Source of the DNA: Methanospirillum lacunae
GTDB taxonomy: Archaea; Halobacteriota; Methanomicrobia; Methanomicrobiales; Methanospirillaceae
Direction of reading: 5' to 3'
NCBI RefSeq assembly: GCF_003173355.1
Contig: NZ_QGMY01000015.1
Location: forward strand, 1 to 42,873
Length of the DNA: 42,873 bases
The notes beneath the pieces are model-generated. The model was not told where the DNA came from. It saw only the letters and a program-made list of their open reading frames with translations, and did not search any database. Numbering within the stretch: position 1 is the first letter of the stretch; each line of letters starts with the position of its first letter. The position numbers and the translations under genes are program-made. Positions 1 to 42,873 of the stretch are shown one piece after another.

Positions 1-61
1 GAAAGGTTCACGTACGGTTCTTAGAAGGGGGGAAGAGAGTAATCTCTTCTTCCTATTCGAC
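1..61 (+). ncRNA. 3' end of a group II intron (domains V-VI)
   Basis: The first 20 bases fit the GAAA tetraloop and 3' strand of domain V, including the ACGTACGGTTC segment typical of bacterial-type group II introns. A short TTAGAA joiner follows. Positions 30-53 can fold into a domain VI hairpin: GGAAGAGAG, a short loop, then CTCTTCTTCC. The sequence ends TTCGAC, a plausible intron 3' boundary (AY) at position 61. The 5' strand of domain V, domains I-IV and any intron-encoded reverse transcriptase would lie left of the window, so it cannot be told whether the intron is complete. It lies just upstream of the ATPase gene, inside the integrated element. Confidence 0.75.
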
Positions 62-76
62 TAAAACAATCTTCAA

Positions 77-1474
77 ATGATTACTTTAAATTATCAGAAT
101 ATCTATATGATCATAATTATGGGGATGAATGATAGTTTTAATGATGAAAAGATTCAGCTCTCTCATATTTCAATAAAAGATCTATTTGGAATATTTAACC
201 ATGAAATACCAATAAACACTCGAGATCATATAACGATAATAATTGGCCCAAATGGCGTCGGGAAGACTATAATTCTTAAAATATTAATCTGGATATTTAA
301 GTTCAATTTTGCTTCATTAATGGAAATTCCATTTACTTCTCTAAAACTTGATTTTAATCCAAATTATTCACTTACAATTAAAAAAGAGAGAATAAAAATC
401 AATTCTGAAAAAGAAGTCCATACAATTCTAAATTTTTACTTAAATTCTCCAGATAGTAATAGTCCTCGTCATTGGCAATATAATCCATCATCATTACTAG
501 AATCAAATAGATATATTAAGGTCTTTAATGGTTGGGAATTCTCAGATGAGGATATTGATGATAATATTGAATGGATCGGTTTAAATAATAAAAATTCAGG
601 TCGGCACAGAGTTGTTCATACACGAAGAAAAAAAGAATCACAAATTGAACCTTGGCTCATCTCTTTTTTACAAAAAATAGACATTCACCTAATAGAAACT
701 CAAAGATTGTTAATTATTGATCGGGGTTCAGATAATGAATATAATCAATACAAGAACGTTACCTCGAAGCGCAATTTAAAATATGTGGTAGAAGCTAATT
801 CTCAGGATTTAGTAGAAAAAATAAAAGAGATTAGTTTAGAGAACAATGCGATCTCACAATCACTTGAAAGGACATTCCCAATTAGATTAGCAAAATATCA
901 TAATGAAGGGAATATATCTGTATCTGACATTCAAAGAGAACTGGTTAATCTCGAGCAAAAAAGAAATGAACTTGCAAAAGTAGGGTTAGTTAAAAAAGAA
1001 GAGATTAATCTTGAAGAATTATCGGAAATTAATCCTGAAAATATTTCGATCTTATCTGTGTATATTTCTGATGTTAAGGAAAAATTAAAAATATTAGATA
1101 AATTTTATGAAAAAGTACATCTTTTTACTGACATCATATCTAGTCGATTTTTATTTAAATCAATAAGTATCGACCAGAAATTGGGCTTCTCATTTAAATC
1201 AAAAAATGGAGCCTCGATCCCTTTATCGGCATTATCATCCGGTGAACAACATGAATTAGTTCTAATTTACAATCTATTGTTTAAAGTAAATAATAATGCA
1301 TTAGTTTTAATTGACGAACCAGAATTATCTTTACATGTATGCTGGCAAGAACAATTTATTAATGATATTCAGAAAATTGCCGATATAATTGGTTTTGACA
1401 TAATTATTGCAACCCATTCTCCCGAAATTGTCAGTAATAAACTGAATCTAACTGTTCAATTAAACGGTGATTAG
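77..1474 (+). CDS. ABC/AAA-type ATPase, AriA-like subunit of a PARIS-type defence pair
   Basis: This is an SMC/OLD-like ATPase of up to 465 aa. Walker A is GPNGVGKT at residues 57-64, the signature LSSGEQ is at about 386-391, Walker B is LVLIDEP with D413/E414, and the H-loop is THSPEIV with H447. The central part (about 80-370) is charged and helical, as in coiled-coil insertions. ATGs at 77, 107, 119 and 125 are all possible starts; conserved sequence begins only near residue 27, so 119 or 125 is more likely than 77. The stop overlaps the next gene by 8 bases. In PARIS the ATPase (AriA) holds and then releases the DUF4435 nuclease (AriB) when it senses phage anti-restriction proteins. Here that role is inferred from domain pairing and sizes. 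Base composition is far more AT-rich than the genes after 4640, which suggests transfer. Confidence 0.8.
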   Translation: MITLNYQNIYMIIIMGMNDSFNDEKIQLSHISIKDLFGIFNHEIPINTRDHITIIIGPNGVGKTIILKILIWIFKFNFASLMEIPFTSLKLDFNPNYSLTIKKERIKINSEKEVHTILNFYLNSPDSNSPRHWQYNPSSLLESNRYIKVFNGWEFSDEDIDDNIEWIGLNNKNSGRHRVVHTRRKKESQIEPWLISFLQKIDIHLIETQRLLIIDRGSDNEYNQYKNVTSKRNLKYVVEANSQDLVEKIKEISLENNAISQSLERTFPIRLAKYHNEGNISVSDIQRELVNLEQKRNELAKVGLVKKEEINLEELSEINPENISILSVYISDVKEKLKILDKFYEKVHLFTDIISSRFLFKSISIDQKLGFSFKSKNGASIPLSALSSGEQHELVLIYNLLFKVNNNALVLIDEPELSLHVCWQEQFINDIQKIADIIGFDIIIATHSPEIVSNKLNLTVQLNGD

Positions 1475-2342
1475 GTTGGCATCTCGTCAAAATGCTGAAG
1501 TGATTTACACTTCACTTGTAATGAAGAGACAAATTGATAAAAGGGCGATAATCGTTGTTGAAGGAACAACCGATGAGAGAGTTTTCTATCGGTTTTTTGG
1601 AGATGAAAAAGTTCGATATGAGATTACTTATAATAAGGAAAAGGTTATTGATGTCGTAAATTTTGCTAATAGAGATTCATTTTGTGGTTTATTTGGTATA
1701 ATTGATTGTGATTATGATTTTATATTGAATATGTGTAAAAATATTCCCAATTTACTGTATACTGACTCTCATGACATCATAACAATGATTTTTTATTCTA
1801 ATGCATTTGATTTATTTTTAAGGGAATATGGATATGATCCTGAAATTCTTAAAATAAATCCAAATGTTCTAATTACTCTTTTAAACATTGTTATGCCTTT
1901 AGGGATATACCGACTATTAATTGAACAAAATAAGAGTTCCATCCAAGTTCAAATTAAAAATGCAAAAATTGAAGATTTTCTAGACTTTAACAATTTTTCT
2001 TTCAAGATAGAAGAATTTATTAACAATACATTAATTCCAAATAATGATGAAGGAATTAATACTATCTCAATAATGAAGAAAATTAATGAAAACCTTAAAA
2101 ACACATCGGTAGATATTTGGCATATCTGTAAAGGTCACGATCTGATTGTAGTATTATCTCAATTTTTAATCTTGAAAATTGGAAATAATCGAAAAGGAAA
2201 AAAACTGGATAATGACTTAACAGAAGCAGCACTAAGGGCTTATTATGAAATGAATTTTTTTATCTCAACTAAATTATTTAAGTCTATAGTTGATTGGAAT
2301 CTTAAAAATAGGGATTATTTATTTATAAATAATATTGAATGA
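1467..2342 (+). CDS. DUF4435/TOPRIM-like protein, AriB-like effector of a PARIS-type pair
   Basis: This 291-aa protein has the DUF4435 pattern. An acidic strand, VVEGTTDERVF with E32, is followed by GIIDCDYD with D80 and D82, which together resemble the TOPRIM metal site (E...DxD). The rest is helical, with low-complexity Asn/Ile/Lys-rich stretches. The listed start is GTG at 1467 inside the end of the ATPase gene; an ATG at 1521 (residue 19) is an alternative that still keeps E32. The 8-base overlap and shared AT-rich composition argue for co-expression with the ATPase. In characterised PARIS systems AriB is a toxic TOPRIM nuclease that cuts host tRNA. That activity here is inferred from family membership, not seen. 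Other ATPase plus DUF4435 pairs exist, so the PARIS label is probable rather than certain. Confidence 0.72.
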   Translation: MIRLASRQNAEVIYTSLVMKRQIDKRAIIVVEGTTDERVFYRFFGDEKVRYEITYNKEKVIDVVNFANRDSFCGLFGIIDCDYDFILNMCKNIPNLLYTDSHDIITMIFYSNAFDLFLREYGYDPEILKINPNVLITLLNIVMPLGIYRLLIEQNKSSIQVQIKNAKIEDFLDFNNFSFKIEEFINNTLIPNNDEGINTISIMKKINENLKNTSVDIWHICKGHDLIVVLSQFLILKIGNNRKGKKLDNDLTEAALRAYYEMNFFISTKLFKSIVDWNLKNRDYLFINNIE

Positions 2343-2724
2343 GTGAAATAAATCTATTGTAATGGTAATAATGAAGATATGTGTTTGAAATATTTTATTT
2401 AGAATATCCATCTAAAATGAAAAATTACTTAATATTTTTTTACCTATTTTAACATAAAAATGGCTAAATATTGAATACATTATTTACTTTATCTGAACTT
2501 TGTTCTATGAATAGGTTCTACAAAAAAATGGACAAATAATCACAAAATAATTAATTTTTTTGAGAAATTTATATATTATTATGCAGGCATTTTAAATAAA
2601 ACAAGATTTCTATTTGTAACCAATTCAAGACTGATTTTTGTTTATTGTAGATATTAACAAATATTTGCATTTTGTGGTTAAAACGCTATTCCCATATGTT
2701 TTATTATTCCTGATGTATTAGAGA
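2343..2724. other. AT-rich intergenic gap between the defence pair and the integrase
   Basis: About 380 bases lie between the convergent DUF4435 and integrase genes. Both strands are extremely AT-rich with no convincing reading frame, RNA gene or clear terminator hairpin. Several T runs near 2426-2435 and 2552-2561 could serve as archaeal termination signals for the plus-strand pair. Confidence 0.5.
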
Positions 2725-3621
2725 TTAAAATTCAAGAATTATATTTTTCCATGCATGCATATACACGTCATAAACATATTCAGGGAGAGGTGACTTGTAA
2801 TGAGCCCATTGAACTCCTGATACTCCGTGGGTGAGGATATATGATCGGTTAGAATCATTCCAACAGATAGCATCACCATGTTGTTCCGCAAACTTTCGTA
2901 AATCCCCAAGAATGAAATGATGCTGACATCGGGATAAAGGAAATTTTTTATGTTTAAGCCACATGTTGATGGAATGATAACTAGATAGCAACTCATCATT
3001 TTCCCTCCCTGATATTAAACAAGACAGTGGCTCTATCAAATGAGGATGAATGGGAACATAATGAGCCATCCTGATTTTATCCTTGTCCGATGGAATAGAC
3101 ATGCATGGCTTATCTGTACCTAATGCTTTCCTAACATCACCAACTGTAATTTTTGATAACGTGGCCTCACTCCTTTGACCTGTGTATGCTCCAAGCAGAA
3201 TTACGGTCCGATATTGCATAGCGCGGTCTGAACTAATCTCATCAGTTCTTTCAGCTTCATTGATCCTCTCAATCATTGTACTGATATCGTCAAGGGTTAC
3301 AATCCGAGATGTAACACATTTCCGAGTTTTTTTAGTTTTTGGTAGTTCAAGATATACTGTAAATGCAGAGTATTTCGGATTCATCGTTACCCTTCCAAGG
3401 TGATTGAGAAAAGATATAGCAAATCCCAAGGTTTTCACATGAGAGTCATAGGATTTGTATAAATTTAAGACAAAATTTCGATATTCACACAACGACGTAT
3501 CGTTTACCATTCCTTGCGTATGATCCCAAAATTGCTTTGCAGCCCTATCAAGCCAGTCTATCGACTTGGGTGATAACCCGTGACATCGATTATCAAGATA
3601 TAAAGAGAGATCTTCTTGCAA
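2725..3621 (-). CDS. archaeal tyrosine recombinase (integrase), probably the C-terminal part of an SSV-type split gene
   Basis: Numbered from a TTG at 3621, the 298-aa product shows a core-binding N-terminal region followed by a catalytic domain. Catalytic candidates are R150 in TGQRSEA, a Lys near 180-182, R242 in GDLRKF, H265/H274 in the stretch from THG to WAHYKSP, and a tyrosine in EYVYDVYM (Y284 or Y287). The end of the protein has the usual look of archaeal integrases. No ATG or GTG start is present. Upstream of the TTG the frame stays open on the minus strand to about 3789, through the whole tRNA-Val piece (3683-3724). This fits an SSV-type integrase whose attP lies inside the gene and which is split on integration, leaving this C-terminal part at the right border. 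If so, it is not functional until excision restores the gene. Confidence 0.85.
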   Translation of the reverse strand: MQEDLSLYLDNRCHGLSPKSIDWLDRAAKQFWDHTQGMVNDTSLCEYRNFVLNLYKSYDSHVKTLGFAISFLNHLGRVTMNPKYSAFTVYLELPKTKKTRKCVTSRIVTLDDISTMIERINEAERTDEISSDRAMQYRTVILLGAYTGQRSEATLSKITVGDVRKALGTDKPCMSIPSDKDKIRMAHYVPIHPHLIEPLSCLISGRENDELLSSYHSINMWLKHKKFPLSRCQHHFILGDLRKFAEQHGDAICWNDSNRSYILTHGVSGVQWAHYKSPLPEYVYDVYMHAWKNIILEF

Positions 3622-3682
3622 ATAATATAATTCAGATCTAATATTATCCTCGTGCGCCTTATTTTTTAAAATAGGCTCAAAT

Positions 3683-3724
3683 TTTACACGGCGGAGGTCC
3701 GGAGTTCGAATCTCCGTGGGCCCA
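3683..3724 (+). tRNA. 3' fragment of tRNA-Val(UAC), right attachment site (attR) of the integrated element
   Basis: The 42 bases match tRNA positions 32-73. Anticodon loop TTTACAC has anticodon TAC, followed by 3' anticodon stem GGCGG, variable loop AGGTC, T stem and loop CGGAG-TTCGAAT-CTCCG, 3' acceptor strand TGGGCCC and discriminator A at 3724, with no encoded CCA. Upstream bases cannot supply a D arm or 5' acceptor strand, so this is not a whole gene. Such 3' copies mark the distal border of elements integrated in tRNA genes. Because the tRNA reads on the plus strand, the intact gene and the other end of the element should lie to the left. Confidence 0.85.
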
Positions 3725-3829
3725 TAAAATTCTTTTTTATAGAAAAGTATACGTTTGTCTTCCTGTATTTTTATCGAAGATTTTTTTAATCAACGAATTT
3801 ATTTACCTCATTACTCCCTACTGAATTAT

Positions 3830-4639
3830 ATGACTCGATGGATTGTTGTGTTATTATTGTTTCTTCTTTTTGTGGGAATAGCATTCGCTGATAGTGATAA
3901 TAATACACCTACGACTTCAAATGCATGGAATCAGAAGGCCTTTTCATTACAAAATTTAGGAAAATTTCAAGAAGCTCTGAATGCTTCTAACCAGGCAACT
4001 CAACTGAATCCCAACAGTACCCAAGCTTGGAATACTCAAGCGTCAATTTTGATACATCTTGAGCGATATGAGGAAGCTCTTGCTGCAATAAATCAAACAC
4101 TTCAATTGAACCCAACAAATGCCTATGCTTCCACAACAAAAGACATGCTACTTGAGAAATTAGGTATAACTGATGAATCATCAGATACCGATCTCGTCCA
4201 AAAAGCAATAAAATTGTCAAATACAAAGAAAATGGATGAAGCATTAACAACGATTAATGAAGCAATAGCGCAAGATCCCAATAATATCAAAGCATGGGAT
4301 GCTAAAGCAACAATAATGTTAAAATTTGGAGATCGGGAAAGAGCGGTTGATGCACTTAATCACTCTGTCCAACTAAATCCAGATAGCACATTTGCATGGC
4401 ATACCCTGGGTTACACGTACATTAATTTAGACAGATATGAAGACGCTATTAAAGCATATGACGAAGAATTGCGATTAAATCCAACATCAGGTGATACTTT
4501 AAATAACAAAGCATATGCTTTACAAAAACTTGGGAAATATAACGAAGCGCTAGAAGTAATTAATCATGCTCTTGAGTTATATCCAAATGCATCTATTGAG
4601 TTACAAACGAAGAACAGTATATTGTCTCACTTAAAATGA
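3830..4639 (+). CDS. exported TPR-repeat protein
   Basis: The start is set at the ATG at 3830, because MTRWIVVLLLFLLFVGIAFADS is a good signal peptide or membrane anchor. The frame can be extended to a TTG at 3755, but that adds an unlikely leader. The mature part (about 250 aa) holds two groups of TPR-like repeats. The first has motifs such as AWNQKAFSLQNLGKFQEAL and AWNTQASILIHLERYEEAL, and the second has AWDAKATIMLKFGDRERAV, AWHTLGYTYINLDRYEDAI and TLNNKAYALQKLGKYNEAL. The Asp/Asn-Pro ends (LNPNS, LNPTN, DPNN, LNPDS, LNPTS) are typical of methanogen TPR proteins. It is probably a protein-binding scaffold outside the membrane. It is the first chromosomal gene after the integration site, and its partner is unknown. 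Confidence 0.8.
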   Translation: MTRWIVVLLLFLLFVGIAFADSDNNTPTTSNAWNQKAFSLQNLGKFQEALNASNQATQLNPNSTQAWNTQASILIHLERYEEALAAINQTLQLNPTNAYASTTKDMLLEKLGITDESSDTDLVQKAIKLSNTKKMDEALTTINEAIAQDPNNIKAWDAKATIMLKFGDRERAVDALNHSVQLNPDSTFAWHTLGYTYINLDRYEDAIKAYDEELRLNPTSGDTLNNKAYALQKLGKYNEALEVINHALELYPNASIELQTKNSILSHLK

Positions 4640-4648
4640 GAACCCGGT

Positions 4649-5095
4649 CTATTTTTTTAACATCTCATCAAGGATCTCTGCCGCTCCCCGGACCAACTCC
4701 GGACACACCTTCTTTGCAGCTCCAACCCTCTTTGATTCTGCCAGTTCTTCCGGGATCGCCATATTATACCCCAGGAGATCAGGACACTGAATAGATCCAA
4801 ATCTAGAGATAAACTTCTCTATAAACTCTTTATCAAGAGAATAACTCTTCTCTCTCCATTCTGGCTCCTGGAGAGAATTCATCCCGTTAGCCAGACCAAG
4901 AACCAGTATGGCACCACTGACTGCCCCACACATATTCCCGGTCCTGCCAATGCCTCCTCCAAAACCAGTCGAGATCTTTCGTGCCAGAGCCGGGTCGAGT
5001 CCATATTCTTTTGCATACACTGAAAAGACTGACTGGGAACAGGAATATCCTTCAGCTAGCAGATCAACTGCCTCTTGTGCATGATCCATATTCAT
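4649..5095 (-). CDS. C_GCAxxG_C_C family protein
   Basis: The small soluble protein (148 aa from the chosen start) has the family pattern: Cys in GYSCSQSV, the GGGIGR...MCGAVSGA block, then Cys in SIQCPDLL and KKVCPELV near the C-terminus. The family is thought to bind a metal or cofactor through these cysteines and is often annotated as a redox-associated protein; its reaction is not established. The frame opens 12 bases earlier (5107), but the ATG at 5095 has GAGAGG about 4 bases upstream, so I prefer MNMDHAQEAV as the N-terminus. It converges with the TPR gene, with 9 bases between stop codons. Confidence 0.85.
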   Translation of the reverse strand: MNMDHAQEAVDLLAEGYSCSQSVFSVYAKEYGLDPALARKISTGFGGGIGRTGNMCGAVSGAILVLGLANGMNSLQEPEWREKSYSLDKEFIEKFISRFGSIQCPDLLGYNMAIPEELAESKRVGAAKKVCPELVRGAAEILDEMLKK

Positions 5096-5354
5096 GTATC
5101 CTCTCATACCGGGATATCAATATCGAATAGGTCCGAAATATTCTTATCTCAAGAATTAGGACAAAATGTCAATCTAAATCTGATAAAAAACCTGGGTCTC
5201 TGATAGATCCATAGACTTAACTTCTTTTCAGATACATACTCACGAGCGCTATAGGGTAGATTTTTTACATTCTCTCCGTTGCCGAATTTCCAGGATATTC
5301 CCGTCCTTTGAGAGACTGGCCTTTCTATCTGGTAGTGCAGGAGAGTGGAATCAC

Positions 5355-6920
5355 ATGAAACAATTTCTGACAATCCTTTCTATCCTGATAGCCTGCCTGG
5401 TAATTATTGGGATATCTACCGGATCATCACAGAATGAATCCCCATCGGCAATAGTAAAGACAGACGCCGGTTTGATATCAGGTGTTCAGCAGGATAATCT
5501 CCGTGTTTTTCACGGCATCCCATTTGCTGCACCACCAACCGGAGAACTACGATGGAAACCGCCAGCACCCCCGATACCCTGGGATGGTGTGAAAGAGACA
5601 AAGGAATATTCTGCAACCTGTCCACAGCGGGTTTCCACCGGTAAGACTCCCTCATCAGGATCACAGCCGCTCAACATGAGTGAAGACTGCTTGTGTCTCA
5701 ATGTCTGGACCCCGGCACAGAGTGATGACGAAAAGCTACCGGTTATGGTCTTTTTCTATGGAGGGGGATTTGCTGATGTGGCTGGATCCATGCCGGTCTA
5801 TAATGGAACCACTCTGGCAGAAAAGGACGTCATCGTGGTCACTCCAAATTACCGGCTTGGAGCGTTGGGTTTCCTTGCCCACCCTGAACTTGATGCCGAA
5901 TCTATCCATAATAGTTCAGGAAATTATGGAATCCTCGATCAGATCGCTGCCTTGCAGTGGGTCCAGCGTAACATCGAATCGTTTGGAGGTGACCCATCCC
6001 GGGTGACACTATTTGGGCAGTCAGCGGGAGCGGAAAGTATTCTCGTACATCTGGCAAGCCCGGAGAGTAAGGGTCTTTACCAGCAGGCAATTGTTCAGAG
6101 TGGTCCTTTCTGGGCGGATGGGGCGATTATCAATGCCACCCATTCCAAAGCGGATGCTGAACAATTTGGTGAATGGTTTGCACAAAAACTCGGATGCTCC
6201 GGGCCTGATGCCATTAAACAGATGCGAAATATCAGTCCAGAAGACCTGATCAATGCTACACCCTGGACACCGTCCTCATTCTGGAGTACCCACACGGTCA
6301 TGTTTGAGCCAACGGTTGACGGTTGGATTCTCCCTGACACCCTGGATACTGTGTTCCGTCTCCACCAGGAAAATCCGGTCCCTCTCATTATCGGAAACAA
6401 TGCCAATGACGGAACAACCCTTTCGGCTGATGCCAATATGACGGTTGATGAGTACATAACGTTCCTTACAAACCGGTTCGGGGATAAAGCAGGTGCGGTT
6501 CTTGAAAAATATCCTGCTAATACAACTGCTGACGTGCAGCTCAGACTGGCAGAGATCATGACTGATTACGATTTCAGTGACTCGGTGAAGTTTGCAGCTG
6601 GATCCATGGGAGATATCAGCCCTAACACGTTCATGTACCGGTACTCGTATGTCCTTCCCGGGCAGCCATTAGGTGCTTTTCATGGAAGTGAGACGTTACT
6701 GTTGTTTAATGTTCCAGGAGTTCAATCCGATCCGGCAGTGGCCGCGAATGTAGTAGATCTCTGGACACGGTTCGCGAAGACCGGAGATCCAAATGGTGGA
6801 ATGAATATTACCTGGCCGAGTTACACCCTGAAGAAAGATCAGTACCTTGATATTGATACGGTCCCGGTAGTGAAAACCGGGAATTCAACGATTGCTCTAT
6901 TACAAGACCTGGAATCATAA
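5355..6920 (+). CDS. secreted type-B carboxylesterase (paralog 1)
   Basis: The 521-aa alpha/beta hydrolase has an N-terminal signal peptide (about residues 1-25). Family markers are GIPFAAPPTGELRW, the EDCLCLNVWTP motif with its disulfide-type Cys, the nucleophile elbow GQSAGAES with Ser223, an acidic residue in NNANDGT (Asp352 where most relatives have Glu) and the catalytic His443 in AFHGSE. The oxyanion segment reads FFYGGGF, so Tyr replaces the usual His of HGGG. A likely substrate is a small ester outside the membrane, but the exact one cannot be read from sequence. AGGAGAG lies about 10 bases before the ATG. A T8 tract follows the stop. A close paralog lies on the opposite strand at 8969-10474, with a secreted phosphoesterase between them. 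Confidence 0.9.
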   Translation: MKQFLTILSILIACLVIIGISTGSSQNESPSAIVKTDAGLISGVQQDNLRVFHGIPFAAPPTGELRWKPPAPPIPWDGVKETKEYSATCPQRVSTGKTPSSGSQPLNMSEDCLCLNVWTPAQSDDEKLPVMVFFYGGGFADVAGSMPVYNGTTLAEKDVIVVTPNYRLGALGFLAHPELDAESIHNSSGNYGILDQIAALQWVQRNIESFGGDPSRVTLFGQSAGAESILVHLASPESKGLYQQAIVQSGPFWADGAIINATHSKADAEQFGEWFAQKLGCSGPDAIKQMRNISPEDLINATPWTPSSFWSTHTVMFEPTVDGWILPDTLDTVFRLHQENPVPLIIGNNANDGTTLSADANMTVDEYITFLTNRFGDKAGAVLEKYPANTTADVQLRLAEIMTDYDFSDSVKFAAGSMGDISPNTFMYRYSYVLPGQPLGAFHGSETLLLFNVPGVQSDPAVAANVVDLWTRFAKTGDPNGGMNITWPSYTLKKDQYLDIDTVPVVKTGNSTIALLQDLES

Positions 6921-6935
6921 CCTGATCTCCGGGAC

Positions 6936-6943
6936 TTTTTTTT
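6936..6943 (+). terminator. T8 tract after esterase 1
   Basis: Eight consecutive T residues lie 15 bases after the stop codon. They follow a weak GC-rich stretch (CTCCGGGAC). Oligo-T alone can terminate archaeal transcription. Confidence 0.5.
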
Positions 6944-7050
6944 ACACATTATTTCTCCGGCATAATTTATTGAGATCATACGATTATCTGCGATTTAAAG
7001 GCGAATCCGGTATGAGTATATGAAAAATCGGGAACATGAGTAGTACATCA

Positions 7051-7059
7051 TTTTAAATA
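7051..7059 (+). promoter_or_regulatory. TATA-like box of the phosphoesterase gene
   Basis: TTTTAAATA is centred about 26 bases before the ATG at 7081. Archaeal transcription starts about 25 bases after the TATA centre, so the mRNA would begin at or beside the start codon. No Shine-Dalgarno sequence is visible before that ATG, which fits a leaderless transcript. Confidence 0.5.
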
Positions 7060-7080
7060 GAGATTGTTTCAAGTAGAAAC

Positions 7081-8769
7081 ATGAAACCATTGGTGGTACC
7101 AGGAATAGTGCTTGTATTATTCCTTATTGGCGGCATCGCTGGAGCCTATCCTATAGATTCCACGGTTGTTACTACCCTGAATCGTACTATCATTCCCGTT
7201 GCCGTGCCTCTGACATCACCTCAGATCCTTCCTGATGATGTCTCCAACTACTCGGTATATGGATATGGGGTATGGAAGTTCGGAGATGGACTTGGTTATG
7301 AAAAAAGGATTGACCTGATGCCAACCGGTTACTCCTATGCATCGGAGAACGGTTCTGCAAAACTGCTCCGGTTTTTTGACATGACAGATGTTCACATCAC
7401 TGACAAAGAGACTCCCACACAGGGTATCTATTTTGGGTACAAAGGGGGTCAGTCATCAGGGTATTCACCGGTAATGCTCTCATCCACTCAGGTTCTTGAT
7501 GCTGCTATCCAGACCGTGAACGCCCTCCATACTGAAGATCCGTTTGACTTTGGTATCGCTCTTGGTGATGTTGCCAACAACGAACAATACAATGAAATCA
7601 GATGGTTCATTGATGTCATGGACGGGAAAAGAATAAACCCTGATTCAGGTGTCAAGGATGACCCGGTTCCCGGACCACTGAATGATTACCAGGATGTGTA
7701 CCAGGCAGCAGGACTGAATAAGTCGATACCCTGGTATGAGGTTCTTGGCAATCACGATCACAACTGGATCGGAACAAATCCCCCTGATGGTTACCTGAAA
7801 TCGAACTATACCGGAGCCTACATCCTGAATATGGGTAATATTTTCACCAATCCTCTTGGTATCAAGAGCCGTGGATTCTATATGGGTGCAATCGATGGAA
7901 GAACGGTGAATGGAGATATCATCGGAGTTGGGAATGTATCTGATTTCAAAACACCTCCAAAAGTTCTGGCTGCCGATTCAAAACGCCGTGTCCTCACAGT
8001 TCCTGAATGGATGGGTGAATTTTTCAATACGACTTCAAACCCGAAAGGTCATGGGTTCAATAAATCTGACGCAGATTCAGGTTTTGCATGTTATTCGTTT
8101 GAACCTAAATCAGACATTCCGATAAAGGTCATTGTGCTTGACGATACCCAGAATGCGAACGATACTGATGTTGGCGGGTACGGGCATGGTTCACTTGATA
8201 ATGAACGGTTCACCTGGCTTGTAAACGAACTGGATCAGGGTCAGGCTGAAGGCAAACTGATGATCATTGCTGCTCACATCCCGATAGCAACAGAGGCAAG
8301 TGGTTCTTCTCTTGATGAATATACCGGATGGAGCTCGGTTGCTGAGATATCAGAGCAGCAGCTGCTTGATACTCTGCATACCTATCCAAACCTGATCCTG
8401 TGGATAGCAGGACATCGACATGTCAATGCCATTACTCCGCAGATATCACCGGATCCTGATCACCCGGAACTCGGATTCTGGGAGGTTGAGACCTCATCAT
8501 TGCGTGATTTCCCACAGCAGTTCAGGACTTTTGATATTGTCAAAAACAGCGATAATACGATCTCTATCTTTGCAACAGATGTTGATCCGGCAGTAAAAGA
8601 TGGAACGATTGCTGCAAAGTCACGTTTCTACGCCGTGGCAGCAGATGAAATATTTAACAGTTCTATTCCGTATAAGCCAAGCGGGTCATATAATGCAGAG
8701 CTCGTTAAACAAGTAACTCCTGATATGCAGGAGAAGATTCAGAATCTGGGAACCCCCCAACTCTCCTGA
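7081..8769 (+). CDS. secreted calcineurin-like metallophosphoesterase
   Basis: The 562-aa protein has an N-terminal signal peptide (about residues 1-22) and the full two-metal phosphoesterase motif set. These are D103-x-H105 in MTDVHITD, G162-D163 in ALGDVANN, GNHD at 223-226, a later His in IIAAHIPIA and GHRH in WIAGHRHVNA. Length and layout fit the large family of secreted metallophosphoesterases often described as TIGR03768-like, which are longer than the roughly 300-aa core enzymes. The likely activity is hydrolysis of phosphomono- or diesters outside the membrane; the substrate is unknown. It lies between two inverted esterase paralogs and is convergent with the second. Confidence 0.88.
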   Translation: MKPLVVPGIVLVLFLIGGIAGAYPIDSTVVTTLNRTIIPVAVPLTSPQILPDDVSNYSVYGYGVWKFGDGLGYEKRIDLMPTGYSYASENGSAKLLRFFDMTDVHITDKETPTQGIYFGYKGGQSSGYSPVMLSSTQVLDAAIQTVNALHTEDPFDFGIALGDVANNEQYNEIRWFIDVMDGKRINPDSGVKDDPVPGPLNDYQDVYQAAGLNKSIPWYEVLGNHDHNWIGTNPPDGYLKSNYTGAYILNMGNIFTNPLGIKSRGFYMGAIDGRTVNGDIIGVGNVSDFKTPPKVLAADSKRRVLTVPEWMGEFFNTTSNPKGHGFNKSDADSGFACYSFEPKSDIPIKVIVLDDTQNANDTDVGGYGHGSLDNERFTWLVNELDQGQAEGKLMIIAAHIPIATEASGSSLDEYTGWSSVAEISEQQLLDTLHTYPNLILWIAGHRHVNAITPQISPDPDHPELGFWEVETSSLRDFPQQFRTFDIVKNSDNTISIFATDVDPAVKDGTIAAKSRFYAVAADEIFNSSIPYKPSGSYNAELVKQVTPDMQEKIQNLGTPQLS

Positions 8770-8897
8770 TTTTTCCGAAAATGTATCATACCTCTTTTTC
8801 ACGGATGAAATGGTCTATGGGTGAAGTTCTGGTATAACTGATTGTCAGGCAACAGGCTCCCTGTTTCGGCCAGTTCAAAAGGAAAGCAGTACGTACA

Positions 8898-8937
8898 TTC
8901 ATTCACTCTCCAGAATGAACCGATGAGAGAGAATGAA
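8898..8937. terminator. hairpin between convergent genes
   Basis: TTCATTCACTCTC at 8898-8910 pairs with GAGAGAGAATGAA at 8925-8937 (12 of 13 positions) across a 14-base loop. It sits between the stop codons of the phosphoesterase and the minus-strand esterase, where a bidirectional termination or RNA-stabilising structure would be expected. There is no clear T tract beside it. Confidence 0.4.
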
Positions 8938-8968
8938 CTGAATATGAAAAAGAAGAGAGTGTTACAAG

Positions 8969-10474
8969 TCACTTTACAATTGGAGCAGCCCCGATATCAA
9001 GATAGGCTCCATCTTCGGTGTACTTCGGCCAGGAGACATTCATTCCACCATTCGGATCCCCGGTCTTTGCAAACCGGGTCCAGAGATCGATCATGTTCTC
9101 TCTGACTGAATCAGTTACCGGGTTTTCAGGTAATGGGACACCAAAGAGGAGCATGGTCTCGCTGCCATGGAATGCTCCGTAGGGTTGCCCGGGAAGGACA
9201 TACGAGTACTGGTACCGGTATGTATCTGGGCTTATATTTGCCATGGATCCTGCTACAAATTTAACCGGGTCAGTAAAGTCATAATCTGTCATGATCTGTT
9301 CCAGTCTGAGCTGTACTTCTGCGGTTGAATTTGCAGGATATTTCTCTAAAACCACACCGGATTCATTCCCAAACCTGCTCTGAATAAAGGTGCTGTACTC
9401 CTGGACACTCATGTTGGCGCCAGCTGCAAGGGTTGTTCCATCATTAGCATTGTTTCCGATGATGAGTGGAACCGGATTCTCGCGATTTTCACGAAATACT
9501 GTTTCCGGTGATTCCGGTATAACCGAGCCGTCGATTGTCGGCTCAAAATGCGGAGTATTCACCATCTTAAACGAAGAATTCGGCCAGGGTGTTGCATTGG
9601 TGATATCCTGGTAACTCAGGGTACGCATCTGCTTTATCGCATCAGGGCCTGAGAAACCAAGGCTCTTTGCATATGCCTCTCCAAGCTGTTCAGCATCAGC
9701 CTTGGTGTACAGGGCATCAATCTCTGCTCCCTTTGTCCAGAAGGTGCCACTCTCTACGATTGCCTGTTGATAAAGCTCTTTCGTCTCTGGATTTGCCAGA
9801 TGAATGAGAATACTTTCTCCTCCGGCAGACTGCCCAAATATTGTCACCCTGGATGGATCACCGCCAAAAGATTCGATGTTTCTCTGCACCCACTCCAGAG
9901 CAGCAATCTGATCAAGGAGCCCGTAGTTACCAGAACTATTCTGTGAAGACTCTGCATCCAGTTCAGGGTGAGCAAGGAATCCGAGAGCTCCTACCCGGTA
10001 ATTGGGAGTGACCACAATGACACCCTTTTGTGCAAGAGCCGTCCCGTTATAGAGAGACATAGAACCTGCAATCTTTCCAAATGCTCCACCATAGAAAAAG
10101 ACCATGACCGGGAGCTTTTCGTTGTCACTCTTTGCCGGGGTCCAGACATTGAGATACAGACAGTCCTCGCTCATGGAAAGATTCGGATCTGCAGCAATCG
10201 GCTGGGGACATGCCGGTGAAAAAGCCGTTGTTTCCTTGACCCCTTCCCATGGACTCACCGGCTCTGGTGCTCTCCATCGAAGTTCTCCGGTAGGGGGAGC
10301 AGCGAATGGAATTCCAAGATATACCCTGAGTCCATCCTGTACTAATCCTGAGATAAGACCAGCATCGGTTTTGACCACCGCTGATGGCGTCTCATTCATG
10401 GATGCTCCTGCAGAAATCCCGATAAATAACAGGCAGATTACCAGGAAAAAACCAACGTTCTTGTGTATGTTCAT
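8969..10474 (-). CDS. secreted type-B carboxylesterase (paralog 2)
   Basis: This is a clear paralog of the esterase at 5355, matching along almost its whole length (for example TDAGLISG, GIPFAAPPTGELRW and FMYRYSYVLPGQP-like segments). It keeps the GQSAGGES elbow, NNANDGT with Asp and AFHGSE with the catalytic His. Its oxyanion segment reads FFYGGAF, so it differs from HGGG at two positions. The start is placed at the ATG at 10474, which has GGAGG about 6 bases upstream; the frame is open from a GTG at 10486. The N-terminal MNIHKNVGFFLVICLLF segment is a signal peptide. It ends shortly after APIVK and lacks the 14-residue tail of paralog 1. Confidence 0.9.
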   Translation of the reverse strand: MNIHKNVGFFLVICLLFIGISAGASMNETPSAVVKTDAGLISGLVQDGLRVYLGIPFAAPPTGELRWRAPEPVSPWEGVKETTAFSPACPQPIAADPNLSMSEDCLYLNVWTPAKSDNEKLPVMVFFYGGAFGKIAGSMSLYNGTALAQKGVIVVTPNYRVGALGFLAHPELDAESSQNSSGNYGLLDQIAALEWVQRNIESFGGDPSRVTIFGQSAGGESILIHLANPETKELYQQAIVESGTFWTKGAEIDALYTKADAEQLGEAYAKSLGFSGPDAIKQMRTLSYQDITNATPWPNSSFKMVNTPHFEPTIDGSVIPESPETVFRENRENPVPLIIGNNANDGTTLAAGANMSVQEYSTFIQSRFGNESGVVLEKYPANSTAEVQLRLEQIMTDYDFTDPVKFVAGSMANISPDTYRYQYSYVLPGQPYGAFHGSETMLLFGVPLPENPVTDSVRENMIDLWTRFAKTGDPNGGMNVSWPKYTEDGAYLDIGAAPIVK

Positions 10475-10750
10475 ATGATCCTCCACTTTTTCCCGTCTGT
10501 AATTGGTCTTCCTTCATCTGAAAAGGATAGATTACTGAAAAACATCGGGATTTCTTTACAATAATGCCAGAAACCAGAGCACTTTTGATATCTATTCGGC
10601 TATGAACGATTAAGACTTTGTATCACAATGATACAGAAATCTAAAGGTTATGAAAATGAAGTTCAAGACCGTAATGTGCTCAGTCAAACAACAGAACGTG
10701 GAATGTCAGGGATACCTAAGCAACTTAACCGAAGTTTTCAGAAACTTTTT

Positions 10751-10758
10751 TTTATACT
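10751..10758 (+). promoter_or_regulatory. TATA-like box of the META lipoprotein gene
   Basis: TTTATACT follows a T-rich run and is centred about 24 bases before the ATG at 10778. No ribosome binding site is visible, so a nearly leaderless transcript is likely. Confidence 0.5.
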
Positions 10759-10777
10759 CCATGGCTAAGTACCAACC

Positions 10778-11350
10778 ATGAGAAAAATTCTCATTGTCGT
10801 GGGTATCGTAATGGTACTTCTTCTTCTGGTGACCGGGTGTACAAGTCAGACTGAATCAAAACCAGTTTCCACCCCGGCCACAACAGCCCCTACAGCAACA
10901 ATCACTCCAAGTCAGACTGAAATCGTTTCTGCTCCGGTTAAGGCTGCAGCTTCAGACTCTTCCCTCCTGGGAACATGGTATCTGAAACTCATGTCTGATC
11001 AGAATGGTACCGCTCTGGTTCAGACGATAAATCCGGAGACAACAGTCATCTTTGAGGATAATGTAAACCTGACCGGGTATTCTGGCTGTAACAATTACAT
11101 GGGCAGTTATACTCTGACTGGGAAACCAGACGCAGATGGAAAAGGAATAACCATTGGCCCTCTTGCGTCAACGAAAAAATACTGTCAGGATGGAGCCTCT
11201 ACAGAAACAACCTATCTGCAGATCCTTGAAGGTGCAACATCATACCTGGTAAATGAAAACAAGGAGTTGTCGATTACTGACAATGCTCAAAATACACTCG
11301 TATACCAGAGGACCCCGTATAGCACTACATCAGTGCCAATGGGCTCCTAA
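10778..11350 (+). CDS. META-domain (HslJ-like) lipoprotein
   Basis: The 190-aa product starts with a lipoprotein-type signal ending LLVTGC, with Cys21 as the probable lipid-modified residue. A Thr/Pro/Ser-rich linker runs to about residue 60. The META domain follows with LLGTWYL, LTGYSGCNNYMGSY, GPLASTKKYC and a final LVYQR strand. The two domain cysteines (SGCNN and KKYC) are typical of this fold. META/HslJ proteins are linked to heat-shock or cell-envelope resistance in bacteria; in archaea the role is unknown. It stands alone with its own promoter and a terminator hairpin. Confidence 0.85.
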   Translation: MRKILIVVGIVMVLLLLVTGCTSQTESKPVSTPATTAPTATITPSQTEIVSAPVKAAASDSSLLGTWYLKLMSDQNGTALVQTINPETTVIFEDNVNLTGYSGCNNYMGSYTLTGKPDADGKGITIGPLASTKKYCQDGASTETTYLQILEGATSYLVNENKELSITDNAQNTLVYQRTPYSTTSVPMGS

Positions 11351-11376
11351 TATTTTTGAATAGATTATTGATTTAC

Positions 11377-11412
11377 CGTCCTATTCAAAAAAGGACGTTC
11401 GGTTTCTTTTTT
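11377..11412 (+). terminator. hairpin plus T-rich tail after the META lipoprotein gene
   Basis: CGTCCT at 11377-11382 pairs with AGGACG at 11392-11397, and an outer ACC/GGT can extend the stem. A T-rich run TTTCTTTTTT follows at 11403-11412. This resembles an intrinsic terminator 27 bases after the stop codon. Confidence 0.6.
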
Positions 11413-11515
11413 CCTATCGATTGAATATCAACACAAACTATTCCTTCAGATTGCTTGTAGCATTTATACGATGAGAAAAATCCTTTTATTAACATTCACA
11501 GTTTCAGCGTAAGCA

Positions 11516-12559
11516 TTACATGTTATGCTCATCTTTTTGACATAGTTTTCCGTACCCATAATGTTTTATAAAAAAAGACCGGACTTTCTCAGACTCCACC
11601 CATCCATGATCGAGCCGGGATACAAGGTTGTTGATATGATCTATTTGCTCTAATACAATTCTGCTCTCCTCGTCATCATGAAGGGATATAATTGACATAA
11701 TGACTGCAAGAGGGTTCCTGATTTCATCATTTAGTATCTGGAATTGCTCCATATTTTTCTCAATCTGAATTATCCCCTGCTTTTCCATCTCTTTATCAAA
11801 TAAGACCTGTATGGTAATATCCCGTGACAAGGCGATAATCTGAGTTATATTATTTGTGCGGGATAAAATTGGAACAAAGATAGTATCCAACCAGAACTCA
11901 TCTGAATCAAGTTTACCCTGCAGAGTAATGCGCTGGTACCTTCCTTCACTGAGAATTGAATCAAGAGATCGTTGTACCTGATCTACCAGTTCCTGTGGAA
12001 ATATATCAGATAACTCAATTTTGGATTTTCCAATTCTCTCTTTCTTGAAGAATTGGATTGCATAGGAGTTTAAATATGCAATTGAATAATCACGGTCAAA
12101 TATTATTATAGAATCCTGGGCGAGTTCAGCAATAGCCCGATATCGTCTCTCACTTTCCATCAGTTTCTGATCCAACTCATGTTTGTAGAGAGCCATCATG
12201 ATACTGGTTTTCAGGTTCTTTTCTTCAAACGGTTTGATGATATACCCGAAGGGTTCACTCTCTATCGCCTGAAATATGGTACTGTCATCTGCCTGTCCGG
12301 TGAGATAAATCACAGGAATATTAAATTGCTCTCTGATATGGGTTGCAGCAGTAATGCCGTTCATCTCTCCGTTGAGAACAATATCCATCAGAACGATATC
12401 AGGCTTTAATTGTTCTGTTGCCTTTATTGCTCCCTCACCAGTATCTTCAACTCCAACAATCTCAAATCCCATCCCCCCAAGAAGAAGATTTAAAGCTGAA
12501 GCGGTGATAAACTCATCTTCAATAATGAGGATTTTTTTATTCTGTGGTATTAAATTCAC
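11516..12559 (-). CDS. response regulator: REC-PAS with a kinase-dead HisKA-like C-terminal module
   Basis: The 347-aa soluble protein has a receiver domain (residues 8-125, acidic pocket E14/D15, phospho-acceptor D59 in VLMDIV, T88, K109) and a PAS domain (about 135-255). Residues 266-338 look like a HisKA dimerisation hairpin but carry LNDEIRNPLAVI where kinases have SHELRTPL, so D278 replaces the phospho-acceptor His. No HATPase domain follows. The same module ends the PAS protein at 25908-27701. The start overlaps the upstream kinase gene by 4 bases (ATGA), so it is the last gene of a three-gene operon. A role as output or relay end-point for the two kinases is inferred. Confidence 0.85.
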   Translation of the reverse strand: MNLIPQNKKILIIEDEFITASALNLLLGGMGFEIVGVEDTGEGAIKATEQLKPDIVLMDIVLNGEMNGITAATHIREQFNIPVIYLTGQADDSTIFQAIESEPFGYIIKPFEEKNLKTSIMMALYKHELDQKLMESERRYRAIAELAQDSIIIFDRDYSIAYLNSYAIQFFKKERIGKSKIELSDIFPQELVDQVQRSLDSILSEGRYQRITLQGKLDSDEFWLDTIFVPILSRTNNITQIIALSRDITIQVLFDKEMEKQGIIQIEKNMEQFQILNDEIRNPLAVIMSIISLHDDEESRIVLEQIDHINNLVSRLDHGWVESEKVRSFFIKHYGYGKLCQKDEHNM

Positions 12560-14058
12560 AATGAATCCCTTTTAAGATCAATTGATGGAAATGAGATAAT
12601 AAAGTGTGTACCATTATCTTTTATTCTAGTAACTGTTCCTTTCAATTGTTTGGTCAGGCCATATATAAGTGATATCCCAAGAGTCGCCGGGTGGACAACG
12701 TCTACATGTTCAGGAATTCCAACTCCATCATCCCGGTAATCAAGAGTATATAATTTATCAGCAGTATTAAGGCTAAACCCGATTTTTATCTCACCTTTTT
12801 GATTATTTGGAAATGCGTATTTTAATGAGTTAGAGATCAACTCATTTACAATCAAACTGCAGGGCACGGCTTTTTCTATTGATATCATTACCTGATGTGC
12901 ATCAATAATCATTATTACTTGTCGAACATCTACTTTATACGATTCAAAAAGAGAACCAAACATCTTTCGTAAATAATCTCCATATTCGATCAAACGTAGA
13001 TTATTAGAACGGTACAACTGTTCATGTACCAGGGAAATTGATCGAATTCTATTCTGACTTTCATTAAATAAATGACGAGTGTACTCATCTTTCACGGTTT
13101 GTGACTGAAGATAAAGGAGACTTGAGATCACCTGCATATTATTTTTCACCCGGTGATGTATCTCCTTGAGAAGCATCTCTTTTTCTTGTAATGACTCAAC
13201 GATATGGGCCTCCATCATGGTACGTTTCGTCACATCACGAAAATTCCATACTCGCCCACTCACAATACCTCCAATCTTATGGGGTTTAGAATACCATTCA
13301 AAAATCCTGCCATCACTTAACTCAATACGATCAAAGCCATCTGTATCAGATTCACAATTCTCACTTTTGATATGAGAATTAATCTGGTCTATATCCTTTA
13401 CCAATCTGAAAACAGAATCTATTGCAAGAAAGGATTGATTTGGGAGAAGTATGGATTCAGGTATTTTCCACATTGATACAAACTGATGATTATATTTAAT
13501 TATTTTACCTGTTTTATCCAAAGCGAGTATCCCATCATCGCTTGATTCGATAGTAGCATCGAGAAGGGAAACCGTCTGTAGTATTTTATCTTCAGCGATG
13601 CTACGTTGATCGATCTCTCTTTTAAGCTCACTATTGATATCTGATATTTTTCGGGCTTGATCTTCTGTTCTTACTCGTAATTGGTATAACTCAAGATGAG
13701 TTCTAACCCTGGCTAATAAATCTTCTTTCTGAAATGGTTTGATTATAAAATCGACAGCTCCGTCTTTTAATCCTTTTACCCGAAGATCCACATCGATAAC
13801 TGCACTGAGAAATATTACTGGAATACTCTTTGATTCTTCTGATGACAATAATTGTTTTAAAACTTCAAATCCATCCATATCAGGCATTCTGATATCCAGG
13901 AGAATCAGTTCAGGCGGCGATCTCTTCACAGATCTGAGGGCAAGTTCTCCACTATCTGCTGATCGAACGGTATATCCTTCAATGGTAAGGAGTTCGGTCA
14001 GGAGTTTTAAGGAAGCGTGGGTATCATCAACCACCAATATTGTTCCTTTTCTACTCAT
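12556..14058 (-). CDS. histidine kinase: REC-PAS-HisKA_2-HATPase
   Basis: The 500-aa soluble kinase begins with a receiver domain (D10/D11 pocket, D55 phospho-acceptor, K108 in IIKPF). A coiled linker (about 125-165) and a PAS domain (about 165-280) ending WNFRDVTKR follow. The HisKA_2-type phosphorylation site is EIHHRVKNN, with His301/302. The HATPase has an N-box region VNELISNSLKYAF, a G1 box DDGVGIP and a G2-like LGISLIYGL. The receiver at the N-terminus suggests it is itself phosphorylated, probably by the hybrid kinase encoded just upstream. It overlaps both neighbours by 4 bases. Confidence 0.92.
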   Translation of the reverse strand: MSRKGTILVVDDTHASLKLLTELLTIEGYTVRSADSGELALRSVKRSPPELILLDIRMPDMDGFEVLKQLLSSEESKSIPVIFLSAVIDVDLRVKGLKDGAVDFIIKPFQKEDLLARVRTHLELYQLRVRTEDQARKISDINSELKREIDQRSIAEDKILQTVSLLDATIESSDDGILALDKTGKIIKYNHQFVSMWKIPESILLPNQSFLAIDSVFRLVKDIDQINSHIKSENCESDTDGFDRIELSDGRIFEWYSKPHKIGGIVSGRVWNFRDVTKRTMMEAHIVESLQEKEMLLKEIHHRVKNNMQVISSLLYLQSQTVKDEYTRHLFNESQNRIRSISLVHEQLYRSNNLRLIEYGDYLRKMFGSLFESYKVDVRQVIMIIDAHQVMISIEKAVPCSLIVNELISNSLKYAFPNNQKGEIKIGFSLNTADKLYTLDYRDDGVGIPEHVDVVHPATLGISLIYGLTKQLKGTVTRIKDNGTHFIISFPSIDLKRDSL

Positions 14059-15845
14059 GATTTTTCATCTTGTGCATGCTGATCACTACTATTCAGAGCC
14101 CTGAAAATAACGGTATAACTGAATCTGTCCGCATGATTCTTTAGAACAGAACCCAAATCAGGATTTATTTCAGATATTCTGGTTATTACATCTTTGATCT
14201 GGTATGCGTCCAAATTTTCTATAGCAACGAGTAATTCTGCCTTGATATTATCTGGGAGAGTCTGGATATCTGAAGGATTGAGATGATGATAGGTTTCTTT
14301 CTTATCTGGTGTAGAAGACTCTTCGACTATAAATTGGACTCCAAGGAGGCTGGTTATACATGTAAAAACCTCTTCCGGACGATAGGGTTTTCGAATAAAA
14401 TCATCCATACCAGCAGCCATTACATTGTCCCGTTCCTCTTTGAAGACTGATGCAGTGATGGCTACTATTTTTACGTCCTTGCCTCCTTCCATCGCACGAA
14501 TATTTTGGGCTGCTTCAATGCCATCCATTACAGGCATTCGTAGATCCATAAAGATCAGGTGAGGGTGCCATTTAGAAAATAATTCAATGGCTTCTTTTCC
14601 GTTTCCGGCTACCTGTATTGATAGTCCTACATCTTCCAGAATTCGCCGCAGTAACAACCAGTTCTCGATCTGATCCTCAACGATAAGTATCCTGCATTCA
14701 TCCTGACCAGGCTCCATTCCGATAACACGGCCGTGATTAATATTTGTTGAATCAATATCTGATTCGTTTGCAATTTCTACCGGTATCTCAACAGAGAAGA
14801 TGGATCCCTCGCCTGGACTACTTTCAACCTGTATTGTCCCATTCATCAGTTCTACATATTGTTTGGTAATTGTAAGGCCAAGACCGGTCCCTTTTTGATA
14901 TGTGAGATTGTTTACCTGAATAAAGGGTTCGAAGATACGTTTTTGATCATCGTGGCTGATACCAATTCCTGTGTCCTGAATTTTAAAAATGATAACACGA
15001 TTTTTAGAATCATCTGATGGTTTTGCATTCAAGAATAACGTTACTTTACCTTTCAGTGTAAATTTTATTGCATTTCCAATGAGGTTGATTAAAATCTGCC
15101 GTATTTTTGTATAATCTCCCCTGATAAACCGGGGAAAATCTGATGTCTGGTCAAGAGAAAGGATAATTTTTTTTTCATCTGCCCTGACATGCATCAGATC
15201 CAGTACATCGTTAACCATCCCTCCCAGATCAAAAGGGCTGATATCTGTGACGATTCCACCAGCTTCTATCTTTGACATATCAAGGATATCATTAATGAGA
15301 TTGAGAAGATGTTCCCCACTTCGACTAATAATATCAAGAGTAATCCGTTGATCTGGTGAGGTGTTGATGTCATTTCGCATGAGGTTTGAAAACCCCAATA
15401 CCGCATTCAGCGGAGTTCGTAGTTCATGGCTCATATTTGCGAGAAAAACACTTTTTGCATTATTAGCACTTTCTGCTTCTTTTTGGGCCTCTTTAGCGCG
15501 AATGTTCGCCCTTCTCATTGCTTCAGCGACCCCGGATATCATAACACCGGTCACAAGAAATACTACCAGCCCAAGAAGATCGGCAGAATCATAAATAAAA
15601 GGTTGAGTAACGATGAATGGCCAGAAAAAAAATGCTAATATACAGGCCATCACTGATGCCATCAATCCAGCAGAGAATCCCCCATAGATTGCAGAGATCA
15701 TAACGGCTGGATAAAAGGTTAACCACACAAGTCTGGATTCGAGAATTTGAAGAGGCCATATCCGAAGAGATGCAGCCAGAGTTGTTAAAATAAAAGAAAC
15801 TAGAAATCTATTCCATTTCCATGGAATGAGACGAAATTTCTTCAT
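14055..15845 (-). CDS. membrane hybrid sensor histidine kinase: DUF4118-like TM-HisKA-HATPase-REC
   Basis: The 596-aa protein starts with about four membrane helices (residues 12-110) like the DUF4118/KdpD-type membrane sensor. A coiled segment leads to HisKA with His140 in NMSHELRTPL. The HATPase has N box NLIGNAIKF, G1 DTGIGIS and G2 GTGLGLT. A receiver domain (387-505) has D434 in IFMDLRMP, T454 and K473. A helical tail of about 70 residues resembles the extension often found after such receivers. It is first in a three-gene operon with 4-base overlaps. The signal is unknown, and an extracytoplasmic domain is essentially missing, so sensing within the membrane is likely. Confidence 0.92.
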   Translation of the reverse strand: MKKFRLIPWKWNRFLVSFILTTLAASLRIWPLQILESRLVWLTFYPAVMISAIYGGFSAGLMASVMACILAFFFWPFIVTQPFIYDSADLLGLVVFLVTGVMISGVAEAMRRANIRAKEAQKEAESANNAKSVFLANMSHELRTPLNAVLGFSNLMRNDINTSPDQRITLDIISRSGEHLLNLINDILDMSKIEAGGIVTDISPFDLGGMVNDVLDLMHVRADEKKIILSLDQTSDFPRFIRGDYTKIRQILINLIGNAIKFTLKGKVTLFLNAKPSDDSKNRVIIFKIQDTGIGISHDDQKRIFEPFIQVNNLTYQKGTGLGLTITKQYVELMNGTIQVESSPGEGSIFSVEIPVEIANESDIDSTNINHGRVIGMEPGQDECRILIVEDQIENWLLLRRILEDVGLSIQVAGNGKEAIELFSKWHPHLIFMDLRMPVMDGIEAAQNIRAMEGGKDVKIVAITASVFKEERDNVMAAGMDDFIRKPYRPEEVFTCITSLLGVQFIVEESSTPDKKETYHHLNPSDIQTLPDNIKAELLVAIENLDAYQIKDVITRISEINPDLGSVLKNHADRFSYTVIFRALNSSDQHAQDEKS

Positions 15846-16154
15846 CTCACCGACGCCTCTTCATTTTTTATTCCCTCCACAAAACTATTAGTTAATGCAC
15901 TAAATTATTGGCGTTTCAGGTTACTTCTTCAATAAGTTATTGAACTGGCAGTATCCCATTTCAGTAAAAAGAAACAAAATAATCTCCTGATAATTTAGTG
16001 CCTGATCGCACCATTACGATTCAGATACGCAGTTTGTATATGACATCGATGGTACTTTCAAATATAATAGTGTTTCGTAAGAAGTTTGAAGATGAATGAA
16101 TCTGATGCAAGATAATTCTGAATTATAAAAATGGGTGATTGTCGTTGAACTCCT
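15846..16154. promoter_or_regulatory. intergenic region upstream of the kinase operon, with a 12-bp inverted repeat
   Basis: GCACTAAATTAT at 15897-15908 is matched perfectly in inverse orientation by ATAATTTAGTGC at 15990-16001, 81 bases apart. The left copy is about 52 bases before the start codon of the hybrid kinase on the minus strand, a suitable place for an operator or an activator site. No reading frame or RNA gene is recognisable in the rest of the gap. Confidence 0.45.
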
Positions 16155-19100
16155 CTATACAGGAAACCTGATCCGGTATGTTGTCCCTTCCCGCTGGTCC
16201 AATTCAATAGTCCCTTGTAATTGTTTGGTTAGCCCTTTGATCAGTTCAACCCCGAGAGTGGTTGGATGTGAAAGAAAATCTTCTTCAGATATCCCTGTAC
16301 CGTTATCTGAATACACAAGGAGATATTCATTGTCTGTGCTTGAGAAGGAGATAGTAATAGTTCCTTTTCGTTGATCCGGAAATGCATGTTTGAGAGAGTT
16401 TGAGAGTAATTCATTTATGATAAGGCCACAGGGAACAGCTTTAGAGATCGTAATCAGAACATCTTCATGAGATAATTCAAGTTTGATCCGGGAACTATTG
16501 ACCTGGTAGGAATCAAACATATTTTTGGAAATTTTTCGCAAATAGTCAGAATAGTTGATACTGTTCAGGTCCTGAGATTGGTACAACTCCTCGTGAACGA
16601 GAGCAATAGATTTTACCCGGTTCTGGCCTTCCTTTAGTATTTCTTTCAGTTTCTCATCTTTCGTAATATTTGATTGAATATAAAAGAGGCTTGAGATTAC
16701 CTGCATGTTGTTCTTAACACGGTGGTGAATCTCTTTGAGTAATATCTCTTTCTCACGAAGAGAACGTTCTATCTCATTCTCCATCTGGGTTTTCTGAGTG
16801 ATATCCCTAAAACTCCAGACCGTTCCAACAATCTCTTCTCCGACCTTTTGAGGCTTGGATACTCTTTCAAAGAGTTTACCGTCTAAAAGTTCTAATACGT
16901 CACATGTTTCCCGGGAGGGATCCTTATAGACTTGATTTATTTTTTCAAGAAACTGATCCGGATTTTTGACCAGATGGAGCACTGATCCTAATGTAGTGAT
17001 ATCATCATCTGTTTTTATAATCGAATCAGGAATATTCCACATGCTGAGAAATATCTTATTATATGTAACGATTTTTCGTGATTTATCTACTACTAACAGG
17101 CCATCCGCTGTAGATTCCAATGCTGCTGTGAGTAATGATAATGCCTTTTGAATTTCTTCTTCTGCTAATATCCTCTCTTCAACTTCTTCCTTGAGCTCAA
17201 TATTCATCGATTCAAGTTGATTTGTTCTTTCAAGGATTTTCTCTTCGAGTGATTGGTTAAGCTTCTGGATCAGGTCTTCTTTCTCTTTAACCCTTGAGAT
17301 ATCGAGGATAAATGCAACAGATTCGTCCTTTCCTTCTCCTGTGAGGACGTATCCTATTAAAACCCAGATTCTGGCTCCATCTTTTCTGAAGTACTGTTTT
17401 TCATAAGGAGTACAGCTTCCCTTCTCCTGAGCTTCAATTATTGAACTCTGATCCAGTTGCAGGAATTCAGGAGGTGTAATATCATCCCATCTGATTAACC
17501 CTTTTTCGAGTTCATACCGGGAATATCCAATAATTCTCAGGAATTCATCATTTGCCTGGAAAATATTTCCATAAATATCACCCATCAATGTTCCAAGAAT
17601 AGGAGAATGGAAAAAAGCAGATAATTTCTCTTCCTGTTTTCGTAATTGAGATTCAATATGTTTTCTTTCTGTAACATCCTGAAAGATCCCGATTACTTTT
17701 ATTGGATTTTTTTCTTCGCCTTGAATCAGTTCAGCTATTGATGATAAAATACGGGTCTGCGAACCAATTGGTTGTATGGTGAATTCAAGTTTAAATGGAA
17801 CTTCATGTTCAATCAGGTCCATAAGCGCCCGATATACATGATCCTTATCAGGCACACATGAGAGTACCTTTTCCAGCTCAATGAGCCCCTCCGGATTTAC
17901 ATCCAGTCCAAATAACCGGAACCCTTCATCAGATAGCCAGACTTGCCCTGTATTGATATAATACTCCCAGGATCCAAGGTGGCCTACTTTTTGGGCTTCA
18001 ATAAGGCGGTTTTGTAACTCCTGCATCTGGATTTCACTCTGTTTAAGAGTATCCATCTGATGCCGTAGTTCTTCTTCCTGTGATGATAATTCCTCGAATG
18101 AAGCACCTAATTCCTCATTCAATGAGTAGAGATCTGAGTTCCTCTTTTCCAGTTCCGTCTCAAATATTATTCTTTCAGTATAATCCCTGATTATTGCCTG
18201 ATGATATGTTGCACCGTCAATATTGATAGTCCGAATACTACTTTCCGTGGGGAAGACAGATTTATCCTTTCGGCGGTGTTCGGTGTGTACGATTGAGCCG
18301 AGAGGATTATTCATACGTTCCAAATCTTCTGAAAGGGTGGCCTTCCCCTTGTCAGATCGAAGATCAGCAAGACTCATTTGCCTGAATTCATCAAGGCTAT
18401 ATCCATACTGTTCCGATGCCCGGTCATTAGCTTCAATTATCTTCCAATTAGAATCAAAAATAAAAATTGCATCATTTGCCTGTTGCATCAGAAGACGGAC
18501 ACGATCAGCAAGAATGAGTTCCTTTTGTTTTAATTCAAAATTCTGGCTGATAAAGTCATTTTCCCGTTTTACCCAGACAGCCCAGATTGCGATTCCTGAT
18601 ACCGCAAGAAGAAGGAGGAGTATAGCCATGACCAGGGATACAAAGAATCTGAACGGTGCATAGATCTCATTCTGATCTATTTTCGCGACAAGATACCAGG
18701 GAGTGCCATTTATTCTCAAGATATCTGCTATGACCGGAACACCCCGGTAGTCATTCCCATAAACAATGCCTACCTGCCCTTTCACTGCCATGACCGCAGG
18801 TACGTCATCCTTACTTAATGGGATCCGTAACGAGAGACTTGCATTCGAAACGTGTCGCAGGTCATTAATAAATAAAACATAGTTATCCTCCGGACGAATG
18901 AGGAGTGATTCTGAAGTCTCACTATTCGTTGGCCACGATTGGATTAAAGGAAATAGGTAGCGCTTTGGGTCTATCTGATATACCAGGACTCCAATAACGG
19001 GCCCATCTGTTTTTTCTTTGATCGGACACCAGTATTCCATGACCGGGTTATGTGTATCAGGATCCCGGAATAGATCAGTATTAATTGGATCTGAAGAGTT

Positions 19101-19544
19101 CAGGGCAGGAGAGAGATATTGGTGTATGCTGTCCTGACTTATCAAGGCATTTTGAGGCTCTTTAAGCAGGACTTCACCGGTTGGTGAGAGAAGGATGATC
19201 CCCTGATAATCATATTTTTCTAATGTGGTATTCATCCACTCAAGTAAAGATACCTGGATGTAATCTGATGAGCCAGGGTTATTTCGAGAATTGATATATA
19301 CTGGTATAACCAGGTCTTTTGCCAAAATTTCCGCATCTAAGTCCCGTTCATGATACCATACCGATATCTGGGATGACTTAAGGTCTGCGATAGCGCTTAA
19401 CTGGCTTTTTATCTCCTTTTCATTAATATTTTGCTGATAATTAACAGCAAAATATCCAGTTCCAATGATAAGGCATAGAATTATCAGGTAAATGAACAAG
19501 GGAAGACGGAAATTTTTTGGGATATATTCATCGAGTGTTTTCAT
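16155..19544 (-). CDS. membrane multi-PAS histidine kinase (HisKA_2 type)
   Basis: Translation is placed at the ATG at 19544 (1129 aa); the frame extends to a GTG at 19592. One membrane helix lies near residues 13-33. An extracytoplasmic sensor of about 270 residues, Cache-like in layout (YHERDLDAEI near its start, GTPWYLVAKID near its end), is followed by a second membrane helix near 315-340. Four PAS domains follow, separated by a coiled segment rich in EELGASFEELSSQEEEL. The last PAS ends WSFRDITQK. The kinase core has EIHHRVKNN and an HATPase with INELLSNSLKHAF and DNGTGIS. The HisKA_2 core is closely similar to that of the kinase at 12556-14058. No receiver is attached, so its partner could be the neighbouring REC proteins. 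Confidence 0.92.
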   Translation of the reverse strand: MKTLDEYIPKNFRLPLFIYLIILCLIIGTGYFAVNYQQNINEKEIKSQLSAIADLKSSQISVWYHERDLDAEILAKDLVIPVYINSRNNPGSSDYIQVSLLEWMNTTLEKYDYQGIILLSPTGEVLLKEPQNALISQDSIHQYLSPALNSSDPINTDLFRDPDTHNPVMEYWCPIKEKTDGPVIGVLVYQIDPKRYLFPLIQSWPTNSETSESLLIRPEDNYVLFINDLRHVSNASLSLRIPLSKDDVPAVMAVKGQVGIVYGNDYRGVPVIADILRINGTPWYLVAKIDQNEIYAPFRFFVSLVMAILLLLLAVSGIAIWAVWVKRENDFISQNFELKQKELILADRVRLLMQQANDAIFIFDSNWKIIEANDRASEQYGYSLDEFRQMSLADLRSDKGKATLSEDLERMNNPLGSIVHTEHRRKDKSVFPTESSIRTINIDGATYHQAIIRDYTERIIFETELEKRNSDLYSLNEELGASFEELSSQEEELRHQMDTLKQSEIQMQELQNRLIEAQKVGHLGSWEYYINTGQVWLSDEGFRLFGLDVNPEGLIELEKVLSCVPDKDHVYRALMDLIEHEVPFKLEFTIQPIGSQTRILSSIAELIQGEEKNPIKVIGIFQDVTERKHIESQLRKQEEKLSAFFHSPILGTLMGDIYGNIFQANDEFLRIIGYSRYELEKGLIRWDDITPPEFLQLDQSSIIEAQEKGSCTPYEKQYFRKDGARIWVLIGYVLTGEGKDESVAFILDISRVKEKEDLIQKLNQSLEEKILERTNQLESMNIELKEEVEERILAEEEIQKALSLLTAALESTADGLLVVDKSRKIVTYNKIFLSMWNIPDSIIKTDDDITTLGSVLHLVKNPDQFLEKINQVYKDPSRETCDVLELLDGKLFERVSKPQKVGEEIVGTVWSFRDITQKTQMENEIERSLREKEILLKEIHHRVKNNMQVISSLFYIQSNITKDEKLKEILKEGQNRVKSIALVHEELYQSQDLNSINYSDYLRKISKNMFDSYQVNSSRIKLELSHEDVLITISKAVPCGLIINELLSNSLKHAFPDQRKGTITISFSSTDNEYLLVYSDNGTGISEEDFLSHPTTLGVELIKGLTKQLQGTIELDQREGTTYRIRFPV

Positions 19545-19725
19545 ACCATCGACTCGTACTGGATATTTGTTGAGAAAACAGGCATAAGACACTCTGGTCC
19601 TGAATCAATTCTTCGTAAGGAACGGAGATTCATGGAAAAATCCTAGCCTTTTGGACATCATATGCTATCGGCGCTAGAGTATAAGTTTGCTTCTACAGGT
19701 TCAAAGATATTAAACAAGAATAAAA

Positions 19726-20085
19726 TTACTCTTCACATTTAAACTCTATATCTTCATTCATATGCTCATACCCCCAATCACAGAGTTGGTCAAGAATCGG
19801 CATCAACGAATCCCCTTTTTCAGTGAGGGTATACTCCACTTTCGGAGGGATTACTGCGTACACCTTTCGTGTTATGAGGCCATCTTTTTCAAGTTCCCGA
19901 AGTTCCCTGGTCAGCATTCTCTGAGAAATTTTGGGTTTTACTCTCTCCATTATCTGACTGAACCGCATTGTTCCTTCTTTAAGCTGATAGAGGACCAGAG
20001 GTTTCCATTTACCACCAATCACATCCAAAGCCGCATCAATTCCCCAACTATATTTGAATGTAGCAGTATTCTCCATTAGTTTCAT
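19726..20085 (-). CDS. HxlR-family winged-helix regulator
   Basis: The 119-aa protein carries the HxlR signature IGGKWKPLVLYQL, then RFSQIMERV, ISQRMLTRELRELEKDGLI and a wing ending VEYTLTEKG. Many family members have a redox-active Cys-Pro before the GGKW block. Here that place reads YSWGID, so that sensing mode is absent; the only cysteines are near the C-terminus (LCDWG, FKCEE). It is divergent from a redox enzyme gene, the usual layout for a regulator and its target. ATGs at 20085 and 20076 are both possible. Confidence 0.92.
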   Translation of the reverse strand: MKLMENTATFKYSWGIDAALDVIGGKWKPLVLYQLKEGTMRFSQIMERVKPKISQRMLTRELRELEKDGLITRKVYAVIPPKVEYTLTEKGDSLMPILDQLCDWGYEHMNEDIEFKCEE

Positions 20086-20212
20086 CTATGTAAGTTTGTA
20101 TCATATATGTTTGAACTCCCTATTTAGGTCATACCTGCGCTATGTATATTTGAATTATTACTGTATCCTTCGCTTGAAAGATGATAATCCTGAATCTGAA
20201 TTCAAGTATCAA

Positions 20213-20229
20213 TACTCAAAATTTGAGTA
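20213..20229. promoter_or_regulatory. 17-bp palindrome in the HxlR / aldo-keto reductase intergenic region
   Basis: TACTCAAA, a central A and TTTGAGTA form a perfect dyad. It abuts a TATA-like AGTAAATAA (20226-20234), about 50 bases before the reductase start. TTTGAA is repeated nearby at about 20109, 20150 and 20263. Position and symmetry fit the operator of the dimeric HxlR protein. Confidence 0.6.
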
Positions 20230-20283
20230 AATAACCCTGAAAAACGCTGAATCTACAATACGTTTGAAACTAAGGTGAACGAG

Positions 20284-21483
20284 ATGTTATATAGAAAAGT
20301 ACCTAAAACCGGAGACGAATTATCGATCCTCGGATTCGGATGCATGCGTCTTGCATTGAAAGAAGATGGTTCGATAGATGAGGAGCGAGCTGTAAGACAG
20401 GTTCGGTATGCAATCGATCATGGCGTAAATTATCTTGATACAGCCTGGCCGTATCATATGGGCGAGAGTGAACCGTTTGTTGGTCGTGCTCTTTTAGATG
20501 GGTATCGCAAAAAAGTGAAAGTGGCAACAAAACTCCCATCATGGCTTATCGAGAGTCGGGAAGATATGGATAAAATCCTGAATTCTCAACTCGAAAAACT
20601 CCAGACAGACCATATCGATTATTATCTCGTTCATGCTCTTGTCGGCGATCTGTGGGACACTGTGGAAAAACTGGGTATTGCTGATTTTCTTAATGAGGCC
20701 AAGGCTGATGGCCGCATAGTGTATGCGGGTTTCTCTTTCCATGGTGATGGAAAGGATTTCAACCGGATTGTAGATGCATATGACTGGGATTTTTGCCAGA
20801 TTCAATACAACTATCTGGATGAACAAAACCAGGCCGGAACAGCGGGACTTGAGTATGCTGCATCAAAAGGCCTTGGTGTCGTTGTTATGGAGCCTCTTCG
20901 TGGAGGGAACTTAACAAACTCTGTACCTTCTTCTATCAAAGAGATCTGGGATATGGCTCCGGTAAAACGAACTCCGGCGGAATGGGCTCTTCGCTGGATC
21001 TGGAACCGCCCTGAAGTCACTGTAATTCTTTCAGGGATGAATGAGGAGGCTCATATCGAAGAGAATCTCCGCATTGCAGACCAGGCATATCCAAATTCCC
21101 TTACTGATGAAGAACTTCAACTGGTGAAAAAAGTTGAGAAGAAGTACCACGAGTTGATGAAGGTTGGGTGCACCGGATGCAGGTATTGTTTGCCATGTCC
21201 GGCAGAGGTGAATATTCCACTCTGTTTTGAAATGTATAATAATAAATATTTAAGCGGAAATTCAGAAGAATCCAGATTCTATTATGCAGTTCGGCTCAGT
21301 GGTCTGCTCACTACAGGAAAACCTGAGTTTGCATCACAATGCATTCAGTGTGAGAAATGCCTTGAACAATGCCCTCAGCATATTGACATACCAACCATGC
21401 TCAAAGCTGTTGAAGAAGAACTCGGAGGACCAGATATGGATCAAAGAATTGCAATGGCCCGGGAAGTCTTCAAGAAATCATAA
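20284..21483 (+). CDS. aldo/keto reductase with C-terminal 4Fe-4S ferredoxin domain
   Basis: The start is placed at the ATG at 20284, preceded by AAGGTGA with good spacing; a GTG at 20275 is in frame. The 399-aa enzyme has the AKR catalytic tetrad D52, Y57, K83 and H118 in YLDTAWPYHMGE, ATKLPS and YYLVHAL. The C-terminal third carries cysteine clusters GCTGCRYCLPCP and QCIQCEKCLEQCP. The second resembles a ferredoxin motif and could hold an iron-sulfur cluster. These fusions are common in anaerobes and probably reduce carbonyl compounds with NADPH or reduced ferredoxin. It is likely controlled by the divergent HxlR gene. Confidence 0.92.
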   Translation: MLYRKVPKTGDELSILGFGCMRLALKEDGSIDEERAVRQVRYAIDHGVNYLDTAWPYHMGESEPFVGRALLDGYRKKVKVATKLPSWLIESREDMDKILNSQLEKLQTDHIDYYLVHALVGDLWDTVEKLGIADFLNEAKADGRIVYAGFSFHGDGKDFNRIVDAYDWDFCQIQYNYLDEQNQAGTAGLEYAASKGLGVVVMEPLRGGNLTNSVPSSIKEIWDMAPVKRTPAEWALRWIWNRPEVTVILSGMNEEAHIEENLRIADQAYPNSLTDEELQLVKKVEKKYHELMKVGCTGCRYCLPCPAEVNIPLCFEMYNNKYLSGNSEESRFYYAVRLSGLLTTGKPEFASQCIQCEKCLEQCPQHIDIPTMLKAVEEELGGPDMDQRIAMAREVFKKS

Positions 21484-21675
21484 CATAACCACTAATAGTT
21501 TTGATTATCCCTGCATTGTTTGTATAAAACTCTAACTCCTTTTTTGGGTTCTGGTTAAGAGTCAGATACCGATTTGGCTCTTGCCACACAAGAAATTCGG
21601 TTTTTATTAACTGTTGAAGAGTAAAAATGGGAATTGAAAGATATTTTCCCAATCTTCTTATTCTGAAGCCGTGTT

Positions 21676-22257
21676 TTAGTATGTCGAGGGTTGATATCGT
21701 AATGCAATTTCTCTCTTTTCAGATTCATCTGTAAATGCTTTAAAGTAGTCGAGAATTTCTATTGAAAAGTCGATAAACGCGACTCCTTTCGCTGTAATAA
21801 CCGTCCCGTCTCGTACAACCGGTTTCTCGATATAGGTTTTTTCAGGAAAGGGAAATTCCCCGGAACCAGAAAACAACTCCTTATGAGATTCTTTTGTCAT
21901 TGTGGTTGTGTAATGCGTATTTTCAAGCAATCCAGCCCGGGCCAGATATTGTGGGCCGGCACATATTGCCGCAGTTAATTTTCCGGTGTGATAGTAAGCC
22001 TGTATGAGATTGGTTAACTCTTCCCGTTGTTCAAAGTGAAATCCACCCGGGATTATGATACCATCTATATCTGAATCCTGTGAGATTTCAGAAATAGTGA
22101 AGCGGGGAACGTATTGAAGACCTGATGATGCTGTTATAATGGCATTTTCATATGCAACAGGGATAATCTCCCAGCCATATTTACCAAGGAGATTACATGT
22201 TAAACTGATCTCAAAATCAGCCATTTTGTCAGCTATGTATACTAGCATTTTTCGCAT
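21676..22257 (-). CDS. DJ-1/PfpI family protein
   Basis: The start is moved to the ATG at 22257, which has GAGGTG about 7 bases upstream; the longer frame to 22320 would overlap the preceding gene. The 193-aa product has the nucleophile elbow AAICAGPQYLA with Cys99 and an acidic partner in ADFEIS (E16). It has IIIPGGFHF and a C-terminal helix, as in DJ-1/PfpI proteins. The family includes proteases, glyoxalases and deglycases; Cys plus Glu is compatible with stress-protective or glyoxalase-like activity but does not decide it. It lies 11 bases after the flavoprotein gene, so they are probably co-transcribed. Confidence 0.88.
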   Translation of the reverse strand: MRKMLVYIADKMADFEISLTCNLLGKYGWEIIPVAYENAIITASSGLQYVPRFTISEISQDSDIDGIIIPGGFHFEQREELTNLIQAYYHTGKLTAAICAGPQYLARAGLLENTHYTTTMTKESHKELFSGSGEFPFPEKTYIEKPVVRDGTVITAKGVAFIDFSIEILDYFKAFTDESEKREIALRYQPSTY

Positions 22258-22268
22258 TATTTCACACC

Positions 22269-22913
22269 TCACTTTGTATCCAGAGCAAACTTTGCACCCA
22301 TGGAAAATGCATTCTGGCAATCTATTGGGAATACTTCTTTTTTTCTCTGGTGTTTCCCGACACTATCGAAGTACTTCATTCTGTACTTTGAATAATCATC
22401 AACATGGACCGTGTTGGTTACGTAGAGCGATTCGCATGTACCAAAAATATCTCTGATAAATTGTTCGATTAAGCGAAGATGTGGTTCATATGACATCAGT
22501 TTCATCTGCTCTTCTGTTGCACCCATGTTGAAAATGACCCCTACCGGGATCTTTCTCTCAACCAATGAAGACCAGGTGTCCCAGGATTTTCTCGGGAAAA
22601 GAAGCCGTTCTAAAAAGGATCTCATCTCTCCGGTTGCTGAGCCATAATAGATAGGTGTTCCAAGGATGAGTGCATCTGCATTCGTGATTCTGTTTAGAAT
22701 TGGTTCTAACTCATCATGTATGGCACATCTTCCATATCCCGGTCCATCACGTTTACAGGAAAAACAACTTCTGCATCCTTTATAATCAAGTTGATAGAGA
22801 TTGATACATTCAGTATGTGCACCATGAGATCGGGCTCCCTCAAGTCCATGTTCAAGAAGTGTTGCAGTATTCCCATGTAATCTGGGACTTCCGTTTATTC
22901 CAATTATATTCAT
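22269..22913 (-). CDS. NADPH-dependent FMN reductase / iron-sulfur flavoprotein
   Basis: The 214-aa flavodoxin-like protein has the phosphate loop GSPRLHGNT (residues 8-16) for FMN. The cysteine cluster GCRSCFSCKRDG...RC (about 46-63) is typical of archaeal iron-sulfur flavoproteins, and GTPIYYGSATGEMRSFLER is the second FMN loop. Such proteins move electrons between ferredoxin and soluble acceptors and are implicated in oxidative stress handling in methanogens. It is the first gene of a two-gene operon with the DJ-1/PfpI gene. Confidence 0.9.
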   Translation of the reverse strand: MNIIGINGSPRLHGNTATLLEHGLEGARSHGAHTECINLYQLDYKGCRSCFSCKRDGPGYGRCAIHDELEPILNRITNADALILGTPIYYGSATGEMRSFLERLLFPRKSWDTWSSLVERKIPVGVIFNMGATEEQMKLMSYEPHLRLIEQFIRDIFGTCESLYVTNTVHVDDYSKYRMKYFDSVGKHQRKKEVFPIDCQNAFSMGAKFALDTK

Positions 22914-23319
22914 AGAAGACCACTATCGCGTTTTCTGAATAATTTCTGAAGCATCTTTGATACGTCCGGGATTTTAATTGATCAGATTATGTTGAAGAGT
23001 AATTTCTCACTATAAAATAGGAAGTAGTTTCATTAATAATGCACAGATACTTTATGTAAAGTATTGGTGAATTTTGCATTATCTCCTTGAATGGGGATTT
23101 AAAATACGTATACTATCTTCAACTGAAGGTCTGGATATCCGGTGATGTATAGGATGAAACAGAAAAAAATGAGATCCCAATTAATCCTGTAATATTATTG
23201 CCAGGATGCAGTTTCAATTCTTTAATGGATGGAATTCTTGACGGGAAACATCAAATATGTACAGAAGAATGTGGAAATGAGCTTACGTTTTCCATTTCTT
23301 CTCCGGGAAATAGTATGTG
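22914..23319. other. intergenic gap with no supported gene
   Basis: About 400 bases lie between the start of the flavoprotein gene and the 3' end of the chemoreceptor gene. A 66-codon frame at 23198-23398 runs into the chemoreceptor gene antisense and has no family features. The stretch near 23030-23060 is AT-rich and could hold the flavoprotein promoter. Confidence 0.45.
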
Positions 23320-25437
23320 TTATCCGTTCAATCGAGACATTGACTCCTCAATCCGGGTAGCAATCACTGAAAGATCGCTGATTATCGTAGAGACTTGATT
23401 TAACGCTGCTGAAGATTCTTCTGAAGCTGATGCAGAAGATATTGCTTCTTTGGCAGTCTCCACAGCCATGGTTTTGACTTCAGACACATTCGACGTAATC
23501 TCCTCCACCGCTGCTGCTTCCTCTTCTGAAAGACTTGCAATTTCAGTCATGTGTGTAGAAATTTCCTCAACCTGGTTAGCAATTGAATTGAAATACTGAA
23601 TCGTTTCAGTTATTGCGGTTGAGCCTCTTGACACTTCATTGGTAGCCTGATTCATTGCTTCTCCGGCCCTCAATGCCTGACTCTGGAGGGAGTTGATGAT
23701 TTTTGCAATATTATCAGTAGATCCTTGTGATTCCTGTGCCAGGGTCTTTACTTCTTCAGCAACAACCGCAAATCCCCTTCCTGCATCCCCGGCACGTGCT
23801 GCCTCAATTGCAGCATTTAATGCCAAAAGGTTGGTCTGGTCTGCTATTCCCCCGATAATCTCAACGATCTTGCCAATCTCCTTCATCTGGTCATTAATTT
23901 CAGAAATGATTACCCCAACGTCATGTACTGACGTGTTAATAGCGTTAATCCCATCCTCTGCAACAACTGCCTTCTTGACACCATCACTCGAAATGGCATT
24001 TGCCTCAAGTGAAAGTCTGTTTACCATATCCACCTTGGTAGCAACCGTTGTGACTGATGAATTCAACTCCTGCATGGCCACCAAAACCTGCTCAACTGCC
24101 TGAACACTATTATCGGCATTTGCACTCACAATGTTTGAACTTTGAGCAATTGATGCTGAACCTGCTGTAATCTCCTCAACACTCGCTGCTGCTTGCTCTG
24201 AAGAAGCAGTTAGGGTGGCTACTTGTTCTGAAACATTAGTTATCGCAAGAGAGAGTTCAGAGCCGATCGTATTGAGTCCCTGTTTAAGAGCAATCAAGTC
24301 TCCGTTTGTCATCACATTCTCATCAAAGCGGGCCGAGAATTTCGCATGTGAGAAGAGATCTGCAACCCGGAGTGCCTCATTAAGGGGAGTTGTAATTGCG
24401 TCAAGCATATTATTAATTCCTACAATAATATGCTGATACGCTCCAACAAACAAGGTTTCATTTCCGCGATTCTGGAGCCTTCCTTCTTCTGCTTCGGTAA
24501 TGAGATAACTAATCTCCTGGATGATATTTTGGAGGCTGGAGATCAATTGTATGAGAGTAAGCGATATCTCGTCCTGTTCATCTTTTGGAGTGATTGTAAC
24601 TGAAAGATCACCCTGAGAAATCTGCTTTACTGATGCAACTACTGAATACTGGAGATCATCTGAAAATGTATCCATCACTGATGTCAGTTCTCCAATCTCA
24701 TCATTTCTGGTATAATTAAGCCGGTTCCCGAGATGACCAAGACTCATTTCTCTCATCATCAGGACTGCTTTTGCTAGAGGGATGGTTATACTGCGACTTA
24801 TGAGAAATCCAAGACTGATAGCGATGATAGCTCCAATAATTATGGCACTAACAATTACTACCAAAATAACGAGCACAGTTTTCTTTGTGTTTTCAGCAAG
24901 GGAATTAGCGTATTGTATTTTATATGCAACTAGGTCCTGGATTGCCGTTGAGGCCTCAGCACGAGAAGTAATCAGATCCCCTGTTGTCATGGTGGTAACT
25001 ATTTCTTCTGCGTTTCCGGAATCTATTACCCTGTTAAATGTATCTATTGCGGCCAGATACCGGTGCCAGGAATCCACAAAGCGTGCATAGATAATTTTTT
25101 CTTCATCAGTTTCTGCATATTTCTGATAATCGGTTATGTTTGCATTCATTGATGCAATGAGTGCTTCACTTTGCTTGCGAAGGTTTTCCCGGTTCGTTGG
25201 TAATGCAACATATCCTGCAGTATTCCCCCGAAGACGCCAGATATCCGCATTTATTATTCCGAGTTTCTGAGTTGGAATGAGTTGATTCTCGTTGATCTGA
25301 TCAAGGTATGAACTCAGGGTAAGTACACTGTATACCCCGATTATCCCAACGACCAATAAAATTCCTACAATCAGGAGAAAGGAGCCGGTCAATTTCGTTC
25401 CAACCCGGATATTATCTAAAAAATTCAACCCAAACAA
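23320..25437 (-). CDS. methyl-accepting chemotaxis protein
   Basis: The 705-aa receptor has a first membrane helix (about residues 15-37) and an extracytoplasmic four-helix-bundle sensor of about 150 residues. The second helix (about 187-213) is followed by HAMP (SITIPLAKAVLMMREMSLGHL), a second HAMP-like or poly-HAMP linker and a long signalling coiled coil. The hairpin tip, with IADQTNLLALNAAIEAARAG and GRGFAVVAEEV, is the CheA/CheW contact region. Gln/Glu pairs in ASSEQAAASVEEI and EEEAAAVEEI fit methylation sites. No che genes are in the window, so it must couple to a pathway encoded elsewhere. Confidence 0.95.
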   Translation of the reverse strand: MFGLNFLDNIRVGTKLTGSFLLIVGILLVVGIIGVYSVLTLSSYLDQINENQLIPTQKLGIINADIWRLRGNTAGYVALPTNRENLRKQSEALIASMNANITDYQKYAETDEEKIIYARFVDSWHRYLAAIDTFNRVIDSGNAEEIVTTMTTGDLITSRAEASTAIQDLVAYKIQYANSLAENTKKTVLVILVVIVSAIIIGAIIAISLGFLISRSITIPLAKAVLMMREMSLGHLGNRLNYTRNDEIGELTSVMDTFSDDLQYSVVASVKQISQGDLSVTITPKDEQDEISLTLIQLISSLQNIIQEISYLITEAEEGRLQNRGNETLFVGAYQHIIVGINNMLDAITTPLNEALRVADLFSHAKFSARFDENVMTNGDLIALKQGLNTIGSELSLAITNVSEQVATLTASSEQAAASVEEITAGSASIAQSSNIVSANADNSVQAVEQVLVAMQELNSSVTTVATKVDMVNRLSLEANAISSDGVKKAVVAEDGINAINTSVHDVGVIISEINDQMKEIGKIVEIIGGIADQTNLLALNAAIEAARAGDAGRGFAVVAEEVKTLAQESQGSTDNIAKIINSLQSQALRAGEAMNQATNEVSRGSTAITETIQYFNSIANQVEEISTHMTEIASLSEEEAAAVEEITSNVSEVKTMAVETAKEAISSASASEESSAALNQVSTIISDLSVIATRIEESMSRLNG

Positions 25438-25907
25438 CTCCTAAAATGTGATCTGGTTTGTATCTTCCCTTCAGCATTTCAATGTATGGTTGAGTTTTAT
25501 GGGTGTACCCGTATTGAAATAAAAATATTGAAAAGTCTGAGCAATAAAATGAGTCCTGAATTTATCACATGAAACCTGATAATCCAATTCGAAGTTCATT
25601 CACTAACGGCGTGGCATAATCGAATAGAATTTGAGATACTCTCCAGGCTTATAGCCAATCTTCACTCTTACCCCTTGAGTAAAAGCTCCAGGGTATTTCA
25701 ATCTGTTTTACCTGAAGCAATCTGGCTAATTGAGACTAATAGGACAGCCATCCGGTTTGAGAAGATAAGCCGTATACTGACGTGATGATTGGCCTGAATA
25801 CCTGGGTGCTGGAGTAAATTATCCCGGAACAGTGAATATACCTGAACAATAATCCTTAATTCTTGGTTACATAACCGAGAAATCTGCTGTTGATCTCGAA
25901 TTTAGGA
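25438..25907. other. intergenic gap with no supported gene
   Basis: About 470 bases lie upstream of the chemoreceptor gene and downstream of the PAS gene, both on the minus strand. No reading frame with family features, RNA gene or strong repeat was seen. The chemoreceptor promoter must lie near 25460-25530. Confidence 0.4.
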
Positions 25908-27701
25908 TTATTTCTTGAATTCAACACTTATCCCGTAGTGTTTTTGCAGGAAACGGATAGTTTTTTCTGATTCGACCCATCTTTTATCCAGATTATTGAT
26001 GATATCATCAATATCCTTCACACAGCGATTGACAGGCTCTTCAATCTCCGGAGCATGCATATCAACGAGTGATGCGATAATAGCAAGAGGATTTCGGATT
26101 TTATCATTTAAATATGCCAGTTCAACCAGATTCTTTTCCAGCTGGATGAGAAGGTTTCTTCGCTCCGTCTCTAATGTTTTTTGTTCGGTTACGTCTATGG
26201 CGATACCAATCGTACCTGTGATCTTTTCTTTTGCATCACGAATCGGAGATGCATAGAGCAGGAACGTCCTGTCATGGTAATATCCTTCTATGGTTGAAAC
26301 CTCTCCCTGTAATGCTTTTATATGAGCATCCAAAAGGCTAGCATCAATAGATTGAAAGATATCCTTTATGTTATGGCCAATTCCCGTATTCGGGGAGAGA
26401 CCCATCTTTGCCAGCACAGCACCAAAGATACTCTTCACGTTCAGGTCGGCATCTGTTGTTATAACAAGACCCGGGATATGATCTACAATTATTTTGAGTT
26501 TCTTTTCATTCTCAAAGAGGACATGTTCCTGCTCAACGAGTTTTTCATAATTCTGTCTGAGTTCTTCTTCTGTTGAGATTATCTCCTCATATGCTGCAGC
26601 GATATCATCATTCTTCTTTAATAATTCGCGTTCTGCTTTTTTCCTGTCAGTAATATCTGTCAGATATATTCTCGCAGTATGATACTGGTTTGTAACATAG
26701 ATATATTCAATAAAAATCCTATCTTCAATATTTATTTCCCGATAATATGTCGTTTCTATACTATTGTGAATGGCATCCAATATCTCATTGAGATCATCAG
26801 GAATAAACCGGTAAATGTCATCAGTTCCTGTCAGATCCTGAATGACCTTCACTGTTGAGTCATTACACAGCGTAATGGTTCCTGATTCATTTATTTCAAA
26901 TATCGGATTTGGGTTTAATTCAATAAATGAGGCTAGGGATTTTAATTTTTCTTCATATTGCATAAGTTGGGTTACATCGAAAGGAATTGATAACATGTAG
27001 GGAGAATTATCTATGGAAATTATCCGGGCCGAAAAGAGGATATCTCTCACGGCCTTATCTTTCCTTTTCATTTTTACAGGTACCAGGTAGCATGAACCTT
27101 CACGTTTTAACAGGTTCATTATCTTGATCCTTTGATTTATATCGACCCAGAAGTCCAGGTCAATCGCACTTTTTCCGATTACTTCTTCGCGGGTATATCC
27201 CCACCATTTGTTGAAGTGTGCATTTACTTCGTAAAATGTACCTGTTGTGAGGTCTGATATTGCAATACCTTCAGGAATCAGATCAAATATGGTCTTAAAT
27301 AACCGTTCTGATTGTTCAGAGCGGTCAATGGTTGAAACGAGTTCTGAAATGCCCTTACATATCCAAATTCTTCCAATGCACTCGTGATTTGTATTTGTTA
27401 TCGGCCTGGAATCAAGGTTAACAACATGTCCATCAGGAAACCTGAGATCCATCGACCCGGTCCAGGAGGGTTCTGATCTGATTCTTGTCAAGGTACTCAG
27501 GAGAGGTTCTGTTTCAACACGACTTTCAGAAAGAGATTGGATAAATTCATTAAAATGTGGACACGTCCAATCTACAGAAATATTGAAGTATTGTTTCCAT
27601 GCCTTGTTGCATGAGAGGACAGAGAGGTTGTTATCAGTGATTAGCACCCCCTCGGTGAATGATTCATAACCGAAAATGAAAATATCATTCTGTTCTGACA
27701 T
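25908..27701 (-). CDS. multi-PAS protein with a kinase-dead HisKA-like C-terminal module
   Basis: The 597-aa soluble protein holds about four PAS domains (residues 10-120, 130-245, 250-355 and 400-515). The third ends with a typical ITDRKKAE linker and the fourth with AIDVTEQK. A coiled segment, EEELRQNYEKLVEQ, lies between the third and fourth. Residues 522-597 form the same module as in the protein at 11516-12559: LNDKIRNPLAII with D533 at the phospho-acceptor position, then RWVESEKTIRFLQKHYG. There is no HATPase and no enzymatic output domain. It probably senses small molecules or redox state and passes the signal by protein contact. It is monocistronic. Confidence 0.85.
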   Translation of the reverse strand: MSEQNDIFIFGYESFTEGVLITDNNLSVLSCNKAWKQYFNISVDWTCPHFNEFIQSLSESRVETEPLLSTLTRIRSEPSWTGSMDLRFPDGHVVNLDSRPITNTNHECIGRIWICKGISELVSTIDRSEQSERLFKTIFDLIPEGIAISDLTTGTFYEVNAHFNKWWGYTREEVIGKSAIDLDFWVDINQRIKIMNLLKREGSCYLVPVKMKRKDKAVRDILFSARIISIDNSPYMLSIPFDVTQLMQYEEKLKSLASFIELNPNPIFEINESGTITLCNDSTVKVIQDLTGTDDIYRFIPDDLNEILDAIHNSIETTYYREINIEDRIFIEYIYVTNQYHTARIYLTDITDRKKAERELLKKNDDIAAAYEEIISTEEELRQNYEKLVEQEHVLFENEKKLKIIVDHIPGLVITTDADLNVKSIFGAVLAKMGLSPNTGIGHNIKDIFQSIDASLLDAHIKALQGEVSTIEGYYHDRTFLLYASPIRDAKEKITGTIGIAIDVTEQKTLETERRNLLIQLEKNLVELAYLNDKIRNPLAIIASLVDMHAPEIEEPVNRCVKDIDDIINNLDKRWVESEKTIRFLQKHYGISVEFKK

Positions 27702-28160
27702 AATTACCTGAATTCACTGAATATGTAGACATATGCCCACACAGGTATTAGAATATTAGCTCAAAATAATCATCTGTTACTGGATTATGAAGATATTTAG
27801 TATTAAATAAAAGAGAGGGACACCTGACTGAATTGAATATCCGGTACCACTGAATTGATGAAAATATGAGTAGTCGGGGATTTTAAACAGGTTATGAGTC
27901 CTGGTCACTGAGAATATTGGTCTTGGATCAGCATTACGATGATCTAGGGTCCACTCGGTACTATCTCCTGTTAATTATTGGCTACATGATGTTTCTGATG
28001 ATATGTATTGATGGGATTCCTCGATACTTCTCACAAACAAAAACTCAGATCGAAATTCTAATCAGTGTCAGAGATTGAAGGTGGATTATACCACTGATCC
28101 TGTTCTAATAGGGCATTTTCCTGTGTGCTCACATGAGCGGATATCCCAATATCTTAAATT
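27702..28160. other. divergent intergenic region with no supported gene
   Basis: About 460 bases lie between the divergent PAS gene and the permease gene. No convincing reading frame or structured RNA was recognised. TATTAAATAAAAG at about 27802-27814 is a TATA-like AT-rich stretch, but its distance to either start is large. Confidence 0.4.
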
Positions 28161-29486
28161 ATGTCCAATGCCGTGATATCGTATATTGATACAATTTTTG
28201 GTATTGCTGCCAAAGGGAGCAATATCAGGACCGAGATACTGGCTGGTCTGACAACCTATCTCTCAATGTGTTATATCATTGTAGTAAATCCGACCATTCT
28301 TGTAGTGGCCGGTGTCCCTTTTGAGGATGCATTCTGGGCAACTATTATTTCAGCATGTGCCGGTACCCTTATTATTGGGCTATATGCCAATCGTCCGTAT
28401 GTCATAGCTCCCATTGTGAGTCAGAGCACCCTCGTTTCCTATGTTCTCTGTGGGGTTCTCCATTACCCATGGCAGAGTGTCCTTGGAGCGAGTCTTATTG
28501 CCGGGTTCCTCTTCTCTCTCTTCGTCATTTCTGGTTATTGGGAGATTTTTATCCTGAGTATTCCAGGTACCATCAGTCGTTCCTGTACACGAGGCATCGG
28601 GTTCTTTATCGCTTTTCTTGGATCATCCAATTCCGGAATCATTCTTGTTGGAGTTATGACGGTTTCGTCCCCATATCTTCGTGATATTCAGCCATATAAT
28701 CTCTTTGTGCTGTTAGCCGGGATTACTGTGATTGGGTGTATGATGATCAGAAAGAGAAACGGAGCTCTTATCTGTGGTATCCTTACCTGTGCCATACTCT
28801 CTTATGCCCTTGGAATAGAAGACCTGCCAACTGCAATATTTGCGGCTCCTCCGGCATTTCCTGGTTTTCAATTTCATCCTGATATTGAAGCTGCCCTTAC
28901 CCCCACAATGGTACCGGTTGTAGCAGTGCTCTTCCTGTTCACGTTGTTTGACTCGATTGCATCAATCCTCGGCCTGTCAAGCCTGATTCATCGTGATGGA
29001 TATCCTGAGAAAAGTACGGAACTTCGCAAGTCATTTCTCACCACTGGCATCTCAATGATGATCTCTTCTCTTGTCGGATGTTCCACTTCAGCGATATTTA
29101 TTGAATCTGTTGCCGGTGTTCAGGAAGGAGGAAAAACCGGACTTGTGGCCGTGGTCGCAGCCGTACTTATCGCAGCCTCCCTTTTCTGTCTCCCTCTTGT
29201 GACTGCATTCCCAAATGTTGCTACCTCTGCCGTTCTGCTTGTGATCGGACTTCTTATGCTCGCACAATTCAGAATATTGTCTTTATCCAGCCGCGAAGAG
29301 ATGCTGACAGCATTTGTTCTGATGGTCACCATGAGCATCACTCAGAATATCGGCCTCGGTCTGAGCATAGGGATTATCGTTTACCCGGTATTCATGCTTG
29401 CAGCTGGAAAACTGGCAGAGATTCCAAAAGCATTCTGGGCTCTCGTTGTATTTGCTGCGATATTTCTCATGATTTTTCCATACTGA
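28161..29486 (+). CDS. NCS2-family permease (AzgA-like purine/pyrimidine transporter)
   Basis: The 441-aa membrane protein has about 12-14 predicted helices. Its N-terminus, RTEILAGLTTYLSMCYIIVVNP, matches the AzgA branch of the nucleobase-cation symporter-2 family, as does LFTLFDSIASILGLSS (relatives have FDTIGTLIGV). AzgA members take up hypoxanthine, adenine, guanine or xanthine with protons. The segment that normally reads like APGMGLNAFF here is APIVSQSTLVSYV, so substrate choice may differ. It is monocistronic and divergent from the PAS gene. Confidence 0.85.
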   Translation: MSNAVISYIDTIFGIAAKGSNIRTEILAGLTTYLSMCYIIVVNPTILVVAGVPFEDAFWATIISACAGTLIIGLYANRPYVIAPIVSQSTLVSYVLCGVLHYPWQSVLGASLIAGFLFSLFVISGYWEIFILSIPGTISRSCTRGIGFFIAFLGSSNSGIILVGVMTVSSPYLRDIQPYNLFVLLAGITVIGCMMIRKRNGALICGILTCAILSYALGIEDLPTAIFAAPPAFPGFQFHPDIEAALTPTMVPVVAVLFLFTLFDSIASILGLSSLIHRDGYPEKSTELRKSFLTTGISMMISSLVGCSTSAIFIESVAGVQEGGKTGLVAVVAAVLIAASLFCLPLVTAFPNVATSAVLLVIGLLMLAQFRILSLSSREEMLTAFVLMVTMSITQNIGLGLSIGIIVYPVFMLAAGKLAEIPKAFWALVVFAAIFLMIFPY

Positions 29487-30235
29487 AGAGATACTCAATA
29501 TGAGAACTGCGTTTATGATGGTGGTGTTCGGTAGGGTGGCTGATGTTATCTCGTGTCAGTAAAAAAAATCCGAATGTTCAGTCTGTGCAGCATGAAAAAT
29601 CCAGGAACTGAAGTTGTCACATTTTTGTTTCCTGTCCTGAAATGCGGAGCAAAGCCTGTCGGTCTATTATTATCGGAAAGTGAGTTCTCAAAAAAATAAA
29701 TCGGCGCGATTTTTGAATTAGTGAATAATCTCTCCTGTAAAAGGAGTCGAAGTTATGAACACTGAAATCTCTCGTTTCAGTTTTTGTCAAAAAAAGCCCG
29801 ATTTATAAAGAATGCCTGCATTAATGCTGGATACATTTTAGAATCTGATAAAAAGTTAAGAACTGATGTCATAAGAGACCGAGTAAGAACGATGCGTAAA
29901 CTTGTGAAGCGATAAAACCCATGTATCTGGAGAAAATGAAAAAACTGCAGGTTTTAAAAATCCTTTGATTATCACCCATCTCTTCAGCAACCCAATAGTA
30001 CTGTTATTTTTCGATTGATTATTCAATTTAGGGGTAAAGCCAGTTACATAATGCGCATTCAACTGATCTGACATAAAAATCCAAAATATATGTTTTTTCT
30101 CTCTTCTTCGTCAACATGGAGTTGGATACATTTCAATAAACTCCCCTATGGGAAAAATCATTTTACTCATATATTGGATTTACCTGGAGAATAATTTCAT
30201 AAAATTAATTAATCCTCATCCTAACCGTATTATGG
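29487..30235. other. 749-base gene-poor gap with hairpin elements
   Basis: No supported protein gene was found; a 72-codon minus-strand frame at 29856-30074 shows no family features. Two small hairpins lie close together: CTCCT/AGGAG at 29732-29746, and ACTGAAA/TTTCAGT at 29761-29781, the second followed by a T run. AAAATTAATT at 30201-30210 is a TATA-like box for the next gene, about 30 bases before its start. Confidence 0.5.
29761..29785 (+). terminator. terminator-like hairpin in the gap after the permease gene
   Basis: ACTGAAA pairs with TTTCAGT across a 7-base loop, and the T residues at 29781-29785 follow. It lies 275 bases after the permease stop, far for that gene, so it may end an unannotated small transcript. 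Confidence 0.4.
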
Positions 30236-31885
30236 ATGACACTACCCTGGTTTCTTGTTCTATTAAATCTGGGATGTGGAGTGTTCTTTTTCTATGTAAC
30301 CTTGTTTGCATATAAAAAGAAAGATAACGGCGGTTATTCTGTACTATGGGTTACATTCTTCCTATATTCTCTTATATGCCTCACAATTGGCATTGATAAC
30401 ATTAGTTATGTGTTCCCGACACTCTGGAAACAATCAGCCCCTTTTTTAATGATTAATACGACCTGTTATTTTTTGCTTCCAATAACCTGGTTCCTGTTTT
30501 GTATGAATTATTTAGGGAAGCAAGAATTTCTAACAATAAACGTTCTCGCTTTGTTACTGTTCACCCCATTGTTTTTAAGGTTTTTCAGAATTATTTCCTT
30601 TATAGATCCTTCCCTTGGATATTCTTACGATCAGTTTCTGACTGATTTTAATTATATCTATGATATTATGAGGTACGGGTACCTCTATGGCCTCCCTATT
30701 ATCGGAGAGGCATATTTGCTGAAACGATTTCTATCTGTATCAAATATCTTTAAGGCACAGATCATTTTTCTCGTTGCTGGTTCAAGCATAGTCTTGATTA
30801 CTGAACTAATTGTTGATAGCAATATATTCCCATGGTTTGAACCTCTTGGTCTTGATATTATTATTTCAGGATTTCTCATTTCATATGGAATTCTTAGGTA
30901 TGATATTCTTCAGTATTCTCCAATTTTCAGGGAGAACTTTTTTGACATTCTGAACTCAGGGCTGATTGTTCTCAATAAAAATTTAAAAATAATTGATGTA
31001 AATCCCATTGCAGAGAAATTAATGAATGTCCCACTCGATGAATCGTTTGGCAGACATCCTTCAGAAATTCCATCGCTAAACCCTAAACTGCAAAATATCC
31101 TTGAGTCACCTGAAAAAATATCTGATCAGATCCTCACCCTTTCAGGTGATGGCATACGAGGGTACAGTGTATCGGCAAAATGGATAAAGAATAAAATAGG
31201 GACAGAAGGTGCCTATCTGGTTGTTCTCACTGATATTACAAATACCATCAATCTTGAAAAGCAGGTCCACGATGCACATATTCAATTAATAAAAGAAAAA
31301 GAGAAACGACAACAAAATCAAAGATACAAGGAATTTTTCCTCTCAAACAGGGATCCAATACTGATTATATCAAATAATACTATCATCGAATGCAATCCTG
31401 TTGCACTGGAGGTATTTAGTGAATTCTGCGATAGAATTATTGGGATGGATCCAACACTCCTTTCTGCAAATAACCAGAGAAATATTGATGATATCACGGA
31501 AAAATTCAGATATTACTTAACTCTTGCCGAAAATGACAATCAGGTTGATTTTTCCTGGGTATTTCAATCTGGAAATAGAATAATAGATGCTCAGGTTAGA
31601 TTGAGCCATATTGAATATGATAATCAGGTTATGATAGAAATGAGTATCAGAGAAAACTCTGACATCTTTTTGCAATTACAAAATGAATCTGAAAAAAACC
31701 GATATCTCATGAGTATTCTCACAGAAGAAGCACATCTTTGGAATGAAATATCAAAAGTTGTGCATTCTGATTCAGACCTGATCAATCTTACCCTTGAGGG
31801 TTTGGATCCAATAATATCAAAAGCAACCAGAAATTTAGATCAGGCAAGCAGGTACTGCCTGAGCGATAAGGTGGATGAACAATAA
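30236..31885 (+). CDS. 7TM membrane sensor with PAS domains and no kinase domain
   Basis: The 549-aa protein has an N-terminal block of about seven membrane helices (residues 3-222), similar in layout to the histidine-kinase 7TM sensor. A PAS domain (about 230-340, from GLIVLNKNLKIIDVNPIAEKLM) follows, then a coiled segment and a second, weaker PAS (about 365-475). The last 75 residues are helical and end without a HisKA, HATPase or other known output. The start at ATG 30236 is in frame; another ATG at 30232 is out of frame. It converges with a winged-HTH PAS regulator with 18 bases between stops. Confidence 0.8.
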   Translation: MTLPWFLVLLNLGCGVFFFYVTLFAYKKKDNGGYSVLWVTFFLYSLICLTIGIDNISYVFPTLWKQSAPFLMINTTCYFLLPITWFLFCMNYLGKQEFLTINVLALLLFTPLFLRFFRIISFIDPSLGYSYDQFLTDFNYIYDIMRYGYLYGLPIIGEAYLLKRFLSVSNIFKAQIIFLVAGSSIVLITELIVDSNIFPWFEPLGLDIIISGFLISYGILRYDILQYSPIFRENFFDILNSGLIVLNKNLKIIDVNPIAEKLMNVPLDESFGRHPSEIPSLNPKLQNILESPEKISDQILTLSGDGIRGYSVSAKWIKNKIGTEGAYLVVLTDITNTINLEKQVHDAHIQLIKEKEKRQQNQRYKEFFLSNRDPILIISNNTIIECNPVALEVFSEFCDRIIGMDPTLLSANNQRNIDDITEKFRYYLTLAENDNQVDFSWVFQSGNRIIDAQVRLSHIEYDNQVMIEMSIRENSDIFLQLQNESEKNRYLMSILTEEAHLWNEISKVVHSDSDLINLTLEGLDPIISKATRNLDQASRYCLSDKVDEQ

Positions 31886-31903
31886 ATCAAGACCTGATTT
31901 CTG

Positions 31904-33478
31904 TTATAACCCTCGATCTTTCAGATACTGAATGAGTGATCCAGGCAGTGATTCGGCAACAAAAATAAAGAAATCCTGTATAGATGCACTTCTGTTTTTA
32001 ACGAGGTGCCATATAAGTGGGACGGCGTGACTGGTATCCTGGATACCAAGTTCGTGATTATTAATGTCAGACAAATCTCCCTCATTCTCAATGAGCTTCA
32101 TCATGGCTTCTGATATTTCATGGTTAAAAATATCCTGTATTGATGGATTTGACATGAGAGCCATCCGGTATGATTTAAAAATTTCTTCACCAGTCTGATT
32201 TAGATCAATAATCGTCCCACACCTGTTCGTTATCATAACTGGAATCTTTTGCATATCCATTACCATAAAAAGAATATTTTTCATGTGGTTTTCATTCATG
32301 GTATGGATTTTCTCTTCTTTTGTCTTCTGAGAGAGTAAATTGTATATTTCCTTGTAATGTGATTGATAATTGTTTATATTCTCCTGTAACGCTCTGTTTT
32401 TTTCTTCAAACAAACCAGCTGCAAAAAACAGATGCGAGATTAAATGAAGCAACTTTGAAAAAACTTCTGGTTGAATATTCTCAGTTTTTACTCCTATTAC
32501 AAAAATTTCCGCTAATTTTTCATTTTGTAACAATCCAATAAGGAAGACCGAGTAAAATTGGAAAATGTCTCGTATATTTTCCAGTTCCTGTTGATTCAAA
32601 ACATTTTCCAGGAAAACAGAAATATCTTCAAAAAGGTATGGTTTACCGGTTTTGTACCGCATGAGGGTGAGCGGAGGTATCTGAAAGGGTGTTTTCTGGA
32701 GAAAATCAATGAGATAGTGTACCCTCTGGAGCCTTGAATGTGGTAATAATATCTTTGTTATGTGTCCGGATAGTTCAGATTCATCAATCCTGATGGTACA
32801 TACAATATTTTCAGGGTAGGTATTGTGGATTATTTCTGCTATAAGCGAAGATATTTCTTCAGGAGGTTTCTGGACAATCTTTGTAAGATTGTCAAGCATG
32901 CTCTCCAAAGTCTTGCAGAGGGTATTTATGTTCTGATCTGTTTTAACTTCTCCATGATGAGCCTGGATTACTATAAGAATGCCTCTCATCTCTCCATTAA
33001 AACTAATTTGTAAACAAGAATACCGTTCGTATCCGTTTTTTGTATCGTATATTTTCTTTTCTCCTTCAATTTGTGAATTCATTATTTGAAGGAGATCTTC
33101 CTGTCTGAAAGGAAGAGTCAGGTTGTCTGTAATTTCAAAGTAGTTATTTCCTAATATTTTCGTAAGTTCAACTCGGTTTTTTTCCAGGAATGCTTCACTG
33201 GCTTCAATAATACGAAACTCGTTGTCCAGAATGAGCCAGGGGTCAGTAAGCACTTCCAGAAGAGGATGGATTGATGATCTTACCTTGAGTGAATATATTT
33301 TCGATGAACCCTTCTGGGTACAGGTAATGATTCCATCATTGTGAAGATCCTGTGAGATCTGAGCAACTTTATTTCGGTGAATGCAACTCTTTCTTGATAT
33401 CTCTGATATGGACAATCCCTGGAGATTGTTTTTAAATACAGACATAATAAGCACAATCTCTTCATCTGATATTTTCAT
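31904..33478 (-). CDS. winged-HTH transcription regulator with PAS sensor domains
   Basis: The 524-aa protein begins with a winged helix-turn-helix (residues 1-70: LSISEISRKSCIHRNKVAQISQ, then a wing GSSKIYSL). A PAS-like domain follows (about 72-175, from PWLILDNEFRIIEASEAF). The middle region of about 200 residues may be a divergent GAF fold. A second PAS lies near the C-terminus (about 400-515, from IPVMITNRCGTIIDLNQTGEEIF). It is a one-component regulator that probably binds DNA and a cytoplasmic ligand directly. Its start faces a long AT-rich region with repeated TGTTGCA motifs, which may be its own operator. Confidence 0.82.
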   Translation of the reverse strand: MKISDEEIVLIMSVFKNNLQGLSISEISRKSCIHRNKVAQISQDLHNDGIITCTQKGSSKIYSLKVRSSIHPLLEVLTDPWLILDNEFRIIEASEAFLEKNRVELTKILGNNYFEITDNLTLPFRQEDLLQIMNSQIEGEKKIYDTKNGYERYSCLQISFNGEMRGILIVIQAHHGEVKTDQNINTLCKTLESMLDNLTKIVQKPPEEISSLIAEIIHNTYPENIVCTIRIDESELSGHITKILLPHSRLQRVHYLIDFLQKTPFQIPPLTLMRYKTGKPYLFEDISVFLENVLNQQELENIRDIFQFYSVFLIGLLQNEKLAEIFVIGVKTENIQPEVFSKLLHLISHLFFAAGLFEEKNRALQENINNYQSHYKEIYNLLSQKTKEEKIHTMNENHMKNILFMVMDMQKIPVMITNRCGTIIDLNQTGEEIFKSYRMALMSNPSIQDIFNHEISEAMMKLIENEGDLSDINNHELGIQDTSHAVPLIWHLVKNRSASIQDFFIFVAESLPGSLIQYLKDRGL

Positions 33479-34059
33479 TTCATTCTCCGGATGTCAGATT
33501 TATGATTTGTCGAAAGAATGTATCCTAAACAGATATTCCACACCTGTTTCTATCGGCGGTTTTAGTTTTCACCCATAAACAGATCGTGTTTTAATCATCA
33601 ACTGGCTATTACCATGTGAAAATGCAACATCATCTGCACAATGTAGGGAATACTAAAAATTTGGCCGTCCCATTTTTATTTTATCAGGCACATATTCTTG
33701 CAGATCCAGGTGTGTTGCATTTTTCACCTCGTTATGATAATTAATTCAAATTTGGATGCTAGTTTCAATTCTACTTTGATTATCAACCAGAATATTATCT
33801 GAAATAATAATGCATCACCTAATGGTTAATTTATGAATAAATCATCATTTCGATTTTATTTTTCTAAGAATCTAAAGTAAATTAATAAAAAGGCTTATTT
33901 TATCGTATGTGTTGCACTTTAAAACTTTTTTTTTAATTTGGAATATTTAATGTTTTATTTAATTTTTAAAATTTTTAATAATTAAGATATTTGGTTTTTA
34001 TAACTGGTCTTTTGCCATCCGGGTAATTTCTCATTCTTTTTTTTGTTGCACTCATAAAG
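33479..34059. promoter_or_regulatory. divergent regulatory region with repeated TGTTGCA motifs
   Basis: The 581-base, very AT-rich region separates the winged-HTH gene (minus) from the exported-protein operon (plus). TGTGTTGCAYTTT occurs at 33711-33723 and 33908-33920. TTGTTGCACT is at 34043-34052, 8 bases before the TPR gene start codon. The inverse form AAAATGCAACA is at 33619-33629. The copies at 33616-33629 and 33713-33727 form an inverted pair (GTGAAAATGCAACA against TGTTGCATTTTTCAC, one base longer). Long A/T runs at 33895-33990 probably contain the promoter. No protein gene was found. Confidence 0.55.
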
Positions 34060-34818
34060 ATGGTTTTTCACATGAATGGAAAGATTAGTTCGATCAGATG
34101 GGTGTTCATTCTTTTACTGACTACAATAATGATATCCACCGGAGTTGCAGATCCCGGGGGTGATTTTTATGCAGCTGGTGATTATCCTGCATCTATTGCA
34201 TGGTATGAGCAGGCTCTTCGTGGGTCGACAGGACCAGACCAGGTGCCTATTCTCAACAATATTGGAACCGGCTATATGGCTCTTCACCAGCAGGAAAAAG
34301 CTTTCAATTATTACTCACGTGCTGTGGAAATTGATCCTACATATGGCCGTGGGTGGATAAATCTGGGGGTCACTCAGGAAAAACTAGGCAGACCTGATGA
34401 TGCACTCCAGAGTTATGACCGTGTTTCAGCTGTAAACCCAGAAATTTTTGCAGAAGCAATGGTTAAAAAGGGGACTCTTCTATCCTCTCGGGGAAAGTTA
34501 ACAGATGCTCTTTTCGCATTTCGCCAGGGTGAAGCAGGAGCAAGAGGACAGGTTCTTGTCGACCTCTATACGGGCATTGGGGCCATAGAGTTCATGCAAA
34601 AGAATTTAGACGCCGCTGAAACGAATTTTCAAAAAGCAATAGATGAAGATCAACAGGGAGCTGCTCTTGCATGGACAAACCTTGGTGTGCTCAAAATTTC
34701 CAAGGGAGAGTATACTGATGCAAAGCATGCTTTTGAGACTGCTATTCTTCATGATAAGGCTGGGAAAACAAATGCTGTAGTTTATCTGAAAAAAATTCAG
34801 GCAATGGGGGTGGCATAA
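34060..34818 (+). CDS. exported TPR protein, first gene of an exported-protein operon
   Basis: The 252-aa product has a signal peptide (WVFILLLTTIMISTGVADPG). About five TPR units follow, such as NNIGTGYMALHQQEKAFNYYSRAVEIDPTYG, split here as NNIGTGYMALHQQ and KAFNYYSRAVEIDP. The later ones are GWINLGVTQEKLGRPDDAL and AWTNLGVLKISKGEYTDAK. ATGs at 34060 and 34072 are both possible starts; neither has a clear ribosome binding site. Its TAA overlaps the ATG of the next gene by one base (TAATG), so translation is probably coupled. It likely scaffolds the assembly of the beta-helix protein or other surface proteins. Confidence 0.82.
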   Translation: MVFHMNGKISSIRWVFILLLTTIMISTGVADPGGDFYAAGDYPASIAWYEQALRGSTGPDQVPILNNIGTGYMALHQQEKAFNYYSRAVEIDPTYGRGWINLGVTQEKLGRPDDALQSYDRVSAVNPEIFAEAMVKKGTLLSSRGKLTDALFAFRQGEAGARGQVLVDLYTGIGAIEFMQKNLDAAETNFQKAIDEDQQGAALAWTNLGVLKISKGEYTDAKHAFETAILHDKAGKTNAVVYLKKIQAMGVA

Positions 34819-37229
34819 TGAACTATCGCATCATTTTATCGATATGTGTAGTTCTTTTTGGTGTGTGCATCCCCGGGATTTTAGCTGATGGAAATTCTAC
34901 CAATTCTGGTGATATGACGGTCACATCTCCAGATATGCAACTTTCCTCCGAGCCCTCAACAGAGCAAAAACCAACTCAAACCATAACTGTAGAACCTACG
35001 GTGACGATGACTATAGAACCTACATCGACGCAGACCGGTGAAGAAACAATAACGCCTGAGGTTACTTCAACTGTCACTATTGAACCTACCTCTACACAGA
35101 CTGGTGAAGAAACATTAACGCCTGAACCAACTCCAACCGTCACTGTAAAACCTACTGATACGAGTGCATATTCTCCTGATGCGTCTATAGAGACACCTAA
35201 TACAAATTTGACTACAAATTCCAATGATTCAATTGGATCATCTGAAACAAATAGTTCGACTAAAGACGAAACCTCAGAACAAACATCAGGAAAACAGAAT
35301 ACATCCCAATTAGGTACTCCGGTGATGACCTCGTTTTCTTCATCTTCTGAAGAGGAGGAGAATTCTCAAGTCGTCACCCTGGGGACAGTGATAGTTAGCA
35401 GCAGTGGATCTTCGAATGTCATTTCAATCAACCAGACTGGTGGAATTGCAGGCAATGCCGGGTATACCTGGACTTCTTCAGATTCATACATCATTTCAAG
35501 CCCTGGTTCCTATCGACTTGATGAAGATATTTCTACATCTGCCACGTATGCGATTCAAATCGTTGCTTCTGATGTTTCTCTTGATGGGAATGGTCATGCC
35601 ATTACTGGTGATGGATGGTCAGGAACCGCTGGAGTAGAAGTTAATTCCGGAGCTAATAATGTAGTAATCGAAAATATCGGATTGGTATCAGGATATTATT
35701 TTGGTACTGGTATTGAATCAGGGGCTGATGATACCACGATTCGCAATAACAGTATTAGTGAGAGTTTCCGTGCAATCCATACTACCGGCTTAAATTCTAC
35801 AATCGACGAGAATTCAATAGATGGTGGTGGATATTACGGGTGGGGAGCAAAAGGAATAGAAACATCGGGAAATTATGCAAAGACCACCAATAATTCAATA
35901 ACCGGGACTGCAATGGGTATAGAATCCCATGGGAAAGGTGCTGCCATCTCTAACAATACTATTGATCAGAACTATGACACCGGGATCTATTCAGCCAGTG
36001 GCACGACAAATACACAGACCATCATATCAAACAATTCTATTAGTGGTACTGGCGGAGCAAATAATGGAATTGACTCAGAAGCTGACAATACGAGTATTCT
36101 AAATAATGTTGTAAAAGGATATTCGGTTGGGACACTAAATTCTGGCACTGGTATTAATTCAGAGGGAACTAATTCAGTTATTGAAGGAAATAATGTTTCC
36201 GATAATGTTCAAGGAATAGCCACAACCGGAAATAATGTCATAATAAGTCAGAATACGGTCTATGATAACTCTGGCGACGGAATTTCATTAGGGTCTGGAG
36301 ATAATAGAACAATTACCAAAAATACAATCACTGAAAATAAAATCGGGATCAATATTTCTGACAATTATAAGTTAACGGATATAAATAGTAATATAATTCG
36401 AAACAATGATGAAGGAATTCACATTACCAATGAAGGCGGTGATGGTGATGGATATATTTTCAATAATTATCTTGGTAATGAAGAGAATATTGGAGGAGAC
36501 GGGGATGCAAGCGTCTTTAAATGGAATGTATACCCGACGTTAATGCCAAATGTAGTTGGTGGTCCGAACTTAGCAGGAAATTACTGGAGTAACAAAACTG
36601 AAACCGGGTGGTCTGACCAGCAGGAGCAAAATGAAAATGGATACACTACGACGCCCTATCAGATTGCTACGGAGGTATTTGATTTCGCCCCATTGGTAAA
36701 GACAACAACCCCTCCTACTCCAACTACTTCTCCATCGCCAACGCCAACTGTTTCTCCTACTCCCACAATTTCTCCCACACCTACTATAACCTCTACACCC
36801 ATTCCTCAGTCTGATATTCCTAATCGTATATCCGAACCCTCGTCATCCAACCCCGGGATCCATCTAGGTATAGTGACTGTATCACTCCCACCGGAGACAA
36901 AACCCGGAGATGTTGCAGAATTACAACTCACATTAGAGAATTCGGGCTCAACCACTCTCTCCAAGGATGCGAGAATTATTCTGTCTCCAATAAACCCTCT
37001 GGCAAAAATAGTAGGTGAACAACCTGCAATATATGAAAACGGAAAGTATCTTCTCACATTTGAGATTCAGATTCCTAAAGATCCTGGCACCTATATTTAC
37101 ATTTTTAATCCTGTGTATTTCGCAAAAGATCCAACAACAGGAGAAGATATCCGTATTCCGATAGGAGATCCTGTTAAGTTCACGGTAACTGTGGGATCGG
37201 ATGGATCTGTGGTGGTGACTTCTTCATGA
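34818..37229 (+). CDS. exported parallel beta-helix (NosD/PbH1-like) surface protein
   Basis: The 803-aa protein has a signal peptide (residues 1-23) and a Thr/Pro/Glu-rich stalk (about 40-175) with two tandem copies of a 22-residue unit (IEPTSTQTGEET). A right-handed beta-helix region (about 200-625) has many NNSI-, NNTI- and NNVV-type turns, such as TIRNNSISES and VIEGNNVSDN. A second linker of TPTxSPTPT repeats (about 631-665) leads to an Ig-like domain (about 680-795) resembling CARDB/NEW3 folds. No PGF-CTERM or sortase-type anchor is visible. The many N-x-S/T sequons suit N-glycosylation. Such proteins may bind or process polysaccharide, or act as adhesins. It overlaps its downstream neighbour by 4 bases. 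Confidence 0.82.
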   Translation: MNYRIILSICVVLFGVCIPGILADGNSTNSGDMTVTSPDMQLSSEPSTEQKPTQTITVEPTVTMTIEPTSTQTGEETITPEVTSTVTIEPTSTQTGEETLTPEPTPTVTVKPTDTSAYSPDASIETPNTNLTTNSNDSIGSSETNSSTKDETSEQTSGKQNTSQLGTPVMTSFSSSSEEEENSQVVTLGTVIVSSSGSSNVISINQTGGIAGNAGYTWTSSDSYIISSPGSYRLDEDISTSATYAIQIVASDVSLDGNGHAITGDGWSGTAGVEVNSGANNVVIENIGLVSGYYFGTGIESGADDTTIRNNSISESFRAIHTTGLNSTIDENSIDGGGYYGWGAKGIETSGNYAKTTNNSITGTAMGIESHGKGAAISNNTIDQNYDTGIYSASGTTNTQTIISNNSISGTGGANNGIDSEADNTSILNNVVKGYSVGTLNSGTGINSEGTNSVIEGNNVSDNVQGIATTGNNVIISQNTVYDNSGDGISLGSGDNRTITKNTITENKIGINISDNYKLTDINSNIIRNNDEGIHITNEGGDGDGYIFNNYLGNEENIGGDGDASVFKWNVYPTLMPNVVGGPNLAGNYWSNKTETGWSDQQEQNENGYTTTPYQIATEVFDFAPLVKTTTPPTPTTSPSPTPTVSPTPTISPTPTITSTPIPQSDIPNRISEPSSSNPGIHLGIVTVSLPPETKPGDVAELQLTLENSGSTTLSKDARIILSPINPLAKIVGEQPAIYENGKYLLTFEIQIPKDPGTYIYIFNPVYFAKDPTTGEDIRIPIGDPVKFTVTVGSDGSVVVTSS
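35010..35141 (+). repeat. two tandem 66-bp repeats in the beta-helix gene
   Basis: Copies at 35010-35075 and 35076-35141 encode nearly the same 22 residues beginning TIEPTSTQTGEET. A shortened third relative (TVKPTDT) follows. Copy number may vary between strains by slippage. Confidence 0.7.
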
Positions 37230-38029
37230 GGTGGAGCTATCCTCTTATTCTTCTTATACTAATGGCAGGTGTATCTGCAGACCGGCTCCCACCAGGTATG
37301 CCTGAAACCCAGGTCTTTTCTATTGGATCTACTCTCAGTGTAACCGGAATCACTGATCAATCTACACAAATGGATTGGACTTCATCAAGAGGATCTCCGC
37401 TTGAAAGCACTACCTTTAACAGTTCGGATCTCATCTCACTCGTTCAGTACCATGACTCGCTTATGGGTAACGGTGGAACTGTTGTTGAAGTAAAAAATTT
37501 CGATTTTGGTTCAGGTTCACAGTCTCGTTCGATGTATAACATCGAGAGCGAAAAAGTACTCACATATAACAGCCGCGAAGGTTCACTTCTCCTGGGCTCT
37601 GAGACTCTGATGATGGATAATATGGGTAATAGCACGAGTGATTCACTCCCTATCAGGTGTGTTTTCTCAGATCAAAATGCCATTCTGATGCCTGCGTTCT
37701 GCAATATTGTCCAGGCAAAAAGTGATCTTATCAACATAAACCAGGCGAAAGTTTCAACCAAGGGCGAGATCAGATCAGCAGGCGGGTTCAGCACTTCAGC
37801 GGCTATGAATTACCGGATTGCAGTCACGGCTGACAAGAATGTGCCTGCACATGGCACCGTCAGAACTGAGTTTGCAGGAAGTATCATGGAAGCCCGGGAT
37901 ACGAATCTGTCAGAAAACACCTGGTACAAGACCGCTGCAACTAATTCATGGAAAGATAAAACCGAAGTGGCCGGGGAGGTTAGGAATCTGCAGAAGACGT
38001 TCGGGTATGTGTCCGGGATGAGGGTGTGA
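37226..38029 (+). CDS. exported protein of unknown function, third gene of the operon
   Basis: The 267-aa product has a short signal peptide (MRWSYPLILLILMAGVSADR). The mature part is rich in Ser, Thr and Asn with alternating hydrophobic residues, which suggests an all-beta extracellular protein. Two cysteines (IRCVFS and AFCNIV) could form a disulfide. It overlaps the beta-helix gene by 4 bases (ATGA), so it is co-translated with it. The protein at 39503 shares the MRW start, size class and Ser/Gly-rich beta character, but convincing homology cannot be shown by eye. Function unknown. Confidence 0.75.
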   Translation: MRWSYPLILLILMAGVSADRLPPGMPETQVFSIGSTLSVTGITDQSTQMDWTSSRGSPLESTTFNSSDLISLVQYHDSLMGNGGTVVEVKNFDFGSGSQSRSMYNIESEKVLTYNSREGSLLLGSETLMMDNMGNSTSDSLPIRCVFSDQNAILMPAFCNIVQAKSDLININQAKVSTKGEIRSAGGFSTSAAMNYRIAVTADKNVPAHGTVRTEFAGSIMEARDTNLSENTWYKTAATNSWKDKTEVAGEVRNLQKTFGYVSGMRV

Positions 38030-38050
38030 AAAAAAGATGACATTCGATTA

Positions 38051-38317
38051 CTATTCATAGTTTTCTTTTTTTCCTACTGCTACCACGCAAATAATCAGTC
38101 GATCATCCATAATTCGATATGTCAGGCGGTATTCCCCGATTCTCATCCGATATCGTGGTTTATCCGGAGGGCATCCTTTAATCTTCCTTACATTATGGTA
38201 ATGAAATGGATCACTCGCAAGATTTTCAAGAGCGATCTCAATTCGTATTCGGGTTGTTATGGGTAGTTTGATAAAAGATTTTTCAGCCCGATGGGTGAAT
38301 TGTACGCGGTACTCCAT
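38051..38317 (-). CDS. RelE/ParE-family toxin
   Basis: The 88-aa protein matches RelE-type toxins. Examples are YRVQFTHRAEKSFIKLP at the start, a helix pair, IKGCPPDKPRYRMRIGEYRLTYRI in two parts (KPRYRMRIGEYRL), and a final strand LIICVVAVGKKENYE. Basic residues R58, R60 and R65 and the terminal Tyr fit an mRNA-cleaving RelE active site. Its ATG overlaps the antitoxin stop by one base (TAATG on the minus strand). RelE toxins cleave mRNA in the ribosomal A site; activity here is inferred. Confidence 0.9.
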   Translation of the reverse strand: MEYRVQFTHRAEKSFIKLPITTRIRIEIALENLASDPFHYHNVRKIKGCPPDKPRYRMRIGEYRLTYRIMDDRLIICVVAVGKKENYE

Positions 38318-38574
38318 TAATTCCCCAGGGATTTTCTCACCTGGTCATCACCAAGATCTTTCATAATATCCCGGAGATTACGGACACGACCTGCTTGAAT
38401 GTCTGCTTCACTAGCCTTGATATCATCACGTTCATCCTGAGTAAGTGGCTCATCATCATATGCAGCATCAACCAGACGATCAATGAGAGCATCAAATGTT
38501 TCTCTCGGATGAAGTTTGAGAGCTTGTAGTTTTTCTTTGGTCTCTGACCTGAGTTGAACGGTGGTCATTGCCAT
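38317..38574 (-). CDS. RHH-type antitoxin for the RelE-family toxin
   Basis: The 85-aa acidic protein begins MAMTTVQLRSETKEKLQAL, the beta-strand and helix of a ribbon-helix-helix DNA-binding domain. It continues HPRETFDALIDRLVDAAYDD and has an acidic helical tail that would bind the toxin. ATGs at 38574 and 38568 are both possible. A perfect inverted repeat lies just upstream and is the likely autoregulatory operator. Confidence 0.85.
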   Translation of the reverse strand: MAMTTVQLRSETKEKLQALKLHPRETFDALIDRLVDAAYDDEPLTQDERDDIKASEADIQAGRVRNLRDIMKDLGDDQVRKSLGN

Positions 38575-38580
38575 AGTGAG

Positions 38581-38596
38581 TTATAGTGTACTATAA
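38581..38596. promoter_or_regulatory. palindromic operator of the toxin-antitoxin pair
   Basis: TTATAGT and ACTATAA form perfect 7-base arms around a GT spacer, 6 bases upstream of the antitoxin start codon. RHH antitoxins usually bind such sites to repress their own operon. Confidence 0.65.
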
Positions 38597-38982
38597 CCTG
38601 ATAATCATATCCACGAATAGAAGATCATCAAAAAGAAAAGGGCTATATTATCCCTTTATCCGAACAGATTCGAGAATCCAAGGAAGTGGAGTGTGAAAAA
38701 ACTGAAAACCTGAAAAAAACCGGATGGTTCTAAATATTTACTTTCAGACTGTTCCTGGTTTGTATACTTATTTACATTCTTACAACCTGCCAGAGATCTC
38801 GGCACATTTCCGGATTGTCTATTCAGGAGATCAGTTCACCTGGTTGCTGAGAAATAATCCTTCAATTCGCTTGGATTCCCCATCAGCCAACGATTTTTCT
38901 TTCGTCTGACACCCCGTTAAAATTACTTTTCCCTCCCGGTCGACATTATACATAGCCGTGAAATGCGGCAGGGAATCGAACA
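38597..38982. other. intergenic gap upstream of the orphan gene at 38983
   Basis: This stretch has no supported gene; a 61-codon frame at 38724-38909 has no family features. ATTATACAT at about 38945-38953 is a good TATA-like box about 34 bases before the start codon at 38983. Confidence 0.45.
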
Positions 38983-39486
38983 ATGGCAGACTTTACAACC
39001 AAGAGTGTCACCAAGTCAGCTGAGCGGAAACTCAGCTCACCCATCGACACCGTAGCAAACTTCCTGGCACTTGTTCAGGATGTGATCGAGAACAACCCCT
39101 GGGGATGCACATCGTATACATCTAACAACCAGACTGTTGCCGGGGTTGTCAGGGGATCTGAACACTACACCGGAAAGATCGTGTATGAGAACGCAGAAGC
39201 AAAGACGGTAGGGCAGATATCAGTCCGGGCTCCAACTTCTGCAGCTTTCAACACCGATATCAGCACGATAGTTGCTGCAACAGCAATAAACACCGCAATG
39301 GGGGGAACACCGTCACATGACAGTTCTGAAGACTCCTTCAGCTGTGCTCTCAAATGCCACAACGCAAACGGAGAGATCTTCTCTGTCACATTCAAGCGTG
39401 ACAGTGTTGTGGTATCAGGATACGAAGCAGACAGCATTCTCACCGGGATAGAAACCTGGGCAGATACCGTTGCTCTCCTGGCATAA
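38983..39486 (+). CDS. conserved-looking orphan protein of unknown function
   Basis: The 167-aa soluble protein is unrecognised. It has no signal peptide or membrane helix. It begins with a helical segment (SPIDTVANFLALVQDVIENNP), continues with mixed beta strands and two Cys in FSCALKCHN, and closes with strands and a helix (FSVTFKRDSVVVSGYEADS). A beta-rich fold with a C-terminal helix is likely. It has its own TATA-like box, and the next gene starts 16 bases later, so they may be co-transcribed. Confidence 0.7.
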   Translation: MADFTTKSVTKSAERKLSSPIDTVANFLALVQDVIENNPWGCTSYTSNNQTVAGVVRGSEHYTGKIVYENAEAKTVGQISVRAPTSAAFNTDISTIVAATAINTAMGGTPSHDSSEDSFSCALKCHNANGEIFSVTFKRDSVVVSGYEADSILTGIETWADTVALLA

Positions 39487-39502
39487 TCTCCAGGAGAGAA
39501 GA

Positions 39503-40033
39503 ATGCGATGGAATTATCTGGCAACCGGATCAGTTCTTCTGATCCTTGCCTCTCTTACCGGAGCAGAGTGCCTTGGCACAACCATCAGCACTGACGGAAC
39601 AGTCCATTTGTTTGGATCTGGTGAGGATGGCAACGGGTCGTTTGTATCCCGGGTTATGACCGTAGGGTCTTCCGAACTCTCCCGGATAATTACCGGTGAA
39701 GATTCAGGAACCCTGATGTCAGTTCATGGAACAGGTCCGGTGCTTTTCTCTGATTATACCACAAAAGACCGGGTATCTCCTCCTCCTCTGGCCTGTGTCT
39801 TTCTTGTTGACAGAGACAGTTCAGAACGTCGTTCACACATGTCTGCATCAGGTATCCTTGAACGCGGATCATATACCATGAGCCGTGAATCAGAACCGGA
39901 TCTCCTTGGAGAGAGCCTGATCAACGGGAGCGGGTTCATACTCCTGGAGTCAGGAATTGAAGGAAATATGACATCAGGATCAGAAGACTTTGTATCAGGA
40001 AACATGACAGTTCATGATACTGTCAGACTGTGA
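39503..40033 (+). CDS. exported protein of unknown function
   Basis: The start is set at the ATG at 39503, with GGAGAG about 5 bases upstream; the frame runs back to 39470 inside the previous gene. The 176-aa product has a signal peptide (MRWNYLATGSVLLILASLTGAEC), possibly a lipoprotein-type end with Cys23. A Ser/Gly/Thr-rich mature part (SADxHLFGSGEDGNGSF-like stretches, MTVGSS, GSGFILLESG, NMTVHDTV) suggests an all-beta extracellular protein. It resembles in type the protein at 37226. Function unknown. Confidence 0.7.
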   Translation: MRWNYLATGSVLLILASLTGAECLGTTISTDGTVHLFGSGEDGNGSFVSRVMTVGSSELSRIITGEDSGTLMSVHGTGPVLFSDYTTKDRVSPPPLACVFLVDRDSSERRSHMSASGILERGSYTMSRESEPDLLGESLINGSGFILLESGIEGNMTSGSEDFVSGNMTVHDTVRL

Positions 40034-40678
40034 TCAAATCGATATGGTTTTATAGGATCATTTGATTCTTTGAAAGTGAAATCTCACACCTGTGAACAGG
40101 AATAAGAGATCCGGGGATGAACCGATGAAAGTCCAGATCCCCCTGATCACTTTCGCACCGTTTACCTAATCTTTAGATACCAGGGTGCTGAATCACCATG
40201 TGTCATACGCAATCTGACCATGGCTCAGCACCTCTTCAGGCCAGATAAATCACGAAAATTCCCCGGTGTCGCAGTATTAAAAACAGCGTTCCTCATCAGG
40301 AGAATTTCTGTGATCCTGATCGTATCTGATGACCTGAACGCTTCGAATCAGGAGATCCTCGGGCTGAATTCATGGACAATATGCCTGATCCGGTTCAAGA
40401 GGAGACGGAGCAGTATGGCATCAGATCAGATGACATGGAGATGATAGTATACTAAAAATTGAAAAACCCCGCACAACACTTCACATTCTTGACCGGACGA
40501 GAAGATTGGCGGGGGTAAACTACCTGTATAATCTTAAGAGCGTTTGTATTTTTCTGTCATCATGGGGTCTTGCTCATGGATCGTGACTCTGTTCCCGGCA
40601 GATGGATCTCCGGGTCCGGTATCCACGCTCCTTCAGTGGGCTCTATACATCTCTCATTCAGATCAGGGGGTGGTCACG
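40034..40678. other. 645-base gap with no firm gene
   Basis: An imperfect hairpin ATCAAAT (40033-40039) / ATTTGAT (40060-40066) may end the preceding transcript. TAGTATACTA at 40445-40454 is a 10-base palindrome that resembles the centre of the toxin-antitoxin operator. A 74-codon frame at 40220-40444 lacks family features. The frame of the next gene is open from a TTG at 40544, but that part looks less protein-like. Confidence 0.45.
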
Positions 40679-41011
40679 ATGGCAGGAACTAGCCTCACTG
40701 CCCGGACTATTCTCTTTGATGCAGCAGCAGAACTTGATAAAAATGGTTACGTGTTTATCAGGGTTGCAGGCTCATCACGTCTGTTTGATCTTGTAGCCTG
40801 GAACAAAGAAAAGACCCTCTTTATTGCAGTCAGAAGAACCTGCAGCGGTGGAATATCCCGGTTTGCACGCGATGTCAGCCTGCTTGCATCTCTAGTCAAA
40901 GAGAGGACCCTGCCCGGGATTGTGCAGATTTGGGTCTTTGCCTCAAAAGAGTGGCAGAGATATCAGATTCTCCCTGGTGGAGCCTTGCTTATCAGAGGAG
41001 GGTTTTTATGA
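40679..41011 (+). CDS. small PD-(D/E)XK-like nuclease-fold protein, active site apparently degenerate
   Basis: Starting at the ATG at 40679 (upstream GGGGGTGG), the 110-aa protein has the layout of Hjc-like and related nuclease folds. A helix is followed by GYVFIRVAGSSRLFDLVAW with D37, then a strand LFIAVRRT where active enzymes read E/Q-x-K. Here the residues are A50-V51-R52, so the metal and Lys site seems lost or altered. Its stop overlaps the start of the primase-helicase gene by 4 bases (ATGA), so the two are probably translated together and may act together. The fold assignment is by pattern only. Confidence 0.6.
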   Translation: MAGTSLTARTILFDAAAELDKNGYVFIRVAGSSRLFDLVAWNKEKTLFIAVRRTCSGGISRFARDVSLLASLVKERTLPGIVQIWVFASKEWQRYQILPGGALLIRGGFL

Positions 41012-42873
41012 ATCACCCGACACGTTCAGCCTGCTCTATTCTCTTTGAGCCCGGTCAGACAGTCGAGGTAAGACTGATTGGAAAGCGGGGAACAGCATCC
41101 GGGTATTACAACAACTTTGACCGGCTCAGTGCTGATGCAGTCTCGTTTGACAACCGGGGCGAGTATGCAGGGGCTTATGTCACCCTCAACCCGGTGAACC
41201 CTAATCTGTTGGCACGTCGTGCCAACAGAATCGAAACCCGGCTCGGCAAAGACGAGAAGTCTGCTGGAGATAATGATATCCTCTCCCGGAGATGGCTTCC
41301 GATAGATATCGACCCGGTTCGACCCTCCGGAGTATCCTCGTCAGATTCAGAGCATGCAGCAGCGATAGAGAAAGCAGCACGGATTTCAGCATATCTTACT
41401 GATCTCGGATGGCCTGAGCCGGTCATGGCAGACTCAGGCAATGGGGCACACCTGTTATACCGGATAGATCTCCCAAACGATACCGAGTCCCGGGATCTTG
41501 TCAGAAGTATTCTTGAGACCCTGGATATTCTCTTTTCAGATGAGTTTTCAACCGTTGATACCTCGGTATACAACGCTGCCAGGATCTGGAAACTGTATGG
41601 GACAACCAGCAGAAAGGGAGACAATATTTCTTCACGACCGCACCGGAAAGCAGCGATACTCTCGGTTCCTGATGAACTGGAGATCGTCTGCCTCGATCTC
41701 CTATCTTCCCTGGCTACAATGCTACCACAACAGGAGTCAGAACCAGAAAAACCCGATAGTAAAGGCAAAGGCATGGGTCGAAAGACAGAGGGTGCAATAG
41801 ACCTTGCATCATGGCTTGATCGGAATTCTCTCGGGTACCGTCAGAAGGCATACGCAGGAGGATCGCTCTTTGTACTTGATCAGTGCCCATTCTCATCAGA
41901 CCATAAAAACGGTGCATATGCTATCCAGTTCTCAAACGGAGCCATCTTTGCCGGATGCCATCATTCTTCATGCGGAGGAGGAACACAACGATGGCCAGAA
42001 CTCAGGACGATGTTTGAGGGTCCTGAATCATCCCGTACCCGGAGTACCAATAAGACCAACAAGAACTCCGAATCCTCGTCCGTTCCTCTGAAACAGGATG
42101 ATATTCACGAAGTATCTGATGAGATTTCTAAAACCGCATCAGCAATTCTTCGAGGTGGCGATCCCCTCGCGTACATGCTTGAGACCTTTGCACTCGATCA
42201 TATCGGAGACCCGGTAGTGGCCGAATGCCTGGTGATGTCTCTTGCATCCAGGAAGGTGATAAATGCCCGGGGTCTGCATGTCTCGGTGACCGGGGAATCA
42301 GGTAAAGGGAAATCCCATGCCTTTGAGACGATGATGAACCAGGTACCCCTGGAGTTCAGGCTTGAAGGCAGGATGAGTGAGAAGGCCCTCTTCTACATCA
42401 AGGGAATGCAGCCGGGAAGTGTGATTGCTCTTGATGATGTTGCACTCTCCGACCAGATGCAGGAGATCCTCAAAGGTGTCACAACCTCGTTTCGTCGTCC
42501 GTTTACATACCGAACTGTGAGCAAGGACCGGGTAGGTGAGACCTGCATTATCCCTGAAAGGTGTGTCTGGTGGATTGCCAAGGTTGATGGGACAGGAGAC
42601 GATCAAGTCTGGAACAGGATGCTGACCTGCTGGATTGATGATTCAGAAGAGCAGGATGCAGCGGTTCTTGAGAGAACTCTTTCTGAGGCTGAAGGACTCA
42701 GGCCGGACAGGATAGATATCAGGGATGAGGCTCTGGTATGCCAGGAGATATGGAGACAGATATCACCTGCCTGGGTTGTTGTTCCATTTGCAAAGAAGAT
42801 AAGATTTTCATCGGCACTGAACCGGAGAAATCCTGATATGGTGCTCGATCTCGTGAAGGCTCATGCAACGCTC
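41008..42873 (+). CDS. primase-helicase (AEP-type primase, zinc site and AAA+ helicase), partial at the window end
   Basis: The frame is open from the ATG at 41008 to the last base (622 codons, no stop). The N-terminal part matches a primase-polymerase of the archaeo-eukaryotic type: D100 and D102 in LPIDIDPVRP, SGNGAHLLY (143-151, H148), and D184 in VDTSVYN followed by RIWKLYGTTSRKG. A zinc-like set follows with C293, H299, C317, H318 and C322 (CPFSSDH and GCHHSSC). The helicase part has Walker A GESGKGKS (429-436) and Walker B ALDD (D476/D477). Such fusions drive replication initiation of plasmids and viruses. GC content is like the chromosome. A cellular role, or residence in an integrated element, cannot be decided here. 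Confidence 0.85.
   Translation, partial: MNHPTRSACSILFEPGQTVEVRLIGKRGTASGYYNNFDRLSADAVSFDNRGEYAGAYVTLNPVNPNLLARRANRIETRLGKDEKSAGDNDILSRRWLPIDIDPVRPSGVSSSDSEHAAAIEKAARISAYLTDLGWPEPVMADSGNGAHLLYRIDLPNDTESRDLVRSILETLDILFSDEFSTVDTSVYNAARIWKLYGTTSRKGDNISSRPHRKAAILSVPDELEIVCLDLLSSLATMLPQQESEPEKPDSKGKGMGRKTEGAIDLASWLDRNSLGYRQKAYAGGSLFVLDQCPFSSDHKNGAYAIQFSNGAIFAGCHHSSCGGGTQRWPELRTMFEGPESSRTRSTNKTNKNSESSSVPLKQDDIHEVSDEISKTASAILRGGDPLAYMLETFALDHIGDPVVAECLVMSLASRKVINARGLHVSVTGESGKGKSHAFETMMNQVPLEFRLEGRMSEKALFYIKGMQPGSVIALDDVALSDQMQEILKGVTTSFRRPFTYRTVSKDRVGETCIIPERCVWWIAKVDGTGDDQVWNRMLTCWIDDSEEQDAAVLERTLSEAEGLRPDRIDIRDEALVCQEIWRQISPAWVVVPFAKKIRFSSALNRRNPDMVLDLVKAHATL

Follow-up and report, generated by a model that had tools for sequence, protein, structure and literature searches.

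A putative tRNA-Val(UAC) attachment site within the probably split tyrosine-integrase gene of a mobile element in Methanospirillum lacunae

The window, by which we mean the whole 42,873-nucleotide stretch of DNA from Methanospirillum lacunae analysed here, corresponds to the entire contig C15 in a 25-contig draft genome (G000), and near its left end contains what is very probably the right attachment site (attR) of a mobile element inserted into the tRNA-Val(UAC) gene, together with the C-terminal piece, int(C), of an integrase gene that was split through its own integration. In the proposed mechanism, the circular element would carry the integrase gene as a single ORF (its joined length in the relatives being about 413-436 aa) that begins with a small N-terminal domain and a linker, continues with 14-18 codons antisense to the 3' end of a tRNA, which codons would constitute attP, and ends with the core-binding and catalytic domains. 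Upon recombination of attP with the tRNA gene by the integrase, an intact tRNA would be rebuilt at the left end, where the start and the N-terminal piece, int(N), would also stay, while a startless int(C) would be left at the right end, so that the element would not easily excise itself.

The integrase frame and the tRNA-Val core in the window

A minus-strand ORF of 298 aa with a TTG start occupies positions 2725-3621, and its in-frame extension remains open to 3789, being preceded there by a TGA. An earlier note on this DNA had described an integrase without an ATG or GTG start whose frame stays open from 3621 back to about 3789, which description our examination of the frame confirmed: neither codon occurs in the int frame ahead of the conserved domain, the TTG at 3621 being the sole start-like codon there. 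Within the extension, positions 3683-3724 match, at 100% identity, the 42-base 3' end of the tRNA-Val(UAC) gene on contig C5 (G000:C5:60224-60297; match at C5:60256-60297), the only gene for that tRNA in the genome, and thus correspond, as had been proposed, to tRNA-Val positions 32-73; a side-by-side reading of the sequences extended the exact match with the tRNA-Val region to base 3725. The further claim that the integrase frame crosses the tRNA-Val fragment holds for this core, at 3683-3725; as a correction, 3726-3789 is chromosomal flank outside the element, where the openness of the int frame is incidental. When 3622-3789 was shuffled by mononucleotides, all 56 codons were open in 0.8% of the trials; the open frame by itself is therefore moderately surprising and only suggestive, and it is the relatives that decide.

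The features of this region are collected in Table 1. The G+C content is 28% in the cargo at 1-2342, to the left of the core, versus 45% at 4641-12000. As a separate observation, the AriA-like and AriB-like genes of that cargo form a PARIS-like anti-phage pair that adjoins int(C). The dispersed repeat at the contig's left end would seem to resemble the 3' end of a group II intron.

Table 1. Positions of the element, its integrase piece and the adjoining features in the window
Feature	Position	Strand	Evidence or remark
Dispersed repeat end, contig break point	1-66	+	94-100% copies at C8:1, C10:1, C14, C17
Element cargo: AAA_15 ATPase, AriA-like (PARIS defence)	77-1474	+	Pfam; PADLOC
Element cargo: AriB-like TOPRIM protein (PARIS defence)	1467-2342	+	PADLOC AriB E=2e-17
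int(C), probable C-terminal fragment of a split tyrosine integrase	2725-3682	-	Open frame; family alignment A2; AF2 and Foldseek; PHROG E=6e-6
Putative catalytic Tyr, Tyr275 (HYK motif)	2797-2799	-	Nearly invariant in A2; aligns with Tyr of PF00589-positive Archaeoglobaceae integrases
Putative catalytic Arg II, Arg242 (LRKF motif)	2896-2898	-	Invariant in A2
Putative catalytic Lys, Lys182 (QDK/DKDK motif)	3076-3078	-	Invariant in A2
Putative catalytic Arg I, Arg150 (TGQR motif)	3172-3174	-	Invariant in A2
attR core: copy of tRNA-Val(UAC) 3' end (bases 32-73 plus one base), antisense within the int frame	3683-3725	+	Identity to C5
Chromosomal flank right of attR	3726-4655	.	Homology to G207 returns only at 4656
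TPR gene within the right flank	3755-4639	+	TPR domains (Pfam)

The int(C) comprises a core-binding and a catalytic domain, plus a short linker after the att core. No model from Pfam or NCBIfam matched the window's integrase protein convincingly and a sequence search of the PDB yielded no integrase match, the PHROG integrase families giving a weak match (Table 1). The conservation of the four putative catalytic residues was read from an alignment of 15 relatives (A2). In addition, the family profile aligned over its length (hhalign, 99.1%) with integrases of the homolog group f9 that match PF00589, and the AF2 model of int(C) (pLDDT 89) matched lambda Int and an archaeal Xer recombinase in Foldseek. 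This predicted core-binding and catalytic fold, along with the R-K-R-Y residues, places the protein in the tyrosine-recombinase superfamily, and site-specific integration is the activity that we would predict for the family. Because the fold of int(C) is complete with respect to those two domains, the missing N-terminal piece is an additional domain; its predicted structure was poor (pLDDT 48), and no fold was assigned to it. As for the constraint on int(C), the comparison of the window with its counterpart in genome G203 gave a pN of 0.15 and a pS of 0.82, synonymous sites being saturated, so that no dN/dS is given for this pair, while that of G194 with G182 gave a dN/dS of 0.09.

Relatives with both ends assembled

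The int(C) family profile found matches in 23 to 24 of the 232 genomes of the order, and the scan of the genome contigs resulted in 29 named loci in its second run, the first having given none; among the viral, plasmid, and phage collections no relatives were found, the matches at E up to 10 being chance ones only. Ten elements had both ends assembled (G201, G194, G182, G197, G057, G203, G072, G213, G099, and G054), among which G182 is a Methanoregula element and G057 one of Methanoculleus sediminis. In every one of the ten, the repeat, of 42-55 bp and identical at both ends, falls within a single reading frame, with int(N), the core, and int(C) following one another in frame; and an intact RNA gene bearing that repeat is located at the far end, some 5-15 kb away, in the orientation predicted by the model. 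The int(N) begins with an ATG on the far side of the repeat, contains the domain PKPGYxYPYxRFP...LIGK...IF, and shares its frame with int(C). All ten joined ORFs cross the core without a stop, and where a stop is reached within the joined sequence, the ORF measures 413-436 aa. By chance the frames would agree in about 1/3 of cases per element; since the elements are related, we did not multiply that value as if they were independent.

The attributes of the type I, or suicidal, class can accordingly be sought at two levels. The location of attP inside the integrase ORF is seen in the window, whose frame crosses the core, as well as in the ten relatives; the location of int(N) beside the intact tRNA, with int(C) at the opposite end, is seen in the ten paired relatives, while of the window element itself only int(C) is present among the two split pieces.

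The profile of the N-domain matched in 27 of the 232 genomes of the order, and most of the copies continue in frame into tRNA sequence. Genome G356 contains an uninterrupted N-core-C ORF, plus a second, beheaded N-core copy that ends at tRNA-Val(CAC). Immediately upstream of int(N) in G194 lies another gene (L047:5456-5815), whose product is a second, independent protein that also has this N-domain. The joined ORF of G203, for its part, ends in an internal TAA, and its int(C) (L011, G203:C42:225043-225942), the closest to that of the window with 76% identity, has an in-frame TAA near the catalytic tyrosine motif, from which we conclude that the decay of that int(C) is under way.

The chromosomal site and the competing explanations

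The earlier note had predicted that an intact tRNA-Val(UAC) would be located to the left of the window with an N-terminal int piece beside it, of which two predictions only the former was borne out. The tRNA-Val(UAC) gene lies 1.9 kb from the right end of C5. In G207, a genome of the same genus, the sequence on the left side of tRNA-Val corresponds to that of C5 as far as base 60298 and, on the right side, to that of the window from 4656 onward, the order and orientation agreeing with those of C5 followed by the window, and the break occurring at the 3' end of the tRNA; no int is detectable in G207. Speaking against the model, positions 3726-4655, immediately to the right of the core, have no DNA-level conservation in G207. 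Since this synteny covers both contigs in order, C5 and C15 are chromosomal neighbours, with C5 directly to the left of C15 and the insertion between them.

Downstream from the C5 tRNA there are 224 bp of unique sequence, followed by repeated transposase-like sequence up to the end of the contig. The predicted N-terminal piece was absent from the 1.9 kb after the tRNA and, in searches with two profiles, from the draft genome as a whole, the 224 bp being likewise without an N-domain; the int(N) of the window element would either have been lost, have become separated by the transposase-like repeat, or lie within the assembly gap between C5 and C15. We slightly favour the view that the element is a decayed relic and its int(C) an orphan, the int(N) having been deleted when an insertion sequence or some other element entered between tRNA-Val and the element, which view is a sub-case of the split-gene explanation and no alternative to its mechanism. 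Consistent with such a decay are the content of the sequence after the C5 tRNA and the result of the profile searches that, within the order, int(C) alone occurs in eight genomes and int(N) alone in twelve, but the frame of the window's int(C) is intact, with all the putative catalytic residues kept, and the gap between C5 and C15 may contain the int(N), for instance beyond another element in tandem.

Much less probable, and in our estimation quite unlikely, is that the gene were a classical integrase of the pNOB8 type, complete from the TTG at 3621 and with the att site merely beside its 5' end. The predicted int(C) does carry by itself the core-binding and catalytic domains, and certain distant homologs (group f7), which start with ATG just downstream of a sense tRNA, look unsplit. 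The earlier note had likewise named a complete integrase homolog that starts at that TTG as a finding that would speak against a split gene; the family profile, however, begins at 3630, upstream of the TTG, which codon is therefore not the start. Moreover, the close homologs of int(C) have no conserved start, whereas in ten of ten pairs a conserved N-terminal piece continues in frame across the core. The profile start and the paired int(N) thus largely refute a complete gene. Finally, that the frame were open through the tRNA fragment by accident, and the integrase unrelated to the att site, has almost no probability left: antisense tRNA is often open and the shuffled sequence occasionally was, but the agreement of the frames throughout the pairs, the conserved N-domain, and the lack of a stop refute chance at the level of the family.

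Target sites and comparison with known integrase systems

In most of the relatives of the split integrase, the core is the antisense 3' half of a tRNA (Val, Asp, Glu, Phe, and others). In G201 (L042:2645-2986, L140), the core corresponds, in sense, to the 5' half of tRNA-Val, and in G134 (L149), G135:C4 (L153), and G198 (L150) int(N) runs in sense through the tRNA-Val 5' half, so that transcription of the restored tRNA would originate on the side of the element. The locus in G198 (L150, G198:C1:3121331-3121492) is an orphan int(N) adjoining tRNA-Val(CAC), no int(C) having been found in that complete genome. In two members, G072 (L074:15289-15361, L136:1776-2119) and G212 (L143:993-1333), the int(N) frame extends into the archaeal gene for RNase P RNA at its 3' end, as identified by Rfam RF00373, and the int(C) end in G072 also has a fragment of that gene; the RNase P RNA gene thus appears to have served as an integration target in at least two members. 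The archaeal targets given in a 2021 review are tRNA genes, intergenic sites, and protein genes, RNase P being unmentioned (PMC8371274).

The family ranges over the Methanomicrobiales and the Archaeoglobaceae, to which latter the f9 homologs, that carry an antisense tRNA in frame, would belong. The f7 homologs (L239-L243, L254; presumably Bog-38) are distant and occur several per genome; they appear to be unsplit, in which circumstance a single family would have split and unsplit members.

The organisation in the window may be called SSV-type because the annotated integration site of SSV1 likewise lies inside the integrase ORF, D-335. With SSV1 and SSV2 (type I, fuselloviruses) the window family shares the att within the int ORF, the antisense 3' part of a tRNA, and the division into a small N-terminal and a large catalytic C-terminal piece. 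The designation as an SSV-type split integrase in the earlier note is accordingly sustained with respect to the mechanism, in view of the ten pairs in frame, but not with respect to the sequence family: PF16795 and PF07935 (Phage_integr_3 and SSV1_ORF_D-335) are absent from the family, while SSV1 and SSV2, as positive controls, match both strongly, and the hhalign probability between the family and the SSV1/SSV2 integrases was 2.9% for the C part and 0.5% for the N part. With another N-terminal domain and negligible profile similarity, the window family falls, by sequence, outside the SSV integrases.

The suicidal integrases of the pT26-2 type, whose hosts are Thermococcales and Archaeoglobales (PMC8371274, PMC6972569), resemble the present family in the suicidal gene organisation, the many tRNA targets, an att of ~58 nt, and the Archaeoglobales hosts (PMC8371274, PMC6972569); they differ from it, a distinction that we draw from their description, in that they are said to carry Phage_integr_3 (PMC8371274), a domain absent here by Pfam. 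In a tblastn of family members against plasmids there was no Thermococcus match. The suicidal integrases of the pTN3 type are approached by those members that use the tRNA 5' half in sense (G201; and, at the int(N) side, G134, G135:C4, and G198), a course that has been reported for pTN3. According to the 2021 review, 5'-half targeting is unique to pTN3 among the archaea (PMC8371274); here, in contrast, the members of a single family include users of the 5' half as well as of the 3' half. The pNOB8/SNJ2 type (type II) likewise consists of tyrosine recombinases at tRNA genes, but a gene of that type stays intact on integration.

The window family is apparently unnamed. Whether it constitutes a separate self-splitting family of methanogens and their relatives, with an N-domain of its own and no Phage_integr_3, with an att that moved among 3' halves of tRNAs in antisense, 5' halves in sense, and the RNase P RNA gene at its 3' end, and with distant members that are apparently unsplit, we judge to be evenly poised; were this so, the split-gene habit would have arisen or vanished more than once. 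Because the att site encodes part of the protein, a move from one tRNA half to the other, or to RNase P RNA, necessarily alters the protein, and the family offers natural test cases as to how such enzymes switch targets and whether int(C) keeps activity. The 2021 review considered self-splitting integrases to be a trait of hyperthermophilic archaea that all share one Pfam domain and probably arose once (PMC8371274), which picture would be broadened by a sequence-distinct family in the Methanomicrobiales (Methanoregula, Methanoculleus) with ten full pairs.

Follow-up and report, generated by a model that had tools for sequence, protein, structure and literature searches.

A primase with a predicted MCM-like motor and a putative Hjc-fold partner that has mostly lost its catalytic residues in multi-copy loci of Methanospirillum lacunae

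Elements in which a primase is paired with a small nuclease-fold protein are already described. In the accessible part of Makarova et al. (2014; PMC4158269), the primase arCOG07809, represented by Mpal_2033 from Methanosphaerula palustris, is fused to a helicase, an HTH and a Zn finger, and is paired with the PD-(D/E)XK protein arCOG09441, labelled an “HJR family endonuclease.” The helicase is given there as superfamily I and, in Table 2, as a DnaA-like AAA protein. The same account reports integrases and integration sites for several elements, with the integrase not required, and proposes that elements with the same primase are an integrated satellite virus. A second point of reference is the element ICETh2, for which the accessible text of PMC7693054 reports that the PrimPol restrains the uptake of DNA and that the element can replicate without it; as the primase mutant still replicates the element, a mobile-element PrimPol need not be its replicase.

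The window analyzed here is a 42,873-nucleotide stretch of the Methanospirillum lacunae genome (contig C15, NZ_QGMY01000015.1; other contigs of this genome include C2, C8, C9, C17, and C19), and this genome (G000) belongs to the same genus as the relatives G001–G011 by genus placement. Its right edge carries a real gene pair that represents a largely known kind of element. The identity with the arCOG07809/arCOG09441 elements rests on the description in the accessible part of PMC4158269 rather than on the Mpal_2033 sequence, and the shared traits are an AEP primase fused to a helicase-type ATPase, an HJR partner, and a C-terminal Zn finger. Several aspects look new: the partner has repeatedly lost its catalytic residues and yet been retained, the motor is MCM-like, the element occurs in many copies without an integrase, and the protein c3 accompanies the pair. 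A search of the open-access literature, covering titles and the starts of abstracts, found no report of c1 inactivation, of an MCM-like fold in the c0 family, or of c3. In the following, c0 and c1 denote the primase-helicase and its partner, c3 and c2 the two genes 5' of c1, c4 and c5 small genes 3' of c0, and n0 the integrase. The features of the window locus are:

38955..38969, forward strand: hairpin in the c3 leader, directly 5' of a Shine-Dalgarno-like GGGA
38983..39486, forward strand: c3, a 167-aa conserved partner protein, found with eight of the nine own-genome c0 copies
39500..40033, forward strand: c2, a protein of about 177 aa with a hydrophobic, signal-peptide-like N terminus, 3' of c3 and adjoining it in Methanospirillum copies
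40679..41011, forward strand: c1, a 110-aa predicted Hjc-fold (PD-(D/E)XK-like) protein (best Pfam match Hjc, sub-threshold; profile-versus-PDB comparison, motif table, alignment)
41008..42873, forward strand: c0, a primase-helicase, 622 of about 1050 aa, its 3' part lying past the contig edge (the open reading frame that holds it spans 40930–42873 and runs off that edge)
41011..41718, forward strand: c0 residues 2–237, AEP primase-polymerase domain with D100-x-D102, H148, and D184 (predicted structure, conservation)
41884..41973, forward strand: c0 residues 293–322, zinc-binding cluster C-x5-H...C-x-H-x2-C (invariant columns)
42100..42873, forward strand: c0 residues 365–622, MCM-like AAA+ ATPase with Walker A GESGKGKS and Walker B LDD (predicted structure)

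The domain content of c0 is borne out by its predicted structure, in agreement with a sequence-only reading of this DNA that had proposed an AEP primase joined to a AAA+ motor. In the AlphaFold model of the window copy (34 sequences; mean pLDDT 87.3, pTM 0.54), residues 2–237 match the AEP domain of the cyanophage S-2L PrimPol (6zp9; Z 16.6, rmsd 2.5, 173/185 aligned), and residues 365–622 match MCM ATPase domains (best Z 17.9, rmsd 3.4, 240 aligned). The top 42 structure matches of the modeled motor are all MCM proteins (Z 16.6–17.9), and Foldseek also ranks MCM chains first (E about 1e-7). In an alignment of 34 c0 sequences (A5; the window and 33 of the best 80 of 275 named loci), D100, D102, and H148 are invariant and D184 is nearly so, at what we take to be the D-x-D, H, and D motifs of the AEP catalytic site. 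The zinc ligands C293, H299, C317, H319, and C322 are likewise invariant, as expected from the zinc site already read from the sequence, and the Walker A motif is invariant or nearly so.

By sequence, Pfam finds only weak AAA matches in c0. The Pfam MCM model (PF00493) matches neither the window c0 nor any other c0 of this genome, and its one strong place in the genome, on C2, and three weak ones are none of them c0. Because this model misses every own-genome c0, the motor is named MCM-like by fold only; it is predicted to work like an MCM and is not filed as one. A PDB sequence search with c0 gave no useful match, and neither c0 nor c1 exceeded the threshold of any model in PHROGs, NCBIfam, or padloc. 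HTH models match c0 weakly (HTH_26 and MarR_2, E 0.12–0.15), and full-length copies (those on C8 and C17 are full-length) have four C-x2-C pairs that are nearly invariant toward the C terminus, a part that lies beyond the end of the window c0. With dN/dS values of 0.12–0.29 in five pairs, c0 is under purifying selection.

The fold of c1 is supported as that of Hjc by profile comparisons. The top Pfam match of the window copy is Hjc (PF01870; E 0.0052, 17.2 bits against a curated cut-off of 21.1), and two c1 places exceed this cut-off in the whole-genome search, with 21.6 and 21.2 bits. When a profile built from 17 c1 copies was compared with the PDB, seven entries matched at E up to 1. Three are named Holliday junction resolvases (1gef, E 0.025; 1ob8, E 0.1; 2wcz, E 0.68), and two more, 2eo0 and 3fov, we take to be PD-(D/E)XK-like; individually these matches are weak and as a set they are consistent. 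No other Hjc was detected in the genome with the Hjc profile, the two places above the cut-off both being c1 copies. Methanosarcina acetivorans also gave no match in the same search, so the clade may normally lack a classical Hjc.

The catalytic tetrad E, D, (E/Q)-x-K reads L-D-A-R in the window c1, with only the D kept and three of the four residues gone. The A-V-R that had been noticed in place of E-x-K is seen in the alignment at the Hjc position, and the residue loss and the Hjc profile evidence together uphold the view of the 110-aa protein as an inactive PD-(D/E)XK-like protein. The same tendency extends over the family. Among 67 c1 sequences (the window and named loci among the best 80 of 275 provide 51, and this genome, G007, and G001 provide 16; 29 rows belonging to n3, a related Methanoregula cluster, are excluded), the complete set is present in only five (L146, L163, L184, L203, and L205), whereas 62 lack it and are nevertheless paired with c0. 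All five read E-D-Q-K, Q-x-K being an accepted form of the motif. Some incomplete copies retain three of the four positions, the replacements are dissimilar (H, N, or G at D; A, R, C, or V at E/Q), and none of the 17 copies from this genome, G007, and G001 has the complete set. Judged by its residues, c1 appears to be mostly catalytically dead.

On the c0 tree (51 rows), the five complete copies occupy two separate places inside degenerate groups, four of them in one small Methanoregulaceae-side group and the fifth on another branch, and the label “complete” changes three times by simple parsimony. If the set was not regained, at least seven losses occurred within the 24-row group that holds the five, a count read from a quick tree search without bootstrap in which some forks are weakly supported. 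The dN/dS of c1 indicates constraint in three pairs with enough divergence (0.18–0.27) and is 0.38 and 0.58 in two others; very similar pairs give uninformative or high values (1.33 at a dS of 0.012 for the window and C19 copies).

The start codon of c0 sits inside the stop codon of c1 (ATGA at 41008–41011), and c0 is open to the window edge, both as first described. The overlap had been taken to imply joint function, but it is not widespread. By an approximate measure, c0 begins at or before the c1 stop in only 6 of 51 loci, which weakens a conserved translational overlap as proof. Joint function is supported instead by the conserved neighborhood of the two genes: they lie within 500 bp of each other in 49 of the 51 loci, and a search for the pair in other archaea, as had been proposed, found it kept across many copies and genera.

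The window copy is one of many in its own genome. A search with positions 39500–42873 found 26 matching places, and nine c0 copies with the N-terminal part were identified by profile, eight of which have c1; the same eight have c3 nearby. The contig ends at 42873 because the gene is a repeat, as C15 and C19 share their terminal 63 bases exactly and the c0 tails that open C9 and C2 are 96% identical over 400 bases. The window copy must therefore continue, after an unassembled stretch, into C9 or C2. The edge is an assembly break within a repeat, which rules out the earlier suggestion that a second integrated plasmid or virus begins there. Beyond c0, C9 carries c5 and then a chemotaxis receptor gene, and C2 carries c5 and then the HsdR, HsdS, and HsdM genes of a type I restriction-modification system. 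The right flank had been proposed as the place to look for the genes of such an element. Profile searches of the fetched 18 kb of C9 or C2 gave no n0-family integrase, and the seven flank proteins scanned include no capsid, terminase, or partition gene. The only n0 of this genome is a broken one with stops, on C2, and there is no intact n0.

Divergence between copies is uneven. The window and C19 copies have a dS of 0.012 in c1, 0.35 in c0, and 0.72 in c2, two copies of G007 (L045 and L046) have a dS of 0.012 in c1 and 0.88 in c0, and sliding identity shows blocks of 98–99% adjoining much lower ones. This pattern is best read as gene conversion. The flanks of some copies are common to this genome and G007, two Methanospirillum species, and some cross-species pairs are mutual nearest relatives in the c0 tree, which argues that many copies are old residents. 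The contrary possibility raised at the outset, that the flank is ordinary chromosome conserved in relatives, thus holds in part, since flanks are partly common to the two species, and fails in part, as the family is otherwise integrative. The copies of this genome look long resident, yet their family consists otherwise of integrative elements.

In the set of relatives, c0 is present in 29 of 41 genomes (profile), c1 in 19 (single-sequence query), c3 in 37, and n0-type integrases in 36, the last including weak matches to other recombinases. Across 81 loci (the window and the best 80 of 275 named loci by c0 profile, many of them cut by contig ends), profiles detect c1 in 51, c3 in 26, and n0 in 22, a number that includes fragments and loci cut at n0. 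The integrase is a tyrosine recombinase (PF00589, E 1e-25; alignment A6 holds 18 of the 22 n0-bearing loci). Thirteen of these 22 have a tRNA gene immediately upstream (Thr 5, Met 3, Leu 2, Glu 2, and Phe 1). The G023 locus has the order tRNA-Thr, n0, c1, c0, a type III methylase and restriction subunit, c3, and a repeat; this repeat is a 16-bp exact copy of the tRNA 3' end located 22.8 kb downstream of the tRNA (BLAST E 0.001), with a 15-bp, chance-like match nearby (E 0.004). No right-hand repeat was found at ten further integrase-tRNA places (one in 11 in total), some of which end first by contig or fetched stretch. The locus L157 of M. stamsii Pt1 combines n0, c1, c0, c5, c3, and c2, and this gene set links the copies in Methanospirillum with the integrative elements. 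We know of no free form of the element.

Within the order, the gene c3 is near-universal. In a sample of the phylum, it occurs in 33 of 35 genomes of the Methanomicrobiales and in none of 161 others, compared with 21 of 35 and 6 of 161 (all six partial) for c0, and it is also found in genomes without c0. An Orc1/Cdc6-type gene neighbors c3 in four of nine closely examined loci, eight of which come from genomes without a c0 match. The c3 model is confident (pLDDT 92.8) and has a best structure match of Z 7.2 (VIA) and no Foldseek match with E < 0.001 in PDB or BFVD. The predicted structure therefore has no clear known fold among its matches, which is not evidence of a new fold, and c3 as a capsid is rejected on the same matches, for the families listed there. 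Upstream of c3, the six pairs of the stem can form in 66.7% of alignment cells across 21 leaders, compared with 32–52% when the stem is slid (c3 alignment A4, 22 rows). The covariation score is 0.290 against a maximum of 0.191 when slid, and 0 of 500 shuffles score as high, counts that are not probabilities; the stem columns were picked as best on the same alignment. Pairs changed on both sides and further pair types did not exceed the shuffles (119 and 185 of 500, respectively). The mean folding z of the leaders is -2.2, with 3 of the 21 above zero.

Our favored explanation, which we consider probable, is that the locus belongs to a Methanomicrobiales integrative-element family as a copy that lacks an integrase and has long been resident, with c0 and c1 as a replication module to which dead c1 contributes DNA binding as a subunit. 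In this module, c0 would be the replication protein of the element; its AEP domain would make the primer, its MCM-like AAA+ ring would unwind the DNA, and its zinc modules would be expected to aid origin or template binding. The partner c1 probably descended from a Hjc-type Holliday-junction resolvase and may have lost the catalytic set many times while it stayed beside c0. Dead c1 would bind branched or forked DNA and position or load c0, such that recognition replaces cutting. Full elements would use the tyrosine integrase to enter a tRNA gene; they carry c3 and can also bear restriction systems. In the Methanospirillum lineages that expanded, the integrase would have been lost, with the copies persisting and recombining with each other. 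The data show the pairing of the genes, the number of copies, the predicted folds, the loss of the motif, the integrase-tRNA context, and the purifying selection on c0, and we infer the replication role, DNA binding by c1, and the loss of mobility; the dead DNA-binding subunit of a replication protein, as envisaged in the sequence-only reading, fits and is the reading we prefer.

An unlikely alternative is that the module acts as a barrier against incoming DNA, with the PrimPol acting on foreign single strands and the resident copies being domesticated defense genes beside restriction systems. It draws on the limitation of DNA uptake by the ICETh2 PrimPol, which is not needed for replication in the accessible account (PMC7693054), on the residence of copies without an integrase, some at loci common to two species, and on the restriction genes that adjoin several copies. 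The integrase, tRNA site, and flanking repeat instead fit the element's own replication module, and neither c0 nor c1 matches a padloc model. The defense content downstream is also not clearly above an upstream control: defense models matched number 408 downstream and 193 upstream (92 proteins each), tallied per model without a count of distinct matches, and the top models match only 4 and 6 of the 92 proteins. An enrichment in defense cargo over the equal-sized upstream set was thus not shown, though restriction systems are present. These proteins are non-overlapping longest frames, which in GC-rich DNA include some antisense frames; proteins outside 230–1150 aa, at the low end of a locus, or labelled as family members were excluded, as was n0. 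That the locus is a satellite or provirus using the capsid of another virus, in which c3 and c2 would serve in the virion or in entry, seems quite unlikely. In its favor, elements sharing this primase have been proposed to be an integrated satellite virus (PMC4158269), and c3 is highly conserved with a structured leader. Against this, a pattern-sensitivity search of 2.9 million viral contigs confirmed no relative of c0 or c3, c3 was not found in 50,697 phage records, the c3 model has no clear capsid match, and c3 also adjoins Orc1/Cdc6-type genes in genomes without c0. Neither among 20 scanned proteins (some of them integrases or window proteins) nor among the 25 families listed for the 92 downstream proteins were capsid, terminase, or packaging genes recognized.

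We regard it as very unlikely that c1 is still a nuclease, through altered residues or activation by c0. Five of the 67 copies do keep E, D, and Q-x-K, some others keep three of the four positions, and the published label, in the part of PMC4158269 that describes the pair, implies cutting. The L-D-A-R of the window, the lack of a full set in all 17 Methanospirillum-set copies, and replacements that are dissimilar to each other speak against it. Within the preferred reading of a replication module with a dead c1, a bolder version is doubtful as a whole and offered tentatively: a resolvase captured by a PrimPol-MCM module may have turned, on at least seven independent occasions if the four-residue set was not regained, into a subunit that recognizes forks or junctions without cutting them, and the expanded integrase-less Methanospirillum copies may form a recombining, host-resident mini-replisome family with a cellular role.

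If the favored explanation is right, the published “endonuclease” label for the primase partner would be corrected, as c1 is mostly dead by its residues and the coupling is kept across the order. A primase and MCM-like motor in one chain, with a small junction-fold partner, would represent a compact model of the start of replication in archaeal elements. The five natural c1 proteins with the full set would serve as controls for the role of the fold once cutting is lost, and c3, near-universal in the Methanomicrobiales, would be a marker for finding such elements.

Known systems resemble the locus in different ways. The CCPol-MP-Cch2 system of SCCmec (PMC7581432) is alike in having an element-encoded priming enzyme, a helicase, and a small partner that enables priming. 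In the accessible part of that paper, however, CCPol, an A-family polymerase, and the helicase are two proteins, and MP is not stated to be nuclease-like; the likeness is one of analogy rather than membership. The PrimPol-PV1 AEP families (PMC5862659) include mobile-element AEPs fused to helicases, some of them MCM-like; the archaeal entries in the accessible part of that survey are PolpTN2-like, PrimQH, PrimPol proper, and one all3500-like, and the Methanomicrobiales c0 family is unmentioned there. Archaeal Hjc resolvase (PF01870) shares the profile-predicted fold of c1 and the full catalytic set of a few c1 proteins (5 of 67), whereas the window c1 lacks the E and the (E/Q)-x-K and adjoins a primase. 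From the arCOG07809/arCOG09441 elements, as published in the accessible account, the present family differs by a motor that is MCM-like by predicted fold, a mostly dead c1, and the inclusion of c3 in the set, and also by own-genome copies without an intact integrase, in a family where the integrase occurs in 22 of the 81 loci (the best 80 of 275 and the window).

In several copies (the window, L029, L031, and L039), the region before c3, the gene for a conserved 167-aa partner protein, encodes a TPR protein, a NosD/beta-helix surface-like protein and a 267-aa protein that looks secreted. The repeated block may thus extend beyond the stretch running from c3 to c5, one of the small genes after the primase-helicase gene c0. 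In the window, a toxin-antitoxin pair is also located immediately upstream of c3 (38051-38574, - strand). The genes before c3 are as follows:

34060-38029: TPR protein, NosD/beta-helix surface-like protein and 267-aa secreted-looking protein
38051-38317, - strand: ParE-type toxin (E = 7e-10)
38317-38574, - strand: DUF7557 antitoxin-like protein (E = 2e-10)

In locus L031, the C-terminal tail of c0 and c5 are present a second time, displaced to a position (5475-6107, - strand) approximately 3.4 kb downstream of the first copy; the arrangement looks like an insertion of cargo at the c0 3' end. Such c0 tails standing alone are present in other genomes as well.

Several contigs or loci (L149, L154, L177, L191, and others) end within c3, as would be expected if these genomes hold near-identical repeats of this gene, which may be the case. 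Elsewhere, c3 is adjoined by an Orc1/Cdc6-type gene (L126, L162, L227, L229, and L230), the two being divergently transcribed in some loci, and all three of the Orc1/Cdc6-type neighbours tested contain a Cdc6_lid domain.

Within the M. lacunae genome, the sole strong match to n0, the tyrosine integrase of related elements, is a broken remnant with in-frame stops (contig C2, 381443-382598). A search of the same genome with the Pfam model for Hjc, the archaeal Holliday-junction resolvase family, found none besides the copies of c1, the 110-aa protein with a probable Hjc fold.

A c0-like AEP domain is also encoded on a Methanomethylovorans plasmid (NC_019972.1, 251853-254372), where it is part of a protein whose annotation gives HEAT repeats; the match covers 53% of the query at 45% identity.
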